Source of the DNA: a virus
Virus record (IMG/VR): IMGVR_UViG_3300023181_000020
Coordinates: 1-39,390 of that record
Strand: one strand, 5' to 3'
DNA length: 39,390 nucleotides
In this document: one piece after another, positions 1 through 39,390 of the stretch
Layout of the letters: the number at the start of each line of letters is the position of its first letter
How positions within the stretch are numbered: the first letter of the stretch is position 1
Made by a program: the position numbers and the translations under genes
Notes under the pieces: generated by a model
Told to the model about the DNA's origin: nothing
Database searches by the model: none
What the model saw: the letters and a program-made list of their open reading frames with translations, nothing else

Positions 1-127
1 CACCAGAGCAAGCTTCAACGAAAGAGATGAGCTGGTTTCATTCCTGAAACTATTTGAATCAGGACAGCCATTTCAACCCGTAGAATGGCGCAAAAAGGCA
101 TTAGAACTTCTCACCAAAATATCAATG
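1..127. repeat. Terminal direct repeat, copy 1 (circular contig overlap)
   Basis: These 127 bases are identical to 39264-39390. A reading frame runs into this copy from the other end of the window and closes at 134-136, so the two ends are adjacent in the real molecule. An exact 127-base overlap is typical of an assembler k-mer overlap on a circular sequence. A true T7-type terminal repeat is the alternative but fits less well with the P22-type packaging genes here. Confidence 0.95.
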
Positions 128-136
128 GAGGGGTAG
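2..136 (+). CDS. Lar-like zinc-ribbon protein, 3' part (same gene as 39115)
   Basis: This is an open frame with no start of its own, beginning TRASFNERDELVSF and ending KISMEG then TAG at 134-136. Bases 2-127 are the repeated overlap, and only the last two codons and the stop are new relative to the window end. It is the C-terminal part of the zinc-ribbon protein that starts at 39115 and should not be counted as a separate gene. The next gene starts two bases after the stop. Confidence 0.85.
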   Translation, partial: TRASFNERDELVSFLKLFESGQPFQPVEWRKKALELLTKISMEG

Positions 137-137
137 G

Positions 138-275
138 ATGAAAACAATAATGATAACCCTTCTTATAATAGCGGTAATGATGATTATGACACTAGCTCCG
201 ACTATGCGAGACTTAATGAAAATTTGCCGACTATCGCACTCATTAGAAATCTGTATTCATACATTGGAGCGTTAA
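138..275 (+). CDS. Small single-pass membrane protein, unknown
   Basis: This 45-aa frame begins one base after the previous stop; GGAGGGGTAGG upstream acts as the ribosome-binding site. Residues about 4-20 (MITLLIIAVMMIMTLAP) form one strongly hydrophobic segment with a short basic tail, so it is probably an inner-membrane microprotein or an uncleaved signal anchor. The position inside a tightly coupled run supports it being real. No family is recognised. A lysis or superinfection role cannot be argued from the sequence. Confidence 0.6.
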   Translation: MKTIMITLLIIAVMMIMTLAPTMRDLMKICRLSHSLEICIHTLER

Positions 276-276
276 T

Positions 277-507
277 ATGACTAAATACAGTCCTAACATT
301 ACGCTATATGATGAAACAGGCAAGATAACCTTTGATTCGCAGAAACTCCAAGCCGAGAAGGATGAGCTTGTGGAGATGGTAGGCTGGTTAGCTGGTTGTT
401 TAGCTGCCGCTTCATATCAAGTTCAAGATACAGATAAAGTGCTAATACAGAAAATATTGGATAGATGGAAGGAATTATTAAACAAAACTAAAAGAGGTGC
501 CGAATGA
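277..507 (+). CDS. Hypothetical early protein, 76 aa
   Basis: The gene starts one base after the preceding stop and its last four bases overlap the next gene (ATGA arrangement), which indicates coupled translation. The protein is soluble-looking and mostly helical, with a central stretch (residues about 25-45, LVEMVGWLAGCLAAASYQ) that is mildly hydrophobic. The C-terminus is lysine-rich. No family is recognised. Confidence 0.7.
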   Translation: MTKYSPNITLYDETGKITFDSQKLQAEKDELVEMVGWLAGCLAAASYQVQDTDKVLIQKILDRWKELLNKTKRGAE

Positions 508-701
508 CTGAAGTGGAGCAAAAGCTATTAAAAGCCTTAGATATTGCAATATACAAACTTAAGGAAATGCAAGAGTTTGGGCAGTTTCGCGAGGAGCATG
601 AAGAAAACTTTCAGCGCAATATCCGAAAAATAGAAACCATGAGAGATGAGGCCGTAAAACAAGCCGAACAACTTTTACAAACGATTAAGGGAGAGAAGTG
701 A
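504..701 (+). CDS. Hypothetical coiled-coil early protein, 65 aa
   Basis: This short, highly charged protein is predicted to be helical throughout, with heptad-like spacing of hydrophobics (LLKALDIAIYKLKEMQEF and later ETMRDEAVKQAEQLL). It overlaps its neighbours at both ends by a few bases, as expected in a coupled phage operon. No family is recognised. It may be a small oligomeric host-takeover or DNA-binding protein, but nothing in the sequence decides that. Confidence 0.7.
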   Translation: MTEVEQKLLKALDIAIYKLKEMQEFGQFREEHEENFQRNIRKIETMRDEAVKQAEQLLQTIKGEK

Positions 702-982
702 TGAAACTTACACCAGAAATAAAACAATTTTTAATTGATGCGGTTAGAAAAGAAGTTAACAAAAACCCAGAGGAAGAGCAATTCAAATCAAGGCTTGCAA
801 TGTGGGTCGGCGCTCATCCCGATGAGTTTGAAGAATTAACGGCGCTACAGGCTTACGATAAAGCTATATATTATTGTCGAGAGGGAAGAACAAAAGAGCA
901 GATTAACAATGATGCTGCACCATATTTCTTTCGGATGCTACTCAAAGACAGACGAACTGTAATGGAGAAAGAGAATGATTAA
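701..982 (+). CDS. Hypothetical early protein, 93 aa
   Basis: The start is taken as ATG 701, which overlaps the previous stop as TGATG; an in-frame GTG sits one codon upstream. GGGAGAGAAG provides a ribosome-binding site. The protein is acidic and helical with several aromatic residues (AYDKAIYYCREG) and no recognisable domain. It shares eight bases with the next gene. Confidence 0.7.
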   Translation: MKLTPEIKQFLIDAVRKEVNKNPEEEQFKSRLAMWVGAHPDEFEELTALQAYDKAIYYCREGRTKEQINNDAAPYFFRMLLKDRRTVMEKEND

Positions 983-1118
983 AACTTATACATGTGATAC
1001 ACGGCTCGAACAATGGTCGCTAATTAATGATTTAAGAAATGATGGGCATTCAGTAAAGTTTAGCTTTGATAAAGAGACTGAAAAATATCTGGTGGAGACC
1101 ACAAATGACCGACAATAA
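975..1118 (+). CDS. Hypothetical early protein, 47 aa
   Basis: ATG 975 lies inside the end of the previous gene, preceded by GGAGAAAGAG. The 47-aa product begins MIKTYTCDTRLEQW and alternates hydrophobic and charged residues in a beta-strand-like pattern (SVKFSFDKETEKYLVET), resembling a small beta-alpha fold. No family is recognised. The overlaps at both ends support expression. Confidence 0.6.
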   Translation: MIKTYTCDTRLEQWSLINDLRNDGHSVKFSFDKETEKYLVETTNDRQ

Positions 1119-1206
1119 ACTATACCTAATCTACATCCTTGCGTGCCTTGCTGTATGGGGCGGGGCTTATGTGGTGTTTGATGGGATTATGAAGGGGGGA
1201 TTGTGA
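1105..1206 (+). CDS. Small membrane protein, 33 aa
   Basis: ATG 1105 overlaps the previous gene, and its TGA stop overlaps the next start (GTGATG). Residues about 6-26 (LYLIYILACLAVWGGAYVVF) form a single membrane segment flanked by polar termini. GGTGGAG about ten bases upstream may be the ribosome-binding site. Function is unknown. Confidence 0.55.
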   Translation: MTDNKLYLIYILACLAVWGGAYVVFDGIMKGGL

Positions 1207-1397
1207 TGTTTTGGAAACGTAAAAAGAATGAAATTTATATGTATGTTGCGGGTTTTGATGGCAGCCCTTTTGTTTCAAATATGGGTGATAAGAAGGCGCA
1301 TTTCAGAATGTACTTTAATTACGAAACTGCAAAAAGTGTAAGTGTAGGCGAGCCTCATAAGTTTAAATTAACAAGGATGTATAATGAAAAAGTATGA
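1206..1397 (+). CDS. Hypothetical early protein, 63 aa
   Basis: ATG 1206 follows GGGGGGATTGTG; the in-frame GTG at 1203 is a less likely start. The N-terminus MFWKRKKNE is strongly basic and is followed by a beta-rich, aromatic region (YMYVAGFDG, FRMYFNYETA). No family is recognised. The gene overlaps the next one by 14 bases. Confidence 0.65.
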   Translation: MFWKRKKNEIYMYVAGFDGSPFVSNMGDKKAHFRMYFNYETAKSVSVGEPHKFKLTRMYNEKV

Positions 1398-1572
1398 AGT
1401 AAAAAACATATATGATGGCTATCATCACGGAGACGGGGAGTCTTTGCAATCATATATAGAAGATGGCTGGGAGATAGTTACTATTGGCGAGTGGTTTGAG
1501 CCATATCAGTCTCCCACTAGGATTAGAAACATTATGTTAAAAAGGGAGTTAGTAAATGACCAACGTAATTAA
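1384..1572 (+). CDS. Hypothetical early protein, DUF4177-like pattern
   Basis: This 62-aa protein starts MKKYEVKNIYDGYHHG and has SYIEDGWEIVTIGEWF in the middle. The pattern of a leading beta strand, a short helix ending in a 'GWE' turn, then another strand is like the small DUF4177 family (YKV...LN..G.EGW.lv), though this is only a visual resemblance. No catalytic residues are visible. It overlaps both neighbours. Confidence 0.6.
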   Translation: MKKYEVKNIYDGYHHGDGESLQSYIEDGWEIVTIGEWFEPYQSPTRIRNIMLKRELVNDQRN

Positions 1573-1777
1573 AGTTGACTTCATAACACGACACACTCTC
1601 GACTCAAAAGAAATGTTGACCGAGATTGCAAAGGATAATCCTAAAAATACCTTTGTAATATGTTGGCCTGAAAGTGGTGAACTTCCAACCTATCATTGCA
1701 ACACAGGCGATATGCCAGTTGTTTTACTAAGGCTGCAACAATTTATTCACAAGTACTATAATGGAGATTTTGAATGA
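1556..1777 (+). CDS. Hypothetical early protein, 73 aa
   Basis: The start at ATG 1556 is preceded by GGGAGTTAGTAA and lies within the end of the previous gene. The product is a mixed alpha/beta protein (VIKVDFITRHTL, NTFVICWPESGEL, MPVVLLRLQQFI) with no known motif. It ends in an ATGA overlap with the next gene. Confidence 0.65.
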   Translation: MTNVIKVDFITRHTLDSKEMLTEIAKDNPKNTFVICWPESGELPTYHCNTGDMPVVLLRLQQFIHKYYNGDFE

Positions 1778-2178
1778 AGCACCGTAAATTTGTAATATCC
1801 TTCAATCCGCGATTCTTTTTGGGAATTAATGTTGGTGCAGGGTATTTTAAGATAAAGCGCACAAAAAACGAGATGTTTAGTGAACGTAATGGATATGATA
1901 AGATTTTAAGGCTGTTCGGTGTGTCGTTCATATACAGAAAGTGGGAAAAGACTACCCCAAAATGTTTACATTGCGGCACCATAGGAAAACTAAAGTATGA
2001 AGATTACTGCAATAACTATTGCAAGAACTTTAACAATAACCAAAGAAAAGCCCTGCTTGTTACAAACTTTATTTGGGATACTTGGTATGGCGAGTATCAT
2101 GGCGAGATGAATGTAGATAACTTTGGGGAGATGCTAAAGAGGGCGCAAGATTTAATGTTCATAGAATTGGAGAACTAA
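1774..2178 (+). CDS. Hypothetical protein with a four-cysteine cluster, 134 aa
   Basis: The gene begins at an ATGA overlap after GGAGATTTTGA. The N-terminal half is basic and aromatic (KFVISFNPRFFLGINVGAGYF). A central CLHC pair at residues about 69-72 followed by CNNYC at about 85-89 forms a plausible small zinc knuckle. The C-terminal part is tryptophan-rich and helical. The arrangement suggests a nucleic-acid or protein-binding adaptor, but no family is recognised. Confidence 0.65.
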   Translation: MKHRKFVISFNPRFFLGINVGAGYFKIKRTKNEMFSERNGYDKILRLFGVSFIYRKWEKTTPKCLHCGTIGKLKYEDYCNNYCKNFNNNQRKALLVTNFIWDTWYGEYHGEMNVDNFGEMLKRAQDLMFIELEN

Positions 2179-2179
2179 C

Positions 2180-2338
2180 ATGCAACAACTAACCCTAAAC
2201 TTCACACGTAAACCAACCTTCTCCTATGCAAACGAAAACTGGCCACGCGCTCCAAAAGGTGAGCATGGAAAGGTGCGTAGGGAGAATATTATATTCGACA
2301 GCCTGCTCCTAGATTTGGGTGCAGATTTTAATTATTAA
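2180..2338 (+). CDS. Hypothetical early protein, 52 aa
   Basis: ATG 2180 is preceded by TTGGAGAAC, a good ribosome-binding site, and the gene starts one base after the previous stop. The protein starts MQQLTLNFTRKPTF, contains NWPRAPKGEHGKVRREN and ends in a hydrophobic helix (SLLLDLGADF). No family is recognised. Confidence 0.6.
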   Translation: MQQLTLNFTRKPTFSYANENWPRAPKGEHGKVRRENIIFDSLLLDLGADFNY

Positions 2339-2349
2339 GGAGCAGAAAG

Positions 2350-2763
2350 ATGGAAACTAAACTATATTACGACAACCTTTACTATGCATTAGTGATGGCA
2401 ACTGATTTCGGTGTTAAGTTTCAATTAAAAGAAACTGATGGTAAGAGTTTTATTGATGCCGATATACCAAATAACAATGAAGATTATTGTGAATTTTCTA
2501 TGAACAGTGGTTATGCAAATGAAGGCGCTGGTTTATATGTCCATCCCGACAGCCTCCGCATATTTGAGCCTCAAGAGGGGGATTTGGTGCAAGATACCTT
2601 AAATTGCACAGGAACTTTAATCAACGCTCTTATTAAAGATTATTATGTGGTGCGCTGTAGTGGCGAAAGTCTTAAATTTCATAAACCAACTACTAAAATT
2701 CTTATGCGTAAAAACAAGCCCTTTATCATGCCTAAACAGGAGAGCGGTGATGCTAACAGATAA
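2350..2763 (+). CDS. Hypothetical early protein, 137 aa
   Basis: AAGGAGCAGAAAG just upstream is a strong ribosome-binding site. The protein is acidic and looks like a soluble beta-rich fold (GVKFQLKETDGKSFIDAD, GAGLYVHPDSLRIFEP). It has a helical insert (TGTLINALIKDYYVVR) and a basic C-terminal tail. I recognise no family. Fourteen bases overlap the next gene. Confidence 0.65.
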   Translation: METKLYYDNLYYALVMATDFGVKFQLKETDGKSFIDADIPNNNEDYCEFSMNSGYANEGAGLYVHPDSLRIFEPQEGDLVQDTLNCTGTLINALIKDYYVVRCSGESLKFHKPTTKILMRKNKPFIMPKQESGDANR

Positions 2764-2875
2764 ACAATTTCTAGAGTGGATATATGAGCGCTTAGTTCAT
2801 GTGCATAAGGAAAGTCCTAATTATGATTATATGCATAGACTTAAGGAAATTGTTAACAATAAAGGAGTCCTCTGA
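2750..2875 (+). CDS. Hypothetical early protein, 41 aa
   Basis: ATG 2750 follows AGGAGAGCGGTG, and the frame MLTDKQFLEWIYERLVH... ends at TGA 2873-2875, which overlaps the next start. An upstream in-frame ATG at 2645 lies deep inside the previous gene and is not used here. The product is a short amphipathic helical protein. No family is recognised. Confidence 0.6.
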   Translation: MLTDKQFLEWIYERLVHVHKESPNYDYMHRLKEIVNNKGVL

Positions 2876-3015
2876 TGCAAAATAAGAACCTAACAGCTAG
2901 AGAGCTTGCTGCACTAATGAACAAACTACCTGCAAATCCGTATAGTTTAGACTTAGAGGTAGATAAGATTATTTTAATAGACCCAAAAACAGGCAAGGTA
3001 ACAGATGCAAAATAA
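2875..3015 (+). CDS. Hypothetical early protein, 46 aa
   Basis: The gene begins in a TGATG overlap, with AAAGGAGTCC upstream. Its first 14 bases (ATGCAAAATAAGAA) are repeated exactly at the start of the next gene at 3005. The protein has a helix (TARELAALMNKLPAN) and a beta-hairpin-like end (KIILIDPKTGKVTD). No family is recognised. Confidence 0.6.
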   Translation: MQNKNLTARELAALMNKLPANPYSLDLEVDKIILIDPKTGKVTDAK

Positions 3016-3274
3016 GAAAATCGAGATGGTGGCGAGGGCTTTATTTGAGCATGAGCAATCTAGTAGATTTGTACAAATTACCAACGAGGCTCTATATGGC
3101 CAAAGAGAGGTGACATGGGAATTTATAAACTCGCAAAGTGTTGTACCAATGTGCGCGGATAAGTATAGGGGGCAAGCCCAAGCAGCCATTAAGGCTTGCG
3201 AGAAATGGGATAAAGAGAATCAAACCCATCATTCAAGAATAGATACATCAATTAACTTCAACAGGGAGAAATAG
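3005..3274 (+). CDS. Hypothetical early protein, 89 aa
   Basis: ATG 3005 sits inside the end of the previous gene, with AGGCAAGGTAA upstream. The N-terminal region (KKIEMVARALFEHEQSSRF) and the central W/C-containing part resemble the small phage proteins written as 'IARALYE...W..L....K..Y...A..AI': the sequence KYRGQAQAAIKACEKW fits that pattern. These proteins are widespread but uncharacterised. Confidence 0.7.
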   Translation: MQNKKIEMVARALFEHEQSSRFVQITNEALYGQREVTWEFINSQSVVPMCADKYRGQAQAAIKACEKWDKENQTHHSRIDTSINFNREK

Positions 3275-3276
3275 AG

Positions 3277-3570
3277 ATGGACAATAAATCAGCAATATCA
3301 GGTGGCGCTCTTTATATTTTTGGGCCGGGAGGGGGCGGAGGAAGTGGCAGAGCAAAAGATACTTCCATTCATAGCACGGGAGGTGATACGGGCAGCTCAG
3401 AAAGATTTAAACAAAGAGAATGCTTAGCATCTTTGAGTAATTGGAAGCATGCTTTATGCGAGGCTGCTAAACGCGATGAATCTGTTGATGGCTATTTATA
3501 CCAAATCCAATGCCATGAAACCCAACTCATCGCTCAAGGATTAATGAAAGCGGAAGACTGCACCGTTTAG
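3277..3570 (+). CDS. Hypothetical protein with glycine-rich N-terminal linker, 97 aa
   Basis: GGGAGAAATAGAG precedes ATG 3277. Residues about 9-35 are glycine/serine-rich (FGPGGGGGSGRAKD), unusual for this early run, and are followed by a helical domain with several cysteines. The flexible N-terminus suggests a tethered or disordered region. This is the last gene of the plus-strand run before the promoter at 3575. No family is recognised. Confidence 0.65.
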   Translation: MDNKSAISGGALYIFGPGGGGGSGRAKDTSIHSTGGDTGSSERFKQRECLASLSNWKHALCEAAKRDESVDGYLYQIQCHETQLIAQGLMKAEDCTV

Positions 3571-3574
3571 GGTC

Positions 3575-3603
3575 TTTACAATAATTTAAAAACATTATAT
3601 AAT
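3575..3603 (+). promoter_or_regulatory. Sigma-70-type promoter before the small RHH-like gene
   Basis: TTTACA at 3575-3580 and TATAAT at 3598-3603 are separated by exactly 17 bases. The predicted transcription start is about 3610, which is the A of the ATG of the following gene. Confidence 0.7.
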
Positions 3604-3609
3604 TTACAC

Positions 3610-3774
3610 ATGACAAAGAAAAACCAAAAACCAATAACTCTTGACCCGAAGGCTGAAGATATAGTTCAGGGCTTGCGCCTTGTTTCGGTGGGTAAAAGCA
3701 AAACTGAAATCAGTTACAATGCAATCATTAAGATTCTTGTTGATGAAGCTTTACAGGCTAGGGGTTTGCTATAA
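3610..3774 (+). CDS. Small RHH-like protein, probably leaderless mRNA
   Basis: This 54-aa frame begins MTKKNQKPITLDPKAED. It has a short beta-strand-like stretch (KPITLD) followed by two helices (EDIVQGLRLVSVG, TEISYNAIIKILVDEALQ), the outline of a ribbon-helix-helix DNA-binding protein, though less clear than the RHH proteins at 5927 and 36653. No Shine-Dalgarno sequence precedes the ATG, and the promoter at 3575-3603 would place the mRNA 5' end at or next to the start codon, so translation is probably leaderless. Its last 17 bases overlap the end of the convergent primase gene. It may regulate that gene or its own promoter. Confidence 0.65.
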   Translation: MTKKNQKPITLDPKAEDIVQGLRLVSVGKSKTEISYNAIIKILVDEALQARGLL

Positions 3775-5905
3775 CCCTGTAGCCTGTTTTCGGCTTTAAT
3801 CCGCCTTCTATCCCTATCTCTTTTAATTCTCCCGCATCTATCAAATCTTTTATAATCTCATTTCTTTCTCTTGCATTATCAAATATTGCACAGCCTTTGG
3901 TGAATGCAGATTTCTCTATTTGTCCGCCGCGCTTCATTATATATGTTAATGCGTGTCGTTTCTTACGTTCAAAGTTAGTATCGGCAAAGTTACTAGCCAC
4001 ATCCAATATGATACTCAAATTATAATCAACAACTTGTATCGCCCAATCTATATGTTCCTCTAATATTTCTTTACCTTGGCTGGCTATCATTGCGTATTTA
4101 ATCATTATCTCGCCTGCACGACCGAATATAACTTCTTTAGGGTCGTTGTTGGCTCTCATGTCATTTCTCTTTTTGCGTATATCTTCACGGTACTTCTTGA
4201 TTTTATCCTCAAATTTAGTTGGTATTTCTTTTATACCATAAACCATCGCTCCATCTGGCAGGTATTCTCTACCGCGATTGCTCTGAATAGCCTTTATTAT
4301 TTCTATTATATTTTCAGGTACGTTTTTCCATGCATTACCAAAATAATCATGATTCTCATCTGGAATGAATTTGTTACCTTTAAAAGTGCTTAGTCGGCCT
4401 ACGAAACCAGAAAGCACTTCGGTTGTGCCTAAGCACTGCTCAAACATATGCGGGGTCGTATAACCGCATATAGTAACAAGAGGGTTTTTTATTATTATAG
4501 TGGGGTTTTCTTTCATGTTCGCTTTTGTAACTGTGCGAACTTCAACGCCAGTATAAGCTTGCAGCAAAGTACTGACCGCTCGGCCCTCTGCTGAATTACT
4601 GGAGCGCTTACTAATACTATACAATAGCGCCTGCAATTCATCTGTTAGATAGAACGCACGGCCACCGCCCTTTTGCAAGTCGTTCATTATTGATGTGTCA
4701 GAAGTGAAAGAGTAAGTTATCTTTTCTGCAAGGTCTGCCTTGCCTAACATACCTCTTATGCAACGGTTAACGTGTTCTTTACCATCAGCAGAATATGCAA
4801 TGTTTGCAACATATAGGTTAGTACGCAAGCTGTTAAACTCAAAATCCTTACCCATTAAGAAGCCAAAGAAGCTAATTACAGAACCCAGCGTTAATGTGTG
4901 TTGCGGGTACATAGCGGTTGAAGTTATCCAATCGCACACCTCTTTAATATGGTGGGGCGCATTCTTGTATATATCTGGTATCTCGTTTGATTCTTCTAGT
5001 GCCTCCTCTTTGTGCGCCTTGGCCTGCTCTTCCCACGCGTTTTCGGTTACTTTAACAATCTTTTCTTTTTGAGGTCTATAGCCATTATCTTTTGCATAAT
5101 GAACTAGTGTGCCATAACCTATGCTGTGAGAATCAAAAGAGCGCCAACGCGAACGGATAGTATTCTTATCGTATGTTGAGCCTCTATTTGACCAATTATC
5201 AAAATCCTGAAATCCCGCATCTCCTACCTCTGATTTGAAAGCCATTCCTATAGAGACCCAATCCGCATTAGGCAGATTGTTATTGCATCTATTCAACATC
5301 TCAACCGCTTCATTATATGAAGGCGGATTATCATAAGTACTTTGTTTATATTCAGGCGCTGGCTCTAGATTTATACCTAATATGCCCGCAATTATTTCTT
5401 GATAATTATCTGGTAGGGTCGTTAATTCTGCATCTAGCAAGGATTTATTAACCCAGATATATGGCTTTTTTGTTTTCTTGTGTTTAGTTGGTGGAATGGT
5501 GGTCCTGCGACCCGTTGAAAGTAATTCAACCTTTAGAACGCCATCTTTTTTAAAGTTGAAATTCTTTTCGTTGTTATATCTATAAAACAAAGTAACACCA
5601 CGAGAACCAAACTTTTGACACTCAGACGGGAAAGCCCTTTGTATTGCCTCAAGCTCTTCATCACTCACATTATCGCAATCAATGGCGATTATATTTGAAG
5701 GTGAGCCAGTCACAATTGCATAAGTGTGATAAAGCTCTGACTCCCAACTCTCCAGCACCCCTTTATCAGGAGTCCAGTTTTCACGATAAATACAAGACCA
5801 GTTAAAGTCTTTTATATATTCCGGTATAATCGCTATATTGCGTTGCCAGTAATCAGAGTAATTAGGGTTTAGAGCGGGTTTTTCCGCTGTTTTTGTATTA
5901 GGCAT
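3758..5905 (-). CDS. Prim-pol / PriCT / DUF3987 replication protein
   Basis: This 715-aa multidomain replication protein is the only large minus-strand gene outside the late block. Residues about 15-185 match the bifunctional primase-polymerase (archaeo-eukaryotic primase) fold: IIAIDCDN places the metal-binding D76 and D78, GSRGVTLFYRY at 100-110 is the second motif, and VELLSTGRRTTIPPTKH with PYIW at 126-151 is the third. Residues about 195-275 fit PriCT_2 (NADWVSIGMAFK, DFDNWSNRG, IRSRWRSF). Residues about 330-600 resemble DUF3987, a helicase-related domain whose P-loop here is degenerate (SADGKEH). It likely primes and perhaps unwinds at the phage origin. GAGGGTAAA precedes the ATG. It follows the RHH gene in the same transcript. 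Confidence 0.88.
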   Translation of the reverse strand: MPNTKTAEKPALNPNYSDYWQRNIAIIPEYIKDFNWSCIYRENWTPDKGVLESWESELYHTYAIVTGSPSNIIAIDCDNVSDEELEAIQRAFPSECQKFGSRGVTLFYRYNNEKNFNFKKDGVLKVELLSTGRRTTIPPTKHKKTKKPYIWVNKSLLDAELTTLPDNYQEIIAGILGINLEPAPEYKQSTYDNPPSYNEAVEMLNRCNNNLPNADWVSIGMAFKSEVGDAGFQDFDNWSNRGSTYDKNTIRSRWRSFDSHSIGYGTLVHYAKDNGYRPQKEKIVKVTENAWEEQAKAHKEEALEESNEIPDIYKNAPHHIKEVCDWITSTAMYPQHTLTLGSVISFFGFLMGKDFEFNSLRTNLYVANIAYSADGKEHVNRCIRGMLGKADLAEKITYSFTSDTSIMNDLQKGGGRAFYLTDELQALLYSISKRSSNSAEGRAVSTLLQAYTGVEVRTVTKANMKENPTIIIKNPLVTICGYTTPHMFEQCLGTTEVLSGFVGRLSTFKGNKFIPDENHDYFGNAWKNVPENIIEIIKAIQSNRGREYLPDGAMVYGIKEIPTKFEDKIKKYREDIRKKRNDMRANNDPKEVIFGRAGEIMIKYAMIASQGKEILEEHIDWAIQVVDYNLSIILDVASNFADTNFERKKRHALTYIMKRGGQIEKSAFTKGCAIFDNARERNEIIKDLIDAGELKEIGIEGGLKPKTGYRVIANP

Positions 5906-5926
5906 TTTACCCTCGAAAGGAGTCGG

Positions 5927-6073
5927 TTATAGAGCTAGTTTAGGCTGGTTTATATCAGCTACAATTAAGTCTTTTATATATTCGCTTCGATTTTTATACT
6001 CTAACTTGGCCCTTACATCCGCATCATCCACTAGTTGTTTTGGTAGAGAAACTGAAATTACGATATTTTCCAT
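5927..6073 (-). CDS. Ribbon-helix-helix (CopG-type) regulator
   Basis: This 48-aa protein begins MENIVISVSLPKQLVDDADV and continues KLEYKNRSEYIKDLIVADI. It has the complete RHH layout: an N-terminal beta strand with alternating residues (VISVSLP), helix A, a turn at NRS, and helix B with the S-E-Y-I pattern. RHH proteins dimerise and insert the paired strand into the DNA major groove at palindromic operators. It is the first gene of the leftward transcript, 21 bases before the prim-pol gene, and starts about 24 bases from the predicted transcript start. The dyad-rich promoter region at 6093-6131 is the obvious operator, so autoregulation is likely, though inferred. Confidence 0.85.
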   Translation of the reverse strand: MENIVISVSLPKQLVDDADVRAKLEYKNRSEYIKDLIVADINQPKLAL

Positions 6074-6092
6074 AAATTATCCATTATTGTTA

Positions 6093-6131
6093 TTGACAGT
6101 TCATTTATACATGCTATAAAATGTATGTCAA
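6093..6131. promoter_or_regulatory. Overlapping mirror-image divergent promoters
   Basis: Rightward: TTGACA 6093-6098, 16-base spacer, TATAAA 6115-6120, predicted start about 6127. Leftward: TTGACA on the minus strand (TGTCAA at 6126-6131), 16-base spacer, TATAAA (TTTATA at 6104-6109), predicted start about 6097. The two promoters are nearly exact mirror images and each -35 lies at the other's start site. A further dyad, ATACAT (6107-6112) and ATGTAT (6121-6126), covers the rightward -10 box. Both elements match the consensus in each direction. Mutual exclusion and RHH binding are inferred. Confidence 0.8.
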
Positions 6132-6141
6132 TAGGAGATTT

Positions 6142-6810
6142 ATGATAAATTATTTTAAAGACTTAATTCAAGGTTCTGATGAGTGGTTCGCAGCTAGAAC
6201 GGGACTGCTTACAGCTTCTGAAATGAAACATCTTGTTACACCTACATTTAAGATTGCAGCTAATGATAAAGAGCGAGCGCATTTATATGAGATAGTTGCA
6301 CAACGGATTACTAACTATGTAGAGCCATCATATATAGGCGATGAAATGTTGCGTGGGCAGGAAGATGAGGTTGAAGCTAAAATATTATATGCTCAACATT
6401 ATGCACCTGTAGAGGAGATGGGTTTTATTACTAATGACCTGTGGGGATTCACTCTAGGTTTTTCACCAGATGGTTTAGTGGGTGAGGATGGTTTTATTGA
6501 GATAAAATCACGCAGACAAAAATATCAAGCGCAAACAATACTAGAAGGCGGGGTGCCCGCGGAGTATATAATTCAGATTCAAACAGGGTTTCTAGTTTCT
6601 AATAGAGATTGGTGTGACTTTATATCATACAGTGGTGGCATGCACATGTATGTTTATAGAGTGTTCCCTGATGACAAAGTACAATCGGCAATTATTGCCG
6701 CATCTAAGAACTTTGAGGCAAAAGTTGCCGACAAGATAGCCGAGTATAATGAAAAGATTAAAGGGCTATATCCGACTGAGCGTAAAGTAGAACAAGAGAT
6801 TATAATTTAA
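6142..6810 (+). CDS. YqaJ/lambda-exo family recombination exonuclease
   Basis: This is a 5'-3' double-strand exonuclease of the kind that makes 3' single-stranded tails for annealing recombination. QGSDEWFAARTGLLTAS near the N-terminus is the family signature. The metal-binding set is visible: E74 in RGQEDE, D110 in SPDG, and E120/K122 in IEIKS, with a downstream QIQTGFLVS helix. At 222 aa it has the usual family length. The longer frame from ATG 6121 starts upstream of the predicted transcription start at about 6127, so ATG 6142, five bases after AGGAG (6133-6137), is chosen. It opens the rightward recombination operon. Confidence 0.93.
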   Translation: MINYFKDLIQGSDEWFAARTGLLTASEMKHLVTPTFKIAANDKERAHLYEIVAQRITNYVEPSYIGDEMLRGQEDEVEAKILYAQHYAPVEEMGFITNDLWGFTLGFSPDGLVGEDGFIEIKSRRQKYQAQTILEGGVPAEYIIQIQTGFLVSNRDWCDFISYSGGMHMYVYRVFPDDKVQSAIIAASKNFEAKVADKIAEYNEKIKGLYPTERKVEQEIII

Positions 6811-6825
6811 CAAAAGGAGAGTAAA

Positions 6826-7428
6826 ATGGTAAATATGTTAAGTACAATAGAGGCAAAGTCAGACCAGCTTAATAGTGATGATTTGCAAAGTAGACCAATT
6901 ACAGTTAAGATTACAAAGGTATCTGGCTCAGATAATAAAGAACAACCTATTGCAATCAATTATGAAGGTGATAATAATAAGCCTTACAAACCTTGTAAGT
7001 CAATGCGTAGGGTTTTAGTACATGTATGGGGGCCTGATGGCTCCAAGTATGTAGGCCGCTCTATGACTTTATATAGAGATGAGAAAGTGCGTTTTGGTGG
7101 CATTGATGTGGGCGGTATTCGTATTAGCCACGTATCAGATATAGATGAAGCTGTTACAATGGCGCTAACTGCATCGAAGGCAAACAAAAAACCATTCACG
7201 GTGCAGCCACTAAAAACTACAGCCGCCCCTAAACCTGTGGCTAATACAGATTCATTAAAAGATAAACTTACTATTGAAGCTAATAAAGGTGATTCTGCCT
7301 TGAAAGCTGCATGGGAGGCTTTGTCGGTTGATGAAAGAAAGGTAGCTGCATCATTTAAAGATGAATTAAAGGATATAGCTGCGAAGTCATTTAACAATAT
7401 AGGAGAAGAAAATGTCATCACTGAATAA
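6826..7428 (+). CDS. Conserved phage recombination-cluster protein (possible annealing partner)
   Basis: AAAAGGAGAGTAAA gives an excellent ribosome-binding site. The N-terminal 110 residues (PITVKITKVSGSDNKEQP, KPYKPCKSMRRVLVHVWG, KYVGRSMTLYRDEKVRFGG, GGIRISHVSDID) belong to a protein type that recurs beside YqaJ exonucleases in proteobacterial phages but has no assigned function that I know. Residues about 130-200 form a separate Ala/Lys-rich helical tail after a flexible linker. It lies between the exonuclease and SSB, where a single-strand annealing protein usually sits, and no RecT/Beta/Erf protein is recognisable elsewhere. The 3' end overlaps SSB by 17 bases. Confidence 0.75.
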   Translation: MVNMLSTIEAKSDQLNSDDLQSRPITVKITKVSGSDNKEQPIAINYEGDNNKPYKPCKSMRRVLVHVWGPDGSKYVGRSMTLYRDEKVRFGGIDVGGIRISHVSDIDEAVTMALTASKANKKPFTVQPLKTTAAPKPVANTDSLKDKLTIEANKGDSALKAAWEALSVDERKVAASFKDELKDIAAKSFNNIGEENVITE

Positions 7429-7822
7429 AGTAACACTAATAGGAAATGTCGGCAAAGAACCAGAGATAAGGTCAACTTCAGACGGTCGCGAAGTGGCGAA
7501 TCTAGTACTTGCTACCAGCGAATCATGGACTGACAAAACATCCGGTGAAAAGAAAGAAAGGACTGAGTGGCACAGGATAGCTTGCTTTAACCCCGGCCTA
7601 GTTAATGTAATAAGAAATTATGTTAAAAAGGGTCATAAGCTTTATATTGAAGGTGCAATTCAAACCCGTAAATGGCAAGATAAAGAAGGTCAGGATAAGT
7701 ACTCAACAGAAATTATTATGCAAGGTTATGCATGCACTTTAATTATGCTGAGTAATAAAAGCGCCAACGGCGACAATCAAAGCGAAGACTCGGTAGAGCC
7801 AATTGACGAGATTCCATACTAA
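7412..7822 (+). CDS. ssb: Single-stranded DNA-binding protein
   Basis: This 136-aa bacterial-type SSB has an OB-fold: SSLNKVTLIGNVGKEPEIR starts it, ATSESWTDKTSGEKKERTEWH follows, and KGHKLYIEGAIQTRKWQDKEG is the classic strand 4-5 region. After a short polar linker the protein ends in an acidic tip (EDSVEPIDEIPY), the variant of the DDIPF tail that recruits partner proteins. AGGAGAAGAAA precedes ATG 7412. It overlaps the upstream gene and its stop overlaps the helicase start. It would coat and protect the tails made by the exonuclease. Confidence 0.95.
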   Translation: MSSLNKVTLIGNVGKEPEIRSTSDGREVANLVLATSESWTDKTSGEKKERTEWHRIACFNPGLVNVIRNYVKKGHKLYIEGAIQTRKWQDKEGQDKYSTEIIMQGYACTLIMLSNKSANGDNQSEDSVEPIDEIPY

Positions 7823-9417
7823 TGTTCACTCCCGTTTCGCACCAAATAAAGGCCAAGGCCGATATAATCAATAACCTGCAAACCTCTGTAAGCAGGATGA
7901 GTATTTGCGTTATTTCTGGTGCGGGCGGGAAGTCTATTGTTATTGCATCTATTGGTGAGTACACCGCGCAATATGAAGGTTATCGAGTTCTTATAGTAAC
8001 TCATAGAAAAGAACTTTTATTACAAAATATTGCAAAGGTTCAACATGGTTCCGTTGGCCTAGTTAGCTCAAGCCTTAAGCGATGGGAGTATGACAAAGAT
8101 ATAGTTGTAGCGGGTATCAATACCATTTTCAATAAAGCTGATAAGCTGGGTAAAATACACCTCATTATTATTGATGAGTGTCAGCGTTTGAGCAATAATC
8201 CTGACGATAACTCCATGTACTGGCAATTAATTAATGCTTATCCTATGGCGAAGGTTGTTGGTTTTACAGCCCTGCCCCATCGTTTGGCAGATGGGGCTTT
8301 AACTTGGGGGACTGTTTGCCACTTTACCAGCTATGAGGACTTATTACTTGAGGGATATGTAACCCGTCTTTCCAATAAAGTATGTTTAGACCCAAATCTA
8401 AAGCTAGTAGAAAAACGTGGGGGCGATTATGTGCAGGCCGACTTTTCTACAAAGTGCTTAAATGCAGATATATTAAGAACGACTACTAAAAAGGCCTTTC
8501 AGGTGTTTCTGCAAAAGGGCTTAAAAAAAGGTATTGGATTTGCGCCGACTGTAAAGGATGCGCATAATATAGGATATTTACTGCATGAGGCTGGTTTTAA
8601 GATATGGGGCAAAGATGGGTTAACTGGAGTTCTGACGGGCGAGAATACACCAGCGGAACGCGATGAGATACTGAGGCGACATAAAGTAGGTGAGTTCGAT
8701 TTTATAATGAATATTGAGATATTGACCGAGGGATATGATGACCCAGAGCTAGACTTGTTATGCAACTGGCGACCTACGCAATCTTTGTCTTTGTGGCATC
8801 AGATGCTGTACCGAGTTGTACGTTTAGTAGATAAAGCTATATGGGGCATAGAAAGCAAGGATGACAGATTAGAGGCCATTAGAACAAGCACTAAACCACT
8901 TTCTTATGTGCTTGACTTTGCGGGCAACTTAAAGGCGCATGGTGGATTGGTTGATACATCATGGAAGCTATTAGATGGTCAGATTATCAACCTACCTCAG
9001 AAAAAGAAAAACAAAGTATGCGTTAAATGCGAAGAGCTAATACCCGCATTAAGTAAAACCTGCCCTGAGTGCGGCTACGTATTCTTAATTGAAGAACGTG
9101 AAGCAAATATCAATGAACATTTTGACGAAGAGACAGACATAGATGCAAAACTTAGTCCTATAAAAACTTATACCGTCAGTGATGTAAAATATTTTCCTGA
9201 TTGGAAAAGCAGTAAGGGGCATGCAATGTTGAAGGTCTACTATTTTTGCGGAAAGCATAAAATACCCGACTATATATGGAATAACAGACGCGCCGCATGG
9301 TTAAAACAAAGAGGTTGGACTAGTGGGGCGGTTAATTGGGAATCATTAAAGAAACCCAAAACAATAACTATCAACACGGAAAAGCAATTCGGGAATATAG
9401 TGAAATATGGCTGGTAA
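7822..9417 (+). CDS. SF2 DEAD/DEAH-type helicase with C-terminal zinc ribbon
   Basis: This 531-aa superfamily 2 helicase shows an early Q-like motif (FTPVSHQIKA), P-loop SGAGGKS at residues 32-38, motif Ia RVLIVTHRKELL, motif II DECQ at 118-121, motif III GFTALPHRL near 147-155, motif V (NIEILTEGYDDPEL) near 297-310, and motif VI (WHQMLYRVVR) near 325-334. A zinc ribbon follows with Cys400, Cys403, Cys414 and Cys417, then a 110-residue C-terminal domain of unknown role. Proteins of this architecture are common in phages lacking a DnaB-type helicase and probably support replication or recombination. Its start overlaps the SSB stop by one base and its end overlaps the nuclease gene. Confidence 0.92.
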   Translation: MFTPVSHQIKAKADIINNLQTSVSRMSICVISGAGGKSIVIASIGEYTAQYEGYRVLIVTHRKELLLQNIAKVQHGSVGLVSSSLKRWEYDKDIVVAGINTIFNKADKLGKIHLIIIDECQRLSNNPDDNSMYWQLINAYPMAKVVGFTALPHRLADGALTWGTVCHFTSYEDLLLEGYVTRLSNKVCLDPNLKLVEKRGGDYVQADFSTKCLNADILRTTTKKAFQVFLQKGLKKGIGFAPTVKDAHNIGYLLHEAGFKIWGKDGLTGVLTGENTPAERDEILRRHKVGEFDFIMNIEILTEGYDDPELDLLCNWRPTQSLSLWHQMLYRVVRLVDKAIWGIESKDDRLEAIRTSTKPLSYVLDFAGNLKAHGGLVDTSWKLLDGQIINLPQKKKNKVCVKCEELIPALSKTCPECGYVFLIEEREANINEHFDEETDIDAKLSPIKTYTVSDVKYFPDWKSSKGHAMLKVYYFCGKHKIPDYIWNNRRAAWLKQRGWTSGAVNWESLKKPKTITINTEKQFGNIVKYGW

Positions 9418-9784
9418 AGTAAACATAGAGTCTACAATACAGACTCAGTTGGTGCTTTGGATAAAACAGACTTATCCTGAAGTGCGCATCAAGTATAACA
9501 AGAATGAGGATGCGGGTTCAGTTATTAAAGCTATGCAGAATAAGCGTATGGGTCGTGCAGAAGCAGGCTTTCCTGATTTGACCCTTGAAGTAGATAAATA
9601 TAACTGGACTTGGATATTGGAGTTGGAGCTTAAAAAGAAAAAGGGAGTTCTTTCTGCTGTACAAAAGGCATGGTGGGCTAAATTTACCCCTACAAAAAAC
9701 AAGGCTGGTTGTGTCGCCTACGGCTTCTTAGAAGCCCAAAGCGCAGTTACAAGCTGGCTCCTAAGCGTATCATTGCAAAAATAG
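9407..9784 (+). CDS. VRR-NUC domain nuclease
   Basis: This 125-aa protein has the core of the VRR-NUC branch of PD-(D/E)xK nucleases: E8 in the first helix, RAEAGFPDLTLEV with catalytic D57, WILELELKKKKG supplying E74 and K76, and VQKAWW with the conserved Q86. Stand-alone phage VRR-NUC proteins are thought to act on branched or flapped DNA, such as Holliday junctions. It closes the recombination operon, overlapping the helicase gene by 11 bases. The downstream gap holds the promoter of the next transcription unit. Confidence 0.92.
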   Translation: MAGKVNIESTIQTQLVLWIKQTYPEVRIKYNKNEDAGSVIKAMQNKRMGRAEAGFPDLTLEVDKYNWTWILELELKKKKGVLSAVQKAWWAKFTPTKNKAGCVAYGFLEAQSAVTSWLLSVSLQK

Positions 9785-9819
9785 CACAACCGTAGAAAAA
9801 GATTGATGTAACGCAATAA

Positions 9820-9853
9820 TTGACTTGCAACTTGAACGTTAGTAACGTATAAA
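9820..9853 (+). promoter_or_regulatory. Promoter and operator-like palindrome before the XRE gene
   Basis: TTGCAA (9825-9830), a 17-base spacer and TATAAA (9848-9853) form a promoter; TTGACT at 9820-9825 offers an alternative -35. Within the spacer ACGTT (9836-9840) and AACGT (9844-9848) are inverted around AGT, so a dimeric repressor would block the promoter. GTAACG also occurs directly at 9808-9813 and 9842-9847. Autoregulation by the XRE protein is inferred. Confidence 0.6.
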
Positions 9854-9874
9854 GGGATATAACAAGGAGAATAT

Positions 9875-10090
9875 ATGAATAACGATATAAGAATAGGAAA
9901 TAATATCAAACAAGCTCGCTGGAACAGGGGAATTTCGCAGCGCTTGTTAGGTGTAAAACTTAATGATGTTACCCCTCAGCAAATAAGCAAGTTTGAGCGT
10001 GGGGAAAACAGAGTTTCGGCATCTCAGTTATTTCAGATTGCCAAGATACTAAAGACCGATGTTATTAACCTTTATTATGGATGCAAATAA
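9875..10090 (+). CDS. XRE-family helix-turn-helix regulator
   Basis: This 71-aa protein is a stand-alone Cro/CI-type HTH: IGNNIKQARWNRGISQRLLGVKL forms helices 1-2, VTPQQISKFERGENRVSASQLFQIAKIL carries the recognition helix and the typical 'QQISKFERGENR' motif. There is no C-terminal oligomerisation or peptidase domain, so it resembles Cro or a small SinR-like repressor more than CI. AAGGAG lies just upstream of ATG 9875. Its promoter contains a palindrome that is the likely operator. It probably controls the accessory block that follows. Without an integrase, it is not evidence for lysogeny. Confidence 0.9.
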   Translation: MNNDIRIGNNIKQARWNRGISQRLLGVKLNDVTPQQISKFERGENRVSASQLFQIAKILKTDVINLYYGCK

Positions 10091-10344
10091 TGTTTTACAC
10101 AGTAATAGCACAAATAGAACGACCAGTATCTTACAGCAGATATGGCATTGAAATATATTCAGAGCTATTTGCAGAGCGCACGGAGATAGAGGCTGAATCC
10201 TACGAGGCTTTAGTAGAAAAGCTTAAAGAGTTTCAGGCTACATATCCAGATGGCGACTTGGATGTTGAATCTGTAACTTCTGCGGGTGGTGCATTTAGCA
10301 AGAGAGCGCTGAGCATGTTACAAAAAGATGTATGGGGGGCGTAA
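10090..10344 (+). CDS. Hypothetical protein, 84 aa
   Basis: The start is taken as ATG 10090, which overlaps the preceding stop (TAATG); an in-frame ATG lies three codons upstream. The sequence MFYTVIAQIERPVSYSRYG followed by IYSELFAERTEIEAESYEALVEKLKEF has a beta-alpha pattern. No family is recognised. It ends in a TAATG overlap with the next gene, indicating coupling. Confidence 0.7.
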   Translation: MFYTVIAQIERPVSYSRYGIEIYSELFAERTEIEAESYEALVEKLKEFQATYPDGDLDVESVTSAGGAFSKRALSMLQKDVWGA

Positions 10345-10547
10345 TGAAACCAATTCAAGTTATAGCAATCCTAGCCGCCTTATTTGTGTTCACCTTACTT
10401 TGTGTTTGGTTTATGCAAACTAGCGTGTGTAAAGAAATGCAACGTATCATGCAGACAAGTGGCACTTACTCTATGTGGGTAGGTTGCACGTTACAAGTTG
10501 GGGAAGTGGGTAGTATAGACGATTTAGCAACTAAGGAAGGAGAGTAA
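10344..10547 (+). CDS. Single-pass membrane protein, 67 aa
   Basis: GGGGGGC precedes ATG 10344, so the in-frame ATG at 10332 is not needed. Residues about 5-25 (VIAILAALFVFTLLCVWFM) make one membrane helix, after which come four scattered cysteines and a polar, acidic tail. It may face the periplasm, where the cysteines could pair. No family is recognised. Confidence 0.65.
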   Translation: MKPIQVIAILAALFVFTLLCVWFMQTSVCKEMQRIMQTSGTYSMWVGCTLQVGEVGSIDDLATKEGE

Positions 10548-10548
10548 A

Positions 10549-10764
10549 GTGGAAAATACAATTAATGCAAATATTAATAATGCAGAGTGTCTAAAAGAAG
10601 CTGAAAACTTATTTACCTATACGATACATAATATTTGTACTGGCAAAGTAACCGAGATTGAGAAGGGTGATGCAGATATAATGGCAATGTTTATCGTACT
10701 ATTTTTTGTTATTGTTATGATAACATTTGTAATAGGTCTACTGGTTAGCCTTATAAGGATTTAG
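10549..10764 (+). CDS. Membrane protein with GTG start, 71 aa
   Basis: GGAAGGAGAGTAAA directly upstream marks GTG 10549 as the start. The N-terminal two thirds is polar (NTINANINNAECLKEAEN). Residues about 44-68 (IMAMFIVLFFVIVMITFVIG) form one C-terminal membrane helix, so the protein is likely a tail-anchored inner-membrane protein. No family is recognised. The structured segment 10774-10911 begins ten bases after the stop. Confidence 0.65.
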   Translation: MENTINANINNAECLKEAENLFTYTIHNICTGKVTEIEKGDADIMAMFIVLFFVIVMITFVIGLLVSLIRI

Positions 10765-10773
10765 CAACAAATT

Positions 10774-10844
10774 CCCCTCAGTCTTAGGATTGCGGGGCTT
10801 ACGAGGGATGCGGCATAACTAGGCCGAGCTAGCCTCCCTCACCA
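10774..10844 (+). ncRNA. Two consecutive hairpins upstream of a tRNA-like element
   Basis: Hairpin 1: CCCC 10774-10777 with GGGG 10794-10797, one mismatch, then CAGTC 10779-10783 with GATTG 10788-10792 around TTAG. Hairpin 2: GAGGGA 10803-10808 pairs with TCCCTC 10835-10840, GG 10812-10813 with CC 10833-10834, and CTAG 10819-10822 with CTAG 10829-10832. Hairpin 2 is followed by ACCA (10841-10844), exactly as the cloverleaf downstream is. There is no U-run after hairpin 1, so it is not an ordinary terminator. The segment is locally G+C-richer than its surroundings. Confidence 0.5.
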
Positions 10845-10847
10845 TTT

Positions 10848-10911
10848 GGCGGTATGCCCTTGGGCTGCTGGACACCTAGCCAGCAAAGGTTAATAGCCTT
10901 TACCGCCACCA
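10848..10911 (+). ncRNA. tRNA-like cloverleaf with encoded ACCA end (64 nt)
   Basis: A 7-bp acceptor-like stem, GGCGGTA 10848-10854 with TACCGCC 10901-10907, is followed by A and CCA (10908-10911). Inside are three arms in tRNA order: a D-like arm (GCC 10856-10858 with GGC 10863-10865), an anticodon-like arm (TGCTGG 10866-10871 with CCAGCA 10880-10885, loop of eight, ACACCTAG) and a T-like arm (AAGG 10886-10889 with CCTT 10897-10900, loop of seven, TTAATAG). It is about 12 nt shorter than a normal tRNA, the anticodon loop has eight bases, and the T-loop lacks the TTCRA consensus. It is probably not a decoding tRNA, but could be a mimic, a processing signal or a decayed tRNA. Confidence 0.5.
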
Positions 10912-10923
10912 GAGGAGAAGGAT

Positions 10924-11049
10924 ATGAAAGAAGAAATTATAAGCTATATGGGTAGGTTAACGGAAAAGTATAAGCATCAGGATTTAGGTGCGCAAGAGTT
11001 ATATATGTTAGCTGAAATGATAAGGGTTTGGGAAAAATATGGAGAATAA
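10924..11049 (+). CDS. Hypothetical protein, 41 aa
   Basis: AGAGGAGAAGG directly upstream of ATG 10924 is a strong ribosome-binding site, placed immediately after the ACCA end of the cloverleaf. The protein (MKEEIISYMGRLTEKYKHQD...) is a charged helical microprotein. Its stop overlaps the ribosome-binding region of the next gene. No family is recognised. Confidence 0.6.
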   Translation: MKEEIISYMGRLTEKYKHQDLGAQELYMLAEMIRVWEKYGE

Positions 11050-11050
11050 C

Positions 11051-11464
11051 ATGAAAAAACTAACAACAGACGAATTTCTAAATGATTGGCCAAAGGAGAA
11101 TAGTGTGGATGCAATTAAACAGATAAGAGAGGCTTTGGAGTTTTATAATAGAATTGGCAAAAATTGTCATGAAGCTGCACTTGTAAACGATAGGGGTGAG
11201 ATAGCGAGTAAAGCCCTCACAGCCCTATCACAGCTAGAAGTTATAGCGGAAACTCACTATAACTCTATAAACTCTGTATCACCCGCTGCATTAGAAGCTC
11301 AACAGCCTGTTAGTGAGCTTGTGAAAGATATTGATTTAGCGTGGGAATATATGAATAGCCTAGAGGGTAAGTACTTCTCAGATGGCGATATAATGGATTT
11401 GTTAATGAAATGCAAAGCCGCGATATCAACAACAGTTATAGAATCTATTAATCGGGAGAAATGA
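11051..11464 (+). CDS. Hypothetical helical protein, 137 aa
   Basis: GGAGAA at 11041-11046 favours ATG 11051 over the in-frame ATG at 11039. The protein begins MKKLTTDEFLNDWPKENS and contains SKALTALSQLEVIAETHY and other amphipathic helices. It resembles the loose group of phage proteins with 'A..AL..L' helices that sit in accessory regions. No catalytic motif is visible and no family is recognised. Confidence 0.65.
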   Translation: MKKLTTDEFLNDWPKENSVDAIKQIREALEFYNRIGKNCHEAALVNDRGEIASKALTALSQLEVIAETHYNSINSVSPAALEAQQPVSELVKDIDLAWEYMNSLEGKYFSDGDIMDLLMKCKAAISTTVIESINREK

Positions 11465-11465
11465 G

Positions 11466-11549
11466 ATGTCAAATTATCAAATAGGATTTCTTCTCGTATG
11501 GTTATTAGGAGCAGCTTTTATTTTATTAATGAAAGGGGGGGGCAAATAA
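11466..11549 (+). CDS. Membrane microprotein, 27 aa
   Basis: ATG 11466 follows CGGGAGAAATGA at the end of the previous gene. Residues about 5-22 (QIGFLLVWLLGAAFILLM) form a single membrane helix, followed by KGGGK. The G-run encoding this tail doubles as the ribosome-binding site of the next gene. At 27 aa it could be chance, but position and spacing favour a real gene. Confidence 0.45.
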   Translation: MSNYQIGFLLVWLLGAAFILLMKGGGK

Positions 11550-11551
11550 CC

Positions 11552-11908
11552 ATGCTAACACGCAATGAGATAATAGAGTTAATTAATAAGGCAATAACCT
11601 CTTCGCCATTGATATATTCAACCACTAGGCGCTCTGGTTCTAATGGCATTAAAAACCCTGATGAAGTTACAAATAAAGTTCTTGAGTCGCTAGAGAAAGC
11701 AGGGGTGTTGATGCTGGTTGAGGAAGTTGAAGATGGGGATATTATTTCTTATCAAGATAATTATAACGACCTTGCCGCAGGAGTGGTTAATTCAGTAGAT
11801 ACCAAATATAAAAATGCAAGTTGCAATGGATATGTGAGAAGGAATTTTAAAATTATCCAAAGAGCCAACACACCAGTTTATCAATGCAAAGGAGCTTCCA
11901 ATGAATAA
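11552..11908 (+). CDS. Hypothetical protein, 118 aa
   Basis: The start ATG 11552 lies six to ten bases after a G-run, which is better than the in-frame ATG at 11498. The protein has an N-terminal helix (LTRNEIIELINKAI), a central acidic part (LMLVEEVEDGDIISYQDN) and a C-terminal basic strand region (YVRRNFKIIQR). No family is recognised. It overlaps the next gene by eight bases. Confidence 0.65.
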   Translation: MLTRNEIIELINKAITSSPLIYSTTRRSGSNGIKNPDEVTNKVLESLEKAGVLMLVEEVEDGDIISYQDNYNDLAAGVVNSVDTKYKNASCNGYVRRNFKIIQRANTPVYQCKGASNE

Positions 11909-12554
11909 ACAAGAGCTTTTGAGTTGCCCTTTTTGTGGCTATTTAGCAAGTATTGAACAACGCAATACATCCTTTTATGAGGGTGGTTGCGGCAACCCAG
12001 ATATTGAGTGTTGTGGACAAGATGCGATATACGAACAAAATTATAAGACGGCTGTTGCTAGGTGGAATAATAGACCAACTAAACACTTTGAGTTCGGCGC
12101 TGGCAAGATTACTATTGCAACAGGTACTTATTATGACAAGAAAGCAATCTTTATAGAGCCTAGCAATAAAAATGGTGCTGTAGGTTCTTATGTTCCAAAG
12201 ACGGAATATTGCGAAAATACCTTAGAGCCAGATTCAGTAGTATTATTCTTTGATAATAATTGCACTGGGATAGATGTTCTTAGCGATGCAATTCAAGCTC
12301 TCTCCGATAGTAAAGATGGGTGGAGGGAGAAACCTACGGAGGCAATGTGCGATAATGCAAGAGGCTTTATACTCGGCCTAGAAATGCGCCGAAACTGGAT
12401 AACCATGCAGAATCATCTTGAGGCAGGTGGATATAATACCTTACCTTATATTCAAGAGAAAGCTAAACAAGACCCATACGGCCATATAACTAAGTGGGAT
12501 ATTGCAGACTGCATCTACCAACTTATGAATCAACCGCCAAAGGAAAGGGGATAA
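11901..12554 (+). CDS. Lar-like zinc-ribbon N-terminus fused to a helical domain, 217 aa
   Basis: CAAAGGAGCTTCCA precedes ATG 11901. Residues about 8-58 are a Lar-type zinc ribbon: SCPFCGYLAS, then CGNPDIECCG as the second Cys group and a closing VARWNNRP. Residues about 60-135 form a beta-rich region (FGAGKITIATGTYYDKKAIFIEP). The last 80 residues are helical with tryptophans (KPTEAMCDNARGFILGLEMR). Lar-type proteins are usually 60-90 aa, so this is an extended form. Rac Lar modulates type I restriction, but function here is inference. A second Lar-like gene crosses the window ends. Confidence 0.75.
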   Translation: MNKQELLSCPFCGYLASIEQRNTSFYEGGCGNPDIECCGQDAIYEQNYKTAVARWNNRPTKHFEFGAGKITIATGTYYDKKAIFIEPSNKNGAVGSYVPKTEYCENTLEPDSVVLFFDNNCTGIDVLSDAIQALSDSKDGWREKPTEAMCDNARGFILGLEMRRNWITMQNHLEAGGYNTLPYIQEKAKQDPYGHITKWDIADCIYQLMNQPPKERG

Positions 12555-12558
12555 ATTT

Positions 12559-12855
12559 ATGGTCGAAGTTTATAAAATCATAGTGAGAAACCAACGTACT
12601 AAATGCCAAGTTCAAAAGTATATCTATGATACAAAAAAGAAATTCCTAATTCATGGACACGAACTTTACGTGAGAAAGCAGAATTTTACAGATTACAGAG
12701 GAAGCCCTCACGCTTGCGAGATATTCAGAATGGATGATAGGGGCGCGTGGGCAAGGATAGAAATTCCTGACCACTTCAATCAACCTATTAATGGCTATAA
12801 ACCCAATGTAACCACCCAATCGGATATTAAAGGAGAAAAGGAATGGCCTATTTAA
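12559..12855 (+). CDS. Hypothetical protein, 98 aa
   Basis: GGAAAGGGGATAAATTT lies before ATG 12559. The protein is basic and beta-rich (VEVYKIIVRNQRTKCQVQKY, HGHELYVRKQNFTDYRG). No family is recognised. Its last 13 bases overlap the next gene. Confidence 0.65.
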   Translation: MVEVYKIIVRNQRTKCQVQKYIYDTKKKFLIHGHELYVRKQNFTDYRGSPHACEIFRMDDRGAWARIEIPDHFNQPINGYKPNVTTQSDIKGEKEWPI

Positions 12856-12965
12856 AATACAAAGACTGCCCTGATTGCAAAGGCGTTGGCATGCTACCTT
12901 GTCAGAGATGCAGTAACAGATTCCATGAAGAAAATAAAGTAACCACACCAACCAATAAGGGATAG
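12843..12965 (+). CDS. DnaJ-type mini zinc finger protein, 40 aa
   Basis: AAAGGAGAAAAGGA gives a strong ribosome-binding site for ATG 12843. The protein carries CPDCKGVGMLPCQRC at residues 9-23, a single CxxCxGxG...CxxC zinc finger of the DnaJ type. The tail NKVTTPTNKG is polar, and its coding sequence includes AACCAATAA, a string shared with two early gene ends. It may be a peptide or RNA-binding microprotein. Confidence 0.65.
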   Translation: MAYLKYKDCPDCKGVGMLPCQRCSNRFHEENKVTTPTNKG

Positions 12966-12969
12966 GGAT

Positions 12970-13098
12970 ATGGCAGAGGAAAACTACAAAGAAAAGTACG
13001 AGAAGCTTAAAGAGTTTGTTCGCGGTAAATGGAAAGGTGCTTGCCCTGAATGCGCTGCTATAGCGAATGAGATTTTAATGAATGAAAATAAGAATTAG
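12970..13098 (+). CDS. Hypothetical protein with one CxxC pair, 42 aa
   Basis: ATAGGGAT separates this from the previous stop. The N-terminal part is a charged helix (AEENYKEKYEKLKEFVRG) followed by ACPECA, the only Cys pair. A dimer could bind one zinc ion. No family is recognised. Confidence 0.55.
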   Translation: MAEENYKEKYEKLKEFVRGKWKGACPECAAIANEILMNENKN

Positions 13099-13108
13099 GA
13101 GCGATAAA

Positions 13109-13294
13109 ATGGATGCGAAAGATAACCCCGTAAGACAAACCCTACTAAACCAAGCTCGTAATGAGAAGATACTGGAGATTGTAAGCGAGATTGATTGGAA
13201 CCATATTATATGGTGCTGTGAATCCCCAGATAGAAATGCAGAAAGCCTAAATTACGAATGTTTATTAAAGTTGAGGAAGTTATGTTCGGATTAA
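13109..13294 (+). CDS. Hypothetical protein, 61 aa
   Basis: TAGGAGCGATAAA precedes ATG 13109, which is preferred over an in-frame ATG at 13082 inside the previous gene. The protein starts MDAKDNPVRQTLLNQARNEK and includes DWNHIIWCCESPD. It is helical and mildly acidic. No family is recognised. It overlaps the next gene by 13 bases. Confidence 0.6.
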   Translation: MDAKDNPVRQTLLNQARNEKILEIVSEIDWNHIIWCCESPDRNAESLNYECLLKLRKLCSD

Positions 13295-13581
13295 TATTAT
13301 TACTATCAATGTGCATAGGTCTTATCAATGCAGCGCGTGGGTCTGGTATCCATAATATGAAATTCCCACTACTTATTGCGATGAGTCTTTCTGCGTACAC
13401 TATAACCCATAACATCTATTATGCCCTCTTATTCCCAGTCCCTCAAGCTATAATATTTGCAACAGGAACAGGGCAATATATGCCTTTCGTGACAAAATAT
13501 ATTAATTGGCGTATATTTGAATGGTTATATATATTTCTTTATTCACTAATACTTGGCTTGATATGGACATCTCTAACCTAA
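13282..13581 (+). CDS. Multi-pass membrane protein, 99 aa
   Basis: GAGGAAGTT directly before ATG 13282 decides the start; the in-frame ATG 13258 has no ribosome-binding site. Three or four hydrophobic stretches are visible: FGLILLLSMCIGLINAA, FPLLIAMSLSAYTITHNIYY, VPQAIIFATG and WLYIFLYSLILGLIW. It is probably an inner-membrane protein. Position far from the lysis genes argues against a holin, and no family is recognised. Confidence 0.65.
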   Translation: MFGLILLLSMCIGLINAARGSGIHNMKFPLLIAMSLSAYTITHNIYYALLFPVPQAIIFATGTGQYMPFVTKYINWRIFEWLYIFLYSLILGLIWTSLT

Positions 13582-13982
13582 CTCGCATTGAAGGCTTTGA
13601 CCATTATTTTATAGATAAGCTAGGAAACGTATATAGGCGTAAATTAAGCAAAGTTACTAAGGTTAAAAAGTTTTATTACAAAGGGCGCAATTTCGTTATT
13701 CTTTATAAGAATAGCAAGAGACATAGAATGTCAGTGCCACGCTTAATGCTTATGACATTTCAGCCCCAATACAACCCCGCTTACTATGCAGCAAGAAAGA
13801 GTCGCAACACTAAAGATGATAGACTAAGCAATCTATATTGGAATAAGAAACAGTTTAACCTTGTATTTTTGGAAGGTTATAGAAAGTTATGGCACAAACC
13901 GCCATCCGACAAAGAAATGCTTGAGCTATGGAAGCTAGAGCTTAAACGAAACAAAGATAAAATAAAGGGAATAACGCGATGA
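13563..13982 (+). CDS. NUMOD4/HNH-derived protein lacking the HNH catalytic site
   Basis: The start ATG 13563 begins MDISNLTRIEGFDHYFIDKL, the opening of NUMOD4-type DNA-binding modules (I.GF..Y.I...G.V). SVPRLMLMTFQP aligns with the 'H.L...AF' strand-helix that precedes an HNH motif, and DDRLSNLYWNKKQFN with the closing 'N..SNL.W.T..EN'. The catalytic histidine normally found in a VNHIDG-like string is replaced by basic residues (ARKSRNTK), so nuclease activity is unlikely. It may be a homing-endonuclease relic kept as a DNA-binding protein. The remaining 50 residues are basic helices. The longer frame from 13521 overlaps the previous gene too far. Confidence 0.7.
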   Translation: MDISNLTRIEGFDHYFIDKLGNVYRRKLSKVTKVKKFYYKGRNFVILYKNSKRHRMSVPRLMLMTFQPQYNPAYYAARKSRNTKDDRLSNLYWNKKQFNLVFLEGYRKLWHKPPSDKEMLELWKLELKRNKDKIKGITR

Positions 13983-14170
13983 ACAAAGACACAAAAATAG
14001 ACCTGCTTAACTTTTGCCTGAACTACCCTAAGAAACTTAGTTATGAATTTATGTGTTCATATTGTGAGTTTCGCTCAGAGGGCGCATTGAAGTTCTTTGC
14101 ACAGGAGAATGATATAAGCTTAAGGCGCTCTTTCCTTCCTAATAAAGTCCTGCAGTCCGAGAATCTTTAA
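13979..14170 (+). CDS. Hypothetical protein, 63 aa, convergent with Rz
   Basis: ATG 13979 overlaps the previous stop (ATGA). The protein begins MNKDTKIDLLNFCLNYPKKL and carries MCSYCEF and FAQENDISLRRSFLP; the latter part looks like a helix-turn-helix-type segment (GALKFFAQENDISLRR), so a small DNA-binding role is possible. Its last 51 bases overlap the 3' end of the minus-strand Rz gene, an unusually long convergent overlap that leaves no room for a terminator between the blocks. Confidence 0.55.
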   Translation: MNKDTKIDLLNFCLNYPKKLSYEFMCSYCEFRSEGALKFFAQENDISLRRSFLPNKVLQSENL

Positions 14171-14575
14171 TCTGTCTTTTTCACAGGTTCCGCTGAACTC
14201 GATGAGCTTGATAGCAGGGATTGCATCTGATTTATCCTGTTTCCCGCTTTCGGTGCCTGCATCAGGTCTGCTGGTGGTTCTGGATATTGGTATGATGTTA
14301 GATATTTCGTTTCTCGACTGCATCCTGATATTATCAAGCTGCTCATCAACGCCACTAAGATTATTCTGATATGCATTTGAGATTTCTCCTGTAAGTTTCT
14401 GCTGTTTTACACAACGGTTATTTAGTTCTGTTTCCAGAGTAAGTAAAGCTTTTTGCTCCAGCTCCTTTCCCCTTTCTAGGCCCGCCTTATAACCCATGTG
14501 ATGCAAAAACCAGCACATTGCTAAGAATAGAGCGATAGGTGCGCCGTATTTAATTAGATTTAGCCAAGTTAACAT
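14120..14575 (-). CDS. Rz-like inner-membrane spanin
   Basis: This is the inner-membrane subunit of a two-component spanin that disrupts the outer membrane at the end of lysis. A single N-terminal membrane segment (about residues 9-26, YGAPIALFLAMCWFLHHMGY) is followed by a long charged, coiled-coil periplasmic region (ELEQKALLTLETELNNRCVK). The Rz1-like gene lies entirely inside it in the +1 frame, the classic Rz/Rz1 nesting. GGAG seven bases upstream selects ATG 14575 over 14581. Its length (151 aa) matches lambda Rz (153). It ends the late block. Confidence 0.85.
   Translation of the reverse strand: MLTWLNLIKYGAPIALFLAMCWFLHHMGYKAGLERGKELEQKALLTLETELNNRCVKQQKLTGEISNAYQNNLSGVDEQLDNIRMQSRNEISNIIPISRTTSRPDAGTESGKQDKSDAIPAIKLIEFSGTCEKDRLKILGLQDFIRKERAP
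14167..14376 (-). CDS. Rz1-like outer-membrane spanin lipoprotein, nested in Rz
   Basis: This 69-aa frame lies entirely within the Rz gene, shifted by +1. It has a lipoprotein signal: MHIRIILVALMSSLIISGC, with Cys19 as the lipidated residue. The mature part is proline/serine-rich (SYQYPEPPADLMQAP, SSSSSSAEPVKK), as in Rz1. The product would be sorted to the outer membrane and pair with Rz across the periplasm. The nesting in lambda and P22 is the same. This also indicates a Gram-negative host. Confidence 0.85.
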   Translation of the reverse strand: MHIRIILVALMSSLIISGCSRETKYLTSYQYPEPPADLMQAPKAGNRINQMQSLLSSSSSSAEPVKKTD

Positions 14576-14825
14576 CACCATTCTCCGTTTTTACAGTCTC
14601 GGCATTTTCTACAGTAATAGGGGTAGCTTTATTCTGAATTGCATCAAAACCTTTGCCGCCCACATATCCAAGGACGTATGCGCCCAGATACCAGCCCAAT
14701 GTTGAATCTGACAAATCTGCAATTACAACATAAGATGCGGGGAAAAAGGATAAAAAGCAAAGCAAGCGGGTCATGCTTAAGCGCCCGTTATCACCCTCAA
14801 AGAACTCTATATATCTAGTTATCAT
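14550..14825 (-). CDS. Small membrane protein in lysis cassette (holin candidate)
   Basis: AAGGAG lies eight bases before ATG 14825; the in-frame ATG at 14831 and GTG at 14834 are too close to it. The protein (91 aa) has two hydrophobic segments, LLCFLSFFPASYVVIADL and LGWYLGAYVLGYVGGKGF, and a polar C-terminal tail (ENAETVKTENGDVNLAKSN). Two-helix membrane proteins downstream of the endolysin and before the spanins are commonly class II holins, though the second segment is weak. It overlaps both neighbours. Confidence 0.65.
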   Translation of the reverse strand: MITRYIEFFEGDNGRLSMTRLLCFLSFFPASYVVIADLSDSTLGWYLGAYVLGYVGGKGFDAIQNKATPITVENAETVKTENGDVNLAKSN

Positions 14826-14928
14826 CTTCATCACTCCTTAACAATCCAATCAAAAGCGCTACGGCTATAATATAGACAAACAAGACGGCAACACCCAAAG
14901 CCTCAAGGTTTCTTAGGAACCAAGCCAT
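14815..14928 (-). CDS. Membrane microprotein between endolysin and spanins (pinholin/antiholin candidate)
   Basis: This 37-aa frame starts at an overlap with the endolysin stop and begins MAWFLRNLEALGVAVLF. Residues about 10-30 (GVAVLFVYIIAVALLIGLL) form one membrane helix, followed by RSDEDDN. Its 3' end overlaps the start of the next membrane protein. The tight fit on both sides, with no spare bases, supports a real gene. A small single-helix protein here could be a holin, antiholin or pinholin, but activity cannot be judged from sequence. Confidence 0.55.
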   Translation of the reverse strand: MAWFLRNLEALGVAVLFVYIIAVALLIGLLRSDEDDN

Positions 14929-15377
14929 TAAGCTTTTAGGAACAACTCACGTTCCATCTCTCGCCTATTAGTTAATCCTCGAACTTCTTTTAATTCTCCG
15001 TTGATTCGCGCCTTATTCCATTTCAAAAACTGTAATGAGCAATCAAAGCCATTTACCTGCTTGTTAAGCATATCACATAATGTGGAGCCTATAAAGTTCT
15101 TACAGCCTATGTTATAGGCTAGACATACTAAAGCCGAAAATTCATTATCTGTTAAATCCCTAAACACATTGTTATTTATACAGGCTTCAAAGCTTATCAA
15201 TTCAACCTTTAAACGCTTCTCTGCATCTTCTTTTGTTATCGTATCGCCAGCTTTAACACCTTTTATAAAGCCATATCCTATAGTCCAGATGCCCGCTACA
15301 TCTTTATATGCAACAGAGCTAAAGCCCTCAAATTTCTTGAGCAAAGCTAGCCCTTCCTGATTTATTCTTTTATTCAC
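14928..15377 (-). CDS. Endolysin, T4-type lysozyme (GH24 muramidase)
   Basis: This 149-aa muramidase has the GH24 catalytic triad: E17 in KKFEGF, D26 in AYKDVAG and T32 in IWTIGYG. The downstream NEFSALVCLAYNIGCKNF and GLTNRREMERELF blocks are also typical. No signal peptide or SAR segment is visible, so it needs a holin to reach the periplasm. It cleaves N-acetylmuramic acid-N-acetylglucosamine bonds in peptidoglycan. It overlaps the upstream coiled-coil protein by eight bases and the microprotein downstream by one. Confidence 0.95.
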   Translation of the reverse strand: MNKRINQEGLALLKKFEGFSSVAYKDVAGIWTIGYGFIKGVKAGDTITKEDAEKRLKVELISFEACINNNVFRDLTDNEFSALVCLAYNIGCKNFIGSTLCDMLNKQVNGFDCSLQFLKWNKARINGELKEVRGLTNRREMERELFLKA

Positions 15378-15849
15378 GCGCTTCTAATCCTTCTATCTTT
15401 TTGGCATTTTCGGTTATCTTAACTACAACTCCTATGGCCGCGCAACTAATTAAAAATATAACGAGTAACTTCAATACATCTCTTGCAATGGTGCTTCTGG
15501 TATTTGCCCACCATTTGCCCTTTTCTCTTAAAGCTTTTAAATCTCTTTCTAAATAATAGCGCGAATTAGGGTCGCTATTAAGGCCCAGAGCTGTGCTTAT
15601 CATATTAATAGAGTCCATAGCTTCGCCGAAATAGGTAACTACTGTCTTTTCTAAGCTACTTATAGCTTTTTCATGTTTCTCGCTATGAGCTTGCGCCTGC
15701 GCTCTCATGCCCTGAAAGTCAGTCTTTAGGGCGGTAATATCCTTTATAACCTCTATATACTGGCTGCTTTGGCTTTGATAACTACGCTCAAGGAAATCAA
15801 GCCTTGAAGTTATTGGCACTAAATCTTCTTTTGTAAGAGGTTTTGTCAT
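15370..15849 (-). CDS. Coiled-coil membrane-anchored protein upstream of endolysin
   Basis: This 159-aa protein has long amphipathic helices (LDFLERSYQSQSSQYIEVIK, HSEKHEKAISSLEKTV) and a membrane segment at about residues 129-149 (LLVIFLISCAAIGVVVKI), leaving a short charged tail. It begins the lysis cassette and shares eight bases with the endolysin gene. Proteins of this form are often annotated as putative holins or as envelope-anchored phage proteins. The N-terminal coiled coil is unusual for a holin. I leave the role open. Confidence 0.6.
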   Translation of the reverse strand: MTKPLTKEDLVPITSRLDFLERSYQSQSSQYIEVIKDITALKTDFQGMRAQAQAHSEKHEKAISSLEKTVVTYFGEAMDSINMISTALGLNSDPNSRYYLERDLKALREKGKWWANTRSTIARDVLKLLVIFLISCAAIGVVVKITENAKKIEGLEARE

Positions 15850-15876
15850 AATCTTTTATACTATTATTTTAAGATA

Positions 15877-15901
15877 AAGGCACCAAATTAATGATGCCCT
15901 T
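15877..15901 (-). terminator. Hairpin between tail and lysis genes, possible weak terminator
   Basis: On the minus-strand RNA, AAGGGCATCA (15901 down to 15892) pairs with TGGTGCCTT (15885 down to 15877) around a six-base loop, with one bulged G and one G-U pair. It is followed by UUUAUCUU, an imperfect U-tract. It lies in the 66-base gap between the fibre gene and the lysis cassette. It may attenuate rather than stop transcription. Confidence 0.4.
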
Positions 15902-15915
15902 ATCCATTCCCTATG

Positions 15916-16869
15916 TTAGATTAGTACTTCCTGCGCCCTACGATAAGTAAATGTAGGTGTGCCAGTATCATTAGCAGTTACAAGTCGTACAAACTTATTA
16001 GCGGGTATAACGCCTGATAAAGTGCCTGTGCTTATCTGATTCAAAGCCAGACCTATAGTCAATGCGCCCGTATTAGAAGACGAGAACCTGCATACTTCGG
16101 TAACATTTGTAGTAAAGCCAGTATCATCTGCATAGCGTAGATAAACAGTACCAGCCTGACCACCAGTAAGCGAAAGAGCGGTTGTAACATCCACTGAATA
16201 ACTAACTATTGCATCGCGCGTAGTGCTGGGCTGGAAGCTAGTATTTAATGAACGAGTGGGATTGGCAAAAGAGCGCGCCACAGGAGCAGAAAGGCCAGCA
16301 AGCTTAGTTTTCTCGGCAGAAGTGTAGTCTTCTGTAGAAAGCCCCTTGCCAGTAACCTTGTCAACTTTGCCTGCAGTTTCAGTTTGAATCTTAGTAATCA
16401 TTGCAGCTTCGCCCGCAGAATCAGCTAAGATTTTAGCAACAACTTGACTCATACCAGTGCAAGCCATTATCTCTTTACCCGCAGCCTCAACTGTAGTACC
16501 AGCAAAGCCAGTTGCATCACGAGTTACTAGGTCATCCTCAGAAATAGCATTTAACTCACTAGTTGTACGCGCAGTTGCAAGGGCATAATTCTGAGTTACA
16601 TTTACTGCAATCCTTTCTTTAGCCGTGCTGTTATTGGTCATTATATCGTTAAAGGTCGGTTTAGGCCAAGTTATAGAGTCAACCTCAGTCCAGTTAATAT
16701 AAGTATCATAAGATGTTTCACTGTTATCTGAAATATCCCCAGTAATAGTATAGGCATAAGCCTGCCCTCTACCATTAATAAAGGCATGAAACGCAAGCAA
16801 TGTTACCATATCAAGCGTATCATTTATTTCTGCGACTTCATCGTATGTAGCGTAATAGTTTATAGTCAT
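15916..16869 (-). CDS. Tail-fibre / distal structural protein, 317 aa
   Basis: GGGGAGAAGG precedes ATG 16869; the longer frame from 16884 uses that stretch as coding sequence and is rejected. The N-terminal half has no known fold. KVDKVTGKGLSTEDYTSAEK at residues about 165-185 is the widespread tail-fibre repeat that precedes distal binding domains. The C-terminal 110 residues (SLNTSFQPSTTRDAIVSYSV, NKFVRLVTANDTGTPTFTYR) are a beta-rich domain found at the C-terminus of many phage fibres. It is the last structural gene before lysis. TTGACA on the minus strand just upstream could be part of a weak promoter. Confidence 0.75.
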   Translation of the reverse strand: MTINYYATYDEVAEINDTLDMVTLLAFHAFINGRGQAYAYTITGDISDNSETSYDTYINWTEVDSITWPKPTFNDIMTNNSTAKERIAVNVTQNYALATARTTSELNAISEDDLVTRDATGFAGTTVEAAGKEIMACTGMSQVVAKILADSAGEAAMITKIQTETAGKVDKVTGKGLSTEDYTSAEKTKLAGLSAPVARSFANPTRSLNTSFQPSTTRDAIVSYSVDVTTALSLTGGQAGTVYLRYADDTGFTTNVTEVCRFSSSNTGALTIGLALNQISTGTLSGVIPANKFVRLVTANDTGTPTFTYRRAQEVLI

Positions 16870-16911
16870 AGTCCTTCTCCCCATTAATAAAGCCTGACAA
16901 AATTGTCAAAC

Positions 16912-17109
16912 CTATGCATCCTCATCAGATACATCCCCCTCGTTAATAATAGGCGGACTGAACTCTTTGCCGTCGAATGTCCATTCTATATCAACATTTG
17001 CTTGCTCTGTTATATCCACTAGCTCACAATCGGGATTCCATTCCGTTTTCCCATCCCAAGATGCTATATTGAATACAACGCCATTTTTTATCATTGCATA
17101 TTTTTCCAT
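16912..17109 (-). CDS. Small protein, possible tail-fibre assembly chaperone, 65 aa
   Basis: The sequence MEKYAMIKNGVVFNIASWDG, with WNPDCELVDI and VDIEWTFDGKEFSPP, matches the pattern of small beta-rich proteins coded next to fibre genes (YA.I..G.V.N...WD, W..dG..F). They are often annotated as tail or fibre assembly proteins. The acidic tail (EGDVSDEDA) is typical. It lies between two fibre genes. The function remains an inference from position. Confidence 0.65.
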   Translation of the reverse strand: MEKYAMIKNGVVFNIASWDGKTEWNPDCELVDITEQANVDIEWTFDGKEFSPPIINEGDVSDEDA

Positions 17110-17119
17110 AATCTTTCCT

Positions 17120-18802
17120 TTAGAAATAATTTATAATAACTATACAACCATCATAACCATTGCCACCTTTGCCAGAGCTTACACCGCCATCTGTACCCGC
17201 TCCTCCGCCTCCGCCTCCATTGCCTAGGCCAACGCCATCTGCGCCGTCAGTTCCCTTTAATGTAGCTGATGCTCTACCGCCACCCCCGCCAGAACCACCT
17301 GCTAAAGGTAGTCCATAGAAAGTAAAGCTCGATATAGCGCCAGATGTGCCATTTGTTACACCATTTATTGAGCCGCCTGTTCCGCCCAAGGCCGACATAG
17401 TAGCACCACGAGGATTAGCTGCCTGCGCTCTGTTCGCGCCTGCACCACCTGCCTGACCTACGTTAGAAGCTGCAACACCACAACCACCACCTGAACCCGG
17501 GGGAGAAAGGTCTGCGCTTGCACCTGCTGCACCAAGGACTGCACCTGTCGTACCTGCCGTGCTTGCTTTCTGTAAAAAGTTCTCAGGAGTAACTGTCGCA
17601 AAGGTGAGAACCCCCGCTACACCACCTGCTGAAACTGTACCTGCGCCGCCCCCGCCACCGCCATAAGCAAAGAATTTAGTACCTAAACTCGATGTACCGC
17701 CTGCAGTACCAGCTATTCCGTCTGTACTATCTGTTAACTGAGCTGCACCACCTGTACCACCGCCACCTACAGTAACAGCTTCAGTCCCACTCAGATAAGA
17801 TGCAGGAAACTTGCAAACAGTTACAGAGCCGGGTGCGCCTGCACCCCCGCCACCACGAATAACACCTAAAGCACCTTTACGACCAGAACCACCGCCACCA
17901 CCTGCACCGAATCCCCAAGCCTCAATCTGTGTTAAGCCAGCACGTTTTGTCCAAGTTCCAGAAGATGGATATATATCTGTAATAGTGCCAACGCCCGTTG
18001 TTGCGACTATCTCAATTTGTCCTGTGCTATGGTTTATCGTAATATTAGCACCAGCAACTATACTTTTAAACTCACTTGCTGTGCCCGCTGCATTTACACC
18101 CCTGATTTGATTTGCAGTTCCAAGTCCTAAATCCGCAGTAGATGGTGTAACATGAATAGTACCGACTGTTGCACTAGATGTACCAACTATGCCTATTCTA
18201 TAGCGATAATTAGGGGCAACTGGAGCTGTATTTTGTAAGCCGCCAGCAACTGAAGAGGAAAGATAAACAGTTTGGCCCGCAGTGAAAGCTGAGGTATCAA
18301 CATTTCTAACTGAACCAATACAGGTTACATAACCTATCGCTCCATTAGCTATAGTTTCTGTAGTTAAGCCAGCACACACAGTAGTTGCACCAGCATTAGA
18401 TTGAGCTAAGGCTATTGTTGGTAAGCCTCCAGATGCGCCATTTAAATATACAGCCTGACCATTTGCAATAGTTGAGCCTGTATTATTTCTAACCCTTATC
18501 CACTCTTCTTGCCCAACTTGCAAAGCTACATTTGAATCATTGTTATAGAATGTCAGAGACTCATTAGTAGAATCGTAAACTAGTTTTCCCGGAGCATAAA
18601 CAGGTGTTCCCGTAGGCGTAAGTGTTATTGAATCCAAAGGCCCTAAATCACCACTTATTATATGGTCATCATTCCAATCGGTTGAAAGCGTAAAACCAGC
18701 AAGCGTTGTTCCCGGCGGAACTGTACCTGCAGCTATTGCGGCATCAAGGTCGGTCTGAGTCCAAGCTGGAACCGTATTGGTCTTTTTGTGTTTAATTGGC
18801 AT
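17120..18802 (-). CDS. Glycine-rich adhesin / receptor-binding fibre protein, 560 aa
   Basis: The N-terminal third (PAWTQTDLDAAIAAGTVPPG, TLSTDWNDDHIISGDL) and the middle (LTPTGTPVYAPGKLVYDSTN, GTANQIRGVNAAGTASEFKS) are beta-rich repeats. From about residue 280 the sequence becomes glycine-rich, opening with SSGTWTKRAGLTQIEAWGFG and continuing with many poly-Gly runs (GAGGGGGSGRKG, YGGGGGGAGTVSAGG) to a C-terminal GYDGCIVIINYF. This matches the large family of glycine-rich phage fibre tips. The comparable T4-like gp38/S16 adhesins fold as polyglycine-II sandwiches whose loops determine receptor specificity. It is likely a host-range determinant. Confidence 0.8.
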   Translation of the reverse strand: MPIKHKKTNTVPAWTQTDLDAAIAAGTVPPGTTLAGFTLSTDWNDDHIISGDLGPLDSITLTPTGTPVYAPGKLVYDSTNESLTFYNNDSNVALQVGQEEWIRVRNNTGSTIANGQAVYLNGASGGLPTIALAQSNAGATTVCAGLTTETIANGAIGYVTCIGSVRNVDTSAFTAGQTVYLSSSVAGGLQNTAPVAPNYRYRIGIVGTSSATVGTIHVTPSTADLGLGTANQIRGVNAAGTASEFKSIVAGANITINHSTGQIEIVATTGVGTITDIYPSSGTWTKRAGLTQIEAWGFGAGGGGGSGRKGALGVIRGGGGAGAPGSVTVCKFPASYLSGTEAVTVGGGGTGGAAQLTDSTDGIAGTAGGTSSLGTKFFAYGGGGGGAGTVSAGGVAGVLTFATVTPENFLQKASTAGTTGAVLGAAGASADLSPPGSGGGCGVAASNVGQAGGAGANRAQAANPRGATMSALGGTGGSINGVTNGTSGAISSFTFYGLPLAGGSGGGGGRASATLKGTDGADGVGLGNGGGGGGAGTDGGVSSGKGGNGYDGCIVIINYF

Positions 18803-18823
18803 ATTAAGTCTTGTTAATTTAAA

Positions 18824-19072
18824 TTATAATTTTGCTCTTAATATTGCTATCTTCGCCTCAACATTTGCTAAGAAGGTAACATCTTGAGAAATTAACGCAT
18901 CTCTTATCCTTCGTGGGGTAATAGAGCTTTCTAACGTTTCTATTTCCGCCAATGTCAAGTTTTTTGCATTATATGCCAATAATTGGGCGCGCTTAATTGA
19001 CACCTCCTCGTACTCAGCTACGCTAAGTTCGGTTTGTACTCCATCTACATTCTTATAAAGTTTTTCTTTCAT
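18824..19072 (-). CDS. Hypothetical protein in fibre cluster, 82 aa
   Basis: This small protein starts MKEKLYKNVDGVQTELSVAE, with EYEEVSIKRAQLLAYNAKNL and helical ends. The opening ('G....L..EE') resembles phage tail-associated proteins of the 'XkdW/fibre-assembly' kind, which usually sit beside fibre genes, but the match is weak. It sits between the large fibre gene and the glycine-rich adhesin, separated by one base from the former. Confidence 0.6.
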   Translation of the reverse strand: MKEKLYKNVDGVQTELSVAEYEEVSIKRAQLLAYNAKNLTLAEIETLESSITPRRIRDALISQDVTFLANVEAKIAILRAKL

Positions 19073-19073
19073 A

Positions 19074-21032
19074 TTATCTCGCTGTTAAAGGAACTGTTGT
19101 TATAAAGCCGCTAAAGGAATTACCATTATAATCAAATTTAACTTGGTTTAGAGCTGCGGTCGCATTAGTAAAGCCGCCGCCAAAGTATCTGTACGTGGTG
19201 CCCGTTGAACTTGTGATAGAAAAACAAGGATTACTTGTTACAGTATCTTGAGTAAGTATCATTGTCATTTGCTTTATAAAGCCAACTGTTGAAGAGTTGT
19301 CCGTAAGAGACGCCGTTAGGGAAGCTGCAGTTGAAGCATTGATTCTACCTATATTATAGGTAGTGGTATTGGTAGTCGAAAACGAATTTGTAGAAGTATA
19401 GAAAAAAGCCTCAGTTCCAGCGGTGCCAGAAAAGTTAGTCAGGGTAATCATATAACTTGAGTATGTAGTAAAATCTAACGATATAATTGCTGAGGTTACA
19501 GATGTAAGGGCAGTTCTTAAACCTTGAGTTACACCAGTCGCAGGTGAAGAATATAAACCATTTGCATTTAAAAATGTAGATGTACCTCCTCCTGTTGTTA
19601 AGTTTACGCCATTCACTGTGGAAGTAGTTAAGGTGGCGCCTGTGATTGTGGGAGAGGTGCCAAATACCAAAGCTCCAGAACCCGTCTCGCCTGTTACAGC
19701 CGCTGCTAACTGGGCAGATGAAAAGGAACCCAGTGAAGCTACGACTGCTCCTGTTCCACTAGCTGTAATTGCGCCGGATAAAGAGCTGATGCCACCTGTA
19801 ATAGAGGTAATACCAGAAGCTGCAAACCCAAGATACAATGTATCGCCATTTACAAATGAGCCAGCGCTCGACATGTAAGTAACTGAAAGCTGCTCCCATG
19901 AACCACTGTCAACATTGCTTCCGCTAATAGAGTAAAGAATAAAATTGGATTCATCTTTAAATATACTTAATGTGCCACGGTTTGAACCCGCGCCATCATC
20001 CCAAGTATTAATCCAACCCGAAAGGTCAGGATTACCCGCATTTGCACATAACTCAGATATTGCAATTGCAGTAACTGCAGAAGGAGTTGCGTTGTTTAAC
20101 TTAATACCACCAGTTCCCGGGTCGGTCATTGTAGTTGCATTAGAGAATGTCCACTTGTTCCGCACGGCGTAACCTGCAGCACTAGCGGCGCTATTACCCG
20201 CCGCCGTAGCAGATGCATCCGCAGAAGCCGCGCTTAAAGCCGCCGCAGCAACTAAAGTACTCGGAGCAAATACAAGAATATTATTAGTACCTGTAACTGG
20301 CGCAGTAGTGAACGAAAGATTTGTGCCATTCAAAGTATATTGAGTTGGGCTTAACACACCCGCCGCTCCATTGCTTTGAGCTTGTGGCTGAGAAACGAAG
20401 ATATTGTTCGTGCCCGTAACTGGGGCAACACCGAATGTTAACGTTGTTCCATTTACAGTATAAGCTGAAGTAGGTTGTATCTCATAACCACGTTTGTCAG
20501 CTTCCGCAGTATTAACAACAAATACTTGAAGAGAGCTTGAATCCGTTCCCATATTCTTAGATAGAGTGAAAGCTGTTTGAGCGCCTGTTCCTGAGAATTG
20601 TTGGAAGAAACCAGCGGTAGGAGTTGAAACAAATACCATTATGGCATTTTCATCAGTACCTAGATTTTGCGATAGAGTGAATGAAGTTGTCGCGCCATTA
20701 CCTGAGAATGACTGGAAGTAAGCATTAGCACCGCCAGTTATTGCAGGTGAGAATGAAGTTACATTGTCTGTAGTTTTAGTAAATAAACCGTCTGCACTTT
20801 TAACAACAATCTTATATGAACCTTGAATCCAGACAGAGCCATTGCCGCTAGTAGGAATACCACTTGCATCAAGCATGATAGGATTGGGAGCTTGGAAAGA
20901 ACCAGTTGAATCCGTATATGTAGCCTTACGAGTTGTCGTAGTTGCTGCATAAGTATCTATTGTACCAAATGCCAACGGGTCGCCGTTTTCATCGAAGAAT
21001 TGTAAGTATGGTTCGGTAAGTAAAACAGCCAT
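19074..21032 (-). CDS. Tail fibre with P22-tailspike-like head-binding N-terminus, 652 aa
   Basis: Residues 1-90 (LLTEPYLQFFDENGDPLAFG, TYAATTTTRKATYTDSTGSF, NPIMLDASGIPTSGNGSVWI, GSYKIVVKSADG) match the head-binding module of podovirus tailspikes (F....G.PL..G.I..Y...T.......YTD). There follow two near-copies of a unit (FSGNGATTSFTLSQNLGTD and FSGTGAQTAFTLSKNMGTD) and two copies of a strand pair ending PVTGTNNI. The middle (LSAASADASATAAGNSAASA) is a coiled-coil stalk. The C-terminal half is a Ser/Thr-rich beta region. No P22-type endorhamnosidase motif is seen. It is likely the protein attached to the portal/adaptor complex. Confidence 0.82.
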   Translation of the reverse strand: MAVLLTEPYLQFFDENGDPLAFGTIDTYAATTTTRKATYTDSTGSFQAPNPIMLDASGIPTSGNGSVWIQGSYKIVVKSADGLFTKTTDNVTSFSPAITGGANAYFQSFSGNGATTSFTLSQNLGTDENAIMVFVSTPTAGFFQQFSGTGAQTAFTLSKNMGTDSSSLQVFVVNTAEADKRGYEIQPTSAYTVNGTTLTFGVAPVTGTNNIFVSQPQAQSNGAAGVLSPTQYTLNGTNLSFTTAPVTGTNNILVFAPSTLVAAAALSAASADASATAAGNSAASAAGYAVRNKWTFSNATTMTDPGTGGIKLNNATPSAVTAIAISELCANAGNPDLSGWINTWDDGAGSNRGTLSIFKDESNFILYSISGSNVDSGSWEQLSVTYMSSAGSFVNGDTLYLGFAASGITSITGGISSLSGAITASGTGAVVASLGSFSSAQLAAAVTGETGSGALVFGTSPTITGATLTTSTVNGVNLTTGGGTSTFLNANGLYSSPATGVTQGLRTALTSVTSAIISLDFTTYSSYMITLTNFSGTAGTEAFFYTSTNSFSTTNTTTYNIGRINASTAASLTASLTDNSSTVGFIKQMTMILTQDTVTSNPCFSITSSTGTTYRYFGGGFTNATAALNQVKFDYNGNSFSGFITTVPLTAR

Positions 21033-21043
21033 GATATTTTCCT

Positions 21044-22660
21044 TTAATTAATTTTTTCAGTTCTTATTGTCGAAACCACACCTTGTTTAGGTGCCGCCTT
21101 TAATGCTTGTAATACTTTAAGCTGCTCTGGCTTGGATAGAGCTTGTAACTGTTTTGGAGATACACTGCCGCCACTTTCAATAGTTTGGAGTAATTGGTCA
21201 ACCTTGCCTTTTGCAGCCAGTTTAGCACCTTGACGAGCAGCAGTACCAGCAACTGTTAGCGCTGGATTGCCGAATGCTGTAGCCGCAACAGGAAGCGCAG
21301 TGTTTCCTAAACTTGTAGGCGAGCCAATATCAAAGCCAAATTTACCCAATGATTTTAAAATACCTTCGCCAGTTGATAGAGAAGATGCCGCTTTAAGAGC
21401 CGCCTTTTCCTCTTCTGAAAAGCCCGCAGTCGCCTTTTTATCTTTAGAAAGCTTGCTTAATTCTCGTTTAATATAATTTGCATCGCCTTCTGATTTATCA
21501 AGAATGGTCGCAACCCTATCAAACTTCTTGTACTTAGACCACTGACCCCGTGCATTTTGCAAAGCCTCAATAGCTTGTTCAGATTTATTTGTAAGTTGTT
21601 CGGGGCGTAGATTTTCAATCGCATCATCCAAAGCGCTTATAGCTTTCGTTGCTACCATTGCATCAGGATTTGCCCCATCTATCTTAGATGTATTTTTTCT
21701 AACTACCTGACCCAGCAACTGTCTATATTGGTCTAACTCATCAAGACCCAAATTACCTTTTGAAGCAACAGCGTTTAATTCATCAACTACAGACATAGTA
21801 TCACCATGAAGCCTTGAATTAAGCTTGCCGATACTATTTACTTCCCTGCCAACATTTGAAGTGATACTACCAATTGCAGACCTATCTAAAGTTGCACCAA
21901 TATCTCGCATAGCTTGATAAGATGCACTAGACGTGTCTTTAAGAGCCTGACTTGTAGCCTTTAATGCATCAGCATCTTGAGCCTTAAATCCTTTGAATAT
22001 ATTAGATGCATCTTTTGCAGCGCCTTTTACAACAGCACCTGCAATAGGTGCGGCAAGGCCAACAGCAGCCCCAAGCTTAGCGTTTTCGCCAGCAGACTCA
22101 AGCCTTTCGTCAAATCCACCTGACCCGGAATTAAAGCCGTAGGCACCACCCGATACCCCACCCGCAGCAATACCTTTACCAATACGCGCTCCGATGTTGC
22201 CACTCCGAAGGCTATTAGCCAACGAGGTTCCCGCTTTTGTTGTTCCAATTCCTGCTCCTGTTATTAGTGCGCCACCTACATTTGAAATAACAGATGTTAG
22301 CGGCCTATCTTCTACTTGTTTTTCTAATCTTTGTGCAGTTCCTTCTCGCGTTTCAGTCCAGCTTGGAACATCCGCCATATCCACAGACGGAGATAGTGCG
22401 GCATACAAATTGGCTGCTGCATAACCACCCGCATCTTGAATAGTGCTACCAGCGCCCAATGTAGCGCCCTGATAAGCTTGGTCAACTATAGTTCTGCCTA
22501 AAGAAGATTTTTTAGCATCAAAAGCAGCCGACATATTATTATGAGGGCCAACACCCTGCATAGCATCAAGCTGAGCAATTTTGTCAGGAGTTAAGCCGCC
22601 ACTAACCTTTTGCTCATACATAGCATCTAACATAGCTATCTTTTGATTGTCTAATGGCAT
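21044..22660 (-). CDS. Probable DNA-ejection (internal virion) protein, 538 aa
   Basis: The protein combines Ala/Gly-rich hydrophobic helices (GGALITGAGIGTTKAGTSLA, LGAAVGLAAPIAGAVVKGA) with long charged coiled-coil regions (SYQAMRDIGATLDRS, LRPEQLTNKSEQAIEALQ). This is typical of ejected internal proteins that form a channel across the envelope. It is third in the set of three consecutive genes where P22 has gp7, gp20 and gp16. Direct homology to a P22 protein cannot be asserted. The stop overlaps none of its neighbours; its start shares one base with the transglycosylase stop. Confidence 0.65.
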   Translation of the reverse strand: MPLDNQKIAMLDAMYEQKVSGGLTPDKIAQLDAMQGVGPHNNMSAAFDAKKSSLGRTIVDQAYQGATLGAGSTIQDAGGYAAANLYAALSPSVDMADVPSWTETREGTAQRLEKQVEDRPLTSVISNVGGALITGAGIGTTKAGTSLANSLRSGNIGARIGKGIAAGGVSGGAYGFNSGSGGFDERLESAGENAKLGAAVGLAAPIAGAVVKGAAKDASNIFKGFKAQDADALKATSQALKDTSSASYQAMRDIGATLDRSAIGSITSNVGREVNSIGKLNSRLHGDTMSVVDELNAVASKGNLGLDELDQYRQLLGQVVRKNTSKIDGANPDAMVATKAISALDDAIENLRPEQLTNKSEQAIEALQNARGQWSKYKKFDRVATILDKSEGDANYIKRELSKLSKDKKATAGFSEEEKAALKAASSLSTGEGILKSLGKFGFDIGSPTSLGNTALPVAATAFGNPALTVAGTAARQGAKLAAKGKVDQLLQTIESGGSVSPKQLQALSKPEQLKVLQALKAAPKQGVVSTIRTEKIN

Positions 22661-24006
22661 TATTTGATACCTCGCAATTTTCTATATTCTTCCCAATCCT
22701 GCGGAGTAATGCCAGCAGGAAGCTGAGGCGCCGCTTGAGTCTGCTCGGGAGCAGCATAATCAACAACAACGTTTTCCGGCTTTAATCTATTTCTTTCAGC
22801 TAAACTAGAATAATTAGTTTTTATTCTATCATAACCCTGTTTCTGACCATTGTATATATTCCCCGCCTCTGACATAAAGTCAGCTCTTAAGCTAGGAGGC
22901 AACCTACCGCCCTCTTCAATACTTTTAACTGCACCACGAATACGCTCACCAAATGAGCCAGATGCCGCGGCAGTAGCAAACTCACTTTCCCTAACAACTG
23001 AACCGGGGTCAAGTAGTTTAACATAAGCATATAACATCGACATATCGCCTGCACCCGTACTGGAAGTGCCTTTAATCTTAGTATAAGCATCTTGAACCGT
23101 TCTAAAATCTTTAGTCAATGTATTAAATTCATCTCTTAAAGTGTTCTCATTTTTGAATCCGCCAGAGCCTTCGCCAGTTCCTTCAATTGGCAATGCTTTA
23201 AAATTACCTTGAGAATCTTTGCCCCACATAAAACCTTTAGGTGCGCCTGTTGTATAAGGAGCGCCATTTTTAAATAGAGGCTGAATATCAGAAGCAGGTT
23301 GCTGCTGCGGTGGTGTAGCCCCCCCCATATCAGAAGCCATAGGGGTAGTAACAATTTGCTGATTAGATTGCGGGGAAGTATAAGGAGACAACTTAGCAAC
23401 ATAATTTTGAGTTTCAGTTGGCAGTTGAGCTAAGGGTTGATTAGGATTAACCCCTATTGCATTTTGCACCGCGCCCGGCCCTGCATTATAAGCAGCCGCG
23501 CCCAATGTCGGCCCAAACTTATTTTGCATAGCATTAACATAATCAGTACCAAATCTAATTTGTTCTTCCACAGGCGCAGACATAGGATTTTTACCATCCC
23601 AATTTGCTAGAGGAGCAACACCATATCCCGGGTCTGCTGCTGTAGCAGGCATAATTTGCATAACGCCTTGAGCGCCTTTAGGAGAAACAGCATTCGGATT
23701 TCCGCCGCTCTCTATTTGAATCATTTTTCGTATCAAGTCTGTGCCGGGATTTACCTCAGTTGCAGTCCGCGGTTGATTGTTAAAATCATCACTTATAGCT
23801 TTACCTACCTGAAGATTAAACAAATCATCTTGCCTACTAGCTTGTCGATTCTGTAAACCAAGTTGCTGAATCGCAAGCTGTTGATTAAATTGTTGGTTGG
23901 CAGCTTGCTGAGCTATTAATTGCTTTTTGGCCTCGAAAGCTTGCTGCAAAGCCTGCTGGTCAAGGACCGTTTTCTGCCTTCCAAAAACCCCTAAATCTAC
24001 TGCCAT
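22660..24006 (-). CDS. Internal virion protein with lytic transglycosylase (SLT) domain
   Basis: Residues about 85-210 form an SLT domain: LIRKMIQIESGGNPNAVSPK with catalytic E99, GAQGVMQIMPATA, and LGAAAYNAGPGAVQNAIG. This lysozyme-like fold cuts peptidoglycan. The N-terminal 80 residues are Gln-rich coiled coil (LQQAFEAKKQLIAQQAANQQ), and the C-terminal part (DFRTVQDAYTKIKGTSSTG) is helical. Position in the ejection set suggests it opens the peptidoglycan during DNA entry and is not used for lysis at the end of infection. The virion location is inferred from P22 gene order. Confidence 0.88.
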   Translation of the reverse strand: MAVDLGVFGRQKTVLDQQALQQAFEAKKQLIAQQAANQQFNQQLAIQQLGLQNRQASRQDDLFNLQVGKAISDDFNNQPRTATEVNPGTDLIRKMIQIESGGNPNAVSPKGAQGVMQIMPATAADPGYGVAPLANWDGKNPMSAPVEEQIRFGTDYVNAMQNKFGPTLGAAAYNAGPGAVQNAIGVNPNQPLAQLPTETQNYVAKLSPYTSPQSNQQIVTTPMASDMGGATPPQQQPASDIQPLFKNGAPYTTGAPKGFMWGKDSQGNFKALPIEGTGEGSGGFKNENTLRDEFNTLTKDFRTVQDAYTKIKGTSSTGAGDMSMLYAYVKLLDPGSVVRESEFATAAASGSFGERIRGAVKSIEEGGRLPPSLRADFMSEAGNIYNGQKQGYDRIKTNYSSLAERNRLKPENVVVDYAAPEQTQAAPQLPAGITPQDWEEYRKLRGIK

Positions 24007-24009
24007 ATA

Positions 24010-24921
24010 TTAACCTATTTGAATTAATTGACCTGATGAATCGCGTAAATATCTTTGGCCCGCAATAGTAATAACATTGTTTCCAACATTATTCAATAGA
24101 GCGCCTGTATTAGATAAACCTTGACCACCTAATAAAGCAGCTCCAGCACCAGATAATATATTGCCATTATTAATAGTAGAATTAGCGCCGATATTACCAA
24201 CGTTATCATTGATGCCTTGTATAGCACCCGCTGTAGACATATAGCGTTTGAACGCATCATTGTAGGTTGTATCTGCAAGACCTTGGCCAAATTTCTGAGC
24301 TTCAGTCAACGCTTCACCAGAGAAGTAATTGCCTTTAGAAGACTGCTGTCTATCTAAAGCTTTATTACCTTCCGCAAGGTTAAACTTATAGCCAGCATCA
24401 TTTTCAAGACCGCCATTAAATAAACTATTATCTAATGCAGGCTGATATAGTTCTCTATTAGCTTGTTGCTGCTTTAATAATTGGTCTTCGGCTTTGTTGT
24501 TTGAATACATTCCAAGTGCACCACTTAACAGAGGTGAGAATGAAGAGCTACTGCCACCAAGTAATCCACCCAAACCACCGCCGCCAAGAAGACCGCCACC
24601 AGATGCGCCTCCAAAGTTCAAACCTGTGCTTGATAATGCTGTGCCCCAAGGCGCCATAGTTGAGCCACCCAACGCTCCGCTCAAGCCACCACTCTTGCCT
24701 AATAATCCACTCAGACCACCTAAACCGCCTGAAGCGCCACCTAAAGCACTAAATAGTGAACCGCCGCCATAACCCATAAGGCCGCCAGTTAATGCGCCCT
24801 CTAAGCCTTTGCCACTAATAGCGCCACCTAAAGCACCGCCAATACCTGCGCCAACTGGCCCACCTAATGCAAAGCCAGCTATAGGCGCTGCAATTCCCGC
24901 TATTTTCTTTAAGCCCTTCAT
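24010..24921 (-). CDS. Gly-rich membrane-active ejection protein, 303 aa
   Basis: The N-terminal half is an unbroken Gly/Ala/Leu-rich hydrophobic region (IAGIAAPIAGFALGGPVGAG, LLGKSGGLSGALGGSTM), followed by a soluble C-terminal half (KAEDQLLKQQQANRELYQPA, SGEALTEAQKFGQGLADTTY). Glycine-zipper segments suggest insertion into the host membrane. It occupies the gp7 position of a P22-type ejection set, first of three. Similar proteins are commonly annotated as 'DNA transfer protein' in podoviruses. Confidence 0.65.
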   Translation of the reverse strand: MKGLKKIAGIAAPIAGFALGGPVGAGIGGALGGAISGKGLEGALTGGLMGYGGGSLFSALGGASGGLGGLSGLLGKSGGLSGALGGSTMAPWGTALSSTGLNFGGASGGGLLGGGGLGGLLGGSSSSFSPLLSGALGMYSNNKAEDQLLKQQQANRELYQPALDNSLFNGGLENDAGYKFNLAEGNKALDRQQSSKGNYFSGEALTEAQKFGQGLADTTYNDAFKRYMSTAGAIQGINDNVGNIGANSTINNGNILSGAGAALLGGQGLSNTGALLNNVGNNVITIAGQRYLRDSSGQLIQIG

Positions 24922-24922
24922 A

Positions 24923-25333
24923 CTATTCTCCTTTTAACAATTTAACATAAATTCTACCATCTTCAACATATTCTGGAACAAACCTTGTAAAACCTTTGCG
25001 CCCAATATATTCAATTGCATCACAATCATTTTCTCTTGCAAATTCAGAAATATTTGAATCCAATAAAGCAATCCATTTTTCTAAATTATCACCAGCGCAA
25101 GAAAGTATTGTGCATATCTTTGCTTTACTACCCTGCTCAATCACAGTAACAGCCGCACCTACAATATCATCAGCCTGCGCAATCCAAAGCTGCAGATGCC
25201 CAATTTTAAGTAAGTCGTAGTAATCATCCACACAATCAGCATGAACCTTACCTCTAAATGCTTTCTCTAAAATATCCCTACATCTAGGCCAATATTCGTT
25301 AATAGATTCTTTATTTATAATTACGAATCTCAT
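24923..25333 (-). CDS. GNAT-like fold protein in tail/ejection region, 136 aa
   Basis: The sequence MRFVIINKESINEYWPRCRD, then LQLWIAQADDIVGAAVTVIE, ICTILSCAGDNLEKWIALLD and CDAIEYIGRKGFTRFVPEYV follows the fold order of GNAT acyltransferases seen in many podoviruses, including the 'WIA...I.GAAVT' strand pair and the C-terminal 'GR.G' segment. The acyl-CoA binding P-loop (Q/RxxGxG/A) is not visible, so activity is doubtful. It is in the gp14 position relative to P22. It may modify a virion protein or be a structural relic. Confidence 0.65.
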   Translation of the reverse strand: MRFVIINKESINEYWPRCRDILEKAFRGKVHADCVDDYYDLLKIGHLQLWIAQADDIVGAAVTVIEQGSKAKICTILSCAGDNLEKWIALLDSNISEFARENDCDAIEYIGRKGFTRFVPEYVEDGRIYVKLLKGE

Positions 25334-25752
25334 ACAGTCTTTACCCTTCCGCTTATAGTTACAGGTACGGTTATTGCAGACCAGTTGGGTGTATAAACCC
25401 TGTTATTAGCTGCATCTACCATACCTACGCCGCTTGAACCAGTTGTAGTTGCAAAGCAGCCACCATCAATAGTTACATCAAAAGGCAGAGAAAAATAAGT
25501 ACTTCCCACCGTTGATGTAGTGTTAGTTGCAGGGGTTACTGTAATATAAAAATCAGTAAAGCCCTGATTCTGATAATATACACCATTTATTGTCGGAGTG
25601 CCAACAGAACCTAAGTTTGTTGCAATTGGTGTAAATGTTGTGCCATTATCGCCCGCGGTAAGTTGCTGGAAGAATAATGTCCAAGTAATAGCCGAAACAT
25701 ATCCTTGCTCATCTACTATCGGGTCAAATAATGGTGTTTCTATTTTGCTCAT
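25330..25752 (-). CDS. Small beta-rich structural protein, 140 aa
   Basis: The N-terminal part (LFDPIVDEQGYVSAITWTLF) is followed by a beta-rich, Thr/Gly-rich domain (TINGVYYQNQGFTDFYITVT, FDVTIDGGCFATTTGSSGVG). It lies in the P22 gp26 (tail-needle) position but lacks the long trimeric coiled coil of gp26, so a needle function is unlikely. Similar proteins appear next to head-completion genes of many podoviruses. It overlaps both neighbours by four bases. Confidence 0.6.
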   Translation of the reverse strand: MSKIETPLFDPIVDEQGYVSAITWTLFFQQLTAGDNGTTFTPIATNLGSVGTPTINGVYYQNQGFTDFYITVTPATNTTSTVGSTYFSLPFDVTIDGGCFATTTGSSGVGMVDAANNRVYTPNWSAITVPVTISGRVKTV

Positions 25753-27170
25753 AAAGTGTTAAACCAACTTCCGTTTATAGCCCGCTTCACGGGACTGGTA
25801 ATTCTAAGTCTAAAAGTAATTTGCCTTGCTTGACCCAATCTATCCCACTTTACCCTAGCCAAGAATTTTCCTGCACGAGCTAAAGGCATCATGCGGCCAG
25901 CCGACCAAGTTTTACCTCCATCCCGGGAGATATATAATACTACTTGTGGGTCAACACTATCATCTGCACCAGTCTGAGTACCAACACCAGTTTCAAAACC
26001 TGCAGTGAAGTTCTTTATTTTGAATCTCTGGTTCTCATCAAACAAATGTGTAAATATCCTATCACTTGCAATCTCATCGCCGTTATCTGAATAATAATCA
26101 GCGCTTATCTCGTATATATTACCATTGCGCCTATCTATGCCCAAATGCTTGTTGAACGCATAAAATGAATCCGCAACCAAGTGTAATTCATAATTACCAT
26201 CTTCATTCAGATAAGCAGTCTCAAACCATTGTTGCGTAGTTATATCGTAATTCAGCGTAGTTTCCATGCCGCCACCAGTAATGCTATATACAAGGTGCCC
26301 CGCTATCTGGCGAGAGTATGAACGCAATGTACTTGGGTCTGGAGCTGCTTGCAGCCTTAATTCTATTGGCTCGGTGCTTATTCTTTGAGGGCGCGTACCT
26401 TGCGCCCTGAAAACTATACCGATACCATTACTATCGCGGTTAATCCAGAATAAGGAGTTATCTAAAGACAAGCTTGCAAAAGGTGCAATAGTGCCCGTTT
26501 CAATCTTTGCACCACTGATACGGGTAAACGGGAATGAAGCCGCACCTGTATTAGAGTAAATCTCAGTGCTTACTGTACCCTGTAGCCAGAGCTGGCCCGA
26601 TACATTTAACACGCGTAGTAATGAATCTGGAGAGCTTTCTGCAGTCGCAAAGTCCAACGCATTCCAAACAAGCCCGTTATAAAGATTTGAAATCTGGAAT
26701 ATGCCTGAGTTAGGGCTTCTATTTATTATGAAGTAACCATCAATAAAACATACAGAATAAGCGCTAGGCAAATTCGCAGTAACAACTTTTTGAAACGCAT
26801 TGGTTGCATAAGTAAAGATATATAGATTAACTTGGTCACATATAGCAAGCTGGAACCCGTTCTCAGCAAGTGTGCAAACGCCCTGAGTCTGGTCTAATGA
26901 ACCCCTTAAAGTAGTTGAGCCATCACCATTGACCTCATAGAAACCAGCGCCGCTTATATCAAAGGCACGACCATTGGCATCAGAAGTAAACGCACTACGA
27001 CCCGGCCCTTGACCTGCTGAACCGAACAACGCCAGTCCCGGAGTGCCGTAAAGCGCTTTAACAACCTTACCCCCATCATCCATAAGTGGGTATAAGTTTA
27101 CAGTGCGTTGAGCATCCCAAGGCAAGGAAGCCTGCTGATAAGAACTGCCAACTAATCCCGCCTCTGCCAT
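25749..27170 (-). CDS. P22 gp10-like packaged-DNA stabilisation (tail hub) protein
   Basis: This 473-aa protein closely matches P22 gp10 in length (472) and has the family's opening (SYQQASLPWDAQRTVNLYPL, ALYGTPGLALFG) and repeated beta-propeller-like blades (SAYSVCFIDGYFIINRSPNS, LNVSGQLWLQGTVSTEIYSN, SLSLDNSLFWINRDSNGIGI). The family forms the tail hub below the gp4 adaptor and stops DNA leaking from the head. It directly follows the gp4-like gene, as in P22. Confidence 0.88.
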   Translation of the reverse strand: MAEAGLVGSSYQQASLPWDAQRTVNLYPLMDDGGKVVKALYGTPGLALFGSAGQGPGRSAFTSDANGRAFDISGAGFYEVNGDGSTTLRGSLDQTQGVCTLAENGFQLAICDQVNLYIFTYATNAFQKVVTANLPSAYSVCFIDGYFIINRSPNSGIFQISNLYNGLVWNALDFATAESSPDSLLRVLNVSGQLWLQGTVSTEIYSNTGAASFPFTRISGAKIETGTIAPFASLSLDNSLFWINRDSNGIGIVFRAQGTRPQRISTEPIELRLQAAPDPSTLRSYSRQIAGHLVYSITGGGMETTLNYDITTQQWFETAYLNEDGNYELHLVADSFYAFNKHLGIDRRNGNIYEISADYYSDNGDEIASDRIFTHLFDENQRFKIKNFTAGFETGVGTQTGADDSVDPQVVLYISRDGGKTWSAGRMMPLARAGKFLARVKWDRLGQARQITFRLRITSPVKRAINGSWFNTL

Positions 27171-27898
27171 TAGTTATACCTATTTGGTAAGAAAGTATTT
27201 GACCTTATATCATAACGACCACGAGGCCCTGTATAAAGTTCATTAATTTGTAAATTCTCCCTACTTATTGCATTCTTAGAAGATGTTGCAATTAGCCTTA
27301 ATTCATCAGGAACCTGCGTTTGATATGAAGGAGCCAGCTCTAAACATAAGTTAGCAGTCAGCGCTCTCTTATAGCCCGGAGCTAAGTTTATCGGTGTATT
27401 TATAGCTAAATTCCCAATTACACCATCGGCCCAGAATACTAAACTATATTGATTGCCTGTCGGAATTGGGAAAACGTAAGCATTTATATATGGGAAGGTT
27501 TCATCAAACCAGACCCCGCCGTAAGGATAGCTTGAGGTCATTCCTTTAAAACGAACATCCGCCCATTCTTGATTGTTGAATATGTAAAGAGGTAAATCCG
27601 CCTGATTATACAGCGCAAGACTTGTCTGCCTTAAAAAGGCAGAAGTAATATTTGTAGGGCGTGGCACGTTCAAATCACCACCCGTTCCTATTGTATATAC
27701 CTGTTGGTTTCCAACTAAAGGTAATACATATTGAGTTGAGCCATAGACAAGAAGACCGTCTATGTTCCATGCATCAATCATGTTATTCAGTTTACGAAGA
27801 GCGCCCGAAGCTTGTGAAGCTGCGGGCTGCTCCTCGTCAGCCAATACACCCAAATCCAACAGTGCATCGGTTATGAGTGTAAGGGCTGTATCAACCAT
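27170..27898 (-). CDS. P22 gp4-like head-to-tail adaptor / tail accessory factor
   Basis: The 242-aa protein has the helical N-terminus of the gp4-like adaptor family: ALTLITDALLDLGVLADEEQ and ALRKLNNMIDAWNIDGLLVY, followed by beta-rich parts (LVGNQQVYTIGTGGDLNVPR). It is longer than P22 gp4 (166 aa) but similar to adaptors of other P22-type podoviruses. The adaptor docks 12 subunits onto the portal after packaging and receives the tail hub. Its position between coat and gp10-like genes is as in P22. Confidence 0.85.
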   Translation of the reverse strand: MVDTALTLITDALLDLGVLADEEQPAASQASGALRKLNNMIDAWNIDGLLVYGSTQYVLPLVGNQQVYTIGTGGDLNVPRPTNITSAFLRQTSLALYNQADLPLYIFNNQEWADVRFKGMTSSYPYGGVWFDETFPYINAYVFPIPTGNQYSLVFWADGVIGNLAINTPINLAPGYKRALTANLCLELAPSYQTQVPDELRLIATSSKNAISRENLQINELYTGPRGRYDIRSNTFLPNRYN

Positions 27899-28233
27899 TA
27901 TTTACCTGCTTTGAAATGACCAAGTGAAGGATTGATGTATTCTGGATTAGAAACATCAAGCTTAGTTCTGCGCTCATATTCAGCCTCAGAAATAGACTTT
28001 TTCTTTTCTTCCACAGTTTCTTCAGGGTCCTTCTGTAGTTCCTTTACTATGTTAATAGCATTAGGATTAGAACCTTGATTAGTCATAAAGTCCGCATCAG
28101 CACGAGTATCGGCCTTGCGAGCTTCATCAATCAGCACGCCAGCACTTTTAGGAAGTGACTCAGCAGCCTTTTCTGCTGCAGCCTTAAGAGCCTCAGCGTT
28201 ATCGTCTTTAGTTGTTTTTGTTTTATTAGTCAT
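27898..28233 (-). CDS. Hypothetical acidic/lysine-rich protein, 111 aa
   Basis: The protein is highly charged with Lys/Glu/Ala-rich helices (NKTKTTKDDNAEALKAAAEK, LPKSAGVLIDEARKADTR, DPEETVEEKKKSISEAEY) and no hydrophobic core, so it is probably partly disordered. It lies between the small protein after coat and the gp4-like gene. Similar proteins occur in podovirus head regions as hypotheticals. It may be an assembly accessory, but nothing more can be said. Confidence 0.65.
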   Translation of the reverse strand: MTNKTKTTKDDNAEALKAAAEKAAESLPKSAGVLIDEARKADTRADADFMTNQGSNPNAINIVKELQKDPEETVEEKKKSISEAEYERRTKLDVSNPEYINPSLGHFKAGK

Positions 28234-28234
28234 A

Positions 28235-28630
28235 TTATAAACCTCTTGTTACATAGTTAAGACCAGTATCGTCTATTGATATATAATCAACAGTTTTACG
28301 AGCCGTGTTTGCTACACCCGCGTTTACAGTACCAAAGTTAATGGTGCCACCAACTGGAGGATATACAAGCGGAGCGTTGGTTACTAGTGAAGGATATACA
28401 GATATTACTGTACCTTTAAAAGCAGCCGTAGGAAGTATAACGCCGTTTGCAGCAGTGTTGTTACTAATTATAACGAACGGCTGTGCATTACCGATTGCGT
28501 AAGCTGTAGCTTGCGTAGTACCAGCAGCCGCTACTGTGAAAATATTGTTATTATCAATATTTAAATCAGGTTGCGGATTAGGGTTGTTCGGTAGTAGCGA
28601 GGTCTTATTTACTGATGTGGCAATAGCCAT
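28235..28630 (-). CDS. Small beta-rich head protein, possible decoration protein, 131 aa
   Basis: The protein is Ala/Thr/Asn/Val-rich (FTVAAAGTTQATAYAIGNAQ, VIISNNTAANGVILPTAAFK, TVNAGVANTARKTVDYISID) with a beta-strand-rich pattern and no transmembrane segment. Its place immediately after the coat gene, its composition and size resemble head decoration or head-stabilising proteins. No firm family match can be made by eye. Confidence 0.6.
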   Translation of the reverse strand: MAIATSVNKTSLLPNNPNPQPDLNIDNNNIFTVAAAGTTQATAYAIGNAQPFVIISNNTAANGVILPTAAFKGTVISVYPSLVTNAPLVYPPVGGTINFGTVNAGVANTARKTVDYISIDDTGLNYVTRGL

Positions 28631-28655
28631 ATTTATTCTCCTTTGTTGTTTTTAA

Positions 28656-29888
28656 TTAGCCTAATATACGAGCAGCAAGCTGTGGATAAGTTGCTAACCA
28701 AGCATATAGTACGTCGAAACGTACAACGCGTTGGTTTGTGCTTATATCATAAGCTTCCTTCATACTGATAGAAATACCGCTCATCTTATCTTTAACAACA
28801 GTTGACATAACACCAAGATTAGAAGGCATCTTAGCCAGAGGAACCATTGCGAAAGTAACAGCGTTCTTGTCATAAACAAGAGACTGTTTAGATGTAGTAT
28901 TAGAAGCACCTGAAGTAACAGTGATTGCAACGTTATCTGCAGGAGCAGATACAACGTTCTGACGAGGCGAGCCATCTGCAATGATACCATCTTCACCAAG
29001 GGTGATTGTCATGTTACCAGAGCCGTCAGCAGTAGAAAGAGCTGCAACAACGAAGTTTTTCAGAACACCAGTAGAAAGCTTAGTTTGAACGTTACGGTTA
29101 AACACACCAGCGATAGTGAACGTGTCACCAACGTTCAGGAACGAAGCAGCGCCCCAAGCATCAGTTACAAGTGTATTACCAGTTTGACCAGCACCATTTA
29201 CAAGTGGAGTACCTGTGTAAGTACCAGATGTGAATGTACCAGCTACAGGCTCATCATATAGTGATGTGAAACCATAGCCAGAACCAAGGCGACCATCAGC
29301 ATAAGCTTCTGTAACAACTTGAGTTGGGTTGAAGTAGTTTTTAACACCAGTTGCAAAGCTTGCGTTTTGGAAGCTATTTAGAAGACCGATACGCTTGTTA
29401 CCGATACCACCACCATTTGAAGTGATTAGAGCGCCTGCAGTTGCAAGAACAGATGGGTCAGTTATTGGAGTGCCGGGAGTACCAACAGTGTTTGCAGTTT
29501 TAAGAGCAAGCTCGTTAAAGCCGTCAATCTCAACCTGAGCAGCAAGAGCTGCAGCAGCACCATCAAGAACGCCGTCAATCATACCATTTTGAACTTCATC
29601 ATAAGATATTTGAAGGTCAAGCTGTGATGCAGAAACGTCCACACCTTTCATGATTAGGTTAGTTGAAACAGCAGGGATTACTACACCCTGAATGTCCATA
29701 ACTTCACCAGAACGAACTGAAAGAAGAGGCGGTTTAGTAATGTTGATTATACCACCATTACGGCGCTCTGAATCTCTCAGGTCGTCTTGGAAGTCTTTGT
29801 TAGCTTCCGTAATCATCGGAAGTTTATTTTGTAGGCGGGATAGCATACGTTTAGCTATTACCGTCTGAATTGGAACTATATTAGGCAT
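28656..29888 (-). CDS. Major capsid protein, P22 coat family
   Basis: This 410-aa coat protein (P22 gp5 is 430) has the family pattern: MLSRLQNKLPMITEANKDFQ, VVIPAVSTNLIMKGVDVSAS, SGYGFTSLYDEPVAGTFTSG and FLNVGDTFTIAGVFNRNVQT, the last belonging to the inserted telokin/I-domain region that helps folding in P22. The C-terminus (RVVRFDVLYAWLATYPQLAA) closes an HK97-type core. Its ribosome-binding site AAGGA lies inside the 3' arm of a perfect 12-bp inverted repeat at 29891-29928. It is preceded by scaffold and followed by a likely decoration protein. Confidence 0.92.
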   Translation of the reverse strand: MPNIVPIQTVIAKRMLSRLQNKLPMITEANKDFQDDLRDSERRNGGIINITKPPLLSVRSGEVMDIQGVVIPAVSTNLIMKGVDVSASQLDLQISYDEVQNGMIDGVLDGAAAALAAQVEIDGFNELALKTANTVGTPGTPITDPSVLATAGALITSNGGGIGNKRIGLLNSFQNASFATGVKNYFNPTQVVTEAYADGRLGSGYGFTSLYDEPVAGTFTSGTYTGTPLVNGAGQTGNTLVTDAWGAASFLNVGDTFTIAGVFNRNVQTKLSTGVLKNFVVAALSTADGSGNMTITLGEDGIIADGSPRQNVVSAPADNVAITVTSGASNTTSKQSLVYDKNAVTFAMVPLAKMPSNLGVMSTVVKDKMSGISISMKEAYDISTNQRVVRFDVLYAWLATYPQLAARILG

Positions 29889-29890
29889 TG

Positions 29891-29928
29891 TTTTTCCTTA
29901 GTTAATTGTTAAATCCACTAAGGAAAAA
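29891..29928 (-). promoter_or_regulatory. Perfect 12-bp hairpin sequestering the coat gene RBS
   Basis: TTTTTCCTTAGT (29891-29902) and ACTAAGGAAAAA (29917-29928) are exact inverted repeats around a 14-base loop. On the minus-strand mRNA the 5' arm starts four bases after the scaffold stop codon. The 3' arm contains the AAGGA ribosome-binding site just upstream of the coat ATG at 29888. Folding would occlude coat translation unless ribosomes leaving the scaffold gene, or a protein, open it. Confidence 0.75.
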
Positions 29929-29932
29929 TTCC

Positions 29933-30832
29933 CTAGCGGCGCGTTAAAGCCTCATATTCCTTCAAAGGCATATTTTCTATTTCTTCTTGTGAATATGAAT
30001 TTATTGACCTGTTACTCTTTGCACTATTTCCGGGAGGAGTAATTGGGGCCTGCGCTTTTGTTACCCTCGGCTGCTCTTCAGGTTGCTGCTGCGTACTAGC
30101 TGAACCATTGGTCTTTATCCAATCCTGAATCTGCTTCAAAGCTGCTGGAATCGCTTCCGGCCTGTACATTGACAATTGTTGTAAATCAGATGGGTATTGA
30201 ACAAAGTGCTTAGCTAATTCGCCTGCTTTGCCTGTTTTAAGGATTTGTTTTTCTAAATAACCACCCTCTTCTAAAAGTCCAGCTTGGTAAAATTGACCAA
30301 CCTTTTCTTCAAAATCAGGCATCTCGGCTTTAATAATAGGAAGCTCCTCATTAAAGGAAGCTTGATACTTTTGAAGCTCTGCTTGTTCAGACTGTTCAGA
30401 TTTTTGTCTATCAAATTGATGCAGGTCATATTTAGCTACATCTCTCTGATATTCTAAAACATCATCATAGTCTTGAATATTAGGTTCTTTAGAATAATCC
30501 TTAACTTTTTCAGATTTTTGCTCAGACGCGGGATTGGTTTGTTTTACTCGCCCCTCTAGCTCTTTAAGTCTTTCAGCTAAAGTTGCATTCTCACGAATCA
30601 ATCTTTCTTTCTCAGCCTTCCTCTGTGCAGTACGCGGATTTAGTGGCTTCTTTTCGGGTTCCTGTTTAGGTTCCTCTTGAGTTTGCCCCTCTTCCTTTGG
30701 TGTGTCGCTGCCGCTTTCCGGTTGCGCTTCCTCAGTTGAATGAACTACCTCTATTGTGTCTTTTGGTTGTGCCACTTCTTGCACGTTAGATTCAGTAGCC
30801 GCAGGAGCGGTAACTTGTTTATCTTCTAGCAT
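29933..30832 (-). CDS. Scaffolding protein
   Basis: AAGGAATAATAAT precedes ATG 30832, which is chosen over an upstream TTG frame start at 30859. At 299 aa the length matches P22 gp8 (303). The sequence is charged and helical with little hydrophobic core: EVVHSTEEAQPESGSD, LNPRTAQRKAEKERLIRENA, LAERLKELEGRVKQ, then KDYSKEPNIQDYDDVLEYQR. The C-terminus (YSQEEIENMPLKEYEALTRR) is a short basic helical tail comparable to the coat-binding tip of P22 scaffold. The gene stands between portal and coat, as in P22. It guides procapsid assembly and leaves the shell. Confidence 0.85.
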   Translation of the reverse strand: MLEDKQVTAPAATESNVQEVAQPKDTIEVVHSTEEAQPESGSDTPKEEGQTQEEPKQEPEKKPLNPRTAQRKAEKERLIRENATLAERLKELEGRVKQTNPASEQKSEKVKDYSKEPNIQDYDDVLEYQRDVAKYDLHQFDRQKSEQSEQAELQKYQASFNEELPIIKAEMPDFEEKVGQFYQAGLLEEGGYLEKQILKTGKAGELAKHFVQYPSDLQQLSMYRPEAIPAALKQIQDWIKTNGSASTQQQPEEQPRVTKAQAPITPPGNSAKSNRSINSYSQEEIENMPLKEYEALTRR

Positions 30833-30859
30833 ATTATTATTCCTTTTGGTTAAAGTCAA

Positions 30860-31282
30860 TTAAAAAGGATTGCACATCAGTAAAACTACTAAAGCGTCAT
30901 CCTCCATTATGAAAAAATCAATCATCGCTTGTAGTTCAGATTGTCTTCTCATAATCTCTTGTTGCTCCTGAATCAGGGCAAGTAATTCTGCCTGCAATTG
31001 TTGGTCTGCCAGACCTTTACGCAGGCGTTTAATTTCCAGTTCTTCAATACGTATCTCTTGCGCGCGTAAATCTAACTCAGCCTCACGCTCTTGCTCTTTC
31101 AATGCAGCAAGCTTGCCCAATCGGCGTTCACGCTCTAATTCATGGAATGTCGGCTGGTAGTCGCCTCGTTCTAGCGGTGGGCGCCCATTATATGCGGGAA
31201 TGGTAACAACAGGTGCATTAGCTACAACTATTTGGTAGCTTGACTGTTGGTATCCGCTCGGCTGAAACGCTGAAAAAGCCAT
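30860..31282 (-). CDS. Small coiled-coil protein between portal and scaffold, 140 aa
   Basis: A Pro-containing N-terminus (APVVTIPAYNGRPPLERG) is followed by a long Glu/Arg/Leu-rich coiled coil (LAALKEQEREAELDLRAQEI, IEELEIKRLRKGLADQQLQA) and ends in a hydrophobic tip (FFIMEDDALVVLLMCNPF). The gene stops one base after the portal stop would allow. Comparable short coiled-coil genes between portal and scaffold occur in several podoviruses with unknown role. It may be an accessory scaffold. Confidence 0.65.
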   Translation of the reverse strand: MAFSAFQPSGYQQSSYQIVVANAPVVTIPAYNGRPPLERGDYQPTFHELERERRLGKLAALKEQEREAELDLRAQEIRIEELEIKRLRKGLADQQLQAELLALIQEQQEIMRRQSELQAMIDFFIMEDDALVVLLMCNPF

Positions 31283-33658
31283 CTACTGTACCGTTGTTAC
31301 GCCCCGTACTAATCCCGTCTTAGGGTCTCTTATAACTTGTTTAGGAGAGTTCACCGACTGCACCAACGCCGCTGTCACCTGAGTTTGCTGGTCTAGAGAT
31401 TCTTTTACACTCATCAATGTTTGCATAATCATTTGCGCGCTCTGTGCAGTTGTGCTGATTTCTTTATCTTTCAGCGCCAACTCCGCAGCACCTTGAGCAG
31501 CGGCATCATCCATATCCATCAACATAGCCTGAGCTTCATTGCGGGTTCTAGGTGCCGCCCTAGCTGGCTCTCCCTGCTCTGGTGCCTCGCCTTGCTCCCC
31601 TTGCTGCATACCCAACTGTTCAAGCTCTAACTTAGCCCATTCCAAACGGATACGCTCTTGCTCTAATGCCTGCTCGCTTGCAAACTTCTCAGCTTCAAAC
31701 TGTAGCTCCATACGTTTATATTCAGCCTCTGCCGCATCTTTCTGTGCAGTAGTCTGAGCAGCCTGTGCTTTTATCTGAACATCCGCAAGCTTCGCCTGAT
31801 TCTCTGTCTGTTTATCATTAGCAACCGCCTGAGCCTCTTGTAATTGTGCGCCCAACTGTTCTATGATTTGCTGTGCCTGCATTAACTGACCAGCAACAGC
31901 AGGAGGAATATCCTTCATCTGCTCATCCATACGCTCAGGGTCCCTAAGCTCAGGTGGCAGGCCCCGCTCTACAGCATCAGCGGTCTTATCGGCTTGAGGC
32001 CAATCCATATTGCGGATAATCATCGGCAGCGCTGGCAACATAGCTTGAGGTGCAGCTTGGAACAGAGCAATCTGTGATTCCCTCGCCTCTTCACGCTTAG
32101 TACTAAAGCTTGGGCCTGTCGCAACCTGAACACTGTGCTCACCTTTTGTAAGGTCATAGTTCATCGGCTTGCCAGTTTTCTCATCTTTATATTTCTGATT
32201 GATTTTAACAGTACGAGTTTTCTTATCTTCGCTCATTACCTCAATATCGCGTGAGCCATCATATATCTTCTTACGTAAATCCTCAAATATCTCGCCGCCA
32301 TATAGCAACGCACGCGCGAATGCATCAGGATAGTTACTCGTACTTACATCGCCCTCTTTCTGGCGCGCGATGATAGCCTTGCCAGACTTCTCATTACTCT
32401 GCTGCCCCAACGAAGCAGGATATATACCCGACGTGCCATAGAAATTCTGCTCGGCCATCTGTATAAGCGCCACCGCACTACCCAAATCAGCACCGTTCTG
32501 AGTTCTCTGCGGAGCGGCAATCTGCTGACCATTCTCATCAACAGCATTGTAAGGAAGATACGCATAGTTCTTTGCATTAGCTTCATCATAATATTTCTCA
32601 AACCCTTTGAACGCCCTGTAATCCCCCATGAACGGAGCAATCGGCGCACTTTCAGCCAATTCAATCGCAGTATTGGTTGCATAGTTGAATAAAACTTGAG
32701 TACTTATCATATCCTCATACAGCCCTGTGTAATATGTTTTTCCATCAACAATGTTCTTATTGCCTTCAACAAAACAGAACGGGATATGCTTGCCTTCCCA
32801 TTTGCGCTCTTCAAGTTTATCCAGTGCCGTACATTTGTAATACATAACTTTAGGCTTACGAACTTCACGGGAGTCGTAGTTATTCATGTCATCGGGTTTC
32901 TTCTTACCCTCAGAAGGCTCCCAAAGCTTGCCCGTTTTCTTATTTCTATAGAGCGTTTTCTTATCATGCTCGATTCTCCAGTAATGGCCCACACGGACTA
33001 GGTCTTTACCCATGCTTGCCCAGCTTGGGGAAGTATCGCCTATGCTCGACAGGTCATTGCTTGTATAATCCATATCGTGAGCATCATTGAACTCAGTACG
33101 AGGCATGTCCTCAACCTCTATCAGATACCTGCGGTCAGACCTGTCCTGCTCTTTAGTTGTCGGGTCGTCATATATCTGGAATGTGTTTGGTATCTGGCGT
33201 ATCAGGATATTCTGGTCAAAGCCCTCGTCATTCTCATACGCAGTACCGAATGCGAAATAACCCCAGCCTATATTAATCTGGCTTGCAATTGCCATCTTGT
33301 ATGCGGTCTGCGCGCTACCATTAGCCTGAATCTCGCGTATCTTATCCTCTAATATCTCAGCCTTCTCGTTGTTAGTATCGCCCTTAGGTATGAACTTAAT
33401 CTGCGGCATATTCTGCCACATGTCGTTTATGACCTGACGCCCGAACTTAGGTAACTGGTTAAAACTGTACGTTGCCCTGCTTCCACGAGCCTTGACCTGT
33501 GCCGCATCCCATTGGTCAGCGCCCGGTCGTATGAAATCAAGGATGAACAAAGCACGAGTTCGGTTATCAGCTTCCGCATCTGCTGACAGCTTGAAGTCAC
33601 GCAGCATATCATTCACAACTTTGCTTTTACCGAAACTGCCCGTGTCTTTCTCTGCCAT
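31283..33658 (-). CDS. Portal protein, P22 type
   Basis: This 791-aa portal (P22 gp1 is 725) has the family's features: FKLSADAEADNRTRALFILD, WDAAQVKARGSRATYSFNQL, RQVINDMWQNMPQIKFIPKG, FQIYDDPTTKEQDRSDRRYL and EKSGKAIIARQKEGDVSTSN. From about residue 585 there is a long Gln/Ala/Glu-rich helical region (QAQQIIEQLGAQLQEAQAVA, AAEAEYKRMELQFEAEKFAS), the equivalent of the P22 portal barrel, which senses head fullness and ends packaging. Twelve subunits form the DNA entry ring. It lies between terminase and scaffold. Confidence 0.93.
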   Translation of the reverse strand: MAEKDTGSFGKSKVVNDMLRDFKLSADAEADNRTRALFILDFIRPGADQWDAAQVKARGSRATYSFNQLPKFGRQVINDMWQNMPQIKFIPKGDTNNEKAEILEDKIREIQANGSAQTAYKMAIASQINIGWGYFAFGTAYENDEGFDQNILIRQIPNTFQIYDDPTTKEQDRSDRRYLIEVEDMPRTEFNDAHDMDYTSNDLSSIGDTSPSWASMGKDLVRVGHYWRIEHDKKTLYRNKKTGKLWEPSEGKKKPDDMNNYDSREVRKPKVMYYKCTALDKLEERKWEGKHIPFCFVEGNKNIVDGKTYYTGLYEDMISTQVLFNYATNTAIELAESAPIAPFMGDYRAFKGFEKYYDEANAKNYAYLPYNAVDENGQQIAAPQRTQNGADLGSAVALIQMAEQNFYGTSGIYPASLGQQSNEKSGKAIIARQKEGDVSTSNYPDAFARALLYGGEIFEDLRKKIYDGSRDIEVMSEDKKTRTVKINQKYKDEKTGKPMNYDLTKGEHSVQVATGPSFSTKREEARESQIALFQAAPQAMLPALPMIIRNMDWPQADKTADAVERGLPPELRDPERMDEQMKDIPPAVAGQLMQAQQIIEQLGAQLQEAQAVANDKQTENQAKLADVQIKAQAAQTTAQKDAAEAEYKRMELQFEAEKFASEQALEQERIRLEWAKLELEQLGMQQGEQGEAPEQGEPARAAPRTRNEAQAMLMDMDDAAAQGAAELALKDKEISTTAQSAQMIMQTLMSVKESLDQQTQVTAALVQSVNSPKQVIRDPKTGLVRGVTTVQ

Positions 33659-33661
33659 GCT

Positions 33662-35182
33662 TTAGCCCCTACGTTGATATGAATTTGAACTGTAAAATCC
33701 GGGAGGAACTATTTTATTATCAATTACCTTCCGTGTAGCCTGCCTTACCGCGTATGTTCTAAACCCATCTGCACCATGCGATGCCTCATCATGTTGCGGG
33801 TCATTCATCCACATACTATTAATTCTATCCCATTTTTTCTTGTAATTGTCCAGTCTTTTAATTAATAGCGCACATTTACTCTCATCGAACCAACATTGTG
33901 TTAACATAGGTTTGCAGTAATTCATTATATCATCATGCACACTTTTGGTGACTGGTATTATCTCAATAGGATTTATACCCGCACGCTCTGCCATTGTCTT
34001 GCTTGTTACTATCTCGGTCTGAGTTACCTGCTTGAATTTACCATCATGCGGCCACCAATGCTTGCGGTAGTTATACCCCTTTTCCTTTAACAATATCGCG
34101 TACTGGTCCCAAGTCAGGTTTGTCCTTTCTTCATAATCAATGAAGCACTTCTTGTTCTCTATCTCTTGCGAAAACAAAATAGAAGACTGGTCACGTGTCT
34201 TGCCTATATCCCAGTCAGTATCTACTGGATAAGCTTTGTTATATGGCACATAGGTTATATGCCCAGCCTGTCTAAGCTCAGCCATCTCCCTTGTGTAGTA
34301 TGCGCCCTCTAGGCTACCCTCGAACGCTTCCTCTGGGCTACTAGGGAACTCGCGCTTCATATCCTCGCCCATCGTGCGCTCTTTAACTGCATACCACGCT
34401 TTTTGCGCTTGGCTCAAGTGAGGGAAGTTCTTTAGGTATGTCTCAACACCAACGTTGATTACAGTACGCTCAGTCTCCTCTTCTGTCAGTTTATACTCAG
34501 GGTTATCGAACCATGCAAAGAAATGGAAGCGTGGCTCTAATCGCCCTAGCTCCTTGCCTTGGTTCTGTAGATTACGCGCCTGTTCAGCTAGGTCAAAGAA
34601 CTCACCCGCCTTACCCTCTGCCGTACTCTCTACGATTATCTGCTGCCCTGCCTCAACCGTATTCAATGCACCAGTCTTTATCTCACGCGCCTTCTCAGGA
34701 TATTTAGCAGATACCTTACCATATTCCGATACCAATAGTTTCTGATAAGTCCCAGAACGAAGAGACGTACCAACGGTGAATGAAGAGCCGTTATTAAACG
34801 TGAGCTTCTTCGCACTGTCTTGCATCGCTGTGCGTTCTTTGCGTAGCCAGTCTGGGAGGTTGTCATAAGCAAACTTAACTTTGTTGGTGAATAATTCTTC
34901 CGCATCTTCCTTAGTGTGAGCTATAACGCCTGCGCTATGATTTGAATTGAATAGACATGCATCAAGGAAGTATATAAGTGAGAATGTAGTGAACCCTAAC
35001 TGGCGCGCTTTAAGTATTACGTTGAAGTACCACAAATCTTCCATGAGCTTGCGTTGCGCCCAATTGGGTTTGAATATAACCTTGCGCCCTGTTTTATCTT
35101 TGATGTAATATAGGTTGCTTAATCGCCAGTCCCTATCACCAAGTTTATTCTTCAGAGCTTGGAAGTCCTGTTGATTTTCCAT
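33662..35182 (-). CDS. terL: Terminase large subunit
   Basis: This 506-aa DNA-packaging motor has a variant Walker A, ILKARQLGFTT at residues about 56-66, Walker B LLVSE at 149-153 with coupling motif IIVESTAEG at 182-190, and a C-terminal RNase H-like nuclease beginning PVDTDWDIGKTRDQSSI with D325, E351 in IDYEERTN and a late acidic residue in NDPQHDEASHGADGF. The length matches P22 gp2 (499). It overlaps the small subunit by 38 bases. The adjacent TerS and P22-type portal suggest headful packaging from a pac site, though the nuclease sequence alone does not prove it. Confidence 0.94.
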   Translation of the reverse strand: MENQQDFQALKNKLGDRDWRLSNLYYIKDKTGRKVIFKPNWAQRKLMEDLWYFNVILKARQLGFTTFSLIYFLDACLFNSNHSAGVIAHTKEDAEELFTNKVKFAYDNLPDWLRKERTAMQDSAKKLTFNNGSSFTVGTSLRSGTYQKLLVSEYGKVSAKYPEKAREIKTGALNTVEAGQQIIVESTAEGKAGEFFDLAEQARNLQNQGKELGRLEPRFHFFAWFDNPEYKLTEEETERTVINVGVETYLKNFPHLSQAQKAWYAVKERTMGEDMKREFPSSPEEAFEGSLEGAYYTREMAELRQAGHITYVPYNKAYPVDTDWDIGKTRDQSSILFSQEIENKKCFIDYEERTNLTWDQYAILLKEKGYNYRKHWWPHDGKFKQVTQTEIVTSKTMAERAGINPIEIIPVTKSVHDDIMNYCKPMLTQCWFDESKCALLIKRLDNYKKKWDRINSMWMNDPQHDEASHGADGFRTYAVRQATRKVIDNKIVPPGFYSSNSYQRRG

Positions 35183-35564
35183 CTATTTCACTTAATATTG
35201 CACTGATACCGATAGTGCCGCTGTGTGTAACTTTAGTCTCACTCTTCTCATTATAGCCATGAAACGTTGCGAGGTGTTTGGCTTTGATGGAATCCGACAG
35301 GCGCGCCTCTAACACTTTCACATGCAATGCATCTAATATTTTGTTAACACGGGCGCTGTATTTCTTATCCGCCCCCCACTCAAGCACATCCTTTGCACTA
35401 TAAGATTGATGCATAGTTAAATGCGCCAACGTATATGCATCTTTATAATCACCCTCTGGTGTTTTAAGGCGTTGGTACAAACGCATCAACTCTTTGGCTT
35501 TATCCAGTGGCGTATCTTCGTGTGTGCTTAGGAAATCATCCCAGCTCTTTATATCTTCTGACAC
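35145..35564 (-). CDS. Putative terminase small subunit
   Basis: This 139-aa protein directly precedes and overlaps TerL. The N-terminal part (KSWDDFLSTHEDTPLDKAKE, MRLYQRLKTPEGDYKDAYTL) is helical, and the central part (RVNKILDALHVKVLEARLSD, IKAKHLATFHGYNEKSE) could form the coiled oligomerisation core. The C-terminus is flexible and Ser/Gly-rich. TerS proteins diverge quickly, so the call rests on size, position and helical character. It would recognise the packaging start site, possibly in 35735-36286. Confidence 0.7.
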   Translation of the reverse strand: MSEDIKSWDDFLSTHEDTPLDKAKELMRLYQRLKTPEGDYKDAYTLAHLTMHQSYSAKDVLEWGADKKYSARVNKILDALHVKVLEARLSDSIKAKHLATFHGYNEKSETKVTHSGTIGISAILSEIDGKSTGLPSSEE

Positions 35565-35734
35565 CCGAACACCCCGCGCTCTGAGTTAATAAAATATTCT
35601 AGGCCTGAAGCTTTAGCCGCCGCCCCGTTTGTGAAGAAGTCTTTAACAAAATATGAGCCATCATAAAGAGTGGTAATTGTTAACCCCAAATGTATCGGCC
35701 CCATCGTTTCTTTATCGTAATCTAATATTTGCAT
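35549..35734 (-). CDS. Hypothetical protein, first gene of the late block, 61 aa
   Basis: The protein begins MQILDYDKETMGPIHLGLTI, with TLYDGSYFVKDFFTNGAAAK and a short C-terminus. Its ribosome-binding site is weak (AAGTTTAATAT). It has a beta-rich pattern and no known family. It overlaps TerS by 16 bases, so it is likely cotranscribed. It may be a spurious frame, but it fills the space up to the gene-free region. Confidence 0.5.
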   Translation of the reverse strand: MQILDYDKETMGPIHLGLTITTLYDGSYFVKDFFTNGAAAKASGLEYFINSERGVFGCQKI

Positions 35735-35911
35735 ATATTAAACTTATAACACGCATGATGGTAATTAGCAAGCTCAACGCAGTTATGCATTATTGCAAAT
35801 GTTTCACGACAGATAAACACAACAATAAAATTAACCAATTCTTAATTTAATCCACATAAATAATTTGTTAATAAACATAATGTAGGTAACTTGCATAAAT
35901 TAAATAAAGGG

Positions 35912-36127
35912 TAGAACTATTTAGAAGTATATTAGAACTATTTAGAACTATTCTATCTCTCTATCATTGATATATATACATAATATATAATAATTCTAAT
36001 AGTTCGAGGGGTATGTCTAAGGGACTTTTTACCCCCCCTCCGAACTATTGATTAGAACTATTGTCTAAGCGCCGCCTTGCAAGCCGAACCTGAGTTCTTA
36101 TCGAACTATTGTAAAGTTCGAACTATT
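35912..36127. repeat. Array of eight GAACTATT iterons
   Basis: GAACTATT occurs directly at 35914-35921, 35935-35942, 35945-35952, 36042-36049, 36055-36062, 36103-36110 and 36120-36127, and inverted (AATAGTTC) at 35998-36005. The first three share TAGAACTATT, and TAGAAGTAT at 35922-35930 is a degenerate copy. The last four share the flank GAACTATTG. AGTTCGAACT (36115-36124) is a perfect palindrome. Eight copies of an eight-base word in 216 bases cannot be chance. The array may be origin iterons, operator sites or a terminase-binding site. Confidence 0.85.
35998..36049. promoter_or_regulatory. Long imperfect inverted repeat (hairpin) within the iteron array
   Basis: AATAGTTCG then AGGGGTA (35998-36013) faces TACCCCCCCTC then CGAACTATT (36030-36049) across a 16-base loop. 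The 9-base outer arms match except for a C inserted in the right arm; the inner G/C tracts are of unequal length. The hairpin is built from one inverted and one direct iteron. On the plus strand the loop carries a TTTTT run. It could act as a bidirectional transcription stop or as an origin cruciform. Confidence 0.65.
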
Positions 36128-36132
36128 GTCAA
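36105..36132 (-). promoter_or_regulatory. Possible leftward late promoter overlapping an iteron
   Basis: On the minus strand TTGACA (TGTCAA at 36127-36132) is followed after 16 bases by AATAGT (36105-36110), which has four of six -10 matches and is part of an iteron. This would start transcription near 36098, about 360 bases before the first late gene and upstream of the long inverted repeat. The weak -10 keeps this tentative. Confidence 0.25.
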
Positions 36133-36177
36133 AAAGGGGGTATAAAATGGATTATTTAAATTATTTAATTTATTTAG

Positions 36178-36206
36178 TTGACAACCCCGAACCCATAGTA
36201 TATTAT
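36178..36206 (+). promoter_or_regulatory. Strong rightward promoter for the early run
   Basis: TTGACA (36178-36183), a 17-base spacer and TATTAT (36201-36206) form a near-consensus sigma-70 promoter. Transcription would start near 36213, about 74 bases before the first early gene at 36287, and continue through the contig join. The iteron array ends 50 bases upstream. Confidence 0.75.
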
Positions 36207-36286
36207 CTAAATATCAGAGACACCTTAGGGTATAAAACGACTCCTGATACAGACTAAAGAAGGAAACAACAAATAAGGGTTAGGAT

Positions 36287-36475
36287 ATGATAACACTATA
36301 TACAACAGAACAACAAACTAGAATCAAACAGTCTTATGTTGAAACTTTGGATTTAATAGAGAAGGCTCCAACATTTACTAAAATGGGTGAATCCGAAAAG
36401 GCTGAATATATGGCATTCCTGCAATCACATAAACTTAAGCTTGAATCAATGATAAATTTAACAAAAACAAAGTGA
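36287..36475 (+). CDS. Hypothetical early protein, 62 aa
   Basis: This is the first gene after the 36178 promoter; GGGTTAGGAT precedes ATG 36287. The protein begins MITLYTTEQQTRIKQSYVET and includes KMGESEKAEYMAFLQSHKLK, so it is helical and charged. The first-position gene of an early phage operon is often a host-takeover factor, but no family is recognised. Confidence 0.7.
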   Translation: MITLYTTEQQTRIKQSYVETLDLIEKAPTFTKMGESEKAEYMAFLQSHKLKLESMINLTKTK

Positions 36476-36479
36476 GTAT

Positions 36480-36656
36480 ATGACCATCAGAACCGAAAAA
36501 TATAAGTTAGAAAAATACGCCGACCATATTGCAAGAAGATATGCCGAAGAAATAATCGGAGATAGCAATATAAAGATAATAAAACCTTCAGCATCAGATG
36601 AGTTAGAGTATCTATTATTTGATTTTATTATGAGAAATGTAAAGGAACTAACATGA
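36480..36656 (+). CDS. Hypothetical early protein, 58 aa
   Basis: ATG 36480 lies three to five bases after the previous stop, and the ribosome-binding sequence is weak (AAAGTGAGTAT). The protein (MTIRTEKYKLEKYADHIARR, then EIIGDSNIKIIKPSASDELE) is mixed alpha/beta and charged. Its stop overlaps the next start by four bases (ATGA), supporting expression. No family is recognised. Confidence 0.6.
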   Translation: MTIRTEKYKLEKYADHIARRYAEEIIGDSNIKIIKPSASDELEYLLFDFIMRNVKELT

Positions 36657-36820
36657 CCAAAAAAACCCACTGCAACCTAAACGCCAGCATACAACAAGAC
36701 ACAATGGAGCGCCTTGAAGAGTATATGACATGGGAGAACCGCACAAAGAGTAATGCGGTTGATACTTTGTTGCGGGTGGCGTTAAATGCGGCTACGAAAA
36801 CAACAACAACAAAAAAATAG
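36653..36820 (+). CDS. Ribbon-helix-helix (Arc/MetJ-type) DNA-binding protein, 55 aa
   Basis: The ATG overlaps the preceding stop, with AAAGGAACTAAC upstream. The strand-helix-helix order is clear: THCNLNASIQQDTMERLEEY gives the ribbon and helix A, and NRTKSNAVDTLLRVALN gives the turn (NRTKSN) and helix B. The C-terminus is a simple KTTTTKK tail. As an early gene close to the iteron array at 35912-36127, it is a natural candidate for binding there, though that is inference. RHH proteins usually bind spaced repeats of six to eight bases cooperatively. Confidence 0.8.
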   Translation: MTKKTHCNLNASIQQDTMERLEEYMTWENRTKSNAVDTLLRVALNAATKTTTTKK

Positions 36821-36829
36821 GTAGATGAG

Positions 36830-37075
36830 ATGAAACAACCCATATTAGATATGTTTAATAAAGCCATACATTTTGTTGTTGCGAATAACAAGCCTTGCAA
36901 TGTGCTTTATGTAACTAAATTCGGCAATTTCAAGGTTACAATAGAAAAGAGTAAGGAGAAAGAGGAGAAAGAGCCATATATATTCTTTGATGAAACAGTA
37001 GAGTTTACTCAGGATATGTGGAGTTATTTACAAGATAATCCAGTAAAAGGAACTTATGAAGCAAAAATTAAATAG
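36830..37075 (+). CDS. Hypothetical early protein, 81 aa
   Basis: TAGGTAGATGAG precedes ATG 36830. The protein starts MKQPILDMFNKAIHFVVANN and has VLYVTKFGNFKVTIEKSKEK and EEKEPYIFFDETVEFTQDMW, a beta-rich pattern with a charged loop. No family is recognised. Its end overlaps the next gene by 20 bases. Confidence 0.65.
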   Translation: MKQPILDMFNKAIHFVVANNKPCNVLYVTKFGNFKVTIEKSKEKEEKEPYIFFDETVEFTQDMWSYLQDNPVKGTYEAKIK

Positions 37076-37271
37076 AGATGAATTGAAGGATATACTAGAG
37101 CAAATATTTGCATACGACAAAGCCTTTCCGGGAATGGGAGTTCAAGTAATGCTTGATAGCTTAATGGGTAACAAACTCGGAATATGCGTTGATGGTAAGA
37201 TGATTGATATAAATAAAAGTTCTGAATACGATATTTGCATAAAAGACTACAAACCAACCCCCAACCAATAA
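37056..37271 (+). CDS. Hypothetical early protein, 71 aa
   Basis: AAAAGGAACTT before ATG 37056 is the ribosome-binding site. The protein (MKQKLNRDELKDILEQIFAY, GMGVQVMLDSLMGNKLGICV) has a leading helix then beta strands. Its coding sequence ends in AACCAATAA, a word repeated at other gene ends. No family is recognised. Confidence 0.65.
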   Translation: MKQKLNRDELKDILEQIFAYDKAFPGMGVQVMLDSLMGNKLGICVDGKMIDINKSSEYDICIKDYKPTPNQ

Positions 37272-37286
37272 TACAGGAGAATGATG

Positions 37287-37781
37287 ATGTCAGAAGATAA
37301 AGATTTAATATGGGTTCCAAAGAAGATTGCAGATGAATATAAAGCTGCCGAATCTGATGAAACCAAAGAGAAAATAATAAAGCGCATTCTGGATAAACAG
37401 AAGATTGATATTGAGTCAGAGTTTGACCGCTTAAATGAAGTTGAGTTGCAATTCAAAGCTATTTGCATCACTCACAAGAACACACTCGAAAAGGTATATA
37501 AAGAGCAATATGACATGCTTTATAAGCTTTGGGAAGAAACTGGCGATGTTTATTCAGAGGTATCCAATAAGAACAAAGAGCTTAAACAAAGCGCTGAAAA
37601 AACAAATGATGTTGTAAAGAGCATTAAGGATAACATAGATAATATAAACAAGGTTTTAAACTTCGATGTATATGCAATAGAAAGGTTTGTTGCGTTGATA
37701 GACAAGCTAAATATGGCGGATGCGAAGACAAAAGAAATGTTGCAGTTTTTAATGACTTCTTTTGCAAAAACAAACCAATAA
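37287..37781 (+). CDS. Long coiled-coil early protein, 164 aa
   Basis: Three ATG codons in a row start at 37281; AGGAG (37275-37279) is seven bases from the third (37287), which is chosen. The protein is acidic and almost entirely helical (KKIADEYKAAESDETKEKII, FDRLNEVELQFKAICITHKN, SNKNKELKQSAEKTNDVVKS), a likely coiled coil over most of its length. It ends in AACCAATAA. No family is recognised. Confidence 0.7.
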   Translation: MSEDKDLIWVPKKIADEYKAAESDETKEKIIKRILDKQKIDIESEFDRLNEVELQFKAICITHKNTLEKVYKEQYDMLYKLWEETGDVYSEVSNKNKELKQSAEKTNDVVKSIKDNIDNINKVLNFDVYAIERFVALIDKLNMADAKTKEMLQFLMTSFAKTNQ

Positions 37782-37797
37782 TCAGGGAGAGGGTGAG

Positions 37798-38175
37798 ATG
37801 GATATAAAACAATTATCTAACTTTATGCAGAATTACTATAACACGCATAAACACTCAAGGGAGCCAATGAACTTATTTAAAGAGCCACAAACTCCAGAGG
37901 AAGTGAGGAAAAATTGGGATAGCTTTGCTGAGGCAGTAATAACTTTTTATAAAAATGCAGAGATACCCGCTCATATAGAGAATGAATTTAAAGAACAGAT
38001 AAATGGCTATGCATCAGGTAACTATCAGTGCAAGTGCCATAAGTGTACTAATGTGTTCTATGGCGATAAGAGGGCAATAACTTGTAGGTTTTGTGCCGCT
38101 CAACCAACCCATACTTTTGAGAGCATAAAGAAAAAAATATCTAAAATGTTAAAAACAAAAACAACCCCCCAATGA
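37798..38175 (+). CDS. Early protein with C-terminal zinc ribbon, 125 aa
   Basis: GGGAGAGGGTGAG just before ATG 37798 decides the start over the in-frame ATG 37762. The N-terminal part is helical (IKQLSNFMQNYYNTHKHSRE, EVRKNWDSFAEAVITFYKNA). At residues about 76-100 CKCHKC...CRFC forms a four-cysteine zinc ribbon. The C-terminus is Lys/Thr-rich (KKKISKMLKTKTTPQ). Small zinc-ribbon proteins in early regions often bind nucleic acid or host enzymes. No family is recognised. Confidence 0.65.
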   Translation: MDIKQLSNFMQNYYNTHKHSREPMNLFKEPQTPEEVRKNWDSFAEAVITFYKNAEIPAHIENEFKEQINGYASGNYQCKCHKCTNVFYGDKRAITCRFCAAQPTHTFESIKKKISKMLKTKTTPQ

Positions 38176-38250
38176 GATGAGCGAGCGGTTTGAGCATTAT
38201 TAAGAGGCTTACTCGCTACTGTAAATTAAGAATAGCATAAAAAGGTTTAT

Positions 38251-38499
38251 ATGAAAACAACGAAATGGGATTTGATAGGAAGAATATTGGGTAATGACGG
38301 CTGCATGACCTATGAGGATTATTTAAGGGAGTTATGCCAAAAGGGCCTTGCTAAAGATGTTCCGCCAATAACCGCTTTGCAATGGGATGCCCTAATATGT
38401 CATACTACCAATCACAAGCTAATGTATTCAAGTTATACCACTAAACACTACGAGACAATAGCTAGAAAGACTTTAAAAACCAACAACACAACCAATTAG
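38251..38499 (+). CDS. Hypothetical early protein, 82 aa
   Basis: AAAAAGGTTTAT precedes ATG 38251, after a 75-base gap containing only a short hairpin-like stretch. The protein starts MKTTKWDLIGRILGNDGCMT and includes ALQWDALICHTTNHKLMYSS; the middle looks like a small helical domain. The C-terminus is KTNNTTN, coded by CA-rich DNA. No family is recognised. Confidence 0.65.
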   Translation: MKTTKWDLIGRILGNDGCMTYEDYLRELCQKGLAKDVPPITALQWDALICHTTNHKLMYSSYTTKHYETIARKTLKTNNTTN

Positions 38500-38508
38500 G
38501 AGGGGAAT

Positions 38509-38763
38509 GTGGTGTATAGGACGGGATATAACGACTGCCTAAATAACTTTTTGGCACTACTGCAAACTTATGACTCTTCTTTGTTTAGCAATGCAGAGAA
38601 GTTACGAGGCAAAATATATAAAGATGTATTTGATATGAGGGCCAAGAATGAACCGGAGATTTCTGAAGCAACAGATAAGTTGTCTAAAATAGAATTTTAT
38701 GCAGTAGCAAATGGCGGATTAAGTGCTGAAACTATTATTAATATAATAAAAGGAAATTTATGA
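38509..38763 (+). CDS. Hypothetical early protein with GTG start, 84 aa
   Basis: TTAGGAGGGGAAT directly upstream indicates a GTG start (38509, or the next codon, also GTG). The ATG at 38507 is out of frame and closes quickly. The protein (YRTGYNDCLNNFLALLQTYD, EATDKLSKIEFYAVANGGLS) is helical. No family is recognised. Its stop overlaps the next gene's ATG. Confidence 0.65.
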   Translation: MVYRTGYNDCLNNFLALLQTYDSSLFSNAEKLRGKIYKDVFDMRAKNEPEISEATDKLSKIEFYAVANGGLSAETIINIIKGNL

Positions 38764-39104
38764 ACGATAAACTATTATTCTTACTAATTGCATTCCAAGT
38801 GAAGCACTTACTATGCGATTACTTTTTTCAATATCCTAGGCACTTTCTAGTCAAAGGCACCTATGGCAAATGGGGCGGAATAGAACACGCCTTAATTCAT
38901 ACAATTCCAACTGGCTTGCTATTGCTTAACCCATTAGCCGGCCTGATAGACTTCATCGTTCATTATCATGTTGATTGGGCAAAGATGAAATTGGGAGCTG
39001 TAAAGGGCTGGAAACCAGATAACAATAAATTCTGGTGGGCGTTAGGAGTTGACCAGTTTGCTCATCATATAACTTACATTTTATTAATTTGGTATTTTAT
39101 TTAA
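38760..39104 (+). CDS. DUF3307-like membrane protein, 114 aa
   Basis: ATG 38760 overlaps the preceding TGA. The opening FLLIAFQVKHLLCDYFFQ carries the 'HLLCDY.FQ' motif typical of DUF3307-type integral membrane proteins, followed by GGIEHALIHTIPTGLLLL with the conserved H and by FIVHYHVDWAKMK and FAHHITYILLIWYF. The histidine/aspartate pattern in helices is diagnostic. Three or four membrane segments are likely. Family members occur in phages and bacteria, with no proven function that I know. Confidence 0.8.
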   Translation: MNDKLLFLLIAFQVKHLLCDYFFQYPRHFLVKGTYGKWGGIEHALIHTIPTGLLLLNPLAGLIDFIVHYHVDWAKMKLGAVKGWKPDNNKFWWALGVDQFAHHITYILLIWYFI

Positions 39105-39114
39105 AGGACACAAA

Positions 39115-39390
39115 ATGAAAACAGATATTAAACATACGCCTTTGCTTCCGTGTCCGTTTTGTGGGAGCGCCGCTACTTTTGGAAACTTTATTATAAATAT
39201 GGTTACTTGTATAGATGACGAATGTCCTGCATCTTTAGTTCTAGCTACACCTGAAAAATGGAACACCAGAGCAAGCTTCAACGAAAGAGATGAGCTGGTT
39301 TCATTCCTGAAACTATTTGAATCAGGACAGCCATTTCAACCCGTAGAATGGCGCAAAAAGGCATTAGAACTTCTCACCAAAATATCAATG
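39115..39390 (+). CDS. Lar-like zinc-ribbon protein, 5' part (gene crosses the contig join)
   Basis: The gene starts at ATG 39115 after AAAGGACA and continues through base 39390 into base 128 of the window, giving 94 aa that end at TAG 134-136. Near the N-terminus it has CPFCG, then a second Cys pair (TCIDDEC) and a WNTR motif. The order CPFCG...C..C...WN.R is the hallmark of the Lar/restriction-alleviation-like zinc-ribbon family. The family founder, Rac prophage Lar, reduces host type I restriction, but most family members are untested. The C-terminal half (residues about 50-94) is helical and charged with no known domain. It is the last gene of the early run that begins at 36287. A second family member lies at 11901. 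Family membership is fairly secure; an anti-restriction role is inference. Confidence 0.8.
   Translation, partial: MKTDIKHTPLLPCPFCGSAATFGNFIINMVTCIDDECPASLVLATPEKWNTRASFNERDELVSFLKLFESGQPFQPVEWRKKALELLTKISM
39264..39390. repeat. Terminal direct repeat, copy 2 (circular contig overlap)
   Basis: This is the second exact copy of bases 1-127. Removing one copy gives a circle of about 39,263 bp and restores a 94-codon gene across the join. Confidence 0.95.

Follow-up and report, generated by a model that had tools for sequence, protein, structure and literature searches.

Tandem stem-ACCA folds in a short non-coding gap of a podovirus-like virus, one of them a plausible tRNA mimic

Introduction

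The shape of a tRNA is not confined to RNAs that decode. In the animal nuclear RNAs mascRNA and menRNA (MALAT1, MEN-beta) the CCA end is added and not encoded, and bacterial RNase P, for its part, prefers a U at position -1 of its substrates. Both mascRNA and menRNA are small, non-decoding, tRNA-like RNAs that are excised from a longer transcript by tRNA-processing enzymes; tmRNA, which has a tRNA-like fold with CCA, is a substrate of RNase P, and further non-tRNA substrates of tRNA shape exist (PMC4919922). The determinants recognized by RNase P include the helix formed by the acceptor and T stems, the base pairs between RCCA and a GGU in RNase P RNA and a contact with N-1, and hairpin substrates carrying these determinants suffice for the bacterial enzyme (PMC11143913). 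A precedent for an RNase P cut in a phage RNA that is not a tRNA is the C4 antisense RNA of phages P1 and P7 (Rfam RF01695), whose precursor is cut on the 5' side of the first stem, where that stem starts with GG (PMC5320573). Truncated mitochondrial tRNAs, finally, have been shown to function (PMC7609411). Here we describe an element in the genome of a podovirus-like virus that resembles each of these systems in part, and we weigh the readings that it allows.

Genomic setting and architecture

The window analysed is the whole virus record, 39,390 bases long, with a P22-type portal, coat and scaffold genes and with replication-type genes for a primase-polymerase-like protein, a RecE-like exonuclease, an SSB and a helicase. 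The element is located near the replication genes, between two small ORFs of the same strand, in an early small-gene operon whose genes touch or overlap. An earlier note had placed it between genes and had drawn two hairpins, the second followed by ACCA, and a cloverleaf with a further ACCA directly in front of a ribosome-binding site. The sequence and the predicted fold reproduce these coordinates and folds, the ribosome-binding site does start at 10912 (ATG at 10924), and the intergenic location holds, as no reading frame of at least 34 aa crosses the gap 10765-10923 (longest, 33 aa); the conserved frame through the region that the note had named as a refutation is thus absent. The features are as follows.

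9875-10090: helix-turn-helix protein of Cro/C1 type, immediately upstream of the stretch of small genes in which the element lies
10765..10923, plus strand: non-coding gap of 159 nt that holds the whole element (ORF lists)
10774..10797, plus strand: hairpin 1, CCCC.CAGTC-TTAG-GATTG.GGGG, with no ACCA after it
10803..10840, plus strand: hairpin 2, 6-bp end stem GAGGGA/TCCCTC and an irregular inner stem (predicted fold)
10841..10844, plus strand: ACCA flush after hairpin 2 (sequence)
10845..10847, plus strand: TTT spacer, which gives the U at -1 of the cloverleaf (sequence)
10848..10907, plus strand: four-way cloverleaf, all arms paired; MFE -26.8 kcal/mol, pair probabilities 0.55-1.0
10848-10854/10901-10907, plus strand: acceptor stem GGCGGTA/TACCGCC, 7 bp
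10856-10865, plus strand: D-like arm, 3 bp, 4-nt loop CTTG
10866-10885, plus strand: anticodon-like arm, 6 bp (stem 10866-10871/10880-10885), 8-nt loop ACACCTAG
10886-10900, plus strand: T-like arm, 6 bp with 3 nt or 4 bp with 7 nt (loop TTAATAG)
10908..10911, plus strand: discriminator-like A and CCA, flush after the acceptor (sequence)
10912..10921, plus strand: ribosome-binding site GAGGAGAAGG, abutting the last ACCA
10924..11049, plus strand: 41-aa ORF, overlapping the next ORF (11039-11464); searches found no family or relative for it
11901-12554: protein with a Lar-like restriction-alleviation domain, downstream of the element

The structured part of the gap is richer in GC than the genome (58% versus 41%). 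The four arms of the cloverleaf comprise 22 pairs, one of them G-U, and folding at 15, 25, 37 and 45 C predicts the cloverleaf each time. Its folding energy, taken over 64 nt, has a z of -3.3 (2 of 200 shuffles as good), that of hairpin 1 a z of -3.0 (1 of 200 equally stable) and that of all 138 nt a z of -2.8 (0 of 200 as good). Hairpin 2, an inverted repeat of 10803-10811/10832-10840 with C as its base -1, is not exceptional when taken alone (z = -1.5). An alternative fold is available in which CCTC at 10837-10840, in hairpin 2, pairs over 4 bp with the GAGG of the ribosome-binding site and so masks part of the SD; the two folds lie 0.4 kcal/mol apart, the tRNA-like one being the more stable, with ensemble probabilities of 0.69 for the tRNA-like and 0.08 for the SD-masking form.

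Departure from chance

When the gap was dinucleotide-shuffled 460,616 times, a 7-bp, four-way cloverleaf flush with ACCA arose in 127 of the shuffles, and two ACCA sites, both directly after a stem of 6 bp or more, arose in 24. These figures are not clean p-values because the motif, including the match to ACCA, was picked post hoc. Five ACCA sites flush with such a stem are present in the whole window, both strands considered; two of them are the neighbours described here, the second element beginning 3 nt past the first ACCA. When all 256 four-letter tails were tested in the gap, ACCA alone was found to follow two independent stems. Whole-window shuffles yielded 0.06 ACCA-flush cloverleaves per strand. 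The same cloverleaf scan applied to other viral loci (3.06 Mb of strand) picked up two real tRNAs besides about nine matches that look coincidental, so that a lone cloverleaf with ACCA is unremarkable per genome. The remarkable part is the tandem of stem-ACCA ends inside one short non-coding gap: the tandem folds are confirmed as non-random, and their joint pattern is very unlikely to be the product of chance, though the statistics are post hoc.

Comparison with tRNAs and other structured RNAs

The element is not an ordinary tRNA, and its 64 nt are too few for a working one. ARAGORN in its default mode reports 0 tRNAs at the element, and the Rfam tRNA model RF00005 gives no match there at E 10, while the controls were positive in 14 of 14 genomes. 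In its -mt mode, ARAGORN draws a truncated, mitochondrial-type tRNA of 64 bases with exactly the ends given in the earlier note, and the order of the arms, the 7-bp acceptor stem and the discriminator A followed by CCA are likewise common to the element, to RF00005 and to truncated mitochondrial tRNAs. The differences from RF00005 agree with the element's being no standard tRNA: the loop ACACCTAG has eight bases in place of seven and no U33 in place, the loops TTAATAG and CTTG depart from the T-loop consensus TTCRANY and from the D-loop GG, and there are no variable region and almost no linkers between the arms. The 6-bp anticodon stem, the small D loop and the single U that separates the acceptor from the D arm are reminiscent of tRNA-Pyl, membership of which was rejected for want of an anticodon in register.

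The other systems are matched in outline and differ in substance. Like the tRNA-like domain of tmRNA, the element has a tRNA-like fold with CCA, but the Rfam tmRNA model has no match at the element, and a tmRNA frame drawn by ARAGORN was rejected, appearing only at a relaxed threshold, in a short fragment taken as circular, and with an unknown tag. With C4 RNA it shares its being a phage-encoded structured RNA in what would be a regulatory leader; C4, however, consists of three stem-loops whose loops pair with the target, and model RF01695 does not match the element at E 10. The best antisense pairing found for the loops of the element spans only 7-8 nt with G-U pairs and lies downstream; a further one is the 4-bp CCTC/GAGG pairing. 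The likeness to mascRNA and menRNA is one of small size, tRNA-like shape and absence of decoding, and no homology links the element to these RNAs.

Searches for relatives

At present the element is a single sequence. No homologue was found by blastn in phages or plasmids, by searches with the neighbouring proteins or by way of the coat protein into GTDB genomes. A first exact-pattern scan of IMG/VR returned nothing, and a second returned ten matches, about the number estimated for chance; one was a genuine tRNA-Met and the other nine look coincidental. The covariance model R1, whose input was one sequence in duplicate and which therefore finds near copies only, was run on 30 sources, where it yielded weak matches, mostly loci selected by pattern and the element's own minus strand, and found no homologue in 100 records of terminase, helicase and coat relatives, many of them fragments. 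Three weak R1 matches below E 0.03 came from two related records: two lay inside a stretch densely annotated with genes, and the third (L116), when read, looked like coding sequence. The structured gaps that were read in relatives contained no tRNA-like element, one of them having terminator-like hairpins.

The small-gene operon is different even in that relative of the replication module which is closest among those with DNA past the helicase (L002/L023), whose helicase is 67% identical, whose partial record has no match to the element and whose matches to our record end at about 9.8 kb; a relative with a 70%-identical helicase (L035) ends too soon past that gene to be compared. The absence of homologues is weak evidence, since many of the records are fragments, the model derives from one sequence and very close records may lie outside the collections searched. 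On a 132-kb viral contig, a tRNA-Met of 72 nt with a very short D arm (L013:7645-7716, minus strand; CCCAAGGCGGG) has the acceptor GGCGGTA/TACCGCC in common with the element, probably by coincidence.

A tRNA mimic in an operon leader and its alternatives

The earlier note had proposed a tRNA mimic recognized by RNase P/Z or the CCA enzyme, a processing mark or a new phage small RNA. Of this, the architecture stands beyond chance in the shuffles and in the test of 256 tails, and the features that would face RNase P can be read from the cloverleaf, which makes a tRNA mimic plausible; the job of the element is unproven because no relative was found. Our best reading, which we hold tentatively, is that the leader of a small-gene operon carries a tRNA-like RNA that does not decode, is processed by the RNase P of the host and, by analogy, is comparable in function to the C4 RNA of P1/P7 or to mascRNA. 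The sequence and predicted fold of the cloverleaf offer a helix of 7 bp plus 4-6 bp, ACCA and a U at 10847, and the 3-nt spacer between the two elements is like that of tandem tRNA genes. Host RNase P would recognize the acceptor/T-like helix and RCCA in the phage transcript and would cut near 10847/10848, with a weaker cut near 10802/10803, at hairpin 2. The cuts would release tRNA-like pieces, about 64 nt long provided that trimming takes the 3' side back to CCA; alternatively, a cut would define where the downstream message begins. More speculatively, the near-equal energy of the CCTC/GAGG fold suggests that forming or cutting the tRNA-like fold would unmask the ribosome-binding site and free translation of the 41-aa ORF, against which stand a pairing of merely 4 bp and a folding model that favours the other form. 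Processing by RNase P has to contend with the ordinary energy of hairpin 2 and its C, rather than U, at -1, and with a lack of homologues and hence of covariation support. The T-like arm has no T-loop consensus, so contact with the specificity domain of RNase P should weaken. No promoter match was found near the element.

Should RNase P indeed process it, the element would stand as a compact counterpart of mascRNA in phages, its CCA encoded in the genome, and the shape of a tRNA would here serve processing or control instead of decoding. It could then show how a phage punctuates small-gene operons without enzymes of its own or, alternatively, how it baits the tRNA nucleases of its host. We consider it doubtful that the element founds a new class of phage-encoded tRNA mimics, non-decoding and in tandem, whose CCA ends are encoded in the genome, which the RNase P of the host produces and which act as regulators or divert host enzymes that target tRNAs.

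An ordinary structured 5' leader, in which stable hairpins protect the message or tune translation and the ACCA ends are fortuitous or selected as nothing more than unpaired spacer, is possible, if on the whole unlikely. The abutment of the cloverleaf on the ribosome-binding site, the shortness of a gap that lies among the touching or overlapping genes of an early small-gene operon, a folding energy significant in itself and the competing fold over part of the SD would all suit it, whereas it explains neither the two stem-flush ACCA ends nor the four-way form in place of a simple hairpin.

Rather improbable is the remnant of a tRNA cluster, its first gene reduced to an acceptor hairpin and its second to 64 nt after the loss of selection. 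The 3-nt tandem spacing, the encoded CCA, the ARAGORN -mt match and the occurrence of odd short-D-arm tRNAs in other records, such as the 72-nt tRNA-Met of L013, point in that direction, but decay would not have kept all four arms fully paired (22 pairs, one G-U), there are no remnants of a T-loop, an anticodon or a D-loop, the Rfam tRNA model finds nothing at E 10, and ARAGORN found no tRNAs in the nearest relatives examined.

An element acting as DNA, such as a signal for replication or strand switching in which the inverted repeats are extruded into single-strand hairpins or into a cruciform and the RNA is irrelevant, we regard as improbable to a still greater degree. Inverted repeats fold on either strand, one G-U alone breaking the symmetry, R1 scores the minus strand too (19 bits), and replication genes are nearby; the ACCA ends, by contrast, are 3' on the plus strand only, the strand on which the flanking genes are transcribed, and a ribosome-binding site follows directly. 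A real mini-tRNA, charged and decoding, is highly improbable: the acceptor, discriminator A and CCA of the cloverleaf, the features reminiscent of tRNA-Pyl and the existence of functional truncated mitochondrial tRNAs (PMC7609411) speak for it, and against it stand the eight-base loop, the misplaced or absent U33, the want of a variable region, of more than a few linkers and of a T-loop consensus, and its being missed by default ARAGORN and Rfam tRNA.

Other features of the record

CTAG is depleted throughout the genome (82 seen, 143 expected) and occurs three times in a 60-base span of the element, at 10819, 10829 and 10876; a kissing interaction between loop CTAGs, which are self-complementary, was considered and no support for it was found. 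On the minus strand near the endolysin, 15916-16884 encodes a 322-aa protein; most of its matches in PHROG are families without a known function, and one, a weak match, is to a tail protein. The ends of the record are identical over 127 bases (1-127 = 39264-39390), as expected for a complete genome that is circularly assembled or terminally repeated.
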